Under the pieces are notes generated by a model. That model was not told where the DNA came from. It did not search any database and worked only from the letters and a program-made list of their open reading frames with translations. From Haliclystus octoradiatus (Eukaryota > Cnidaria > Staurozoa > Stauromedusae > Haliclystidae), in assembly GCA_916610825.1 (NCBI GenBank), contig OU744453.1, forward strand, positions 10,931,826-10,995,825: 64,000 bases of DNA. The letters run 5' to 3'. The position numbers and the translations under genes are program-made. Positions 1-64,000 of this stretch are shown piece by piece (the first letter of the stretch is position 1; each line of letters begins with the position of its first letter).

Positions 1-643
1 CGTTTATACATCGGCAAATAGCATACGAATGCTACCAGTTTAGTTAGAAGGTTCGAAAATTTCAGCTTGCGATGCCTCAATTGTTGAAAGCAAATATACC
101 AAATACAGTACACACACTTAATTGTAGTAGCCTTTACTATTGCATTCCATGTGATTGTAGTGCAAATGCACCACTTGCTTTAAGCCCTTTATGACGGTTT
201 GAATTCCAATCAGTAAGCCTATATTCCAACTCCAAAAATAAATAACTCATTCATTCTGTTGTACGTTGGGTGATAATATATAATCAAGTTGCATTGCTTC
301 TATATTTCAACCTGACTTACTTACTTAAAAAAATCATTTGAAGCGCTTGATATAGAATATCAGGAAGCTTTGAAGAGGCCATGTAGTTGTAGATGTTGAA
401 TTTACTTATTTTAGGGATAATACATTTTTAATTTGTAAAACAGGTACTACAGCAGCTGCTAACTGCAGTCAAATTTCTATGTTTTCTACATGGCAGCTCT
501 AGTGTTGCTAACCTTCATGTAGATATTGCTTGCTTATCTGCCTGAGGGCGATACAGTAGATGCAATAACAGTCAACAGTTGTATAAAGAAATTGTAGCAA
601 TTTGCCAATTCTGGTTACGTTTGAATGAATTGTTTATTCTTAG
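1..643. other. Unannotated flank or upstream intron of the prokineticin-like gene
   Basis: This is AT-rich sequence with no convincing exon, RNA gene or repeat. It ends in an acceptor-like pyrimidine-rich stretch and AG at 642-643, directly before the first recognised exon. A signal-peptide exon is expected upstream of 644. I looked for an ATG followed by a hydrophobic run and a phase-0 GT donor and found none that I could support, so that exon is probably left of the window. Confidence 0.4.
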
Positions 644-769
644 AGATGTTATCGAAACTCTCGCTGTCAACTAATGAAGCAACAGTCTTGCTGTGTGAGT
701 GTCAATCATGGCATTGCTGTATGCCAGCCAAAAGTTGGCATTGGTCAAAGGTGTTCACCAACAATAAAG
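644..769 (+). CDS. Prokineticin/astakine-like peptide, N-terminal cysteine exon (partial gene)
   Basis: This exon encodes 42 residues of a small secreted cysteine-rich peptide. Prokineticins act on G-protein-coupled receptors in vertebrates, and related astakines are haematopoietic cytokines in arthropods. The frame starts after an AG at 642-643 and ends before GT at 770-771 (context AAAG/GTAATT), so it is exactly 42 codons in phase 0. Cysteines are at residues 2, 8, 16, 17, 27 and 37. The spacing is C-x5-C-x7-CC-x9-C-x9-C, very close to the prokineticin N-terminal half, where the first and last intervals are also 5 and 9. The exon begins one residue before the first cysteine. In vertebrates the receptor-activating N-terminal hexapeptide sits largely in the preceding exon, which is not visible here. 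An ATG at 674 lies inside the domain and is unlikely to be the real start. The family call rests on spacing and context, not on a database search. Confidence 0.78.
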
Positions 770-2825
770 GTAATTTTAGACAAATTGGTATCTGGTGCCC
801 TATATTTAATGTGCATTGAATATTTGACGTATGCGCATAATATTACATTTTCTAGATATCTAAATTATTAATGCTCGGTGGAATATCTCATTTAATTATC
901 CAACAATTTCAATGAATTATGTCAGGTTTTGGGTCAAATTTTATATTGTATATTTATCGGACAACTGTATGTCCTTCCCTTGTATGTATGTATTTATGTA
1001 TTTTGTCAAATATTCCCTTACATGTATTTTTCTTCAAAACTATGAACTGTTACATTCTGGCCTCAATTGCCCAAGACTCGTTGTGTATGTCATCGCTGTC
1101 TCACATATCTTTCGCAGTGGCACTGATAAACCGCACTCCACCAAATGCTTGTTTTAACTGTGGTTGATACATAGGCATGCGTTGAATCAGTGTTGTTGTG
1201 GCGCCATTTGCTTGCTTGGTAAACTCATTTGTGCCTCATGGAATCTTTAAAACCCTGGAATGAACACAATTTAATCATAAATCACAGGCCCACCTGCGCA
1301 ACTACGTCTACCATCCCGTCTACTATAGATTTGTTTTTCCGGATAATTTCCATAACAATGTCTACGTTTTACCGATGCTCTGATACGTTTCGATATAATT
1401 TACCAGAATTGTTTAATTTAGATAAATCGATTTACATAAATTTTCCAATGCTTTTGCTAAGATAACTGGAGCAACTGTTAATTTTCTTCTTCATCGAATG
1501 AGGCGGATGTAACCCCTTGACAATGGAATTTCAAGAATGTGTACATAGGGCGTTAATTAGTGTAATCAAAAAGACCCCTGTCAAGTATGTTCCAGAATAT
1601 AAACCTATAAAATGCACTGCGGTAATCATTAAATGTCAAAATCATCATCAAACAATGAATTCTATGCCGCGCTGTTCCATGTAGATTCGTATTAAGCATT
1701 CAACCATATCCCATCCAGTGGTATGGGACAAAGTAAATTAATTGATAAGAACGTTTTTTACTATATTTGTAAATAATATTTCAAACAAGATATGATATCA
1801 ATAAACCTGTAATCCTGTAATTCTTTACTGTATAACGCATACTGTATGCTGGACGACTCTTTGGTAGCAACTCGAGATAATTAAACTTGAAACTTATCAA
1901 TTAGTCAATTACAGTACCAATCAATACATCAATATGCAGCCATAAACGATCTAAATGTGTGCAAATCCAATCAGATTTCGTGTCGGATCCAGATTGACTT
2001 TCGATCGGATCGGATTGACATAATTCTGTCTGATTAAATCGGATTTTGAGAATATTGTACATTGTATTTGCAGTTTCTTCAGAAAATCCGATCCGACGCA
2101 CACCTATAACACGAACCATCTTGCTCCATGCAACCATTTTATATAGTAAGGCCTGAAATTATCTTCAACTTGGTTCCTGGTTGGGACCGTTTTGTTGTGG
2201 TTTTGGAGATCAAAGAATCGGTCTCGATTAGCGTATGTCTATAGTTCGTGCATGTGCTGTGCCGTGCCCTGAACCTGCCGATCCTATTCCCATTTGCATT
2301 TGAATAAATTGGTTGAGACCTAATAAAGTCGCTCCCAACAGGCTGGATAGGTATTCGATACTCTCATTGAAGGTTTTCGTGTTCGTTACAAACGCTATTC
2401 CGTAGTCGTTCTTCAGCTTTCAGTTGGTGCATAATAAGGAGCAGCATGGCATCCACAAAAACGGACCTTTTCATTTCAATTGGCACCTGCACGGGCGGTA
2501 CTGGATACTTCGTGGATAGATGATATAGATCACTCACACGTGATAACCGAAATTATGCAGGCCTATAGAGGTATGCCTATAGAAACATATCGTAAAAGTA
2601 CAGTATAAGCGCCTATGGCAAATAAGAGCAACCAACATCAAATTAATTACTGTATTGGTTTAAAATGTCTTAAAATGTATATGATATTGATATCCGCCAA
2701 CTTTTATATTTAGAAACTCAGAATTTTCAGTCTGATACCTTGTGTGCTTGTGATACTTTCTACGGCAATGATAAATTGGAATTCACTTTTGTTGTATTTA
2801 TGGCATGTTTTATTTACTGTTTTAG
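770..2825 (+). other. Intron of the prokineticin-like gene
   Basis: About 2.06 kb lies between a GT donor (770-771) and an AG acceptor (2824-2825) preceded by a T-rich tract. Both flanking exons are in phase 0. The interval is AT-rich and holds a possible small MITE-like element at 1957-2103. A 25-codon ATG frame at 2446-2523 has no recognisable similarity. Nothing else was recognised. The extent depends on the two exons belonging to one transcript. Confidence 0.65.
1957..2103. repeat. Possible small MITE-like element with GTGTGC ends
   Basis: The stretch begins GTGTGC and ends GCACAC, 147 bp apart. Inside, variants of a GGATCGGATT/AATCCGATCC motif occur in both orientations, which gives imperfect inverted terminal arms. 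No target-site duplication was identified. It could be a short non-autonomous transposon or a chance accumulation of the motif. A second genomic copy would settle it. Confidence 0.3.
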
Positions 2826-3020
2826 CCTGTTATCCTGTACGATGGAAGTGTAGTTCAGAACCGCTGTGGCTGTGCTTCGGGTCTGACTTGTACGAGAATC
2901 ACGAGGAAAGCGCGAAAGAGGTCGAAGAAAAGGAGGCGGCCACTTCGCCAGAAGTACAAATGCCTACCATCTCCGACAGAAGCTCCTGAATTGTCGGAAA
3001 TCCATGTTTACAATTCTTGA
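2826..3020 (+). CDS. Prokineticin/astakine-like peptide, C-terminal exon with basic insert
   Basis: This exon carries 64 codons plus TGA at 3018-3020, opening in phase 0 after the acceptor AG at 2824-2825. Cysteines are at exon residues 14, 16, 22 and 46. The core C-G-C-A-S-G-L-T-C is the prokineticin C-x-C-x5-C motif, and K-Y-K-C-L-P matches the conserved aromatic-basic-cysteine close of the family. With the upstream exon the total is ten cysteines, the family number. Between the last two cysteines lie 23 residues, against about nine in typical prokineticins. The extra residues are strongly basic (RKARKR, then SKKRRR, residues 27-38), with dibasic and furin-like sites. A basic insert is also known from the long isoform of mammalian PROK2, though homology of the two inserts is not shown. 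After the domain come 18 polar and acidic residues. An overlapping frame open to 2989 is a shadow: it has none of this pattern. Confidence 0.78.
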   Translation, partial: PVILYDGSVVQNRCGCASGLTCTRITRKARKRSKKRRRPLRQKYKCLPSPTEAPELSEIHVYNS

Positions 3021-3600
3021 AACGATTTCTCAAAGAAGCAACAATTTTTATTCATAGATTGCAAAACAGCTGGTTCAAAATTCAGGACGGCATTTATCAG
3101 CGACAATTCTATTGCATTGCTGTACACGGAAGCCTGTTCAATCAGGTATTCCACAGTGTTTATTTATTGGCATTTGCAAGCCGCAAGTTTTCGGTACGGG
3201 TTTACTAGTAAGGTGATAATATACCCACATCCACTTGCAAATATAGCATTAAATGGTATAAATTATGACGTTGCTCGAAAGCAGCATGAAAATAATGTTA
3301 ACTTATATTTACTGATAGAGATACGTAAAAAACGTAACTAATATATACTTAGCATATATATGCACACCCATATACGTATAAATATAATATATGTGTATAT
3401 ATATACATAGAGATTTACTCTTGCCTTGTACATATCTCCTTTCATACATATTGTACTAATTCAGGTCTAATTAAAACGGCGATGTAAATCCGATCATATA
3501 TAGTCACTAAGATCCGATATGCATGGATAATGTATTTTGTATAGCCTGCATACTAGCTATAAAGCAATAAATAAATAATACACAATCAATTACATTATTA
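3021..3600 (+). other. Probable 3' UTR and AT-rich downstream sequence
   Basis: After the TGA at 3018-3020 no further exon is visible. Overlapping AATAAA signals at 3566-3571 and 3570-3575 are the first clear run of polyadenylation hexamers and could end the transcript about 0.55 kb past the stop. This is inference: no transcript evidence is available, and AATAAA is common in sequence this AT-rich. Confidence 0.3.
3341..3409. repeat. Imperfect AT/TATA microsatellite
   Basis: A run of alternating T and A with interruptions (ATATATAC, CATATATATG, GTATATATATAC) lies in the presumed 3' UTR or just past it. It is simple sequence with no further recognisable content. Confidence 0.7.
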
Positions 3601-3783
3601 TTGTTCGTTCAATCTGTTATCTCGCGAGAGCAAAGGCTCCCACGTGTCTCTCTTCTATAGTCTATTTTCTGTGTTCAGTCAGAGCTAGGGGTATGGTATG
3701 AATTGAATAAGATTACAGATAAAATTCAAAACGTTTGGACTTTGGAGTAAATGATAGTAGTAAAGGGTTACCACACACTTGTC
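3601..3783. other. Unannotated spacer
   Basis: No gene, RNA or repeat was recognised. It separates the presumed end of the prokineticin-like transcript from the foldback element. Confidence 0.5.
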
Positions 3784-3930
3784 ATGTTTGTATTCATTTT
3801 TACTAAACGAGATAAAGTCAGGAGACTCGAGTGAAGCGCTAAAAAATCACGAGCTCCGAGCGAATGACTTTTAGCTTCCCGAGTGTCTCCTAACTTTTCC
3901 TCGTTTAGTAGATATGAATACAACAAACAT
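3784..3930. repeat. Foldback (hairpin) MITE-like element, about 147 bp
   Basis: Two long arms are near-reverse complements. The left arm (about 3784-3838) contains TACTAAACGAG, AAAGTCAGGAGAC and GTGAAGC. The right arm (about 3871-3930) contains GCTTCCCGAGTGTCTCC, AACTTT and CTCGTTTAGTA. The centre, around GAGCTC, is itself partly self-complementary. The whole unit would fold into one long imperfect hairpin. There is no coding potential. This is typical of foldback or MITE elements mobilised in trans, but the family was not identified. Confidence 0.7.
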
Positions 3931-4560
3931 TTGCAATATATGGCAACGCTTTTCTAAAATAAAACAAACGTCAGAATCCCGTTCGAGCGCGAATTTGCAA
4001 ATCACGATTTCACAATTTAATGTTGAAATCCAATTCATAAACCAGGCAAAGGGATTTCTACAACAGACAACAAGATAGATATCGTTGAATAAAGAAAGAC
4101 AGATACAAAAACGGCTGTTATTTAAACTGTACAATAGTTCTCTAAGAAATTAATGTTACTACGGTGGCTTTTTGATGGAATGAAGAGGACTGTATATGTG
4201 ATAAAATGATTTGGTTATATTGCTCAGATACCATGCACGTAATAGATGATTATGCCTTGATTCTTATTTGCTATGTGTATTATGTGTATATATAATATTA
4301 ATGAATAATTGTTAGATAGATAGAAGTTTATTTCAATCATTGAAAAGTACATACCGAGTAGGCAAGTTTTACATTGAGTAATTGAATTTACAATGATTGT
4401 TGTCACCCCTTAAGCAGTTTTGCTTGTTTATTGGGGGACAAAGTTATTTACATTTTGATTTACTTAACAATAAAAACAAATGAATAAAAAGAGGAAGTCA
4501 TAAAAAGAAGGTAAAGTGAAAAAAATAAAATAAATGTAAAAGGAAGAAATATGTATATAG
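3931..4560. other. Unannotated AT-rich spacer
   Basis: No exon, RNA gene or clear repeat was recognised. Short open frames on the minus strand are low-complexity and lack codon structure or family motifs. Confidence 0.5.
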
Positions 4561-4568
4561 GGCCTACT

Positions 4569-4597
4569 GTATATATATAATATATATATATATATAA
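4569..4597. repeat. (AT)n microsatellite
   Basis: Two runs of alternating A and T are joined by an AA step. The tract is flanked on both sides by TAGGCCTAC or AGGCCTAC, so a short GGCCTAC motif brackets it. Confidence 0.8.
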
Positions 4598-4610
4598 CTT
4601 TTCTAGGCCT

Positions 4611-4804
4611 ACGGATGTTAAATACATGATGTATATAATAGTTAAGTTAAAACTTGAAAACATCAGTTGAGATATGGTAAGTAGCATTAGTTAATAGTTA
4701 TCTAGAATCTAGATACGGATGTTAAATACATAATGTATAATAGCAATGTTGTAAAATATTAGTTGAGATATAGTAACATTAATCATCTAAATATGGATGT
4801 TAGT
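4611..4804 (+). repeat. Two-copy diverged tandem duplication
   Basis: A first copy from 4611 (ACGGATGTTAAATACAT...) of about 104 bp is followed at 4715 by a shorter second copy of about 79 bp with the same opening. Both copies share the later blocks AGTTGAGATAT and CATTA. A third partial start, ATGGATGTTAG, follows at about 4794. Copies differ by indels, so the duplication is not recent. Confidence 0.65.
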
Positions 4805-6239
4805 TGTCAAGCATGCGATCTTTAATTAAATGCCCAAAGTTTGTTGAAGAAGGGTCGATGTCATAGAACTTTTTGTTGTTCCAAAGGTAAAAGGTAGTCT
4901 ATAATTTGGAAGGTTTTGCATGAAAGTTGTTGCAGTGAATGGGATGTGAAAGATATCACGTTTTCTCTTATCAATTTTAATGCATATAAAGTTAGAAGAT
5001 ATAATTTCAGGAGCACGATTGAACTGAACAATTTTTTGTAAGACAGCAAAAATTTTCAAAAGATATAAATCTTCTGATTTCAATATGCTCAAGCTTAACT
5101 GTTACCGACAATTTAGTGATGAGTTCTTAATCTTGTATGTGTATCTCCTGAAGGTGACTGATGAATGAAATCAAAGATATGACAACCAATGACTTCTATT
5201 TTAAGTATTTTATTAAACATAATAAATGTTGCAGTATGTATATATGACTGCATAACACAACGTGATGAATTGAACTGTAACTTAACTCTGTGTTAGCAAT
5301 TGAATATATGTTGAAAGTGAATTGTATTTATATGAATGTTACATGCCTAAGGTATAATATTAATGGGGTTTCACGCATGTATACAGAACGTGTTCTATTG
5401 TAAATATTACTGCACCAATATTTTTAGGTTGTAATTTAGTTAAATGTTGGCAATATATGAATGTAAATTATGAATATAAATTAAACTAATGATTATAATA
5501 AATTTAACTACGGCATGGTTTTAATAATAAAGGTTGATAATGTATATTCGTAATATTTTGTACGAAGGCGAAGCTAACAAATGTACTAGAAATGTATTGT
5601 AAATTGCAGGTTTACCTTTCACAGCGAGGCGTAGCCTATAATTTTCTTCCATTCTGTGTTTTTATTCTGCATGCTGCACGACTAGTGACTCATTTACCAT
5701 GCTTTTAATTAAATATAAACATCTTGAGCTATATATCGTTTTGTAAATCGCTGCTATAATTTAAGTTTTATTGGATTGTTATCGGAAAGTTATAATTTCT
5801 GCATTTGATCACAGATCGAACTTTTTAAAGCTAGCGGTTTTTCCCGGTTTTCGGAGCCATGTTTTACCCTAAAGGATTTCATGCACGCTCTTTCGACAAA
5901 TCAGATAGAAAGCAGAAAACCTTCGTGATATTTTAGAATTTAAATTAATTACCTAAAAATATTTAATAGCAAAACTTTGCTGATCTTATCTCGAGACAAC
6001 AGGGTCACTGCAAAGGTCATCAATCATCATCATCCGAATTGTCAATTTCTTTTCAAATTCCCACATGACTAATCATCATGATAATTGAGCCCTTGTGAGG
6101 CGTTCTTTCAATTTCGAACTTTCGAACGCCGGAGTTCTGCAAAACCAGTAATGATGTTTTGTCTGTTCGATTATCCTAAACTTTATATAATTTTATCCTT
6201 TAACATCTTGGAAGGATTTTCCGTGCACTATTTTAACTT
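4805..6239. other. Unannotated AT-rich region
   Basis: No gene is supported. An 88-codon minus-strand frame at 4826-5092 has no recognised motif, no splice context and biased AT composition, so I do not call it. No tRNA or rRNA, and no repeat longer than a few tens of bases, was seen. Confidence 0.5.
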
Positions 6240-6324
6240 TTAAAATTGGAAATTGGACTTTGAATGTTTCTTACACTGAAACAAACGATACAATTTACTT
6301 TTTATCTTATGGCATACTCAGATA
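6240..6324 (+). repeat. Left edge of the 209-bp satellite, interrupted by a transposon
   Basis: About 85 bp matches the satellite unit with many differences: a GAAATTGGACTTTGAATG segment, then CACTGAAACA, GATACAATTTACT and CATACTCAGATA. It breaks off at 6324 where the transposon begins. The same unit resumes after the second target duplication with ATCGAAGTGGTTTAA. It is the most diverged unit, as expected at an array edge. Confidence 0.7.
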
Positions 6325-7748
6325 CATAGGCGTAGGGGAAAATTTCCAAATAGGGGGCAAAAACGGTTTTGCCCGAAAAATAATTTCCGGGAAATGTTGT
6401 TATAAGAGGTAACTCACATGCAAAATTGCAGAAGATATATCATAGGATACAAACACAAACATCATAGGCCTCCTTCAGCCCCACAAATTTCTTAATACCG
6501 TCATTACATAATTGAAACATATTCATTTTACATTCATTTTAAGCAATTATACGATTATATAATTATTTTGCTGAGTTCAATAAGCCGTTATCAGCTCTTC
6601 CATTCCTCTTGCAGCTTAGCTTTACGGTGTAAATAATAATTTTCATTGCTCCCTGTAGTGGATCGTTATAAAGACCGTTTAGTCATAATTGGTTCAAGTA
6701 GGCCATCCTATTTTAGGCATTTACTTTTATTTCCTGAGATTGTTTGGACAACTTTGCGCAGAATATTTTGCTGCATATAACAGTCTATTTTAGGCACCGT
6801 AAAATACACTTTCATATGCAGCACTGGATTATGTATTTAATTTGAAAGAGTGAGACACGCCTATTTTATGCCAAGTAGTGAACCAATAGTAACCGCTCTT
6901 AAATAGTAGTCTTTTAAATAAATCAAGTCCTGCAAGTTAACATAGTGAAAATGTTCACGTTGCGTTGAAGACATACCGAAGTTCAAATTGTTTAGCAACA
7001 ATCAATAATGGAACAATCATGGAAACAACTATGAAGAGGAATAGGCACCTGAAAAGAGTTTGGTGTTAGATAAACAGCTTCTGTTACTTTGGCACTTTAT
7101 TGATTTGCTTCACTAATCCCTATGTGATCTGATGCAAAGAATTGTTGCGAGCGGAGCGAGAAAGAAAATTTGGATTATTGCTTTCTGATTAATTTCGTTA
7201 TATTTTTCAGGATAATGTTACGTATAACCCGCGAAATACCGAATGACTGAATAATTTCATAGCAAAGAGATATAAGAAATAGCTTGATCTGCCCGAAAAT
7301 TGGCCTAAAAAATTTCCACTTACACATTTGGGTCAATGTAACAGTTCTCATGTCATCACGGTCGTAATCTTTTTAGACTTTAAAGTATAAAGCGTGTAGC
7401 TGAGTTCTGGATTTTTCATATTGCAAAACGGATGGGGGTGGAATCGCCAAAATGATTTAGCGATATAGCAACAATTATTATTGCATAAAATTATGAATAT
7501 TACATTGGAACATGATAAGAAGAAGGCTTGCGACTAGGCTTACCATGCATAGTATACTCCTGTTCATAAAACTGTTTTTGTGAAGTGTTGAATTTTATTA
7601 ATACACAGGAAATTTCCAGAACACTTCCATTCACTGTAACACAAAAAACTTGTAATTTGTTGATTTGCCCAAAAAATTGCCCGAATTTTTTTCTCAGATA
7701 CGTTTGGGGGGGCAAATGCCCCCCTGCCCCCTAGCTCCTACGCCTATG
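6325..7748. mobile_element. Non-autonomous hAT-like DNA transposon, 1,424 bp, with perfect 8-bp TSD
   Basis: The left end CATAGGCGTAGG (6325-6336) is the exact reverse complement of the right end CCTACGCCTATG (7737-7748). Subterminal GGGGGCA and TGCCCCC blocks extend the inverted ends imperfectly. The octamer CTCAGATA flanks both sides (6317-6324 and 7749-7756), which is the target-duplication length of the hAT superfamily. Removing the element and one octamer rebuilds the satellite sequence CATACTCAGATATCGAAGTG, close to the CATACTCAGACATGTATCGAAGTG of intact units. The interior contains no transposase; short frames are not conserved coding. It would depend on a transposase supplied elsewhere. 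The ends do not begin with the usual hAT CAGNG, so assignment to hAT rests mainly on TSD length. Confidence 0.85.
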
Positions 7749-7756
7749 CTCAGATA

Positions 7757-10700
7757 TCGAAGTGGTTTAAAAAAGCTAGAGGGAAATAAGAGCCGGATTT
7801 TCACTTTCTCGACTTTGAATGTCTCTCACACTAAAACGAGAGATACAATTCACTATCTATCTTAGTATGTCATAATCAGACATGTATCGAAATGATTTAA
7901 AAAAAACTAAATGTAAACATATAAAGTCTATATTTAATAACAGCCATGCATCTACGTTGACTTAAGTCTTCATTTCACTACTTTTCAGATGTTGAAAAAG
8001 GCTGGTATTCAACTTTCTCCACTTTAAATGTCTCTCATATTAAAACACGGGATATACAATTCACTATCTATATATGTTAGTATGTCATACTCAGGCATGC
8101 ATCGAAATGATTTAAAAAAACTAAATGTAAACATATAAAGTCTATATTTAATAACAGCCATGCATCTACGTTGACTTAAGTCTTCATTTCACTACTTTTC
8201 AGATGTTGAAAAAGGCTGGTATTCAACTTTCTCCACTTTAAATGTCTCTCATATTAAAAAACAGGAGATACAATTCACTATCTATATATGCTAGTATGTC
8301 ATACTCAGACATGTATCGAAGTGATTTAAAAGAACTAAATGTAAAAATATAAAGTCTATATTTAATAACAGCCATCTACGTTGACTTAAGTCTCATTTCA
8401 CTAATTTTCAGATTTTGAAATAGGCTGGATTTCAGCTTTCTCCATTTCAAAAGTATGTCACACTGAAACAGGTGATACAATTTACTATCTATATATGTTA
8501 GTATGTCATACTCAGACATGTATCGAAATGATTTACTACGTTGACTTAAGTCTCATTTCACTACTTTTCAGATTTTGAAATAGGCTGGTTTTCAACTTTC
8601 TCCACTTTAAATGTCTCTCATATTAAAAAACAGGAGATACAATTCACTATCTATATATGTTAGTATGTCATCCTCAGACATGTATCGAAGTGATTTAAAA
8701 GAACTAAATGTAAAAATATAAAGTCTATATTTAATTACAGCCATCTACGTTGACTTAAGTCTCATTTCACTACTTTTGAGATTTTGAAATAGGCTGGTTT
8801 TCAACTTTCTCCACTTTAAATGTCTCTCATATTAAAACACGGGAGATACAATTCACTATCTATATATGTTAGTATGTCATACTCAGACATGTATCGAAAT
8901 GATTTACTACGTTGACTTAAGTCTCATTTCACTACTTTTCAGATTTTGAAATAGGCTGGTTTTCAACTTTCTCCACTTTAAATGTCTCTCATATTAAAAA
9001 ACGAGAGATACAATTCACTATCTATATATGTTAGTATGTTATACCCAGACATGTATCGAAGTGATTTAAAAGAACTAAATGTAAAAATATAAAGTCTATG
9101 TTTAATAACAGCCATCTACGTTGACTTAAGTCTCATTTCACTACTTTTGAGATTTTGAAATAGGCTGGTTTTCAACTTTCTCCACTTTAAATGTCTCTCA
9201 TATTAAAAAACGAGAGATACAATTCACTATCTATATATGTTAGTATGTCATACTCAGACATGTATCGAAATGATTTACTACGTTGACTTAGGTCTCATTT
9301 CACTACTTTTCAGATTTTGAAATAGGCTGGTTTTCAACTTTCCCCACTTTAAATGTCTCTCATATTAAAACACGGGATATACAATTCACTATCTATATAT
9401 GTTAGTATGTCATACTCAGGCATGTATCGAAATGATTTAAAAGAACTAAATGTAAAAATATAAAGTCTATATTTAATTACAGCCATCTACGTTGACTTAA
9501 GTCTCATTTCACTAATTTTCAGATTTTGAAATAGGCTGGTTTTCAACTTTCCCCACTTTAAATGTCTCTCATATTAAAAAACGAGAGATACAATTCACTA
9601 TCTATATATGTTAGTATGTCATCCTCAGACCTGTATCGAAGTGATTTAAAAGAACTAAATGTAAAAATATAAAGTCTATATTTAATAACAGCCATCTACG
9701 TTGACTTAAGTCTCATTTCACTAATTTTCAGATTTTGAAATAGGCTGGTTTTCAACTTTCCCCACTTTAAATGTCTCTCATATTAAAACACGGGAGATAC
9801 AATTCACTATCTATATATGTTAGTATGTCATACTCAGACATGTATCGAAGTGATTTAAAAGAACTAAATGTAAAAATATAAAGTCTATGTTTAATAACAG
9901 CCATCTACGTTGACTTAAGTCTCATTTCACTACTTTTCAGATTTTGAAATAGGCTGGTTTTCAACTTTCCCCACTTTAAATGTCTCTCATATTAAAACAC
10001 GGGAGATACAATTCACTATCTATATATGTTAGTATGTCATCCTCAGACATGTATCGAAATGATTTAAAAGAACTAAATGTAAAAATATAAAGTCTATATT
10101 TAATTACAGCCATCTACGTAATTGACTTAAGTCTCATTTCACTAATTTTCAGATTTTGAAATAGGCTGGTTTTCAACTTTCCCCACTTTAAATGTCTCTC
10201 ATATTAATACACGGGAGATACAATTCACTATCTATATCTGTTAGTATGTTATACTCAGACATGTATCGAAGTGATTTAAAAAAACTAAATGTAAAAACAT
10301 AAAGTCTATATTTAATTACAGCCATCTACGTTGACTTAAGTCTCATTTCACTACTTTTCAGATTTTGAATTAGGCTAGTTTTCAACTTTCCCCACTTCAA
10401 ATGTCTCTCATATTAAAACACGGGAGATACAATTCACTATCTATATATGTTAGTATGTCATACTCAGGCATGTATCGAAATGATTTAAAAAAACTAAATG
10501 TAAAAACATAAAGTCTATATTTAATTACAGCCATCTACGTTGGCTTAAGTCTCATTTCACTACTTTTCAGATTTTGAAATAGGCTGGTTTTCAACTTTCC
10601 CCACTTTAAATGTCTCTCATATTAAAAAACGAGAGATACAATTCACTATCTATATATGTTAGTATGTCATACTCAGACATGTATCGAAGTGATTTAAAAG

Positions 10701-11905
10701 AACTAAATGTAAAAATATAAAGTCTATGTTTAATAACAGCCATCTACGTTGACTTAAGTCTCATTTCACTAATTTTCAGATTTTGAAATAGGCTGGTTTT
10801 CAACTTTCCCCACTTTAAATGTCTCTCATATTAAAACACGGGAGATACAATTCACTATCTATATATGTTAGTATGTCATCCTCAGACATGTATCGAAGTG
10901 ATTTAAAAGAACTAAATGTAAAAATGTAAAGTCTATATTTAATTACAGCCATCTACGTTGACTTAAGTCTCATTTCACTAATTTTCAGATTTTGAAATAG
11001 GCTGGTTTTCAACTTTCTCCACTTTAAATGTCTCTCATATTAAAAAACAGGAGATACAATTCACTATCTATATATGTTAGTATGTCATCCTCAGACATGT
11101 ATCGAAGTGATTTAAAAGAACTAAATGTAAAAATATAAAGTCTATATTTAATTACAGCCATCTACGTTGACTTAAGTCTCATTTCACTACTTTTCAGATT
11201 TTGAAATAGGCTGGTTTTCAACTTTCCCCACTTTAAATGTCTCTCATATTAAAAAACGAGAGATACAATTCACTATCTATATATGTTAGTATGTCATCCT
11301 CAGACATGTATCGAAGTGATTTAAAAGAACTAAATGTAAAAATGTAAAGTCTATATTTAATTACAGCCATCTACTTTGACTTAAGTCTCATTTCACTAAT
11401 TTTCAGATTTTGAAATAGGCTGGTTTTCAACTTTCTCCACTTTAAATGTCTCTCATATTAAAAAACAGGAGATACAATTCACTATCTATATATGTTAGTA
11501 TGTCATACTCAGACATGTATCGAAGTGATTTAAAAGAACTAAATGTAAAAATATAAAGTCTATGTTTAATAACAGCCATCTACGTTGACTTAAGTCTCAT
11601 TTCACTACTTTTCAGATTTTGAAATAGGCTGGTTTTCAATTTTCTCCACTTTAAATGTCTCTCATATTAAAAAACAGGAGATACAATTCACTATCTATAT
11701 ATGTTAGTATGTCATCCTCAGACATGTATCGAAGTGATTTAAAAGAACTAAATGTAAAAATATAAAGTCTATATTTAATAACAGCCATCTACGTTGACTT
11801 AAGTCTCATTTCACTAATTTTCAGATTTTGAAATAGGCTGGATTTCAGCTTTCTCCATTTCAAAAGTATGTCACACTGAAACAGGTGATACAATTTACTG
11901 TTTAT
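7757..11905 (+). repeat. Satellite array, 209-bp monomer with a 162-bp deletion variant
   Basis: Taking GATTTTGAAATAGGCTGG as the phase marker, units begin at about 7988, 8202, 8411, 8571, 8780, 8942, 9151, 9313, 9522, 9731, 9940, 10152, 10361, 10570, 10779, 10988, 11197, 11406, 11615 and 11824. Most spacings are exactly 209 bp. One is 212, from a 3-base insertion near 10120, and three are 160-162. The short units lack about 47 bp (from AAAAGAACTAAATG to AACAGCCATC). Between 8411 and 9522 short and full units alternate, making a dimeric repeat of about 370 bp. From 9522 onward all units are full length. Edge units (7757-8410 and 11840-11905) are the most diverged. No long open frame crosses the units. 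Confidence 0.95.
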
Positions 11906-11925
11906 CTTAGTATGTATATACTAAG
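11906..11925. repeat. 20-bp palindrome at the satellite's right edge
   Basis: CTTAGTAT and ATACTAAG are inverted around a GTAT loop, immediately where similarity to the 209-bp unit stops. A further GACATACTA follows. It may be chance in AT-rich DNA or a recombination-associated junction. Confidence 0.45.
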
Positions 11926-13260
11926 ACATACTATGTTGTTATTAGTGTTCAGCCCTATAATGGTCTGCATAACTATTTTCTTTTTTTTTAATATGATTTA
12001 TTATTTGGATATATTGTTTTTCTGATAGTTTTACTCTATACTTTCTTTTTACTTTTTCAACTTTTATTTTATTATTCAATTCTTAATATCTATATCATAT
12101 TTTTTTTATTTATTTTACATAATCTACTTATATAATAACTTATACAATAATTATTATATTTGTTTGATTAATCTTCTTTTGTTTTGATTTTTTTGTTTTA
12201 GTCTATTTCATTGGTTTTGATTGTTTATTTCATGCTATTTTATTGAAGTTGATTTTTTTATTTGATCTGAATTTATATCATTCCATTGGATTGATTTTAC
12301 TTTATTGAATTTGATTTTATTTTATTTTCGTTGCATGCTGATTTGATTGATTTGATATTCTATTAAATTTGAATACCTTTGATTATTATATCATTCACCG
12401 TGAGTTCGAGCGTAGCGGAACTATTTTTTTTTACTTATTCAACGCCCGATTTTGGGCAAACATTTATGCATTTGTAGATACAATATTATATGTATAATAA
12501 AGTATATTCTATGTTATCAATATATTTATACTTTATTTGTATTTATTTACAATTTACTTATTCGATTGATTGAAGTCTTTTTTTAAGCAATACTCCGAAA
12601 GCTCAACATTGTTAACAAATTCGGTACAAGAGACTCAATAGATGTGCAATTTAGAATATGGTGTAAATACGAAGAAATTGATCCACACTGCCATCCATTT
12701 GATTGTAAAACCATAACATATAGAGTAATGGCCAATCTATTTGAGCTAATATCTAGAATATTGCAATAACTTAATTCAATTAATATTTAAGTTAAACTTA
12801 TAATGTGATTCGGCATAAATATCTACAATGCTGCAGTACTTCATAAGTTGTGTAACAAATCAATCATGAAATCAAATTCTTAATCAGATACGACGAAAGC
12901 AATCGACTATGCCAGGAGAACCCAGTCAGTGTTAGTGTTCCTGTGACATGGATCATTTAATTTAATGCATGATTGTATTTCATTTTGACTGTTTGAATTT
13001 GACGCCATTATGGTAGTTATTCTATCATCAAAACCAATCACATAATGCCACGCGGGGGTAAGCGGTTAGGTACAACACGTCCCCCTTTTAATTGAAGCAA
13101 GGCATGCGTATTATGAACGATACGTAACTTAGAAACATTACTGAAACATAAATAATGATAATAAATTAAATTAATTACGACGATAAGAGTAATCGAACCT
13201 GAATACGCCGCACGCTTGATCGATGAAAACTTACTAGACAAAAAGGTATTTAAACACGAC
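11926..13260. other. T-rich tract and unannotated sequence
   Basis: From about 11975 to 12400 the plus strand is strongly T-rich, with recurring TTGATTT and TTTTATT words, like a decayed simple repeat. From 12400 to 13260 the sequence is ordinary AT-rich DNA. It includes a GCCC-GATTTT-GGGC hairpin at 12444-12457 and a G-rich patch at about 13050. No coding or RNA gene was recognised. Confidence 0.5.
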
Positions 13261-13346
13261 CGGGTTGTATCATGTGACTTTACCCTAACCCAAACACATT
13301 AACGGGTTTGTATCACGTGACTTTACCCCTAACCCTAACACACTAA
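13261..13346 (+). repeat. Two-copy tandem repeat (42 and 44 bp) with telomere-like CCCTAA
   Basis: Copy one (13261-13302) and copy two (13303-13346) both run CGGGTT-GTATCA-GTGACTTTACCC-TAACC-ACAC-TAA. The second copy contains CCCTAACCCTAAC, two units of the animal telomere repeat, and the palindrome TCACGTGA at 13314-13321. A third copy begins with CGGGTTTCT and then diverges. It is too short to be a telomere remnant on its own. Confidence 0.7.
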
Positions 13347-13453
13347 CGGGTTTCTAGCCTCGATCGTGATGGTTGACCGTGATATAATCTCGAGTCTCGT
13401 GATATTGTCTCATACATGTGAACGCGATGATCTGCCATGATGTACTGTCGAGC

Positions 13454-13658
13454 TGTGATAGTTTGGCTAGGGCGAGGTGTTGTTTCTATCCGCTTGTCGC
13501 GAGGGGAGGAGCGTGATAGTGATAGAGAAGGGGTGGCTTATCGTATTTTTAATTGAGTTTAGTATATAGTTTTATAGATAGCTCTTATTTAATATTTTTA
13601 ATAAAGTTTCTTTGGTTTTCATGTTTTAATCATTAATAGTATTTTGCTCTCGTGCACA
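13454..13658 (+). mobile_element. 5' LTR of a BEL/Pao-like retroelement
   Basis: The 205-bp stretch opens TGTG and closes CACA, the expected TG...CA inverted termini. It carries AATAAA at 13600-13605, and three bases after its end begins a primer-binding site. The right border is fixed by that site; the left border is inferred from the terminal TGTG and is less certain. No second LTR of this element is in the window, because its body is cut off at about 14150. Confidence 0.6.
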
Positions 13659-13661
13659 TAA

Positions 13662-13677
13662 TGGTAGCATAGGGCGG
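13662..13677 (+). other. BEL/Pao primer-binding site
   Basis: TGGTAGCATAGGGCGG begins with TGG, complementary to a tRNA CCA tail, and its first eleven bases match the 3' end of initiator methionine tRNA with one difference. It sits just after the LTR and 26 bp before the gag ATG, as expected for minus-strand priming. Confidence 0.6.
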
Positions 13678-13702
13678 TTTTTAGGATCACATATATATCG
13701 TC

Positions 13703-14150
13703 ATGGGAAAAGGATCACCAAAGAAAGCACAACAGAAGAGTGCACGAGAAAAGGAGAAGGATGAAATAGAGTTTAATCGATTAGCGATTACAATAAATTT
13801 GAAAAAGAAACTAGGACAACGGTAAAATTAATCTACGTTTACTAGATACAAACAATCCTTATTAGATGGAAATTTAGAACGATTACCAAAGCAAGAGGTA
13901 ACAACAGGAAAGAATAGTTTAATAAATGCAGAATGGATTTAAATTTAGCCCTGTCAGAATTGATGGAATATTATTCAACAGCAGGAAATTTCGAAGAAGT
14001 AAATAAATATTTAACATAATTAGAAACATTAGAATGAGATTTATCTAAATCAGATGAAAAAGCGAGAGATTATTTAATTAGCATACACATACAAGCCAGA
14101 CCTTATGAAAGTAATAGAGTGGCATTCCTTGAGGCGTCACCGTCACCATC
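13703..14150 (+). pseudogene. BEL/Pao gag N-terminus, truncated and frame-broken
   Basis: An ATG at 13703 opens a 40-codon frame starting MGKGSPKKAQQKSARE, highly basic, stopped by TAA at 13823. Related coding sequence continues in other frames. From about 13938 a stretch reads LALSELMEYYSTAGNFEEV followed by NKYL, then a stop, and then more charged helix-like sequence to about 14150. This pattern of a lysine-rich start followed by a charged helical region after an LTR and a tRNA-Met-type primer site fits the gag start of BEL/Pao elements. The remainder of gag and all of pol are missing; the Gypsy LTR begins immediately downstream, so the element was truncated by, or before, that insertion. 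It cannot make a functional product. Confidence 0.6.
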
Positions 14151-14175
14151 TGTAAGAAGCTGTGTTACCGTGTAT

Positions 14176-14323
14176 TGTTACCATAAGAGGCTATAACATA
14201 TGGGTGCCTTAAAAGCACATGCTTTCCGTGTCGTACGATATTATGAATGTATATTATTGTTACTGTTACTTGCTGGTTCTGGCTGTGTTATCTTTTATCT
14301 AAACTGTAACTCAAACTACAACA
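14176..14323 (+). mobile_element. Probable 5' LTR of the plus-strand Ty3/Gypsy element
   Basis: This is a 148-bp segment beginning TGTTACCATAAG and ending ACAACA, directly followed by a primer-site-like GGTGTCAGACGTGAG. The right end is supported by that site and by the gag ATG about 105 bp further on. The left end is a guess from TG, since a second TGTGTTACC at 14161 is an alternative. No matching 3' LTR was found. Confidence 0.45.
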
Positions 14324-14324
14324 C

Positions 14325-14341
14325 GGTGTCAGACGTGAGAT
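14325..14341 (+). other. Gypsy primer-binding-site-like sequence
   Basis: GGTGTCAGACGTGAGAT follows the presumed LTR end. It resembles the GGTGTCAGAAGTGGGAT found just after the 5' LTR in many animal Gypsy elements, with two differences. Confidence 0.5.
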
Positions 14342-14427
14342 CCACTGCTTCTTTATAGCAGTCTCACAATTTACTCAAATTCAATAATATCAAACCTACT
14401 CCCTTATTTTTGGTTGAAAAAAACATC

Positions 14428-15183
14428 ATGGCCACATATCAATTACCTGCACCTGAGCCTCCATGCCTTAAAGGAGACATGGTTGAGAACGTTAAATCAT
14501 TCAGACCTCGCTGGTTAGATTGGAAATTAGCTACAGGAGTAAACTCACAAAAGAAGATGGCAATGCTGACCATAACGAAAAAAAAACTTGTTGCCATCAC
14601 ACTATTGACAATAATTGGAAAGGAAGCAGAAAGAATATCTAGAACCAAACCTGAGTTCATTGCTACAGTACTAGACGACCCAGAAATGTTGTGGGAAGCT
14701 TTTGAAAGCACTTTCTGCTGGAAAGACATGTTCTCTTTGAGCGTTAAAAATTTTTCAAATGTGAACAAACTGTAGCTGAGAAAACAACAGACTTTGAAAT
14801 CCGCTTGCGACGTTTCGCAGCTTCACGTGAATTCGGAAAACTCGAAGATGAATTACTAAGAGATATTCTTGTTGCTCATACCACAGACATTTCAACAAGG
14901 GACAAATTGTTGAAAGAAGGACCTGTCAATAATCTTAAACGATGTCTGGAAGTGTTGACTGCAGCCGAAACATCGCGCTATTTTACAGATCAACTTCCTT
15001 ATCTGACGCACAAATTCATGCCACAAAATGACAACTTACTCATTCACCGGGCAGTTTATCAAAAGACAAGCCTTATTATTCTAGCTGCAAATTCTATGGC
15101 AAAGCACATTTTAAAGGAGAGTGCCCAGCATTGGAAACAAATGCCACGAATGTGGTGGAATGAACCACCTAAGTGTTGTCTGC
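14428..15183 (+). pseudogene. Ty3/Gypsy gag with CCHC zinc knuckle, frameshifted
   Basis: The ATG at 14428 opens a gag-like frame (MATYQLPAPEPPCLKGDM...) that runs to a stop at 14773-14775. Homologous sequence continues in another frame at 14776-15120 (SREFGKLEDELLRDILV, then a helical capsid-like region). It shifts again into the frame holding a zinc knuckle at 15142-15183, C-x2-C-x4-H-x4-C, all four ligands intact. In a live element gag forms the particle and the knuckle binds the RNA. At least two frameshifts separate capsid from nucleocapsid, so it is dead. An open minus-strand frame over 14439-14768 is a shadow of this gene. Confidence 0.8.
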
Positions 15184-15700
15184 AAAAGCAAAAGAAACCA
15201 GCAACCTGGCAGCGATGAACATGCTCCAGTAGAAGCAATGCAAAACTCTCGCTCACTGAAAAGAATAAATGAAATCAAGAAAGGTAAAGATGGACAGTTT
15301 AGGATCAAAATGACTTATCTTGATCATTATGGAAATTACGATATGGCTACACAACTTGATACTGGTGCCACATGTAATGCTATGAGCTACGATGACCTAA
15401 TACAAATATTTCAATGTGGACCCACCTTAGGAAAACCAAAATTCAGCATTCAAATGTATGATGGTTCCATAAAAAAACCTCTTGGAACGTATCCATTGGA
15501 TGTCCATGCCAAAGGTGATGAAAGGAATAAAACAAAGAATTATGTTTGACATCATTCCAAAGGTTCCATGGCCTATAATCTCTGACTGGCTAACTTTGAA
15601 CATTGGTATCCATATTCGTCAAATACAGCCTGATATAAAAGATATACATACAAAGACAGTTTCAATGGCTTAGGATGCCTTGCTTGTGATTATCGCATAG
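15184..15700 (+). pseudogene. Ty3/Gypsy aspartic protease region, frameshifted
   Basis: The frame continues from the zinc knuckle into QLDTGATCNAMS, where D-T-G-A at 15358-15369 is the retropepsin active-site motif. The flap-like segment and a DGS loop follow. The open frame ends at about 15549; related sequence (FDIIPKVPWPIIS) continues in another frame to about 15670. The active-site triad residues are present, but the frame break near 15510 would prevent a complete protease. Confidence 0.7.
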
Positions 15701-15769
15701 AAATAGACGAAACCATCAGACCATGCCAAGATGCACCTAGAAGAGTGCCTAAATTGCCTTCAAAGATAA

Positions 15770-16700
15770 AATTCAGGATCGAATTGATGAACTGGTATCT
15801 CAAAATATCATAGAAAAGCTGGAAGGTCACTCAGATATGATCTGTAGCGCTGTGTATGTGGAAAAGAATAACAATATTAGAGTAATCCTAGATCCTAAAG
15901 CATAAAACAAAGCTATTCTCAGACCACGATATCAAATGCCCACAATAGACGAGGTTCTACCAAAATTAAACAACGCCAAATTATTCAGTGTACTTGATGC
16001 CAAAGATGGATTATTTCAAATCCCGCTAAGTCCTGAAAGCCAGAAACTTACAACATTCTGGGGACCAAATGGCACAAAATACATGTACCTGAGATTTCTA
16101 CAAGGGGTATGCAGTGCACCTGAAGAGTATCAACGCAGACAAGTTGAAGCCCTCAATGGTCTTACTGGATATCCTGTTATCGCTGATGAATTTGGTTCAG
16201 GAGACATACTTTTGGAGGCCTCTCAAGATCATAATAACAATTTTCAAGATATTCATTTTCATTGGGAATCAGAAAAGGAACAAGCATATCAAACAATTTT
16301 GAAGTTGATAGCGTCTACTCCAGTCCTGAAATATTACAATGTAAAAGAACAAATAACTTTGGAGAATGATTGTAGCTAAAAAGGAATAGGGTGCGGCCTG
16401 AAACAAAATGACCAACCTGTCGCATTTGCATCTCGTGTACTTACAGCCACCGAATAGAACTATGCACAAATCGAAAAGAGATGCTTGCCATTGTCTTTGG
16501 ATGTGAGAGATGTCATCAATACATATATGAACGGGATATCATCAACATTGAAACCGATCACAAGCAGCTTGTCGCCATTTTCAAGAAACCGATTCATTTA
16601 GCTCAAAGGCGTCTGCAAAGAATGATGTTAAGACAAATTTAATATTGATCTCAAATACAAAAAAGGATCTGAAATATACCTAAGTAACATGCTGAGTCAT
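15770..16700 (+). pseudogene. Ty3/Gypsy reverse transcriptase/RNase H, decayed and internally deleted
   Basis: Fingers-like sequence from about 15780 is stopped by TAA at 15903-15905. The same frame resumes with MPTIDEVLPKLNNAKLFSVL at 15936. Motif A is D-A-K-D-G-L-F-Q at residues 21-28 of that frame. The catalytic Y-x-D-D box has become V-I-A-D-E (residues 81-85), losing the second aspartate. Directly after it the thumb is missing: the sequence jumps to a connection-domain stretch (ASTPVLKYYNV). RNase H follows with TAA at 16377-16379 and further breaks; a TDHKQL motif is readable near 16555. Nothing could be translated intact. Confidence 0.75.
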
Positions 16701-16759
16701 GCATTTCTCCCAAACTATGAAAAAGGAATGCGGCATAGCACATCACAATGATATCTTTT

Positions 16760-17568
16760 CCCTCTTGCAGAGGAACAGGAAGTATTTGATACGATTGCAG
16801 AAACAAAACAGGCTGACTACGCGAATATAACCGGGCCTTCTGAGCAACATATTAAAGAAGCTAGCCAAAGTGATCCTGTACTTCAATCTTTGGTGAGGTT
16901 AATCTTTCATGGTTTGTCAGAAACAAAGAATGAACTTCCACTCCAAATTCGACAACTTTTGTCATTTCGTGACGAATTCATTGTCCGGAATGGCATAATG
17001 TACAAAGGCATGAAGATCTTCATCCCTCAGGCATTGCAAATACTAATGATCAACAAAGTGCACTCATCACATTTGGGAAGAGACAGGTACATTAGATGGA
17101 CAAAAGATGTACTGTATTGGCCTGGCGTAACCACCGACATTACAAATACTGTTGAGCAGTGTGAAATATCTGCTCAATACTCAGTTAAGTTAACAAAAAA
17201 AAATTATTTCAGTTAACAAAAAAAGAACCTATGATGTGGTCACTGATGTCACATCCCATACCAACTCTACCATTTGAGGTTGTCATCCAGGATCTATTCT
17301 CACACAAAAGGCAACTATCTTCTCACCGTTGATCATTATTCAGAAACTGCCAAATCGCTGCTAAAGAAAGCCAAAGAGCCAAAGAGACGGTAAAGACTTC
17401 AAACAGAGTCTACTTGATTGACGTAACGCACCTGGCCCTGATTGGGTTTTCACCAGCTCAGAAGCAACTGAGAAAAAGAGCTAAAACGACAATAACTTGT
17501 ACAAAAGGAAGTCTTGCACCAAAGATAGTGGAAAGAGTACCTGATATGATCAAAAAAAGGAAGCAATA
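16760..17568 (+). pseudogene. Ty3/Gypsy integrase remnant
   Basis: An open stretch at 16890-17216 contains the integrase zinc-domain pattern: HSSH, then YWPGVTTDI about 20 residues on, then a single cysteine (QCEIS) where two are expected, so the second zinc cysteine is lost. The start of the catalytic core with its first aspartate (VIQDLF) lies near 17290. Most of the core is then deleted, and a C-terminal GFSPAQKQL-like piece appears at about 17443. The coding relic ends at about 17568 (IKKRKQ and a stop). Immediately after it lies the LTR of the opposite-strand Gypsy element. Confidence 0.7.
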
Positions 17569-17575
17569 AATGTCA

Positions 17576-17734
17576 TGTAACACACAAGATAGTAGTCATA
17601 GATACTGCTCGTACGATAGCTAGCGAGAATCTAATCTAAAACATACAAGGCGTGTAGCTTGATGCCACACGTGGTTACATATATTATGATAGCGAGGTTA
17701 ATCACACTATGAGGCTAAAGTACGTTATACCACA
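17576..17734 (-). mobile_element. 3' LTR of the minus-strand Ty3/Gypsy element, 159 bp
   Basis: On the minus strand it starts TGTGGTATAACG right after a polypurine tract and ends GTGTGTTACA, giving TG...CA termini. The bases next to its outer end (17571-17575, TGTCA) would be half of the target duplication, but the other half lies beyond the lost 5' LTR. No second copy is in the window, because the element's 5' part was replaced by the satellite at about 20.4 kb. Confidence 0.7.
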
Positions 17735-17747
17735 GCTTCCCCTTTTC
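17735..17747 (-). other. Polypurine tract of the minus-strand Gypsy element
   Basis: On the minus strand this reads GAAAAGGGGAAGC, immediately upstream of the LTR start TGTGG. It is the expected plus-strand-primer position and fixes both the LTR border and the element's orientation. Confidence 0.75.
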
Positions 17748-17775
17748 TAGGATTAATTAATAATTGATTAAATAA

Positions 17776-20398
17776 CTACGAATCAAATCCATAATAGTTA
17801 GGCGTATTAGAGTGCCTTGTAGAGCGACGCAACTCAGGCGAAGCTGGAATGTCATAATTAGGTAACTGATTATCATTATCATTACTAAATCGGAGGGGGT
17901 ACTCAACCTATCTGATTTTGTGAAGCAAGAATCGTGCACCCTTCGGATTGCAACCATGCGGTATTAGTGCCTTTCGAAATAACAAATTCGGTCTCTTTCG
18001 TATGACCGTTAGGTAAAGGACGATACAGAACATGCTCTCCTGTTGAAAACCCTGCCACAAAAGGGACTCTTAGGTTACTCCCTAGTAGGATTTCAGCTGG
18101 CGATTTACCCCTTGCTATCGATGTTGTACGATGCACCAACAATATTTTATTAAGAAACATATCAAAGGAAACTCTTAAGCTACGATGCCATGCTTTCATG
18201 GCCCGCTTAACAGTCTGGACTGATCGCTCCGCCAAACAGTTGGCACGTAGAAAGTAGGCGGGTGATTCGGATTTGTAACAGCCAGACTTTGATAGCCAGC
18301 CAACGATCTCATCGTTAACAAATTCTCGCGCGTTATCCGAAACTAAATGTTTTGCCACACCAAAGCGGGAGAAAAAAGCTGAGAAAATACGGATAATATT
18401 GGGAGTTGATCTATCAGGACAACGAAATGCCTCAATCCAGCAACTGCCTGCATCGACGACAACAAATACATTTCCTATGTCGGGTACATGCCCAAAATCC
18501 ATGTCTAACCTCTCCCACGGTAAAACGGTAGGCCATTCATGAACTGTTTTACTTGTTTTTGGGCGTAAAGATGCGCAGTCTTTACAGCTGGAAACAAATC
18601 GATCTGCGTCTCTGGCCATACCTGGCCACCATGCCCCTTTTTGAAGAAATCGCTGAGTCGCATTAATGCCTTGATGAGTAGAATGCGCCTTACTCAACAC
18701 AGATTCACGCAGGGTAAGGGGAATATAGGGAACAGACCCACAATATATAACGTCCTTTTCCAGAGTCAGCATTGACTCAACGCGTGCAAAAGGGCGTTCT
18801 GCTTCTGATGGTGTTTTCCAATTCCCGGAGATTACGCGTGCTTTTATGCTTTTCGCAAAGGATCAAGATTTAAAGCTAGTTGAAGATCAGTCAATGGTAT
18901 GACTGAGTGTAAAAAAGCATTTTCACAGGAATCAATAATAGCAATGTTTGCGACAACATCTTCGCGGCTTAACGGGCTTGCAGATAAACGAGACAGAGTA
19001 TCGGCATGAGCAATCTCGGTTCCTGGACGATGCATTATATCAAAATCAAAAGCCATGAGCTTAATTGCCCAACGGCAAAGTCGTGCAGAGGTGGTCTTCG
19101 GAAGAGGCTGATTTGGGGAAAATAAACGTATCAATGTCTTATGATCTGTAATGAGGGTGAAGCATCTACCCAGCAAAAGTTGTCTTAATCGTTCAATGCA
19201 CCATACAATGCCTAGGGCCTCTTGTTCAGTTGCCGAATAGTTTTGTACAGCTTGATTAAGAGAACGTGAAACATAAATAACAGGCTTCCCATCTTGGGTC
19301 AAAACCCCTGCAATGCAGCTTTCTGATGCATCGGTAGTTAACGTTGCCTCTTAGACAAGGGAGTACGGTTGAACAAGTGGATTGCTAGACAATTCATTTT
19401 TTAGACGCTCAAAGGCTCTGTCGCAATGTGTATCCCAAACAAATGGTATGTCTATTTTGTGCAATTTATTAAATGGTCTAATTTTATCTGAAAAATTCGA
19501 AATCAAGCGACCAAAAAAATTAATCAGACCTACAAATGCTTCGAGCTCTTTTTTATTCTTTGGTGCTCGAATAGAATTTATTTTACTAACAAGTTGCTGG
19601 TCAGGTTGAATTCCTGCAGCAGAAATTCGATAGCCCAAGAACGAGATTTCTGTTGCATGTTCGGTACATTTTCCTGCATTAATGGACATTTTTCACGAAC
19701 GAAGCCTTTCTAAAATGGCATTTAATCTTTTATTGAGGGATTCCTCTGTTTCTGCAAATACTAATACGTCATCCTGATACGCAATCAAACATTTGAGTCC
19801 CGCAAGGACATCTTCTATAACGCGCTGGAAAATTGCAGAACTATTTCGCATTCCCATTTGCAGACGAGTGACTCGATAAAGGCCCTTGTTAGTATTTATT
19901 ACTGACAAATTTTGAGCAAAACCATCAAGTTTAACTTGCCAGTACGCCGACTGTAGATCAATTTTTGCAAAATATGCTGCACCCTCCATCTTGGAGAAAA
20001 TTGTTTCAATATTTGGTATTGGATAGTCGTCAACTAAAATTTTGCCGTTTACATGGACACTAAAATCTGCACACATGCGCAAACCCCCAGACTTCTTTTT
20101 TACCCAAACAACAGGAGAATCATTTTCTACACCACCCGATTCAATAGGTTCAATTACGCCCATTGACTGCAGTTTGTCTAGTTCATTGTCAACACCTTGT
20201 TGCAAGGGGAGTGGTACAGGTCTTGCTCTACAAAACATCGGCTTTTCACCCTCCTTTAGCTTCATAGACGCAACCACACCAGTAATATAGGGTAACGGTT
20301 TTACTTTTTGCTCAAAACAATTTATCGGCTGTGCACTATCAAAATTATGTCCTAATAAACCATAGTTAGAAAAAGACTTAACAACATGAAATATTAGA
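17776..20398 (-). pseudogene. Ty3/Gypsy pol (RT, RNase H, integrase), 5'-truncated, with few breaks
   Basis: Reading right to left, an open frame enters from the satellite junction at about 20398. Reverse transcriptase comes first: motif A (KIDLQSAYWQV) and an intact Y-Q-D-D box. An in-frame TGA at 19693-19695 follows, then the thumb and connection (ISFLGYRIS). An in-frame TAA lies at 19351-19353. RNase H follows, with DASES, an active-site glutamate (TEQEAL) and TDHKTL. A frameshift at about 18844 leads to integrase: HSTH...CKDC zinc domain, then core D (RLDMDF), D (LVSDNA) and E (LAERSV), all present. A second frameshift near 17925 leads to a C-terminal tail (LRRSTRHS...) ending at 17776-17778. 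Two nonsense codons and two frameshifts disable it, but every catalytic residue I could check survives, so it is much younger than the plus-strand copy. Protease and gag are missing. Confidence 0.88.
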
Positions 20399-23100
20399 TG
20401 TCTTGCAAGTTTTTTAGATGCCTACTGACTGACCATTGTCTTGTTTTAGGTCTAGACGTTTGGTTTTAGGTCTAATCATCTGTTTCGCTGTCTAGACGCA
20501 TATTGTTTGAAATTGCCTGGTTTTTCGTGTAGAGGTATAGTTTTACGTCTAGAAGCCTGTCTGGCTATGTAGATGCTTATACACTCACAATTGTCTAACT
20601 CTCCGTCTAGACGTCTGGTTTTCCGTCTAGACGTCTGTTTAGCTGTGTAGACGCTTATTGTCTGACCTTTGTTGAGTTTTTCATCTAGACGACTGTCTGG
20701 CTGTCTAGACACTTACTCTCTGACCATTGTCTTGTTTCCCGTATGGACGTCTGTTTAGCTGTCTAGAGGCTTATTGTCTGACCTTTGTCTAGGTTTTCGT
20801 CTAGACGTCTGCTTTTCTGTCTAGACCTCTGGTAAGCTGTCTAGACGCCTATTGTCTAACAATTCTCTGGTTTTACGTCTAGACATCTGTTTAGCTGTCT
20901 AGAGGCTTACTTTCTGGCATTTGTCTAGTTTTTCGTCTAGACGTCATGTTTTCTGTCTAGACGTCTTGTTTTCTGTCTAGACGTCTTGTTTTCTGTCTAG
21001 ACGTCTGGCTAGCTGTTTAGACGCCTATTGTCTGAAAATTGTCTGGTTTTCCGTCTATACGTCTGGTTTTCTTTCCAGACGTACGGCAAGCTGTCTAGAC
21101 GCCTATTGTCTGAAAATTGTCTGGTTTTCCGTCTAAACGTCTGGTTTTCCGTCTAGACGTCTGGTTTTCTGTCTAGACGTCTGGCAAGCTGTCTAGACGT
21201 ATGGTTTTCTGTCTAGACGTCTGGCAAGCTGTCTAAAAGTATGGTTTTCTGTCTAGACGTCTGGCAAGCTGTCTAGACGCCTATTGTCTGAAAATTGTCT
21301 GGTTCCTCGTCTAGACATTTGGCAAGCTGTCTAGACACCTATTGTCTGAAAATTGTCTGGTTTTCCGTCTAGACGTCTGGAAAATTGTCTAGACGCACAT
21401 TGTCTGAAAACTGTCTGGTTTTCCGTCTAGACGTATGGTTTCCTGTCAACACGTTTGCTTAGCTGTATACACGACTATTATCTGAAAACTGTCTGGTTTT
21501 CCGTCTAGACGTCAGGTTTTTCGTCTAGACACTTGGCAAGCTGTCTAGACGCCTATTGTTTGAAAAATGTCTGCTTTTCCGTCTGGACGTCTGGTTTTCC
21601 GTCTAGACGTCTGGAAAATTGTCTAGACGCATATTGTCTGAAAACTGTCTGGTTTTCCGTCTAGACGTATGGTTTTCTGTCAAGACGTTTGCTTAGCTGT
21701 ATACACGACTATTATCTGAAAAATGTCTGGTTTTCCGTCTAGACGTCAGGTTTTTCGTCTAGACACTTGGCAAGCTGTTGAGACGCCTATTGTTTGAAAA
21801 TTATCTGGTTTTTCGTCTAAATGTCTGGTTTTCCGTCTAGAAGTCTGACAAGCTGTCTAGACGCCTATTGTTTGAAAATTGTCTGGTTTTTCCTCTAGAC
21901 GTCTGGTTTTCTGTCTAGACGTCTGGCAAGCTGTCTAGACGTCTATTGTTTGAAAACTGTCTGGTTTTCCGTCTGGACGTCTTGTTTTCCGTCTAAACGT
22001 CTGGTTTTCTGTCTAGACGTATGGTTTTTTGTCAAGACTTTTGTTTAGCTGTATAAATGGTATTGTCTGAAAACTGTCTGGTTTTCCGTCAAGACGTATG
22101 GTTTCCTGTCAAGACGTTTGCTTAGCTGTATACACGACTATTATCTGAAAACTGTCTGGTTTTCCGTCTAGACGTCAGGTTTTTCGTCTAGACACTTGGC
22201 GAGCTGTTTAGACGCCTATTGTTTGAAAATTATCTGGTTTTTCGTCTAAATGTCTGGTTTTCTGTCTAGAAGTCTGGCAAGCTGTCTAGACGCCTATTGT
22301 TTGAAAATTTCTGGTTTTTCGTCTAGACGTCTGGTTTCTCGTCTAGACACTTGGCAAGCTGTTTAGACGTCTTTTGTCTGAAAATTGTCTGGTTTTTCGA
22401 CAAGACACTTGGCAAGCTGTCCAGACGCCTATTGTCTGAAAATTTCTGGTTTTTCGTCTGGACGTCTTGTTTTCCGTCTAAACGTCTGGTTTTCTGTCTA
22501 GACGTATGGTTTTTTGTCAAGACTTTTGTTTAGCTGTATAAATGGTATTGTCTGAAAACTGTCTGGTTTTCCGTCAAGACGTATGGTTTCCTGTCAAGAC
22601 GTTTGCTTAGCTGTATACACGACTATTATCTGAAAACTGTCTGGTTTTCTGTCTAGACGTCAGGTTTTTCGTCTAGACACTTGGCAAGCTGTTTAGACGT
22701 CTTTTGTCTGAAAATTGTCTGGTTTTTCGACAAGACACTTGGCAAGCTGTCCAGACGCCTATTGTCTGAAAATTTCTGGTTTTTCGTCTAGACGTCTGGT
22801 TTCTTGTCTAGACACTTGGCAAGCTGTCTAGACGCCTATTGTCTGAAAATTATCTGGTTTTTCATCTAAATGTCTGGTTTTCTGTCTTGAAGTCTGGCAA
22901 GCTGTCTAGACGCCTATTGTTTGAAAATTGTCTGGTTTTTCGTCTAGACGTCTGGTTTTCTGTGTAGACGTCTGGCAAGCTGTCTAGACGCCTATTGTTT
23001 GAAAACTGACTGCTTTTCCGTCTGGACGTCTGGTTTTCTGTCTAAACGTCTGGTTTTCATTCTAGACGTATGGTTTTCTGTCAGGACGTTTGTTTAGCTG
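20399..23100 (+). repeat. Diverged left edge of the GTCTAGAC satellite
   Basis: Units here are irregular. Early ones show degraded cores such as GTCTAATCATCTG, GTGTAGAGGTATAG and GTCTAGAAGCCTG. From about 21000 clean 78-bp units appear, with local duplications: a block with TTTGTTTAGCTGTATAAATGG at about 22045 recurs at about 22525. The long-range 4.93-kb order is not yet present. This is the pattern expected where unequal exchange no longer reaches the array end. Confidence 0.8.
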
Positions 23101-26100
23101 TATACATGCCTATTGTCTGAAAAATGTCTGGTTTTCCGTCTAGACACTTGGCAAGCTGGTTAGACGCCTAATGTCTGAAAACTGTCTGGTTTTCCGTCTA
23201 GACACTTGGCAAGCTGTTTAGACGCCTAATGTCTGAAAACTGTCTGGTTTTCCGTCTAGACACTTGGCAACCTGTCTAGACGCCTATTGTCTGAAAACTG
23301 TCTGGTTTTCAGTCTAGACACTTGGCAAGCTGTCTAGTCTCCTATTGTCTGAAAATTGTCTGGTTTTCCGTCTATACGTCTGGTTTTCTGTCTAGACGTC
23401 TGGCAAGCTGTCTAGACGCTTATTGTCTGACAATTGTCTGGTTTTCGTCTAAACGTCTTGTTTTCTGTCTAGGAGTCTGGCAAGCTGTCTAGACGCCTAT
23501 TGTCTGAAAATTGTCTGTTTTTCGTCTAGAAGTCTTGTTTTCTGTCTAGACGTCTGGCTAGCTGTCTAGACGCTAATGGTCTGAAAATTGTCTGGTTTTC
23601 CGTCTATACGTCTGGTTTTCTTCCTAAACATCCGGCAAGCTGTCTAGACGCCTATTGTTTGAAAACTCTCTGCTTTTCTGTCTGGATGTCTGGTTTTCTG
23701 TCTAGACGTCTGGCAAGCTGTCTAGGCGTCTTTTGTCTGAAAATTGTCTGGTTTTTCGTCTAGACGTCTGGTTTTCTGTCTAGACGCCTATGGTCTGAAA
23801 AATGTCTGGCTTTTCGTCTAGACACTTGGCAAGCTGTCTAGAAGCCTATTGTCTGAAAAATGTCTGGCTTTTCGTCTAGACGTCTGTTTTTCTGTCTAGA
23901 CGTCTAGGTTTCTGTCTAGACGTCTGGCACAGCTGTCTAGACACCTATTGTCTGAAAATTGTCGTGTTTTTTGTCTAGACGTCTGGTCTTTCCTCTAGAC
24001 GTCTGGCAAGCTGTCTAGACGCCTATTGTCTGAAAATTGTCTGGTTTTCCTTGTATACGTCTTGTTTTCAGTCTAGACGTCTGGAAACCTGTCTAGACGC
24101 CTATTTTCTGAAAATTGTCTGGTTTTTTGTCTAGACGTCTGGTCTTTCCTCTAGACGTCTGGAAAGCTGTCTAGACGCCTATTGTCTGAAAATTGTCTGG
24201 TTTTCCTAGTATACGTCTTGTTTTCAGTCTAGACGTTTGGAAACCTGTCTAGACGCCTATTGTCTGAAAATTGTCTGGTTTTTCGTCTTGACGTCAGGCA
24301 TACTGTCTAGACGTCTTTTGTCTGAAAATTTTCTGGTTTTTCGACAAGACACTTGGCAAGCTGTCTAGACGCCTATTGTCTGAAAATTTCTGGTTTTTAT
24401 CTAGACGTCTGGTTTCTCGTCTAGACACTTGGCAAGCTGTCTAGATGCCTATTGTCTGAAAAATGTCTGGCTTTTCGTCGAGACGTCTGGTTTTTTGTCT
24501 AGACGTCTTTTGTCTGAGTATTGTCTGGTTTTTCGTCTAGACACTTGGCAAGCTGTCTAGACGCTTATTTTTTGAAAATTATCTGGTTTTTCGTCTAAAT
24601 GTCTGGTTTTCTGTCTAGAAGTCTGGCAAGCTGTCTAGATGCCTATTGTTTGAAAATTGTCTAGTTTTTCCTCTAGACGTCTGATTTTCTGTCTAGAAGT
24701 CTGGCAAGCTGTCTAGACGTCTATTGTTTGAAAACTGTCTGGTTTTCCGTCTAGACACTTGGCAAGCTGTTTAGACGCCTAATGTCTGAAAACTGTCTGG
24801 TTTTCCGTCAAGACGTATGCTTTCCTGTCAAGACGTTTGCTTAGCTGTCTAGACGCCTATTGTTTGAAAATTGTCTGGTTTTTCGTCTAAATGTCTGGTT
24901 TTCTGTCAAGAAGTCTGGCAAGCTGTCTAGACGCCTATTGTTTGAAAATTTCTGGTTTTTCGTCTAGACGTCTGGTTTCTCGTCTAGACACTTGGCAAGC
25001 TGTCTAGACGTCTTTTGTCTGAAAATTGTCTGGTTTTTCGACAAGACACTTGGCAAGCTGTCTAGAAGCCTATTGTCTGAAAATTTCTGGTTTTTCGTCT
25101 AGACGTCTGGTTTCTCGTCTAGACACTTGGCAAGCTGTCTAGACGCCTATTGTCTGAAAATTATCTGGTTTTTCATCTAAATGTCTGGTTTTCTGTCTCG
25201 AAGTCTGGCAAGCTGTCTAGACGCCTATTGTTTGAAAATTGTCTGGTTTTTCGTCTAGGCGTCTGGTTTTCTGTGTAGACGTCTGGCAAGCTGTCTAGAC
25301 GCCTATTGTTTGAAAACTGATTGCTTTTCCGTCTGGACGTCTGGTTTTCTGTCTAAACGTCTGGTTTTCATTCTAGACGTATGGTTTTCTGTCAGGACGT
25401 TTGTTTAGCTGTATACATGCCTATTGTCTGAAAACTGTCTGGTTTTCCGTCTAGACACTTGGCAAGCTGTTTAGACGCCTAATGTCTGAAAACTGTCTGG
25501 TTTTCCGTCTAGACACTTGGCAAGCTGTTTAGACGCCTAATGTCTGAAAACTGTCTGGTTTCCCGTCTAGACACTTGGCAACCTGTCTAGACGCCTATTG
25601 TCTGAAAACTGTCTGGTTTTCAGTCTAGACACTTGGCAAGCTGTCTAGACTCCTATTGTCTGAAAATTGTCTTGTTTTCCGTCTATACGTCTGGTTTTCT
25701 GTCTAGACGTCTGGCAAGCTGTCTAGACGCCTATTGTCTGACAATTGTCTGGTTTTCGTCTAAACGTCTTGTTTTCTGTCTAGGAGTCTGGCAAGCTGTC
25801 TAGACGCCTATTGTCTGAAAATTGTCTGTTTTTCGTCTAGAAGTCTTGTTTTCTGTCTAGGAGTCTGGCAAGCTGTCTAGACGCCTAATGTCTGAAAACT
25901 GTCTGGTTTTTCGTCTAGACACTTGGCAAGCTGTTTAGACGCCTAATGTCTGAAAGCTGTCTGGTTTTCCGTCAAGACGTATGGTTTCCTGTCAAGACAT
26001 TTGCTTAGCTGTCTAGACGCCTATTGTTTGAAAATTGTCTGGTTTTTCCTCTAGACGTCTGGTTTTCTGTCTAAAAGTCTGGCAAGCTGTCTAGACGTCT

Positions 26101-28031
26101 ATTGTTTGAAAACTGTCTGGTTTTCCGTCTGGACATCTGGTTTTCCGTCTAGACACTTGGCGAGCTGTTTAGACGCCTATTGTTTGAAAATTATCTGGTT
26201 TTTCGTCTAAATGTCTGGTTTTCTGTCAAGAAGTCTGGCAAGCTGTCTAGACGCCTATTGTTTGAAAATTTCTGGTTTTTAGTCTAGACGTCTGGTTTCT
26301 CGTCTAGACACTTGGCAAGCTGTCTAGACGTCTTTTGTCTGAAAATTGTCTGGTTTTTCGACAAGACACTTGGCAAACTGTCTAGACGCCTATTGTCTGA
26401 AAATTTCTGGTTTTTCGTCTAGACGTCTGGTTTCTCGTCTAGACACTTGGCAAGCTGTCTAGACGCCTATTGTCTGAAAATTATCTGGTTTTTCATCTAA
26501 ATGTCTGGTTTTTTGTCTTGAAGTCTGGCAAGCTGTCTAGACGCCTATTGTTTGAAAATTGTCTGGTTTTTCGTCTAGACGTCTGGTTTTCTGTGTAGAC
26601 GTCTGGCAAGCTGTCTAGACGCCTATTGTTTGAAAACTGACTGCTTTTCCGTCTGGACGTCTGGTTTTCTGTCTAAACGTCTGGTTTTCATTCTAGACGT
26701 ATGGTTTTCTGTCAGGACGTTTGTTTAGCTGTATACATGCCTATTGTCTGAAAAATGTCTGTTTTTCCGTCTAGACACTTGGCAAGCTGGTTAGACGCCT
26801 AATGTCTGAAAACTGTCTGGTTTTCCGTCTAGACACTTGGCAAGCTGTTTAGACGCCTAATGTCTGAAAACTGTCTGGTTTTCCGTCTAGACACTTGGCA
26901 ACCTGTCTAGACGCCTATTGTCTGAAAACTGTCTGGTTTTCAGTCTAGACACTTGGCAAGCTGTCTAGACTCCTATTGTCTGAAAATTGTCTGGTTTTCC
27001 GTCTATACGTCTGGTTTTCTGTCTAGACGTCTGGCAAGCTGTCTAGACGCTTATTGTCTGACAATTGTCTGGTTTTCGTCTAAACGTCTTGTTTTCTGTC
27101 TAGGAGTCTGTCAAGCTGTCTAGACGCCTATTGTCTGAAAATTGTCTGTTTTTCGTCTAGAAGTCTTGTTTTCTGTCTAGACGTCTGGCTAGCTGTCTAG
27201 ACGCTAATGGTCTGAAAATTGTCTGGTTTTCCGTCTATACGTCTGGTTTTCTTCCTAGACGTCCGGCAAGCTGTCTAGACGCCTATTGTTTGAAAACTCT
27301 CTGCTTTTCTGTCTGGATGTCTGGTTTTCTGTCTAGACGTCTGGCAAGCTGTCTAGGCGTCTTTTGTCTGAAAATTGTCTGGTTTTTCGTCTAGACGTCT
27401 GGTTTTCTGTCTAGACGCCTATTGTCTGAAAAATGTCTGGCTTTTCGTCTAGACACTTGGCAAGCTGTCTAGAAGCCTATTGTTTGAAAATTGTCTGGTT
27501 TTTCGTCTAAATGTCTGGTTTTCTGTCAAGAAGTCTGGCAAGCTGTCTAGATGCCTATTGTTTGAAAATTTCTGGTTTTTCGTCTAGACGTCTGGTTTCT
27601 CGTCTAGACACTTGGCAAGCTGTCTAGACGTCTTTTGTCTGAAAATTGTCTGGTTTTTCGACAAGACACTTGGCAAGCTGTCTAGAAGCCTATTGTCTGA
27701 AAATTTCTGGTTTTTCGTCTAGACGTCTGGTTTCTCGTCTAGACACTTGGCAAGCTGTCTAGACGCCTATTGTCTGAAAATTATCTGGTTTTTCATCTAA
27801 ATGTCTGGTTTTCTGTCTCGAAGTCTGGCAAGCTGTCTAGACGCCTATTGTTTGAAAATTGTCTGGTTTTTCGTCTAGGCGTCTGGTTTTCTGTGTAGAC
27901 GTCTGGCAAGCTGTCTAGACGCCTATTGTTTGAAAACTGACTGCTTTTCCGTCTGGACGTCTGGTTTTCTGTCTAAACGTCTTGTTTTCATTCTAGACGT
28001 ATGGTTTTCTGTCAGGACGTTTGTTTAGCTG
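23101..28031 (+). repeat. Higher-order repeat copy 1, about 4,931 bp
   Basis: Using the marker GTATACATG in a GTTTAGCTGTATACATG context, sub-blocks begin at 23101, 25412 and 26732, and the next copy begins at 28032. This gives a trimer with spacings 2311, 1320 and 1300. The CRE-containing marker GACGTCAGGCATACTG lies 1189 bp into the copy, at 24290. Confidence 0.85.
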
Positions 28032-31000
28032 TATACATGCCTATTGTCTGAAAACTGTCTGGTTTTCCGTCTAGACACTTGGCAAGCTGTTTAGACGCCT
28101 AATGTCTGAAAACTGTCTGGTTTTCCGTCTAGACACTTGGCAAGCTGTTTAGACGCCTAATGTCTGAAAACTGTCTGGTTTTCCGTCTAGACACTTGGCA
28201 ACCTGTCTAGACGCCTATTGTCTGAAAACTGTCTGGTTTTCAGTCTAGACACTTGGCAAGCTGTCTAGACTCCTATTGTCTGAAAATTGTCTGGTTTTCC
28301 GTCTATACGTCTGGTTTTCTGTCTAGACGTTTGGGAAGCTGTCTAGACGCTTATTGTCTGACAATTGTCTGGTTTTCGTCTAAACGTCTTGTTTTCTGTC
28401 TAGGAGTCTGGCAAGCTGTCTAGACGCCTATTGTCTGAAAATTGTCTGTTTTTCGTCTAGAAGTCTTGTTTTCTGTCTAGACGTCTGGCTAGCTGTCTAG
28501 ACGCTAATGGTCTGAAAATTGTCTGGTTTTCCGTCTATACGTCTGGTTTTCTTCCTAGACGTCCGGCAAGCTGTCTAGACGCCTATTGTTTGAAAACTCT
28601 CTGCTTTTCTGTCTGGATGTCTGGTTTTCTGTCTAGACGTCTGGCAAGCTGTCTAGGCGTCTTTTGTCTGAAAATTGTCTGGTTTTTCGTCTAGACGTCT
28701 GGTTTTCTGTCTAGACGCCTATTGTCTGAAAAATGTCTGGCTTTTCGTCTAGACACTTGGCAAGCTGTCTAGAAGCCTATTGTCTGAAAAATGTCTGGCT
28801 TTTCGTCTAGACGTCTGTTTTTCTGTCTAGACGTCTAGGTTTCTGTCTAGACGTCTGGCACAGCTGTCTAGACACCTATTGTCTTAAAATTGTCGTGTTT
28901 TTTGTCTAGACGTCTGGTCTTTCCTCTAGACGTCTGGCAAGCTGTCTAGACGCTTATTGTCTGAAAATTGTCTGGTTTTCCTTGTATACGTCTTGTTTTC
29001 AGTCTAGACGTCTGGAAACCTGTCTAGACGCCTATTGTCTGAAAATTGTCTGGTTTTTTGTCTAGACGTCTGGTCTTTCCTCTAGACGTCTGGCAAGCTG
29101 TCTAGACGCCTATTGTCTGAAAATTGTCTGGTTTTCCTTGTATACGTCTTGTTTTCAGTCTAGACGTCTGGAAACCTGTCTAGACGCCTATTGTCTGAAA
29201 ATTGTCTGGTTTTTCGTCTTGACGTCAGGCATACTGTCTAGACGTCTTTTGTCTGAAAATTTTCTGGTTTTTCGACAAGACACTTGGCAAGCTGTCTAGA
29301 CGCCTATTGTCTGAAAATTTCTGGTTTTTATCTAGACGTCTGGTTTCTCGTCTAGACACTTGGCAAGCTGTCTAGACGCCTATTGTCTGAAAAATGTCTG
29401 GCTTTTCGTCGAGACGTCTGGTTTTTTGTCTAGACGTCTTTTGTCTGAGTATTGTCTAGTTTTTCGTCTAGACTCTTGGCAAGCTGTCTAGACGCTTATT
29501 GTTTGAAAATTATCTGGTTTTTCGTCTAAATGTCTGGTTTTCTGTCTAGAAGTCTGGCAAGCTGTCTAGATGCCTATTGTTTGAAAATTGTCTAGTTTTT
29601 CCTCTAGACGTCTGATTTTCTGTCTAGAAGTCTGGCAAGCTGTCTAGACGTCTATTGTTTGAAAACTGTCTGGTTTTCCGTCTAGACACTTGGCAAGCTG
29701 TTTAGACGCCTAATGTCTGAAAACTGTCTGGTTTTCCGTCAAGACGTATGGTTTCCTGTCAAGACGTTTGCTTAGCTGTCTAGACGCCTATTGTTTGAAA
29801 ATTGTCTGGTTTTTCGTCTAAATGTCTGGTTTTCTGTCAAGAAGTCTGGCAAGCTGTCTAGACGCCTATTGTTTGAAAATTTCTGGTTTTCGTCTAGACG
29901 TTTGGTTTCTCGTCTAGACACTTGGCAAGCTGTCTAGACGTCTTTTGTCTGAAAATTGTCTGGTTTTTCGACAAGACACTTGGCAAGCTGTCTAGAAGCC
30001 TATTGTCTGAAAATTTCTGGTTTTACGTCTAGACGTCTGGTTTCTCGTCTAGACACTTGGCAAGCTGTCTAGACGCCTATTGTCTGAAAATTATCTGGTT
30101 TTTCATCTAAATGTCTGGTTTTCTGTCTCGAAGTCTGGCAAGCTGTCTAGACGCCTATTGTTTGAAAATTGTCTGGTTTTTCGTCTAGGCGTCTGGTTTT
30201 CTGTGTAGACGTCTGGCAAGCTGTCTAGACGCCTATTGTTTGAAAACTGACTGCTTTTCCGTCTGGACGTCTGGTTTTCTGTCTAAACGTCTGGTTTTCA
30301 TTCTAGACGTATGGTTTTCTGTCAGGACGTTTGTTTAGCTGTATACATGCCTATTGTCTGAAAACTGTCTGGTTTTCCGTCTAGACACTTGGCAAGCTGT
30401 TTAGACGCTTAATGTCTGAAAACTGTCTGGTTTTCCGTCTAGACACTTGGCAAGCTGTTTAGACGCCTAATGTCTGAAAACTGTCTGGTTTTCCGTCTAG
30501 ACACTTGGCAACCTGTCTAGACGCCTATTGTCTGAAAACTGTCTGGTTTTCAGTCTAGACACTTGGCAAGCTGTCTAGACTCCTATTGTCTGAAAATTGT
30601 CTGGTTTTCCGTCTATACGTCTGGTTTTCTGTCTAGACGTCTGGCAAGCTGTTTAGACGCCTATTGTCTGACAATTGTCTGGTTTTCGTCTAAACGTCTT
30701 GTTTTCTGTCTAGGAGTCTGGCAAGCTGTCTAGACGCCTATTGTCTGAAAATTGTCTGTTTTTCGTCTAGAAGTCTTGTTTTCTGTCTAGGAGTCTGGCA
30801 AGCTGTCTAGACGCCTAATGTCTGAAAACTGTCTGGTTTTTCGTCTAGACACTTGGCAAGCTGTTTAGACGCCTAATGTCTGAAAACTGTCTGGTTTTCC
30901 GTCAAGACGTATGGTTTCCTGTCAAGACATTTGCTTAGCTGTCTAGACGCCTATTGTTTGAAAATTGTCTGGTTTTTCCTCTAGACGTCTGGTTTTCTGT

Positions 31001-32961
31001 CTAGAAGTCTGGCAAGCTGTCTAGACGTCTATTGTTTGAAAACTGTCTGGTTTTCCGTCTGGACATCTGGTTTTCCGTCTAGACACTTGGCGAGCTGTTT
31101 AGACGCCTATTGTTTGAAAATTATCTGGTTTTTCGTCTAAATGTCTGGTTTTCTGTCAAGAAGTCTGGCAAGCTGTCTAGACGCCTATTGTTTGAAAATT
31201 TCTGGTTTTTAGTCTAGACGTCTGGTTTCTCGTCTAGACACTTGGCAAGCTGTCTAGACGTCTTTTGTCTGAAAATTGTCTGGTTTTTCGACAAGACACT
31301 TGGCAAACTGTCTAGACGCCTGTTGTCTGAAAATTTCTGGTTTTTCGTCTAGACGTCTGGTTTCTCGTCTAGACACTTGGCAAGCTGTCTAGACGCCTAT
31401 TGTCTGAAAATTATCTGGTTTTTCATCTAAATGTCTGGTTTTCTGTCTTGAAGTCTGGCAAGCTGTCTAGACGCCTATTGTTTGAAAATTGTCTGGTTTT
31501 TCGTCTAGACGTCTGGTTTTCTGTGTAGACGTCTGGCAAGCTGTCTAGACGCCTATTGTTTGAAAACTGACTGCTTTTCCGTCTGGACGTCTGGTTTTCT
31601 GTCTAAACGTCTGGTTTTCATTCTAGACGTATGGTTTTCTGTCAGGACGTTTGTTTAGCTGTATACATGCCTATTGTCTGAAAAATGTCTGTTTTTCCGT
31701 CTAGACACTTGGCAAGCTGGTTAGACGCCTAATGTCTGAAAACTGTCTGGTTTTCCGTCTAGACACTTGGCAAGCTGTTTAGACGCCTAATGTCTGAAAA
31801 CTGTCTGGTTTTCCGTCTAGACACTTGGCAACCTGTCTAGACGCCTATTGTCTGAAAACTGTCTGGTTTTCAGTCTAGACACTTGGCAAGCTGTCTAGAC
31901 TCCTATTGTCTGAAAATTGTCTGGTTTTCCGTCTATACGTCTGGTTTTCTGTCTAGACGTCTGGCAAGCTGTCTAGACGCTTATTGTCTGACAATTGTCT
32001 GGTTTTCGTCTAAACGTCTTGTTTTCTGTCTAGGAGTCTGGCAAGCTGTCTAGACGCCTATTGTCTGAAAATTGTCTGTTTTTCGTCTAGAAGTCTTGTT
32101 TTCTGTCTAGACGTCTGGCTAGCTGTCTAGACGCTAATGGTCTGAAAATTGTCTGGTTTTCCGTCTATACGTCTGGTTTTCTTCCTAGACGTCCGGCAAG
32201 CTGTCTAGACGCCTATTGTTTGAAAACTCTCTGCTTTTCTGTCTGGATGTCTGTTTTTCTGTCTAGACGTCTGGCAAGCTGTCTAGGCGTCTTTTGTCTG
32301 AAAATTGTCTGGTTTTTCGTCTAGACGTCTGGTTTTCTGTCTAGACGCCTATTGTCTGAAAAATGTCTGGCTTTTCGTCTAGACACTTGGCAAGCTGTCT
32401 AGAAGCCTATTGTTTGAAAATTGTCTGGTTTTTCGTCTAAATGTCTGGTTTTCTGTCAAGAAGTCTGGCAAGCTGTCTAGACGCCTATTGTTTGAAAATT
32501 TCTGGTTTTTCGTCTAGACGTCTGGTTTCTCGTCTAGACACTTGGCAAGCTGTCTAGACGTCTTTTGTCTGAAAATTGTCTGGTTTTTCGACAAGACACT
32601 TGGCAAGCTGTCTAGAAGCCTATTGTCTGAAAATTTCTGGTTTTTCGTCTAGACGTCTGGTTTCTCGTCTAGACACTTGGCAAGCTGTCTAGACGCCTAT
32701 TGTTTGAAAATTGTCTGGTTTTCCTTCTATACGTCTGGTTTTCTGTCTCGAAGTCTGGCAAGCTGTCTAGACGCCTATTGTTTGAAAATTGTCTGGTTTT
32801 TCGTCTAGGCGTCTGGTTTTCTGTGTAGACGTCTGCCAAGCTGTCTAGACGCCTATTGTTTGAAAACTGACTGCTTTTCCGTCTGGACGTCTGGTTTTCT
32901 GTCTAAACGTCTTGTTTTCATTCTAGACGTATGGTTTTCTGTCAGGACGTTTGTTTAGCTG
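28032..32961 (+). repeat. Higher-order repeat copy 2, 4,930 bp
   Basis: Markers at 28032, 30342 and 31662 repeat the spacings 2310, 1320 and 1300 of copy 1, and GACGTCAGGCATACTG again lies 1189 bp in, at 29221. Spot comparison at an offset of 4930 (26401 against 31331, 27481 against 32411) shows near identity, including private variants. Confidence 0.88.
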
Positions 32962-35900
32962 TATACATGCCTATTGTCTGAAAACTGTCTGGTTTTCCGT
33001 CTAGACACTTGGCAAGCTGTTTAGACGCCTAATGTCTGAAAACTGTCTGGTTTTCCGTCTAGACACTTGGCAAGCTGTTTAGACGCCTAATGTCTGAAAA
33101 CTGTCTGGTTTTCCGTCTAGACACTTGGCAACCTGTCTAGACGCCTATTGTCTGAAAACTGTCTGGTTTTCAGTCTAGACACTTGGCAAGCTGTCTAGAC
33201 TCCTATTGTCTGAAAATTGTCTAGTTTTCCGTCTATACGTCTGGTTTTCTGTCTAGACGTCTGGGAAGCTGTCTAGACGCTTATTGTCTGACAATTGTCT
33301 GGTTTTCGTCTAAACGTCTTGTTTTCTGTCTAGGAGTCTGGCAAGCTGTCTAGACGCCTATTGTCTGAAAATTGTCTGTTTTTCGTCTAGAAGTCTTGTT
33401 TTCTGTCTAGAAGTCTGGCAAGCTGTCTAGACGTCTATTGTTTGAAAACTGTCTGGTTTTCCGTCTAGACACTTGGCAAGCTGTTTAGACGCCTAATGTC
33501 TGAAAACTGTCTGGTTTTCCGTCAAGACGTATGGTTTCCTGTCAAGACGTTTGCTTAGCTGTCTAGACGCCTATTGTTTGAAAATTGTCTGGTTTTTCGT
33601 CTAAATGTCTGGTTTTCTGTCAAGAAGTCTGGCAAGCTGTCTAGACGCCTATTGTTTGAAAATTTCTGGTTTTCGTCTAGACGTCTGGTTTCTCGTCTAG
33701 ACACTTGGCAAGCTGTCTAGACGTCTTTTGTCTGAAAATTGTCTGGTTTTTCGACAAGACACTTGGCAAGCTGTCTAGAAGCCTATTGTCTGAAAATTTC
33801 TGGTTTTTCGTCTAGACGTCTGGTTTCTCGTCTAGACACTTGGCAAGCTGTCTAGACGCCTATTGTCTGAAAATTATCTGGTTTTTCATCTAAATGTCTG
33901 GTTTTCTGTCTCGAAGTCTGGCAAGCTGTCTAGACGCCTATTTTTTGAAAATTGTCTGGTTTTTCGTCTAGGCGTCTGGTTTTCTGTGTAGACGTCTGGC
34001 AAGCTGTCTAGACGCCTATTGTTTGAAAACTGACTGCTTTTCCGTCTGGACGTCTGGTTTTCTGTCTAAACGTCTGGTTTTCATTCTAGACGTATGGTTT
34101 TCTGTCAGGACGTTTGTTTAGCTGTATACATGCCTATTGTCTGAAAACTGTCTGGTTTTCCGTCTAGACACTTGGCAAGCTGTTTAGACGCTTAATGTCT
34201 GAAAACTGTCTGGTTTTCCGTCTAGACACTTGTCAAGCTGTTTAGACGCCTAATGTCTGAAAACTGTCTGGTTTTCCGTCTAGACACTTGGCAACCTGTC
34301 TAGACGCCTATTGTCTGAAAACTATCTGGTTTTCAGTCTAGACACTTGGCAAGCTGTCTAGACTCCTATTGTCTGAAAATTGTCTGGTTTTCCGTCTATA
34401 CGTCTGGTTTTCTGTCTAGACGTCTGGCAAGCTGTTTAGACGCCTATTGTCTGACAATTGTCTGGTTTTCGTCTAAACGTCTTGTTTTCTGTCTAGGAGT
34501 CTGGCAAGCTGTCTAGACGCCTATTGTCTGAAAATTGTCTGTTTTTCGTCTAGAAGTCTTGTTTTCTGTCTAGGAGTCTGGCAAGCTGTCTAGACGCCTA
34601 ATGTCTGAAAACTGTCTGGTTTTTCGTCTAGACACTTGGCAAGCTGTTTACACGCCTAATGTCTGAAAACTGTCTGGTTTTCCGTCAAGACGTATGGTTT
34701 CCTGTCAAGACATTTGCTTAGCTGTCTAGACGCCTATTGTTTGAAAATTGTCTGGTTTTTCCTCTAGACGTCTGGTTTTCTGTCTAGAAGTCTGGCAAGC
34801 TGTCTAGACGTCTATTGTTTGAAAACTGTCTGGTTTTCCGTCTGGACATCTGGTTTTCCGTCTAGACACTTGGCGAGCTGTTTAGACGCCTATTGTTTGA
34901 AAATTATCTGGTTTTTCGTCTAAATGTCTGGTTTTCTGTCAAGAAGTCTGGCAAGCTGTCTAGACGCCTATTGTTTGAAAATTTCTGGTTTTTAGTCTAG
35001 ACGTCTGGTTTCTCGTCTAGACACTTGGCAAGCTGTCTAGACGTCTTTTGTCTGAAAATTGTCTGGTTTTTCGACAAGACGTATGGTTTCCTGTCAAGAC
35101 ATTTGCTTAGCTGTCTAGACGCCTATTGTTTGAAAATTGTCTGGTTTTTCCTCTAGACGTCTGGTTTTCTGTCTAGAAGTCTGGCAAGCTGTCTAGACGT
35201 CTATTGTTTGAAAACTGTCTGGTTTTCCGTCTGGACATCTGGTTTTCCGTCTAGACACTTGGCGAGCTGTTTAGACGCCTATTGTTTGAAAATTATCTGG
35301 TTTTTCGTCTAAATGTCTGGTTTTCTGTCAAGAAGTCTGGCAAGCTGTCTAGACGCCTATTGTTTGAAAAATTCTGGTTTTTAGTCTAGACGTCTGGTTT
35401 CTCGTCTAGACACTTGGCAAGCTGTCTAGACGTCTTTTGTCTGAAAATTGTCTGGTTTTTCGACAAGACACTTGGCAAACTGTCTAGACGCCTATTGTCT
35501 GAAAATTTCTGGTTTTTCGTCTAGACGTCTGGTTTCTCCTCTAGACACTTGGCAAGCTGTCTAGACGCCTATTGTCTGAAAATTATCTGGTTTTTCATCT
35601 AAATGTCTGGTTTTCTGTCTTGAAGTCTGGCAAGCTGTTTAGACGCCTATTGTCTGAAAATTGTCTGTTTTTCGTCTAGAAGTCTTGTTTTCTGTCTAGA
35701 CGTCTGGCTAGCTGTCTAGACGCTAATGGTCTGAAAATTGTCTGGTTTTCCGTCTATACGTCTGGTTTTCTTCCTAGACGTCCGGCAAGCTGTCTAGACG
35801 CCTATTGTCTGAAAATTGTCTGTTTTTCGTCTAGAAGTCTTGTTTTCTGTCTAGACGTCTGGCTAGCTGTCTAGACGCTAATGGTCTGAAAATTGTCTGG

Positions 35901-37851
35901 TTTTCCGTCTATACGTCTGGTTTTCTTCCTAGACGTCCGGCAAGCTGTGTAGACGCCTATTGTTTGAAAACTCTCTGCTTTTCTGTCTGGATGTCTGGTT
36001 TTCTGTCTAGACGTCTGGCAAGCTGTCTAGGCGTCTTTTGTCTGAAAATTGTCTGGTTTTTCGTCTAGACGTCTGGTTTTCTGTCTAGACGCCTATTGTC
36101 TGAAAAATGTCTGGCTTTTCGTCTAGACACTTGGCAAGCTGTCTAGAAGCCTATTGTCTGAAAAATGTCTGGCTTTTCGTCTAGACGTCTGTTCTTCTTT
36201 CTAGACGTCTAGGTTTCTGTCTAGACGTCTGGCATAGCTGTCTAGACACCTATTGTCTGAAAATTGTCGTGTTTTTTGTCTAGACGTCTGGTCTTTCCTC
36301 TAGACGTCTGGCAAGCTGTCTAGACGCCTATTGTCTGAAAATTGTCTGGTTTTCCTTGTATACGTCTTGTTTTCAGTCTAGACGTCTGGAAACCTGTCTA
36401 GACGCCTATTGTCTGAAAATTGTCTGGTTTTTTGTCTAGACGTCTGGTCTTTCCTCTAGACGTCTGGCAAGCTGTCTAGACGCCTATTGTCTGAAAATTG
36501 TCTTGTTTTCCTTGTATACGTCTTGTTTTCAGTCTAGACGTCTGGAAACCTGTTTAGACGCCTATTGTCTGAAAATTGTCTGGTTTTTCGTCTTGACGTC
36601 AGGCATACTGTCTAGACGTCTTTTGTCTGAAAATTTTCTGGTTTTTCGACAAGACACTTGGCAATCTGTCTAGACACCTATTGTCTGAAAATTTCTGGTT
36701 TTTATCTAGACGTCTGGTTTCTCGTCTAAACACTTGGCAAGCTGTCTAGACGCCTATTGTCTGAAAAATGTCTGGCTTTTCGTCGAGACGTCTTGTTTTC
36801 TGTCTAGACGTCTTTTGTCTGAGTATTGTCTGGTTTTTCGTCTAGACACTTGGCAAGCTGTATAGACGCTTATTGTTTGAAAATTATCTGGTTTTTCGTC
36901 TAAATGTCTGGTTTTCTGTCTAGAAGTCTGGCAAGCTGTCTAGATGCCTATTGTCTGAAAATTGTCTAGTTTTTCCTCTAGACGTCTGATTTTCTGTCTA
37001 GAAGTCTGGCAAGCTGTCTAGACGTCTATTGTTTGAAAACTGTCTGGTTTTCCGTCTAGACACTTGGCAAGCTGTTTAGACGCCTAATGTCTGAAAACTG
37101 TCTGGTTTTCCGTCAAGACGTATGGTTTCCTGTCAAGACGTTTGCTTAGCTGTCTAGACGCCTATTGTTTGAAAATTGTCTGGTTTTTCGTCTAAATGTC
37201 TGGTTTTCTGTCAAGAAGTCTGGCAAGCTGTCTAGACGCATATTGTTTGAAAATTTCTGGTTTTTCGTCTAGACGTCTGGTTTCTCGTCTAGACACTTGG
37301 CAAGCTGTCTAGACGTCTTTTGTCTGAAAATTGTCTGGTTTTTCGACAAGACACTTGGCAAGCTGTCTAGACGCCTATTGTCTGAAAATTTCTGGTTTTT
37401 CGTCTAGACGTCTGGTTTCTCGTCTAGACACTTGGCAAGCTGTCTAGACGTCTTTTGTCTGAAAATTGTCTGGTTTTTCGACAAGACACTTGGCAAACTG
37501 TCTAGACGCCTGTTGTCTGAAAATTTCTGGTTTTTCGTCTAGACGTCTGGTTTCTCGTCTAGACACTTGGCAAGCTGTCTAGACGCCTATTGTCTGAAAA
37601 TTATCTGGTTTTTCATCTAAATGTCTGGTTTTCTGTCTTGAAGTCTGGCAAGCTGTCTAGACGCCTATTGTTTGAAAATTGTCTGGTTTTTCGTCTAGAC
37701 GTCTGGTTTTCTGTGTAGACGTCTGGCAAACTGTCTAGACGCCTATTGTTTGAAAACTGACTGCTTTTCCGTCTGGACGTCTGGTTTTCTGTCTAAACGT
37801 CTGGTTTTCATTCTAGACGTATGGTTTTCTGTCAGGACGTTTGTTTAGCTG
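32962..37851 (+). repeat. Higher-order repeat copy 3, rearranged by a 1,147-bp deletion and a 389-bp tandem duplication
   Basis: The copy starts like copies 1 and 2. At about 33412 it jumps from the position equivalent to about 28482 to that equivalent to about 29620, so the first spacing is 1163 instead of 2310. Further on, a 389-bp segment is duplicated in tandem (CAAGACGTATGG recurs 389 bp apart, near 34685 and 35075), followed by extra blocks not seen in copies 1 and 2. The next sub-block marker is 3727 bp away, at 37852. Confidence 0.75.
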
Positions 37852-40800
37852 TATACATGCCTATTGTCTGAAAAATGTCTGTTTTTCCGTCTAGACACTT
37901 GGCAAGCTGGTTAGACGCCTAATGTCTGAAAACTGTCTGGTTTTCCGTCTAGACACTTGGCAAGCTGTTTAGACGCCTAATGTCTGAAAACTGTCTGGTT
38001 TTCCGTCTAGACACTTGGCAACCTGTCTAGACGCCTATTGTCTGAAAACTGTCTGGTTTTCAGTCTAGACACTTGGCAAGCTGTCTAGACTCCTATTGTC
38101 TGAAAATTGTCTGGTTTTCCGTCTATAGGTCTGGTTTTCTGTCTAGACGTCTGGCAAGCTGTCTAGACGCTTATTGTCTGACAATTGTCTGGTTTTCGTC
38201 TAAACGTCTTGTTTTCTGTCTAGGAGTCTGGCAAGCTGTCTAGACGCCTATTGTCTGAAAATTGTCTGTTTTTCGTCTAGAAGTCTTGTTTTCTGTCTAG
38301 ACGTCTGGCTAGCTGTCTAGACGCTAATGGTCTGAAAATTGTCTGGTTTTCCGTCTATACGTCTGGTTTTCTTCCTAGACGTCCGGCAAGCTGTCTAGAC
38401 GCCTATTGTTTGAAAACTCTCTGCTTTTCTGTCTGGATGTCTGGTTTTCTGTCTAGACGTCTGGCAAGCTGTCTAGGCGTCTTTTGTCTGAAAATTGTCT
38501 GGTTTTTCGTCTAGACGTCTGGTTTTCTGTCTAGACGCCTATTGTCTGAAAAATGTCTGGCTTTTCGTCTAGACACTTGGCAAGCTGTCTAGAAGCCTAT
38601 TGTCTGAAAAATGTCTGGCTTTTCGTCTAGACGTCTGTTTTTCTGTCTAGACGTCTAGGTTTCTGTCTAGACGTCTGGCACAGCTGTCTAGACACCTATT
38701 GTCTTAAAATTGTCGTGTTTTTTGTCTAGACGTCTGGTCTTTCCTCTAGACGTCTGGCAAGCTGTCTAGACGCCTATTGTCTGAAAATTGTCTGGTTTTC
38801 CTTGTATACGTCTTGTTTTCAGTCTAGACGTCTGGAAACCTGTCTAGACGCCTATTGTCTGAAAATTGTCTGGTTTTTTGTCTAGACGTCTGGTCTTTCC
38901 TCTAGACGTCTGGCAAGCTGTCTAGACGCCTATTGTCTGAAAATTGTCTGGTTTTCCTTGTATACGTCTTGTTTTCAGTCTAGACGTCTGGAAACCTGTC
39001 TAGACGCCTATTGTCTGAAAATTGTCTGGTTTTTCGTCTTGACGTCAGGCATACTGTCTAGACGTCTTTTGTCTGAAAATTTTCTGGTTTTTCGACAAGA
39101 CACTTGGCAAGCTGTCTAGACGCCTATTGTCTGAAAATTTCTGGTTTTTATCTAGATGTCTGGTTTCTCGTCTAGACACTTGGCAAGCTGTCTAGACGCC
39201 TATTGTCTGAAAAATGTCTGGCTTTTCGTCGAGACGTCTGGTTTTTTGTCTAGACGTCTTTTGTCTGAGTATTGTCTAGTTTTTCGTCTAGACACTTGGC
39301 AAGCTGTCTAGACGCTTATTGTTTGAAAATTATCTGGTTTTTCGTCTAAATGTCTGGTTTTCTGTCTAGAAGTCTGGCAAGCTGTCTAGATGCCTATTGT
39401 TTGAAAATTGTCTAGTTTTTCCTCTAGACGTCTGATTTTCTGTCTAGAAGTCTGGCAAGCTGTCTAGACGTCTATTGTTTGAAAACTGTCTGGTTTTCCG
39501 TCTAGACACTTGGCAAGCTGTTTAGACGCCTAATGTCTGAAAACTGTCTGGTTTTCCGTCAAGACGTATGGTTTCCTGTCAAGACGTTTGCTTAGCTGTC
39601 TAGACGCCTATTGTTTGAAAATTGTCTGGTTTTTCGTCTAAATGTCTGGTTTTCTGTCAAGAAGTCTGGCAAGCTGTCTAGACGCCTATTGTTTGAAAAT
39701 TTCTGGTTTTCGTCTAGACGTCTGGTTTCTCGTCTAGACACTTGGCAAGCTGTCTAGACGTCTTTTGTCTGAAAATTGTCTGGTTTCTCGTCTAGACACT
39801 TGGCAAGCTGTCTAGAAGCCTATTGTCTGAAAATTTCTGGTTTTTCGTCTAGACGTCTGGTTTCTCGTCTAGACACTTGGCAAGCTGTCTAGACGCCTAT
39901 TGTCTGAAAATTATCTGGTTTTTCATCTAAATGTCTGGTTTTCTGTCTCGAAGTCTGGCAAGCTGTCTAGACGCCTATTGTTTGAAAATTGTCTGGTTTT
40001 TCGTCTAGGCGTCTGGTTTTCTGTGTAGACGTCTGGCAAGCTGTCTAGACGCCTATTGTTTGAAAACTGACTGCTTTTCCGTCTGGACGTCTGGTTTTCT
40101 GTCTAAACGTCTGGTTTTCATTCTAGACGTATGGTTTTCTGTCAGGAAGTTTGTTTAGCTGTATACATGCCTATTGTCTGAAAACTGTCTGGTTTTCCGT
40201 CTAGACACTTGGCAAGCTGTTTAGACGCTTAATGTCTGAAAACTGTCTGGTTTTCCGTCTAGACACTTGTCAAGCTGTTTAGACGCCTAATGTCTGAAAA
40301 CTGTCTGGTTTTCCGTCTAGACACTTGGCAACCTGTCTAGACGCCTATTGTCTGAAAACTATCTGGTTTTCAGTCTAGACACTTGGCAAGCTGTCTAGAC
40401 TCCTATTGTCTGAAAATTGTCTGGTTTTCCGTCCATACGTCTGGTTTTCTGTCTAGACGTCTGGCAAGCTGTTTAGACGCCTATTGTCTGACAATTGTCT
40501 GGTTTTCGTCTAAACGTCTTGTTTTCTGTCTAGGAGTCTGGCAAGCTGTCTAGACGCCTATTGTCTGAAAATTGTCTGTTTTTCGTCTAGAAGTCTTGTT
40601 TTCTGTCTAGGAGTCTGGCAAGCTGTCTAGACGCCAAATGTCTGAAAACTGTCTGGTTTTTCGTCTAGACACTTGGCAAGCTGTTTACACGCCTAATGTC
40701 TGAAAACTGTCTGGTTTTCCGTCAAGACGTATGGTTTCCTGTCAAGACATTTGCTTAGCTGTCTAGACGCCTATTGTTTGAAAATTGTCTGGTTTTTCCT

Positions 40801-43800
40801 CTAGACGTCTGGTTTTCTGTCTAGAAGTCTGGCAAGCTGTCTAGACGTCTATTGTTTGAAAACTGTCTGGTTTTCCGTCTGGACATCTGGTTTTCCGTCT
40901 AGACACTTGGCGAGCTGTTTAGACGCCTATTGTTTGAAAATTATCTGGTTTTTCGTCTAAATGTCTGGTTTTCTGTCAAGAAGTCTGGCAAGCTGTCTAG
41001 ACGCCTATTGTTTGAAAATTTCTGGTTTTTAGTCTAGACGTCTGGTTTCTCGTCTAGACACTTGGCAAGCTGTCTAGACGTCTTTTGTCTGAAAATTGTC
41101 TGGTTTTTCGACAAGACGTATGGTTTCCTGTCAAGACATTTGCTTAGCTGTCTAGACGCCTATTGTTTGAAAATTGTCTGGTTTTTCCTCTAGACGTCTG
41201 GATTTCTGTCTAGAAGTCTGGCAAGCTGTCTAGACGTCTATTGTTTGAAAACTGTCTGGTTTTCCGTCTGGACATCTGGTTTTCTGTCTAGACACTTGGC
41301 GAGCTGTTTAGACGCCTATTGTTTGAAAATTATCTGGTTTTTCGTCTAAATGTCTGGTTTTCTGTCAAGAAGTCTGGCAAGCTGTCTAGACGCCTATTGT
41401 TTGAAAAATTCTGGTTTTTAGTCTAGACGTCTGGTTTCTCGTCTAGACACTTGGCAAGCTGTCTAGACGTCTTTTGTCTGAAAATTGTCTGGTTTTTCGA
41501 CAAGACACTTGGCAAACTGTCTAGACGCCTATTGTCTGAAAATTTCTGGTTTTTCGTCTAGACGTCTGGTTTCTCCTCTAGACACTTGGCAAGCTGTCTA
41601 GACGCCTATTGTCTGAAAATTATCTGGTTTTTCATCTAAATGTCTGGTTTTCTGTCTTGAAGTCTGGCAAGCTGTTTAGACGCCTATTGTCTGAAAATTG
41701 TCTGTTTTTCGTCTAGAAGTCTTGTTTTCTGTCTAGACGTCTGGCTAGCTGTCTAGACGCTAATGGTCTGAAAATTGTCTGGTTTTCCGTCTATACGTCT
41801 GGTTTTCTTCCTAGACGTCCGGCAAGCTGTCTAGACGCCTATTGTCTGAAAATTGTCTGTTTTTCGTCTAGAAGTCTTGTTTTCTGTCTAGACGTCTGGC
41901 TAGCTGTCTAGACGCTAATGGTCTGAAAATTGTCTGGTTTTCTTCCTAGACGTCCGGCAAGCTGTGTAGACGCCTACTGTTTGAAAACTCTCTGCTTTTC
42001 TGTCTGGATGTCTGGTTTTCTGTCTAGACGTCTGGCAAGCTGTCTAGGCGTCTTTTGTCTGAAAATTGTCTGGTTTTTCGTCTAGACGTCTGGTTTTCTG
42101 TCTAGACGCCTATTGTCTTAAAAATGTCTGGCTTTTCGTCTAGACACTTGGCAAGCTGTCTAGAAGCCTATTGTCTGAAAAATGTCTGGCTTTTCGTCTA
42201 GACGTCTGTTCTTCTGTCTAGACGTCTAGGTTTCTGTCTAGACGTCTGGCACAGCTGTCTAGACACCTATTGTCTGAAAATTGTCGTGTTTTTTGTCTAG
42301 ACGTCTGGTCTTTCCTCTAGACGTCTGGCAAGCTGTCTAGACGCCTATTGTCTGAAAATTGTCTGGTTTTCCTTGTATACGTCTTGTTTTCAGTCTAGAC
42401 GTCTGGAAACCTGTCTAGACGCCTATTGTCTGAAAATTGTCTGGTTTTTTTGTCTAGACGTCTGGTCTTTCCTCTAGACGTCTGGCAAGCTGTCTAGACG
42501 CCTATTGTCTGAAAATTGTCTTGTTTTCCTTGTATACGTCTTGTTTTCAGTCTAGACGTCTGGAAACCTGTCTAGACGCCTATTGTCTGAAAATTGTCTG
42601 GTTTTTCGTCTTGACGTCAGGCATACTGTCTAGACGTCTTTTGTCTGAAAATTTTCTGGTTTTTCGACAAGACACTTGGCAATCTGTCTAGACACCTATT
42701 GTCTGAAAATTTCTGGTTTTTATCTAGACGTCTGGTTTCTCGTCTAGACACTTGGCAAGCTGTCTAGACGCCTATTGTCTGAAAAATGTCTGGCTTTTCG
42801 TCGAGACGTCTTGTTTTCTGTCTAGACGTCTTTTGTCTGAGTATTGTCTGGTTTTTCGTCTAGACACTTGGCAAGCTGTATAGACGCTTATTGTTTGAAA
42901 ATTATCTGGTTTTTCGTCTAAATGTCTGGTTTTCTGTCTAGAAGTCTGGCAAGCTGTCTAGATGCCTATTGTCTGAAAATTGTCTAGTTTTTCCTCTAGA
43001 CGTCTGATTTTCTGTCTAGAAGTCTGGCAAGCTGTCTAGACGTCTATTGTTTGAAAACTGTCTGGTTTTCCGTCTAGACACTTGGCAAGCTGTTTAGACG
43101 CCTAATGTCTGAAAACTGTCTGGTTTTCCGTCAAGACGTATGGTTTCCTGTCAAGACGTTTGCTTAGCTGTCTAGACGCCTATTGTTTGAAAATTGTCTG
43201 GTTTTTCGTCTAAATGTCTGGTTTTCTGTCAAGAAGTCTGGCAAGCTGTCTAGACGCCTATTGTTTGAAAATTGTCTGGTTTTTCGTCTAGACGTCTGGT
43301 TTTCTGTGTAGACGTCTGGCAAGCTGTCTAGACGCCTATTGTTTGAAAATTGTCTGGTTTTTCGTCTAGACGTCTGGTTTTCTGTGTAGACGTCTGGCAA
43401 GCTGTCTAGACGCCTATTGTTTGAAAACTGACTGCTTTTCCGTCTGGACGTCTGGTTTTCTGTCTAAACGTCTGGTTTTCATTCTAGACGTATGGTTTTC
43501 TGTCAGGACGTTTGTTTAGCTGTATACATGCCTATTGTCTGAAAAATGTCTGTTTTTCCGTCTAGACACTTGGCAAGCTGGTTAGACGCCTAATGTCTGA
43601 AAACTGTCTGGTTTTCCGTCTAGACACTTGGCAAGCTGTTTAGACGCCTAATGTCTGAAAACTGTCTGGTTTTCCGTCTAGACACTTGGCAACCTGTCTA
43701 GACGCCTATTGTCTGAAAACTGTCTGGTTTTCAGTCTAGACACTTGGCAAGCTGTCTAGACTCCTATTGTCTGAAAATTGTCTGGTTTTCCGTCTATACG

Positions 43801-46011
43801 TCTGGTTTTCTGTCTAGACGTCTGGCAAGCTGTCTAGACGCTTATTGTCTGAAAATTGTCTGGTTTTCGTCTATACGTCTGGTTTTCTGTCTAGACGTCT
43901 GGCAAGCTGTCTAGACGCCTATTGTCTGAAAATTGTCTGTTTTTCGTCTAGAAGTCTTGTTTTCTGTCTAGACGTCTGGCTAGCTGTCTAGACGCTAATG
44001 GTCTGAAAATTGTCTGGTTTTCCGTCTATACGTCTGGTTTTCTTCCTAGACGTCCGGCAAGCTGTCTAGACGCCTATTGTTTGAAAACTCTCTGCTTTTC
44101 TGTCTGGATGTCTGGTTTTCTGTCTAGACGTCTGGCAAGCTGTCTAGGCGTCTTTTGTCTGAAAATTGTCTGGTTTTTCGTCTAGACGTCTGGTTTTCTG
44201 TCTAGACGCCTATTGTCTGAAAAATGTCTGGCTTTTCGTCTAGACACTTGGCAAGCTGTCTAGAAGCCTATTGTTTGAAAATTGTCTGGTTTTTCGTCTA
44301 AATGTCTGGTTTTCTGTCAAGAAGTCTGGCAAGCTGTCTAGACGCCTATTGTTTGAAAATTTCTGGTTTTTCGTCTAGACGTCTGGTTTCTCGTCTAGAC
44401 ACTTGGCAAGCTGTCTAGACGTCTTTTGTCTGAAAATTGTCTGGTTTTTCGACAAGACACTTGGCAAGCTGTCTAGAAGCCTATTGTCTGAAAATTTCTG
44501 GTTTTTCGTCTAGACGTCTGGTTTCTCGTCTAGACACTTGGCAAGCTGTCTAGACGCCTATTGTCTGAAAATTATCTGGTTTTTCATCTAAATGTCTGGT
44601 TTTCTGTCTCGAAGTCTGGCAAGCTGTCTAGACGCCTATTGTTTGAAAATTGTCTGGTTTTTCGTCTAGGCGTCTGGTTTTCTGTGTAGACGTCTGCCAA
44701 GCTGTCTAGACGCCTATTGTTTGAAAACTGACTGCTTTTCCGTCTGGACGTCTGGTTTTCTGTCTAAACGTCTTGTTTTCATTCTAGACGTATGGTTTTC
44801 TGTCAGGACGTTTGTTTAGCTGTATACATGCCTATTGTCTGAAAACTGTCTGGTTTTCCGTCTAGACACTTGGCAAGCTGTTTAGACGCCTAATGTCTGA
44901 AAACTGTCTGGTTTTCCGTCTAGACACTTGGCAAGCTGTTTAGACGCCTAATGTCTGAAAACTGTCTGGTTTTCCGTCTAGACACTTGGCAACCTGTCTA
45001 GACGCCTATTGTCTGAAAACTGTCTGGTTTTCAGTCTAGACACTTGGCAAGCTGTCTAGACTCCTATTGTCTGAAAATTGTCTGGTTTTCCGTCTATACG
45101 TCTGGTTTTCTGTCTAGACGTCTGGGAAGCTGTCTAGACGCTTATTGTCTGACAATTGTCTGGTTTTCGTCTAAACGTCTTGTTTTCTGTCTAGGAGTCT
45201 GGCAAGCTGTCTAGACGCCTATTGTCTGAAAATTGTCTGTTTTTCGTCTAGAAGTCTTGTTTTCTGTCTAGACGTCTGGCTAGCTGTCTAGACGCTAATG
45301 GTCTGAAAATTGTCTGGTTTTCCGTCTATACGTCTGGTTTTCTTCCTAGACGTCCGGCAAGCTGTCTAGACGCCTATTGTTTGAAAACTCTCTGCTTTTC
45401 TGTCTGGATGTCTGGTTTTCTGTCTAGACGTCTGGCAAGCTGTCTAGGCGTCTTTTGTCTGAAAATTGTCTGGTTTTTCGTCTAGACGTCTGGTTTTCTG
45501 TCTAGACGCCTATTGTCTGAAAAATGTCTGGCTTTTCGTCTAGACACTTGGCAAGCTGTCTAGAAGCCTATTGTCTGAAAAATGTCTGGCTTTTCGTCTA
45601 GACGTCTGTTTTTCTGTCTAGACGTCTAGGTTTCTGTCTAGACGTCTGGCACAGCTGTCTAGACACCTATTGTCTTAAAATTGTCGTGTTTTTTGTCTAG
45701 ACGTCTGGTCTTTCCTCTAGACGTCTGGCAAGCTGTCTAGACGCCTATTGTCTGAAAATTGTCTGGTTTTCCTTGTATACGTCTTGTTTTCAGTCTAGAC
45801 GTCTGGAAACCTGTCTAGACGCCTATTGTCTGAAAATTGTCTGGTTTTTTGTCTAGACGTCTGGTCTTTCCTCTAGACGTCTGGCAAGCTGTCTAGACGC
45901 CTATTGTCTGAAAATTGTCTGGTTTTCCTTGTATACGTCTTGTTTTCAGTCTAGACGTCTGGAAACCTGTCTAGACGCCTATTGTCTGAAAATTGTCTGG
46001 TTTTTCGTCTT

Positions 46012-49000
46012 GACGTCAGGCATACTGTCTAGACGTCTTTTGTCTGAAAATTTTCTGGTTTTTCGACAAGACACTTGGCAAGCTGTCTAGACGCCTATTG
46101 TCTGAAAATTTCTGGTTTTTATCTAGACGTCTGGTTTCTCGTCTAGACACTTGGCAAGCTGTCTAGACGCCTATTGTCTGAAAAATGTCTGGCTTTTCGT
46201 CGAGACGTCTGGTTTTTTGTCTAGACGTCTTTTGTCTGAGTATTGTCTAGTTTTTCGTCTAGACACTTGGCAAGCTGTCTAGACGCTTATTGTTTGAAAA
46301 TTATCTGGTTTTTCGTCTAAATGTCTGGTTTTCTGTCTAGAAGTCTGGCAAGCTGTCTAGATGCCTATTGTTTGAAAATTGTCTAGTTTTTCCTCTAGAC
46401 GTCTGATTTTCTGTCTAGAAGTCTGGCAAGCTGTCTAGACGTCTATTGTTTGAAAACTGTCTGGTTTTCCGTCTAGACACTTGGCAAGCTGTTTAGACGC
46501 CTAATGTCTGAAAACTGTCTGGTTTTCCGTCAAGACGTATGGTTTCCTGTCAAGACGTTTGCTTAGCTGTCTAGACGCCTATTGTTTGAAAATTGTCTGG
46601 TTTTTTGTCTAAATGTCTGGTTTTCTGTCAAGAAGTCTGGCAAGCTGTCTAGACGCCTATTGTTTGAAAATTTCTGGTTTTCGTCTAGACGTCTGGTTTC
46701 TCGTCTAGACACTTGGCAAGCTGTCTAGACGTCTTTTGTCTGAAAATTGTCTGGTTTTTCGACAAGACACTTGGCAAACTGTCTAGACGCCTATTGTCTG
46801 AAAATTTCTGGTTTTTCGTCTAGACGTCTGGTTTCTCCTCTAGACACTTGGCAAGCTGTCTAGACGCCTATTGTCTGAAAATTATCTGGTTTTTCATCTA
46901 AATGTCTGGTTTTCTGTCTTGAAGTCTGGCAAGCTGTTTAGACGCCTATTGTCTGAAAATTGTCTGTTTTTCGTCTAGAAGTCTTGTTTTCTGTCTAGAC
47001 GTCTGGCTAGCTGTCTAGACGCTAATGGTCTGAAAATTGTCTGGTTTTCCGTCTATACGTCTGGTTTTCTTCCTAGACGTCCGGCAAGCTGTCTAGACGC
47101 CTATTGTTTGAAAACTCTCTGCTTTTCTGTCTGGATGTCTGGTTTTCTGTCTAGACGTCTGGCAAGCTGTCTAGGCGTCTTTTGTCTGAAAATTGTCTGG
47201 TTTTTCGTCTAGACGTCTGGTTTTCTGTCTAGACGCCTATTGTCTGAAAAATGTCTGGCTTTTCGTCTAGACACTTGGCAAGCTGTCTAGAAGCCTATTG
47301 TCTGAAAAATGTCTGGCTTTTCGTCTAGACGTCTGTTTTTCTGTCTAGACGTCTAGGTTTCTGTCTAGACGTCTGGCACAGCTGTCTAGACACCTATTGT
47401 CTTAAAATTGTCGTGTTTTTTGTCTAGACGTCTGGTCTTTCCTCTAGACGTCTGGCAAGCTGTCTAGACGCCTATTGTCTGAAAATTGTCTGGTTTTCCT
47501 TGTATACGTCTTGTTTTCAGTCTAGACGTCTGGAAACCTGTCTAGACGCCTATTGTCTGAAAATTGTCTGGTTTTTTGTCTAGACGTCTGGTCTTTCCTC
47601 TAGACGTCTGGCAAGCTGTCTAGACGCCTATTGTCTGAAAATTGTCTGGTTTTCCTTGTATACGTCTTGTTTTCAGTCTAGACGTCTGGAAACCTGTCTA
47701 GACGCCTATTGTCTGAAAATTGTCTGGTTTTTCGTCTTGACGTCAGGCATACTGTCTAGACGTCTTTTGTCTGAAAATTTTCTGGTTTTTCGACAAGACA
47801 CTTGGCAAGCTGTCTAGACGCCTATTGTCTGAAAATTTCTGGTTTTTATCTAGACGTCTGGTTTCTCGTCTAGACACTTGGCAAGCTGTCTAGACGCCTA
47901 TTGTCTGAAAAATGTCTGGCTTTTCGTCGAGACGTCTGGTTTTTTGTCTAGACGTCTTTTGTCTGAGTATTGTCTAGTTTTTCGTCTAGACACTTGGCAA
48001 GCTGTCTAGACGCTTATTGTTTGAAAATTATCTGGTTTTTCGTCTAAATGTCTGGTTTTCTGTCTAGAAGTCTGGCAAGCTGTCTAGATGCCTATTGTTT
48101 GAAAATTGTCTAGTTTTTCCTCTAGACGTCTGATTTTCTGTCTAGAAGTCTGGCAAGCTGTCTAGACGTCTATTGTTTGAAAACTGTCTGGTTTTCCGTC
48201 TAGACACTTGGCAAGCTGTTTAGACGCCTAATGTCTGAAAACTGTCTGGTTTTCCGTCAAGACGTATGGTTTCCTGTCAAGACGTTTGCTTAGCTGTCTA
48301 GACGCCTATTGTTTGAAAATTGTCTGGTTTTTTGTCTAAATGTCTGGTTTTCTGTCAAGAAGTCTGGCAAGCTGTCTAGACGCCTATTGTTTGAAAATTT
48401 CTGGTTTTCGTCTAGACGTCTGGTTTCTCGTCTAGACACTTGGCAAGCTGTCTAGACGTATTTTGTCTGAAAATTGTCTGGTTTTTCGACAAGACACTTG
48501 GCAAACTGTCTAGACGCCTATTGTCTGAAAATTTCTGGTTTTTCGTCTAGACGTCTGGTTTCTCCTCTAGACACTTGGCAAGCTGTCTAGACGCCTATTG
48601 TCTGAAAATTATCTGGTTTTTCATCTAAATGTCTGGTTTTCTGTCTTGAAGTCTGGCAAGCTGTTTAGACGCCTATTGTCTGAAAATTGTCTGTTTTTCG
48701 TCTAGAAGTCTTGTTTTCTGTCTAGACGTCTGGCTAGCTGTCTAGACGCTAATGGTCTGAAAATTGTCTGGTTTTCCGTCTATACGTCTGGTTTTCTTCC
48801 TAGACGTCCGGCAAGCTGTCTAGACGCCTATTGTCTGAAAATTGTCTGTTTTTCGTCTAGAAGTCTTGTTTTCTGTCTAGACGTCTGGCTAGCTGTCTAG
48901 ACGCTAATGGTCTGAAAATTGTCTGGTTTTCCGTCTATACGTCTGGTTTTCTTCCTAGACGTCCGGCAAGCTGTGTAGACGCCTATTGTTTGAAAACTCT

Positions 49001-49465
49001 CTGCTTTTCTGTCTGGATGTCTGGTTTTCTGTCTAGACGTCTGGCAAGCTGTCTAGGCGTCTTTTGTCTGAAAATTGTCTGGTTTTTCGTCTAGACGTCT
49101 GGTTTTCTGTCTAGACGCCTATTGTCTGAAAAATGTCTGGCTTTTCGTCTAGACACTTGGCAAGCTGTCTAGAAGCCTATTGTCTGAAAAATGTCTGGCT
49201 TTTCGTCTAGACGTCTGTTCTTCTGTCTAGACGTCTAGGTTTCTGTCTAGACGTCTGGCACAGCTGTCTAGACACCTATTGTCTGAAAATTGTCGTGTTT
49301 TTTGTCTAGACGTCTGGTCTTTCCTCTAGACGTCTGGCAAGCTGTCTAGACGCCTATTGTCTGAAAATTGTCTGGTTTTCCTTGTATACGTCTTGTTTTC
49401 AGTCTAGACGTCTGGAAACCTGTCTAGACGCCTATTGTCTGAAAATTGTCTGGTTTTTTTGTCTA
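46012..49465 (+). repeat. Recent 1,727-bp segmental tandem duplication within the satellite
   Basis: GACGTCAGGCATACTG recurs at 46012 and 47739, 1727 bp apart. A private variant, GGTTTTTTGTCTAAATG in place of the usual GGTTTTTCGTCTAAATG, appears in both copies (near 46600 and 48327) at the same distance. This marks a duplication younger than the surrounding order. The borders given are approximate. Confidence 0.65.
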
Positions 49466-52400
49466 GACGTCTGGTCTTTCCTCTAGACGTCTGGCAAGCT
49501 GTCTAGACGCCTATTGTCTGAAAATTGTCTTGCTTTCCTTGTATACGTCTTGTTTTCAGTCTAGACGTCTGGAAACCTGTCTAGACGCCTATTGTCTGAA
49601 AATTGTCTGGTTTTTCGTCTTGACGTCAGGCATACTGTCTAGACGTCTTTTGTCTGAAAATTGTCTTGTTTTCCTTGTATACGTCTTGTTTTCAGTCTAG
49701 ACGTCTGGAAACCTGTCTAGACGCCTATTGTCTGAAAATTGTCTGTTTTTCGTCTAGAAGTCTTGTTTTCTGTCTAGGAGTCTGGCAAGCTGTCTAGACG
49801 CCTAATGTCTGAAAACTGTCTGGTTTTTCGTCTAGATACTTGGCAAGCTGTTTAGACGCCTAATGTCTGAAAACTGTCTGGTTTTCCGTCAAGACGTATG
49901 GTTTCCTGTCAAGACATTTGCTTAGCTGTCTAGACGCCTATTGTTTGAAAATTGTCTGGTTTTTCGTCTAGACGTCTGGTTTTCTGTGTAGACGTCTGGC
50001 AAGCTGTCTAGACGCCTATTGTTTGAAAACTGACTGCTTTTCCGTCTGGACGTCTGGTTTTCTGTCTAAACGTCTGGTTTTCATTCTAGACGTATGGTTT
50101 TCTGTCAGGACGTTTGTTTAGCTGTATACATGTCTATTGTCTGAAAAATGTCTGGTTTTCCGTCTAGACACTTGGCAAGCTGGTTAGACGCCTAATGTCT
50201 GAAAACTGTCTGGTTTTCCGTCTAGACACTTGGCAAGCTGTTTAGACGCCTAATGTCTGAAAACTGTCTGGTTTTCCGTCTAGACACTTGGCAACCTGTC
50301 TAGACGCCTATTGTCTGAAAACTGTCTGGTTTTCAGTCTAGACACTTGGCAAGCTGTCTAGACTCCTATTGTCTGAAAATTGTCTGGTTTTCCGTCTATA
50401 CGTCTGGTTTTCTGTCTAGACATCTGGCAAGCTGTCTAGACGCTTATTGTCTGACAATTGTCTGGTTTTCGTCTAAACGTCTTGTTTTCTGTCTAGGAGT
50501 CTGGCAAGCTGTCTAGACGCCTATTGTCTGAAAATTGTCTGTTTTTCGTCTAGAAGTCTTGTTTTCTGTCTAGGCGTCTGGCTAGCTGTCTAGACGCTAA
50601 TGGTCTGAAAATTGTCTGGTTTTCCGTCTATACGTCTGGTTTTCTTCCTAGACGTCCGGCAAGCTGTCTAGACGCCTATTGTTTGAAAACTCTCTGCTTT
50701 TCTGTCTGGATGTCTGGTTTTCTGTCTAGACGTCTGGCAAGCTGTCTAGGCGTCTTTTGTCTGAAAATTGTCTGGTTTTTCGTCTAGACGTCTGGTTTTC
50801 TGTCTAGACGCCTATTGTCTGAAAAATGTCTGGCTTTTCGTCTAGACACTTGGCAAGCTGTCTAGAAGCCTATTGTCTGAAAAATGTCTGGCTTTTCGTC
50901 TAGACGTCTGTTTTTCTGTCTAGACGTCTAGGTTTCTGTCTAGACGTCTGGCACAGCTGTCTAGACACCTATTGTTTGAAAATTGTCTGGTTTTTCCTCT
51001 AGACGTCTGGTTTTCTGTCTAGAAGTCTGGCAAGCTGTCTAGACGTCTATTGTTTGAAAACTGTCTGGTTTTCCGTCTGGACATCTGGTTTTCCGTCTAG
51101 ACACTTGGCGAGCTGTTTAGACGCCTATTGTTTGAAAATTATCTGGTTTTTCGTCTAAATGTCTGGTTTTCTGTCAAGAAGTCTGGCAAGCTGTCTAGAC
51201 GCCTATTGTTTGAAAATTTCTGGTTTTTAGTCTAGACGTCTGGTTTCTCGTCTAGACACTTGGCAAGCTGTCTACACGTCTTTTGTCTGAAAATTGTCTG
51301 GTTTTTCGACAAGACACTTGGCAAACTGTCTAGACGCCTATTGTCTGAAAATTTCTGGTTTTTCGTCTAGACGTCTGGTTTCTCGTCTAGACACTTGGCA
51401 AGCTGTCTAGACGCCTATTGTCTGAAAATTATCTGGTTTTTCATCTAAATGTCTGGTTTTTTGTCTTGAAGTCTGGCAAGCTGTCTAGACGCCTATTGTT
51501 TGAAAATTGTCTGGTTTTTCGTCTAGACGTCTGGTTTTCTGTGTAGACGTCTGGCAAGCTGTCTAGACGCCTATTGTTTGAAAATTGTCTGGTTTTTCGT
51601 CTAGACGTCTGGTTTTCTGTGTAGACGTCTGGCAAGCTGTCTAGACGCCTATTGTTTGAAAACTGACTGCTTTTCCGTCTGGACGTCTGGTTTTCTGTCT
51701 AAACGTCTGGTTTTCATTCTAGACGTATGGTTTTCTGTCAGGACGTTTGTTTAGCTGTATACATGCCTATTGTCTGAAAAATGTCTGTTTTTCCGTCTAG
51801 ACACTTGGCAAGCTGGTTAGACGCCTAATGTCTGAAAACTGTCTGGTTTTCCGTCTAGACACTTGGCAAGCTGATTAGACGCCTAATGTCTGAAAACTGT
51901 CTGGTTTTCCGTCTAGACACTTGGCAACCTGTCTAGACGCCTATTGTCTGAAAACTGTCTGGTTTTCAGTCTAGACACTTGGCAAGCTGTCTAGACTCCT
52001 ATTGTCTGAAAATTGTCTGGTTTTCCGTCTATACGTCTGGTTTTCTGTCTAGACGTCTGGCAAGCTGTCTAGACGCTTATTGTCTGACAATTGTCTGGTT
52101 TTCGTCTAAACGTCTTGTTTTCTGTCTAGGAGTCTGGCAAGCTGTCTAGACGCCTATTGTCTGAAAATTGTCTGTTTTTCGTCTAGAAGTCTTGTTTTCT
52201 GTCTAGACGTCTGGCTAGCTGTCTAGACGCTAATGGTCTGAAAATTGTCTGGTTTTCCGTCTATACGTCTGGTTTTCTTCCTAGACGTCCGGCAAGCTGT
52301 CTAGACGCCTATTGTTTGAAAACTCTCTGCTTTTCTGTCTGGATGTCTGGTTTTCTGTCTAGACGTCTGGCAAGCTGTCTAGGCGTCTTTTGTCTGAAAA

Positions 52401-55400
52401 TTGTCTGGTTTTTCGTCTAGACGTCTGGTTTTCTGTCTAGACGCCTATTGTCTGAAAAATGTCTGGCTTTTCGTCTAGACACTTGGCAAGCTGTCTAGAA
52501 GCCTATTGTTTGAAAATTGTCTGGTTTTTCGTCTAAATGTCTGGTTTTCTGTCAAGAAGTCTGGCAAGCTGTCTAGACGCCTATTGTTTGAAAATTTCTG
52601 GTTTTTCGTCTAGACGTCTGGTTTCTCGTCTAGACACTTGGCAAGCTGTCTACACGTCTTTTGTCTGAAAATTGTCTGGTTTTTCGACAAGACACTTGGC
52701 AAGCTGTCTAGAAGCCTATTGTCTGAAAATTTCTGGTTTTTCGTCTAGACGTCTGGTTTCTCGTCTAGACACTTGGCAAGCTGTCTAGACGCCTATTGTC
52801 TGAAAATTATCTGGTTTTTCATCTAAATGTCTGGTTTTCTGTCTCGAAGTCTGGCAAGCTGTCTAGACGCCTATTGTTTGAAAATTGTCTGGTTTTTCGT
52901 CTAGGCGTCTGGTTTTCTGTGTAGACGTCTGCCAAGCTGTCTAGACGCCTATTGTTTGAAAACTGACTGCTTTTCCGTCTGGACGTCTGGTTTTCTGTCT
53001 AAACGTCTTGTTTTCATTCTAGACGTATGGTTTTCTGTCAGGACGTTTGTTTAGCTGTATACATGCCTATTGTCTGAAAACTGTCTGGTTTTCCGTCTAG
53101 ACACTTGGCAAGCTGTTTAGACGCCTAATGTCTGAAAACTGTCTGGTTTTCCGTCTAGACACTTGGCAAGCTGTTTAGACGCCTAATGTCTGAAAACTGT
53201 CTGGTTTTCCGTCTAGACACTTGGCAACCTGTCTAGACGCCTATTGTCTGAAAACTGTCTGGTTTTCAGTCTAGACACTTGGCAAGCTGTCTAGACTCCT
53301 ATTGTCTGAAAATTGTCTGGTTTTCCGTCTATACGTCTGGTTTTCTGTCTAGACGTCTGGGAAGCTGTCTAGACGCTTATTGTCTGACAATTGTCTGGTT
53401 TTCGTCTAAACGTCTTGTTTTCTGTCTAGGAGTCTGGCAAGCTGTCTAGACGCCTATTTTCTGAAAATTGTCTGTTTTTCGTCTAGAAGTCTTGTTTTCT
53501 GTCTAGACGTCTGGCTAGCTGTCTAGACGCTAATGGTCTGAAAATTGTCTGGTTTTCCGTCTATACGTCTGGTTTTCTTCCTAGACGTCCGGCAAGCTGT
53601 CTAGACGCCTATTGTTTGAAAACTCTCTGCTTTTCTGTCTGGATGTCTGGTTTTCTGTCTAGACGTCTGGCAAGCTGTCTAGGCGTCTTTTGTCTGAAAA
53701 TTGTCTGGTTTTTCGTCTAGACGTCTGGTTTTCTGTCTAGACGCCTATTGTCTGAAAAATGTCTGGCTTTTCGTCTAGACACTTGGCAAGCTGTCTAGAA
53801 GCCTATTGTCTGAAAAATGTCTGGCTTTTCGTCTAGACGTCTGTTTTTCTGTCTAGACGTCTAGGTTTCTGTCTAGACGTCTGGCACAGCTGTCTAGACA
53901 CCTATTGTCTTAAAATTGTCGTGTTTTTTGTCTAGACGTCTGGTCTTTCCTCTAGACGTCTGGCAAGCTGTCTAGACGCCTATTGTCTGAAAATTGTCTG
54001 GTTTTCCTTGTATACGTCTTGTTTTCAGTCTAGACGTCTGGAAACCTGTCTAGACGCCTATTGTCTGAAAATTGTCTGGTTTTTTGTCTAGACGTCTGGT
54101 CTTTCCTCTAGACGTCTGGCAAGCTGTCTAGACGCCTATTGTCTGAAAATTGTCTGGTTTTCCTTGTATACGTCTTGTTTTCAGTCTAGACGTCTGGAAA
54201 CCTGTCTAGACGCCTATTGTCTGAAAATTGTCTGGTTTTTCGTCTTGACGTCAGGCATACTGTCTAGACGTCTTTTGTCTGAAAATTTTCTGGTTTTTCG
54301 ACAAGACACTTGGCAAGCTGTCTAGACGCCTATTGTCTGAAAATTTCTGGTTTTTATCTAGACGTCTGGTTTCTCGTCTAGACACTTGGCAAGCTGTCTA
54401 GACGCCTATTGTCTGAAAAATGTCTGGCTTTTCGTCGAGACGTCTGGTTTTTTGTCTAGACGTCTTTTGTCTGAGTATTGTCTAGTTTTTCGTCTAGACA
54501 CTTGGCAAGCTGTCTAGACGCTTATTGTTTGAAAATTATCTGGTTTTTCGTCTAAATGTCTGGTTTTCTGTCTAGAAGTCTGGCAAGCTGTCTAGATGCC
54601 TATTGTTTGAAAATTGTCTAGTTTTTCCTCTAGACGTCTGATTTTCTGTCTAGAAGTCTGGCAAGCTGTCTAGACGTCTATTGTTTGAAAACTGTCTGGT
54701 TTTCCGTCTAGACACTTGGCAAGCTGTTTAGACGCCTAATGTCTGAAAACTGTCTGGTTTTCCGTCAAGACGTATGGTTTCCTGTCAAGACGTTTGCTTA
54801 GCTGTCTAGACGCCTATTGTTTGAAAATTGTCTGGTTTTTCGTCTAAATGTCTGGTTTTCTGTCAAGAAGTCTGGCAAGCTGTCTAGACGCCTATTGTTT
54901 GAAAATTTCTGGTTTTCGTCTAGACGTCTGGTTTCTCGTCTAGACACTTGGCAAGCTGTCTAGACGTCTTTTGTCTGAAAATTGTCTGGTTTTTCGACAA
55001 GACACTTGGCAAGCTGTCTAGAAGCCTATTGTCTGAAAATTTCTGGTTTTTCGTCTAGACGTCTGGTTTCTCGTCTAGACACTTGGCAAGCTGTCTAGAC
55101 GCCTATTGTCTGAAAATTATCTGGTTTTTCATCTAAATGTCTGGTTTTCTGTCTCGAAGTCTGGCAAGCTGTCTAGACGCCTATTGTTTGAAAATTGTCG
55201 GGTTTTTTCGTCTAGGCGTCTGGTTTTCTGTGTAGACGTCTGGCAAGCTGTCTAGACGCCTATTGTTTGAAAACTGACTGCTTTTCCGTCTGGACGTCTG
55301 GTTTTCTGTCTAAACGTCTGGTTTTCATTCTAGACGTATGGTTTTCTGTCAGGACGTTTGTTTAGCTGTATACATGCCTATTGTCTGAAAACTGTCTGGT

Positions 55401-57838
55401 TTTCCGTCTAGACACTTGGCAAGCTGTTTAGACGCTTAATGTCTGAAAACTGTCTGGTTTTCCGTCTAGACACTTGGCAAGCTGTTTAGACGCCTAATGT
55501 CTGAAAACTGTCTGGTTTTCCGTCTAGACACTTGGCAACCTGTCTAGACGCCTATTGTCTGAAAACTATCTGGTTTTCAGTCTAGACACTTGGCAAGCTG
55601 TCTAGACTCCTATTGTCTGAAAATTGTCTGGTTTTCCGTCTATACGTCTGGTTTTCTGTCTAGACGTCTGGCAAGCTGTTTAGACGCCTATTGTCTGACA
55701 ATTGTCTGGTTTTCGTCTAAACGTCTTGTTTTCTGTCTAGGAGTCTGGCAAGCTGTCTAGACGCCTATTGTCTGAAAATTGTCTGTTTTTCGTCTAGAAG
55801 TCTTGTTTTCTGTCTAGGAGTCTGGCAAGCTGTCTAGACGCCTAATGTCTGAAAACTGTCTGGTTTTTCGTCTAGACACTTGGCAAGCTGTTTACACGCC
55901 TAATGTCTGAAAACTGTCTGGTTTTCCGTCAAGACGTATGGTTTCCTGTCAAGACATTTGCTTAGCTGTCTAGACGCCTATTGTTTGAAAATTGTCTGGT
56001 TTTTCCTCTAGACGTCTGGTTTTCTGTCTAGAAGTCTGGCAAGCTGTCTAGACGTCTATTGTTTGAAAACTGTCTGGTTTTCCGTCTGGACATCTGGTTT
56101 TCCGTCTAGACACTTGGCGAGCTGTTTAGACGCCTATTGTTTGAAAATTATCTGGTTTTTCGTCTAAATGTCTGGTTTTCTGTCAAGAAGTCTGGCAAGC
56201 TGTCTAGACGCCTATTGTTTGAAAATTTCTGGTTTTTAGTCTAGACGTCTGGTTTCTCGTCTAGACACTTGGCAAGCTGTCTAGACGTCTTTTGTCTGAA
56301 AATTGTCTGGTTTTTCGACAAGACGTATGGTTTCCTGTCAAGACATTTGCTTAGCTGTCTAGACGCCTATTGTTTGAAAATTGTCTGGTTTTTCCTCTAG
56401 ACGTCTGGTTTTCTGTCTAGAAGTCTGGCAAGCTGTCTAGACGTCTATTGTTTGAAAACTGTCTGGTTTTCCGTCTGGACATCTGGTTTTCCGTCTAGAC
56501 ACTTGGCGAGCTGTTTAGACGCCTATTGTTTGAAAATTATCTGGTTTTTCGTCTAAATGTCTGGTTTTCTGTCAAGAAGTCTGGCAAGCTGTCTAGACGC
56601 CTATTGTTTGAAAAATTCTGGTTTTTAGTCTAGACGTCTGGTTTCTCGTCTAGACACTTGGCAAGCTGTCTAGACGTCTTTTGTCTGAAAATTGTCTGGT
56701 TTTTCGACAAGACACTTGGCAAACTGTCTAGACGCCTATTGTCTGAAAATTTCTGGTTTTTCGTCTAGACGTCTGGTTTCTCCTCTAGACACTTGGCAAG
56801 CTGTCTAGACGCCTATTGTCTGAAAATTATCTGGTTTTTCATCTAAATGTCTGGTTTTCTGTCTTGAAGTCTGGCAAGCTGTTTAGACGCCTATTGTCTG
56901 AAAATTGTCTGTTTTTCGTCTAGAAGTCTTGTTTTCTGTCTAGACGTCTGGCTAGCTGTCTAGACGCTAATGGTCTGAAAATTGTCTGGTTTTCCGTCTA
57001 TACGTCTGGTTTTCTTCCTAGACGTCCGGCAAGCTGTCTAGACGCCTATTGTCTGAAAATTGTCTGTTTTTCGTCTAGAAGTCTTGTTTTCTGTCTAGAC
57101 GTCTGGCTAGCTGTCTAGACGCTAATGGTCTGAAAATTTTCTGGTTTTCCGTCTATACGTCTGGTTTTCTTCCTAGACGTCCGGCAAGCTGTCTAGACGC
57201 CTATTGTTTGAAAACTCTCTGCTTTTCTGTCTGGATGTCTGGTTTTCTGTCTAGACGTCTGGCAAGCTGTCTAGGCGTCTTTTGTCTGAAAATTGTCTGG
57301 TTTTTCGTCTAGACGTCTGGTTTTCTGTCTAGACGCCTATTGTCTGAAAAATGTCTGGCTTTTCGTCTAGACACTTGGCAAGCTGTCTAGAAGCCTATTG
57401 TCTGAAAAATGTCTGGCTTTTCGGCTAGACGTCTGTTCTTCTGTCTAGACGTCTAGGTTTCTGTCTAGACGTCTGGCACAGCTGTCTAGACACCTATTGT
57501 CTGAAAATTGTCGTGTTTTTTGTCTAGACGTCTGGTCTTTCCTCTAGACGTCTGGCAAGCTGTCTAGACGCCTGTTGTCTGAAAATTGTCTGGTTTTCCT
57601 TGTATACGTCTTGTTTTCAGTCTAGACGTCTGGAAACCTGTCTAGACGCCTATTGTCTGAAAATTGTCTGGTTTTTTGTCTAGACGTCTGGTCTTTCCTC
57701 TAGACGTCTGGCAAGCTGTCTAGACGCCTATTGTCTGAAAATTGTCTTGTTTTCCTTGTATACGTCTTGTTTTCAGTCTAGACGTCTGGAAACCTGTCTA
57801 GACGCCTATTGTCTGAAAATTGTCTGGTTTTTCGTCTT

Positions 57839-60800
57839 GACGTCAGGCATACTGTCTAGACGTCTTTTGTCTGAAAATTTTCTGGTTTTTCGACAAGACA
57901 CTTAGCAATCTGTCTAGACACCTATTGTCTGAAAATTTCTGGTTTTTATCTAGACGTCTGGTTTCTCGTCTAGACACTTGGCAAGCTGTCTAGACGCCTA
58001 TTGTCTGAAAAATGTCTGGCTTTTCGTCGAGACGTCTTGTTTTCTGTCTAGACGTCTTTTGTCTGAGTATTGTCTGGTTTTTCGTCTAGACACTTGGCAA
58101 GCTGTATAGACGCTTATTGTTTGAAAATTAACTGGTTTTTCGTCTAAATGTCTGGTTTTCTGTCTAGAAGTCTGGCAAGCTGTCTAGACGCCTATTGTTT
58201 GAAAATTTCTGGTTTTTAGTCTAGACGTCTGGTTTCTCGTCTAGACACTTGGCAAGCTGTCTAGACGTCTTTTGTCTGAAAATTGTCTGGTTTTTCGACA
58301 AGACGTATGGTTTCCTGTCAAGACATTTGCTTAGCTGTCTAGACGCCTATTGTTTGAAAATTGTCTGGTTTTTCCTCTAGACGTCTGGTTTTCTGTCTAG
58401 AAGTCTGGCAAGCTGTCTAGACGTCTATTGTTTGAAAACTGTCTGGTTTTCCGTCTGGACATCTGGTTTTCCGTCTAGACACTTGGCGAGCTGTTTAGAC
58501 GCCTATTGTTTGAAAATTATCTGGTTTTTCGTCTAAATGTCTGGTTTTCTGTCAAGAAGTCTGGCAAGCTGTCTAGACGCCTATTGTTTGAAAATTTCTG
58601 GTTTTTAGTCTAGACGTCTGGTTTCTCGTCTAGACACTTGGCAAGCTGTCTAGACGTCTTTTGTCTGAAAATTGTCTGGTTTTTCGACAAGACGTATGGT
58701 TTCCTGTCAAGACATTTGCTTAGCTGTCTAGACGCCTATTGTTTGAAAATTGTCTGGTTTTTCCTCTAGACGTCTGGTTTTCTGTCTAGAAGTCTGGCAA
58801 GCTGTCTAGACGTCTATTGTTTGAAAACTGTCTGGTTTTCCGTCTGGACATCTGGTTTTCCGTCTAGACACTTGGCGAGCTGTTTAGACGCCTATTGTTT
58901 GAAAATTATCTGGTTTTTCGTCTAAATGTCTGGTTTTCTGTCAAGAAGTCTGGCAAGCTGTCTAGACGCCTATTGTTTGAAAAATTCTGGTTTTTAGTCT
59001 AGACGTCTGGTTTCTCGTCTAGACACTTGGCAAGCTGTCTAGACGTCTTTTGTCTGAAAATTGTCTGGTTTTTCGACAAGACACTTGGCAAACTGTCTAG
59101 ACGCCTATTGTCTGAAAATTTCTGGTTTTTCGTCTAGACGTCTGGTTTCTCCTCTAGACACTTGGCAAGCTGTCTAGACGCCTATTGTCTGAAAATTATC
59201 TGGTTTTTCATCTAAATGTCTGGTTTTCTGTCTTGAAGTCTGGCAAGCTGTTTAGACGCCTATTGTCTGAAAATTGTCTGTTTTTCGTCTAGAAGTCTTG
59301 TTTTCTGTCTAGACGTCTGGCTAGCTGTCTAGACGCTAATGGTCTGAAAATTGTCTGGTTTTCCGTCTATACGTCTGGTTTTCTTCCTAGACGTCCGGCA
59401 AGCTGTCTAGACGCCTATTGTCTGAAAATTGTCTGGTTTTCGTCTAGAAGTCTTGTTTTCTGTCTAGACGTCTGGCTAGCTGTCTAGACGCTAATGGTCT
59501 GAAAATTGTCTGGTTTTCCGTCTATACGTCTGGTTTTCTTCCTAGACGTCCGGCAAGCTGTCTAGACGCCTATTGTTTGAAAACTCTCTGCTTTTCTGTC
59601 TGGATGTCTGGTTTTCTGTCTAGACGTCTGGCAAGCTGTCTAGGCGTCTTTTGTCTTAAAATTGTCTGGTTTTTCGTCTAGACGTCTGGTTTTCTGTCTA
59701 GACGCCTATTGTCTGAAAAATGTCTGGCTTTTCGTCTAGACACTTGGCAAGCTGTCTAGAAGCCTATTGTCTGAAAAATGTCTGGCTTTTCGTCTAGACG
59801 TCTGTTCTTCTGTCTAGACGTCTAGGTTTCTGTCTAGACGTCTGGCACAGCTGTCTAGACACCTATTGTCTGAAAATTGTCGTGTTTTTTGTCTAGACGT
59901 CTGGTCTTTCCTCTAGACGTCTGGCAAGCTGTCTAGACGCCTATTGTCTGAAAATTGTCTGGTTTTCCTTGTATACGTCTTGTTTTCAGTCTAGACGTCT
60001 GGAAACCTGTCTAGACGCCTATTGTCTGAAAATTGTCTGGTTTTTTGTCTAGACGTCTGGTCTTTCCTCTAGACGTCTGGCAAGCTGTCTAGACGCCTAT
60101 TGTCTGAAAATTGTCTTGTTTTCCTTGTATACGTCTTGTTTTCAGTCTAGACGTCTGGAAACCTGTCTAGACGCCTATTGTCTGAAAATTGTCTGGTTTT
60201 TCGTCTTGACGTCAGGCATACTGTCTAGACGTCTTTTGTCTGAAAATTTTCTGGTTTTTCGACAAGACACTTAGCAATCTGTCTAGACACCTATTGTCTG
60301 AAAATTTCTGGTTTTTATCTAGACGTCTGGTTTCTCGTCTAGACACTTGGCAAGCTGTCTAGACGCCTATTGTCTGAAAAATGTCTGGCTTTTCGTCGAG
60401 ACGTCTTGTTTTCTGTCTAGACGTCTTTTGTCTGAGTATTGTCTGGTTTTTCGTCTAGACACTTGGCAAGCTGTATAGACGCTTATTGTTTGAAAATTAT
60501 CTGGTTTTTCGTCTAAATGTCTGGTTTTCTGTCTAGAAGTCTGGCAAGCTGTCTAGATGCCTATTGTCTGAAAATTGTCTAGTTTTTCCTCTAGACGTCT
60601 GATTTTCTGTCTAGAAGTCTGGCAAGCTGTCTAGACGTCTATTGTTTGAAAACTGTCTGGTTTTCCGTCTAGACACTTGGCAAGCTGTTTAGACGCCTAA
60701 TGTCTGAAAACTGTCTGGTTTTCCGTCAAGACGTATGGTTTCCTGTCAAGACGTTTGCTTAGCTGTCTAGACGCCTATTGTTTGAAAATTGTCTGGTTTT

Positions 60801-62576
60801 TCGTCTAAATGTCTGGTTTTCTGTCAAGAAGTCTGGCAAGCTGTCTAGACGCATATTGTTTGAAAATTTCTGGTTTTTCGTCTAGACGTCTGGTTTCTCG
60901 TCTAGACACTTGGCAAGCTGTCTAGACGTCTTTTGTCTGAAAATTGTCTGGTTTTTCGACAAGACACTTGGCAAGCTGTCAAAACGCCTATTGTCTGAAA
61001 ATTTCTGGTTTTTCGTCTAGACGTCTGGTTTCTCGTCTAGACACTTGGCAAGCTGTCTAGACGTCTTTTGTCTGAAAATTGTCTGGTTTTTCGACAAGAC
61101 ACTTGGCAAACTGTCTAGACGCCTGTTGTCTGAAAATTTCTGGTTTTTCGTCTAGACGTCTGGTTTCTCGTCTAGACACTTGGCAAGCTGTCTAGACGCC
61201 TATTGTCTGAAAATTATCTGGTTTTTCATCTAAATGTCTGGTTTTCTGTCTTGAAGTCTGGCAAGCTGTCTAGACGCCTATTGTTTGAAAATTGTCTGGT
61301 TTTTCGTCTAGACGTCTGGTTTTCTGTGTAGACGTCTGGCAAGCTGTCTAGACGCCTATTGTTTGAAAACTGACTGCTTTTCCGTCTGGACGTCTGGTTT
61401 TCTGTCTAAACGTCTGGTTTTCATTCTAGACGTATGGTTTTCTGTCAGGACGTTTGTTTAGCTGTATACATGCCTATTGTCTGAAAAATGTCTGTTTTTC
61501 CGTCTAGACACTTGGCAAGCTGGTTAGACGCCTAATGTCTGAAAACTGTCTGGTTTTCCGTCTAGACACTTGGCAAGCTGTTTAGACGCCTAATGTCTGA
61601 AAACTGTCTGGTTTTCCGTCTAGACACTTGGCAACCTGTCTAAACGCCTATTGTCTGAAAACTGTCTGGTTTTCAGTCTAGACACTTGGCAAGCTGTCTA
61701 GACTCCTATTGTCTGAAAATTGTCTGGTTTTCCGTCTATACGTCTGGTTTTCTGTCTAGACGTCTGGCAAGCTGTCTAGACGCTTATTGTCTGACAATTG
61801 TCTGGTTTTCGTCTAAACGTCTTGTTTTCTGTCTAGGAGTCTGGCAAGCTGTCTAGACGCCTATTGTCTGAAAATTGTCTGTTTTTCGTCTAGAAGTCTT
61901 GTTTTCTGTCTAGACGTCTGGCTAGCTGTCTAGACGCTAATGGTCTGAAAATTGTCTGGTTTTCCGTCTATACGTCTGGTTTTCTTCCTAGACGTCCGGC
62001 AAGCTGTCTAGACGCCTATTGTTTGAAAACTCTCTGCTTTTCTGTCTGGATGTCTGGTTTTCTGTCTAGACGTCTGGCAAGCTGTCTAGGCGTCTTTTGT
62101 CTGAAAATTGTCTGGTTTTTCGTCTAGACGTCTGGTTTTCTGTCTAGACGCCTATTGTCTGAAAAATGTCTGGCTTTTCGTCTAGACACTTGGCAAGCTG
62201 TCTAGAAGCCTATTGTTTGAAAATTGTCTGGTTTTTCGTCTAAATGTCTGGTTTTCTGTCAAGAAGTCTGGCAAGCTGTCTAGACGCCTATTGTTTGAAA
62301 ATTTCTGGTTTTTCGTCTAGACGTCTGGTTTCTCGTCTAGACACTTGGCAAGCTGTCTGGACGTCTTTTGTCTGAAAATTGTCTGGTTTTTCGACAAGAC
62401 ACTTGGCAAGCTGTCTAGAAGCCTATTGTCTGAAAATTTCTGGTTTTTCGTCTAGACGTCTGGTTTCTCGTCTAGACACTTGGCAAGCTGTCTAGACGCC
62501 TATTGTCTGAAAATTATCTGGTTTTTCATCTAAATGTCTGGTTTTCTGTCTCGAAGTCTGGCAAGCTGTCTAGACG
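57839..62576 (+). repeat. Recent 2,369-bp segmental duplication within the satellite
   Basis: GACGTCAGGCATACTG recurs at 57839 and 60208. The private variant CTTAGCAATCTG (elsewhere CTTGGCAATCTG or CTTGGCAAGCTG) occurs at 57901 and 60270, again 2369 bp apart. The second copy continues differently after about 60.55 kb, so the borders given are outer limits only. Confidence 0.6.
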
Positions 62577-64000
62577 CCTATTGTTTGAAAATTGTCTGGT
62601 TTTTCGTCTAGGCGTCTGGTTTTCTGTGTAGACGTCTGCCAAGCTGTCTAGACGCCTATTGTTTGAAAACTGACTGCTTTTCCGTCTGGACGTCTGGTTT
62701 TCTGTCTAAACGTCTTGTTTTCATTCTAGACGTATGGTTTTCTGTCAGGACGTTTGTTTAGCTGTATACATGCCTATTGTCTGAAAACTGTCTGGTTTTC
62801 CGTCTAGACACTTGGCAAGCTGTTTAGACGCCTAATGTCTGAAAACTGTCTGGTTTTCCGTGTAGACACTTGGCAAGCTGTTTAGACGCCTAATGTCTGA
62901 AAACTGTCTGGTTTTCCGTCTAGACACTTGGCAACCTGTCTAGACGCCTATTGTCTGAAAACTGTCTGGTTTTCAGTCTAGACACTTGGCAAGCTGTCTA
63001 GACTCCTATTGTCTGAAAATTGTCTGGTTTTCCGTCTATACGTCTGGTTTTCTGTCTAGACGTCTGGGAAGCTGTCTAGACGCTTATTGTCTGACAATTG
63101 TCTGGTTTTCGTCTAAACGTCTTGTTTTCTGTCTAGGAGTCTGGCAAGCTGTCTAGACGCCTATTGTCTGAAAATTGTCTGTTTTTCGTCTAGAAGTCTT
63201 GTTTTCTGTCTAGACGTCTGGCTAGCTGTCTAGACGCTAATGGTCTGAAAATTGTCTGGTTTTCCGTCTATACGTCTGGTTTTCTTCCTAGACGTCCGGC
63301 AAGCTGTCTAGACGCCTATTGTTTGAAAACTCTCTGCTTTTCTGTCTGGATGTCTGGTTTTCTGTCTAGACGTCTGGCAAGCTGTCTAGGCGTCTTTTGT
63401 CTGAAAATTGTCTGGTTTTTCGTCTAGACGTCTGGTTTTCTGTCTAGACGCCTATTGTCTGAAAAATGTCTGGCTTTTCGTCTAGACACTTGGCAAGCTG
63501 TCTAGAAGCCTATTGTCTGAAAAATGTCTGGCTTTTCGTCTAGACGTCTGTTTTTCTGTCTAGACGTCTAGGTTTCTGTCTAGACGTCTGGCACAGCTGT
63601 CTAGACACCTATTGTCTTAAAATTGTCGTGTTTTTTGTCTAGACGTCTGGTCTTTCCTCTAGACGTCTGGCAAGCTGTCTAGACGCCTATTGTCTGAAAA
63701 TTGTCTGGTTTTCCTTGTATACGTCTTGTTTTCAGTCTAGACGTCTGGAAACCTGTCTAGACGCCTATTGTCTGAAAATTGTCTGGTTTTTTGTCTAGAC
63801 GTCTGGTCTTTCCTCTAGACGTCTGGCAAGCTGTCTAGACGCCTATTGTCTGAAAATTGTCTGGTTTTCCTTGTATACGTCTTGTTTTCAGTCTAGACGT
63901 CTGGAAACCTGTCTAGACGCCTATTGTCTGAAAATTGTCTGGTTTTTCGTCTTGACGTCAGGCATACTGTCTAGACGTCTTTTGTCTGAAAATTTTCTGG

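Follow-up and report, generated by a model that had tools for sequence, protein, structure and literature searches.

The first three kilobases of the DNA analysed here, a window of 64,000 bases on chromosome 8 of the stalked jellyfish Haliclystus octoradiatus (C10:10931826-10995825, in a genome of 261,861,806 bases in 33 contigs), in all probability hold most of a real gene that belongs to the prokineticin superfamily. With somewhat less assurance, we favour its reading as a three-exon gene for a small secreted peptide with a ten-cysteine colipase fold, whose layout comes nearest to that of NDA-1 and the astakines and whose cationic domain would act on anionic surfaces.

Structure of the gene and its paralogue

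The original prediction had proposed two exons, at 644-769 and 2826-3020 of the forward strand, with consensus splice borders and a join in phase 0, and its reading of both exons agrees with ours. Intron 1 (909 nt in all) has its 3' part at 1..643 and the rest upstream of the window. Exon 2 (644..769, 42 codons) lies between the acceptor attcttag|AGATGT at 644 and the donor ATAAAG|gtaatt after 769, and carries six cysteines of the ten-cysteine domain in the pattern C-x5-C-x7-CC-x9-C-x9-C. Intron 2 (770..2825; 2056 nt, phase 0) falls between cysteines 6 and 7, five residues past the sixth. Exon 3 (2826..3020, acceptor ctgttttag|CCTGTT at 2826, stop codon 3018-3020) supplies the last four cysteines (C-x-C-x5-C-x23-C), a basic loop between cysteines 9 and 10 (2892..2960), in which 14 of the 23 residues are K or R and none is D or E, and an acidic C-terminal tail (2964..3017, LPSPTEAPELSEIHVYNS) containing the motif PTE[AS]PE that the gene has in common with its paralogue. 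The likely 3' untranslated region (3021..3575) is placed by a motif match alone, AATAAA at 3566 and 3570, some 550 nt beyond the stop; like the other features it lies on the plus strand. Joining the exons gives a product whose ten cysteines follow the prokineticin order, spaced 5,7,0,9,9,18,1,5,23; ten had been predicted, although the spacing of the sixth (x9) was missing from that description. The six-cysteine pattern occurs once in the six frames of 120.4 kb of local sequence and in none of 40 Markov-1 copies of equal length, whereas the looser four-cysteine pattern is by itself weak evidence, because it occurs six times against a mean of 1.3 in such copies. A search against NCBIfam and one of the window against Rfam at gathering scores returned no match. 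RNA-seq data for the species exist (ERR9434978), according to the part of PMC9975415 available to us.

An upstream signal exon had also been anticipated, and a good candidate is found at C10:10931425-10931559 on the plus strand. This stretch of 45 codons (MKTRSKK...LMVLIFSLATPSLAAF) ends in the phase 0 donor TTT|gtaagt (...RRLLLMVLIFSLATPSLAAF|gtaagt), 266 nt upstream of the first base of the window and 909 nt upstream of exon 2. It was picked by hydrophobicity and donor in a scan of open stretches, and is a candidate: the 100.6 kb upstream contain eight distinct leader-like stretches with a phase-0 donor in sense and eight in antisense orientation, among all 16 of which it is the nearest to exon 2 and ranks first in hydrophobicity. 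It probably encodes a signal peptide and a few mature residues, and the three exons would be joined by predicted splices. Judged by eye, cleavage after SLA would leave the mature end AF-RC, while a crude scan placed the cut further forward, which would make the mature end PSLAAF-RC.

A permissive genome search with the gene gave seven matches: its own two exons, a pair some 1.5 Mb away on C10, and three on contig C2. The distant pair on C10 makes up a second gene, whose exon A' (LSMC...NPTIE|gtgagt) likewise has 42 codons and six cysteines and joins in phase 0 to exon B' (LGKQFTCGC...KYRCVKVPTESPEF... up to the stop); 1574 nt upstream of A' lies a leader-like exon with a phase-0 donor (...MVFLIITVVCMLPKAIMADRT|gtaggt). 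The two joined proteins match in BLASTP at 2e-14, with 32% identity over 99 columns, and have in common the motifs CGC..GLTC and KY[KR]Cx3PTE[AS]PE. The reverse search with the paralogue returned three matches, its own two exons and exon 3 of the first gene, and permissive genome searches from both genes yielded no further paralogue with the same exon plan beyond this one. That so diverged a pair has kept the exon plan and the tail argues more strongly than anything else for a real gene.

Window positions 7803-11864 are taken up by a tandem array, whose units include ones of about 209 and 371 bases, followed by frames that resemble by eye retroelement gag/pol pieces in two opposite units (14359-17216, plus; 17903-20421, minus). 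A long satellite with a 20-base core and units of 58, 78 and 136 bases takes up positions 20443-64000 and loci L013-L022, at least 100 kb downstream. One exact 23-mer of it has 377 forward and 357 reverse matches genome-wide, and all of the 100 matches listed are on C10. The satellite sits about halfway along the chromosome (10.95 of 20.73 Mb) and is a centromere candidate. On the other side, at C10:10904234-10905774 on the minus strand, a neighbouring gene shows Ig-like frames, one of which was searched and matches Ig domains of titin, Robo and DSCAM.

Prokineticin or Dickkopf

A search of solved structures with the single sequence gave eight matches up to E 10, led by Bv8 (4.2e-4) and the snake prokineticin intestinal toxin 1 (0.045), with a theraphotoxin (0.054), Dkk2 (0.18), dispersin (0.68) and three Dkk1 entries (2-3) as weaker ones. 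A profile built from the two genes gave ten, again led by Bv8 (2.2e-5) and intestinal toxin 1 (1.4e-4), with Dkk2 at 0.11 and Dkk1 at 0.45 to 1; two bacterial proteins in the same list (E 0.083 and 0.085) were taken as chance matches. By these structure-library searches prokineticins stand ahead of Dickkopf in sequence proximity, and judged from its sequence the peptide is a member of the prokineticin superfamily (astakine/NDA-1/colipase-like). The predicted superfamily thus stands, on its best matches to Bv8 and intestinal toxin 1, and so does the prediction of an invertebrate member, the organism being a cnidarian. COX1 on contig C33 has eight in-frame TGA codons and is open if TGA is read as a residue, which fits a cnidarian.

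The Pfam prokineticin profile (PF06607, curated cut-off 21.6 bits), with which the original prediction had proposed to search, gave a less clear answer. The two-exon product without leader scores 21.4 bits, just below the cut-off, and with the candidate leader 27.3 bits (25.6 from a shorter start of exon 1). This gain was dropped as proof of exon 1 and is mostly a generic effect, because control leaders lift the score too: among eight, namely the seven other upstream sense candidates and one antisense stretch (top score), three carried the product past the cut-off (22.4, 25.2 and 25.7 bits) and five gave no prokineticin match. Exon 1 alone matches nothing in Pfam. The paralogue remains under the cut-off with 16.0-17.3 bits. 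Searched across the whole genome, the profile missed the gene's own exons and found two other matches. One, L024, was judged spurious, because the matched stretch contains a stop and corresponds mainly to the profile's leader portion; the other, L023 (C5:1408377-1411553), is by profile a Dickkopf with its first cysteine-rich domain present (Dickkopf_N 43.8 bits). Since this Dickkopf gene also reaches the cut-off (21.6 bits at full length, 24.0 when the second domain is scored by itself), the PF06607 score on its own is indecisive. Because the prokineticin profile can catch Dickkopf, tallies of prokineticin "toxin domains" for jellyfish call for caution.

L023, by contrast, is closer to Dkk1 (36 bits) than to Bv8 (17.8), though intestinal toxin 1 reaches 33.9. 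The three C2 matches belong to adjacent genes with a ten-cysteine-type domain (L047-L049, C2:38671900-38680700), which we take to be Dkk3-like; a preceding cysteine-rich exon lies upstream in L048. For the two domains of this cluster that were scanned, PF06607 was the sole match, at 15.4 and 18.6 bits, below the cut-off, and they have C-x2-C where the other domains compared have C-x-C. In L023, L047 and L048 a single open exon carries cysteines 1-9, and what looks like a donor sits between cysteines 9 and 10; L049 has an additional intron after the double cysteine. A split between cysteines 6 and 7 is therefore found in none of the four Dickkopf-like genes, as against both of the prokineticin-like genes.

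These comparisons bear on two alternatives. The gene might be a Dickkopf of which just the second cysteine-rich domain is left, antagonising Wnt in the manner of Hydra Dkk1/2/4, which lacks CRD-1 in the account given in the consulted part of PMC6425005. A weak Pfam match to the C-terminal subdomain 2 of Dkk1/2/4 (E 0.029) speaks for this, and so does the link to the C2 cluster, which is not negligible, because a domain BLAST from the candidate (L049 left out) gave L047 41.6 and L048 40.8 bits against 56.2 for the paralogue, with L023 at 31.2. However, the genome has a Dickkopf of its own that retains the first domain, no Dickkopf_N match appears in the candidate product in Pfam with or without leader, the exon structures differ as described, and the two-gene profile favours prokineticins; we regard a reduced Dickkopf as improbable. 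Still less credible is a dead or chance exon pair. A position about 17 kb from the long satellite, near frames that resemble transposon pieces by eye, would suit such debris, but the open frames, splice borders and poly(A) motif argue against it, as does the conservation of cysteines, phases and tail motif in the paralogue. We retain a live gene of the prokineticin superfamily as the preferred reading.

Exon plan, N-terminal tip and receptor

In human PROK2, c.94 (G32 of AVITGA) is assigned to exon 1, c.101 (C34) to c.217 to exon 2 and c.297 to exon 4 (PMC3624607, Table 2), and a spliced insert follows mature residue 47 (PMC2694302), both sources having been available in part. With A28 as mature residue 1, we deduce that exon 2 of PROK2 would end at c.222 and measure 122-128 nt, or 42 codons if both borders are in phase 0. 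Aligned to the candidate in Bv8 numbering, residue 47 falls six residues past the sixth cysteine; in Haliclystus the first cysteine is preceded by one or three residues of the 42-codon exon, and the exon closes five residues past the sixth in both genes. Both intron positions of the gene therefore appear to match those of PROK2, with its borders so deduced, to about one residue. In octocoral colipases the loss of exon 2 removes six of the ten cysteines, in the passages of PMC11896702 at hand. From the PROK2 match together with this exon loss, the three-exon plan was probably already in place before cnidarians and bilaterians parted.

The prediction had also raised the question of an N-terminal hexapeptide in the upstream exon. 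AVITGA is absent there, the mature end by eye being AF-RC, and the corresponding end of the paralogue, also judged by eye, is DRT-LSMC. In vertebrate prokineticins six tip residues switch on the receptors. Neither AVIT (three sense frames) nor the full K/R-RFP-K/R motif (sense) occurs in candidate exon 1 or in the 100 kb upstream; the search returned three stray matches, none of them AVIT and none adjoining a usable donor. K/R-RFP-K/R next to the domain is the motif of ambulacrarian and Xenoturbella prokineticins in the sections of PMC11521371 to which we had access.

Partners were sought with an approximate 300-residue fragment of human PROKR2, and 131 of 248 first-look candidates were scored. 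It has at least 97 matches in the genome at E up to 0.001, the best of which (L025) is 27% identical at 95.7 bits. The L025 protein is probably not a prokineticin receptor, because NPFF receptor 2 fits it better (158 bits). No prokineticin-receptor orthologue was found in this limited search, in which the top match of the 97 was back-checked and which intron-split receptors could escape. A place in the AVIT family proper is consequently not borne out: neither the candidate exon nor 100 kb of upstream sense sequence yielded the hexapeptide, the two-exon score falls short of a cut-off that a Dickkopf of the same genome reaches, and the limited search gave no receptor orthologue.

Two functional alternatives can be weighed on this basis. 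The peptide might be a hormone of the prokineticin type, acting through a G-protein-coupled prokineticin receptor as its vertebrate counterparts do. This would accord with the vertebrate-like exon plan and the best sequence match to Bv8, and the many peptide-receptor-like matches could hide an unrecognised partner. It seems very doubtful nonetheless, with no AVIT or K/R-RFP-K/R next to a usable donor in the sense sequence searched, with the best receptor match nearer to NPFF receptor 2, and with prokineticin receptors recorded only from deuterostomes and a nemertodermatid in the portion of PMC6188537 we could use. A colipase-type nematocyst venom component, as in the octocoral Eunicella, is the less remote of the two, yet still unlikely. 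Octocoral colipases lack AVITG and seem to have the six-plus-four cysteine exon plan (PMC11896702), and PF06607 has been counted as a toxin-associated domain in Nemopilema (PMC6441219), each as far as the accessible text goes; on the other hand, all but one of the octocoral precursors described there are modular with several domains, whereas here there is one domain, and a single paralogue with the same exon plan was found.

We give slightly less than even odds to a history in which the three-exon prokineticin plan predates the cnidarian-bilaterian split. An exon border would then separate the folded core from the N-terminal tip, and the AVITGA tip of chordates, like the RFP tip of ambulacrarians, would have arisen within its own lineage through change where exon 1 ends. 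Such tips would have been added to an older core that worked without a prokineticin receptor and may have served to kill microbes or bind glycans. If this is true, both Haliclystus paralogues exemplify the condition without a tip. That limited searches found neither tip nor receptor for a cnidarian pair whose exon borders are those of the vertebrate genes suggests that the receptor-activating end was a later addition to an existing fold and gene plan.

Charge and comparison with known systems

Computed from the sequence, the core of the gene has 22 K/R to 1 D/E and a pI of about 10.6, followed by the acidic tail. We propose that the signal peptide, together with what are probably a few residues of the mature chain, comes from exon 1, that exon 2 contributes six cysteines and exon 3 the other four along with the tail, and that the cysteine pattern would give five disulfides. 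The secreted cationic domain might then bind anionic surfaces. These could be glycosaminoglycans, with the peptide serving as a local signal of the cytokine kind, or the envelopes of bacteria, as for NDA-1, and the basic loop between cysteines 9 and 10 could contact heparan sulphate or such envelopes; action would not pass through an AVITGA tip entering a prokineticin receptor. This mechanism, drawn by analogy, is tentative, and we hold it more loosely than the evolutionary reading above. The paralogue has a core of only 12 K/R to 7 D/E and a far shorter loop of mixed charge; the mechanism would for that reason be a feature of this gene and not of the pair, and a family-wide cationic mechanism is weakened.

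Invertebrate ligands of this type had been called sparsely described, which is partly right; Hydra NDA-1, octocoral colipases and jellyfish PF06607 domains have nevertheless been published, and prokineticin-related or PF06607 proteins of cnidarians are already on record (PMC6188537, PMC11521371, PMC6441219, PMC5614986, as excerpted). The present gene is not described in those parts of the open-access literature on prokineticins in Staurozoa and Medusozoa that were available. What deserves further attention is the exon-plan argument and the tipless pair.

With PROK1 and PROK2/Bv8 the gene shares the ten-cysteine pattern and the signal, six-cysteine and four-cysteine exon plan. Unlike them it has few predicted mature residues from exon 1, a long basic loop between cysteines 9 and 10 and an acidic tail, and the limited searches found neither AVITGA in the gene nor a prokineticin receptor in the genome. 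Ambulacrarian and Xenoturbella prokineticins differ in carrying K/R-RFP-K/R beside the domain, the full motif of which the cnidarian gene lacks. The second cysteine-rich domain of Dickkopf proteins (Dkk1/2/4, Dkk3 and the CRD-2-only Dkk of Hydra) resembles the gene in its colipase-type domain and similar cysteine spacing. Unlike the gene, the four Dickkopf-like genes of Haliclystus have no intron between cysteines 6 and 7, a separate CRD-1 Dickkopf is present in the genome (L023, which in this differs from the CRD-2-only Dkk1/2/4 of Hydra), and Dickkopf ranks lower in profile score. The octocoral venom colipases are like the gene in lacking AVITG and in having six of ten cysteines that are lost with exon 2, but are mostly multidomain nematocyst precursors where the gene encodes a single domain (PMC11896702, in the sections consulted).

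The closest likeness, by description in the partial sources at our disposal, is to arthropod astakines, which have a ten-cysteine prokineticin-type domain without AVITGA, and to NDA-1 of Hydra. The latter is a neuron-secreted peptide that inhibits bacteria and has a C-terminal domain behind its cationic ten-cysteine one (PMC5614986, in part). The Haliclystus gene agrees with this described layout in its signal peptide (here a candidate), cationic ten-cysteine domain, C-terminal domain and cnidarian origin, whereas the core of its paralogue is far less cationic. The authors of NDA-1, whose tree was largely unresolved, considered the peptide restricted to Hydra in the same portion of their paper, and the present gene raises the question whether NDA-1-type peptides are truly so restricted.
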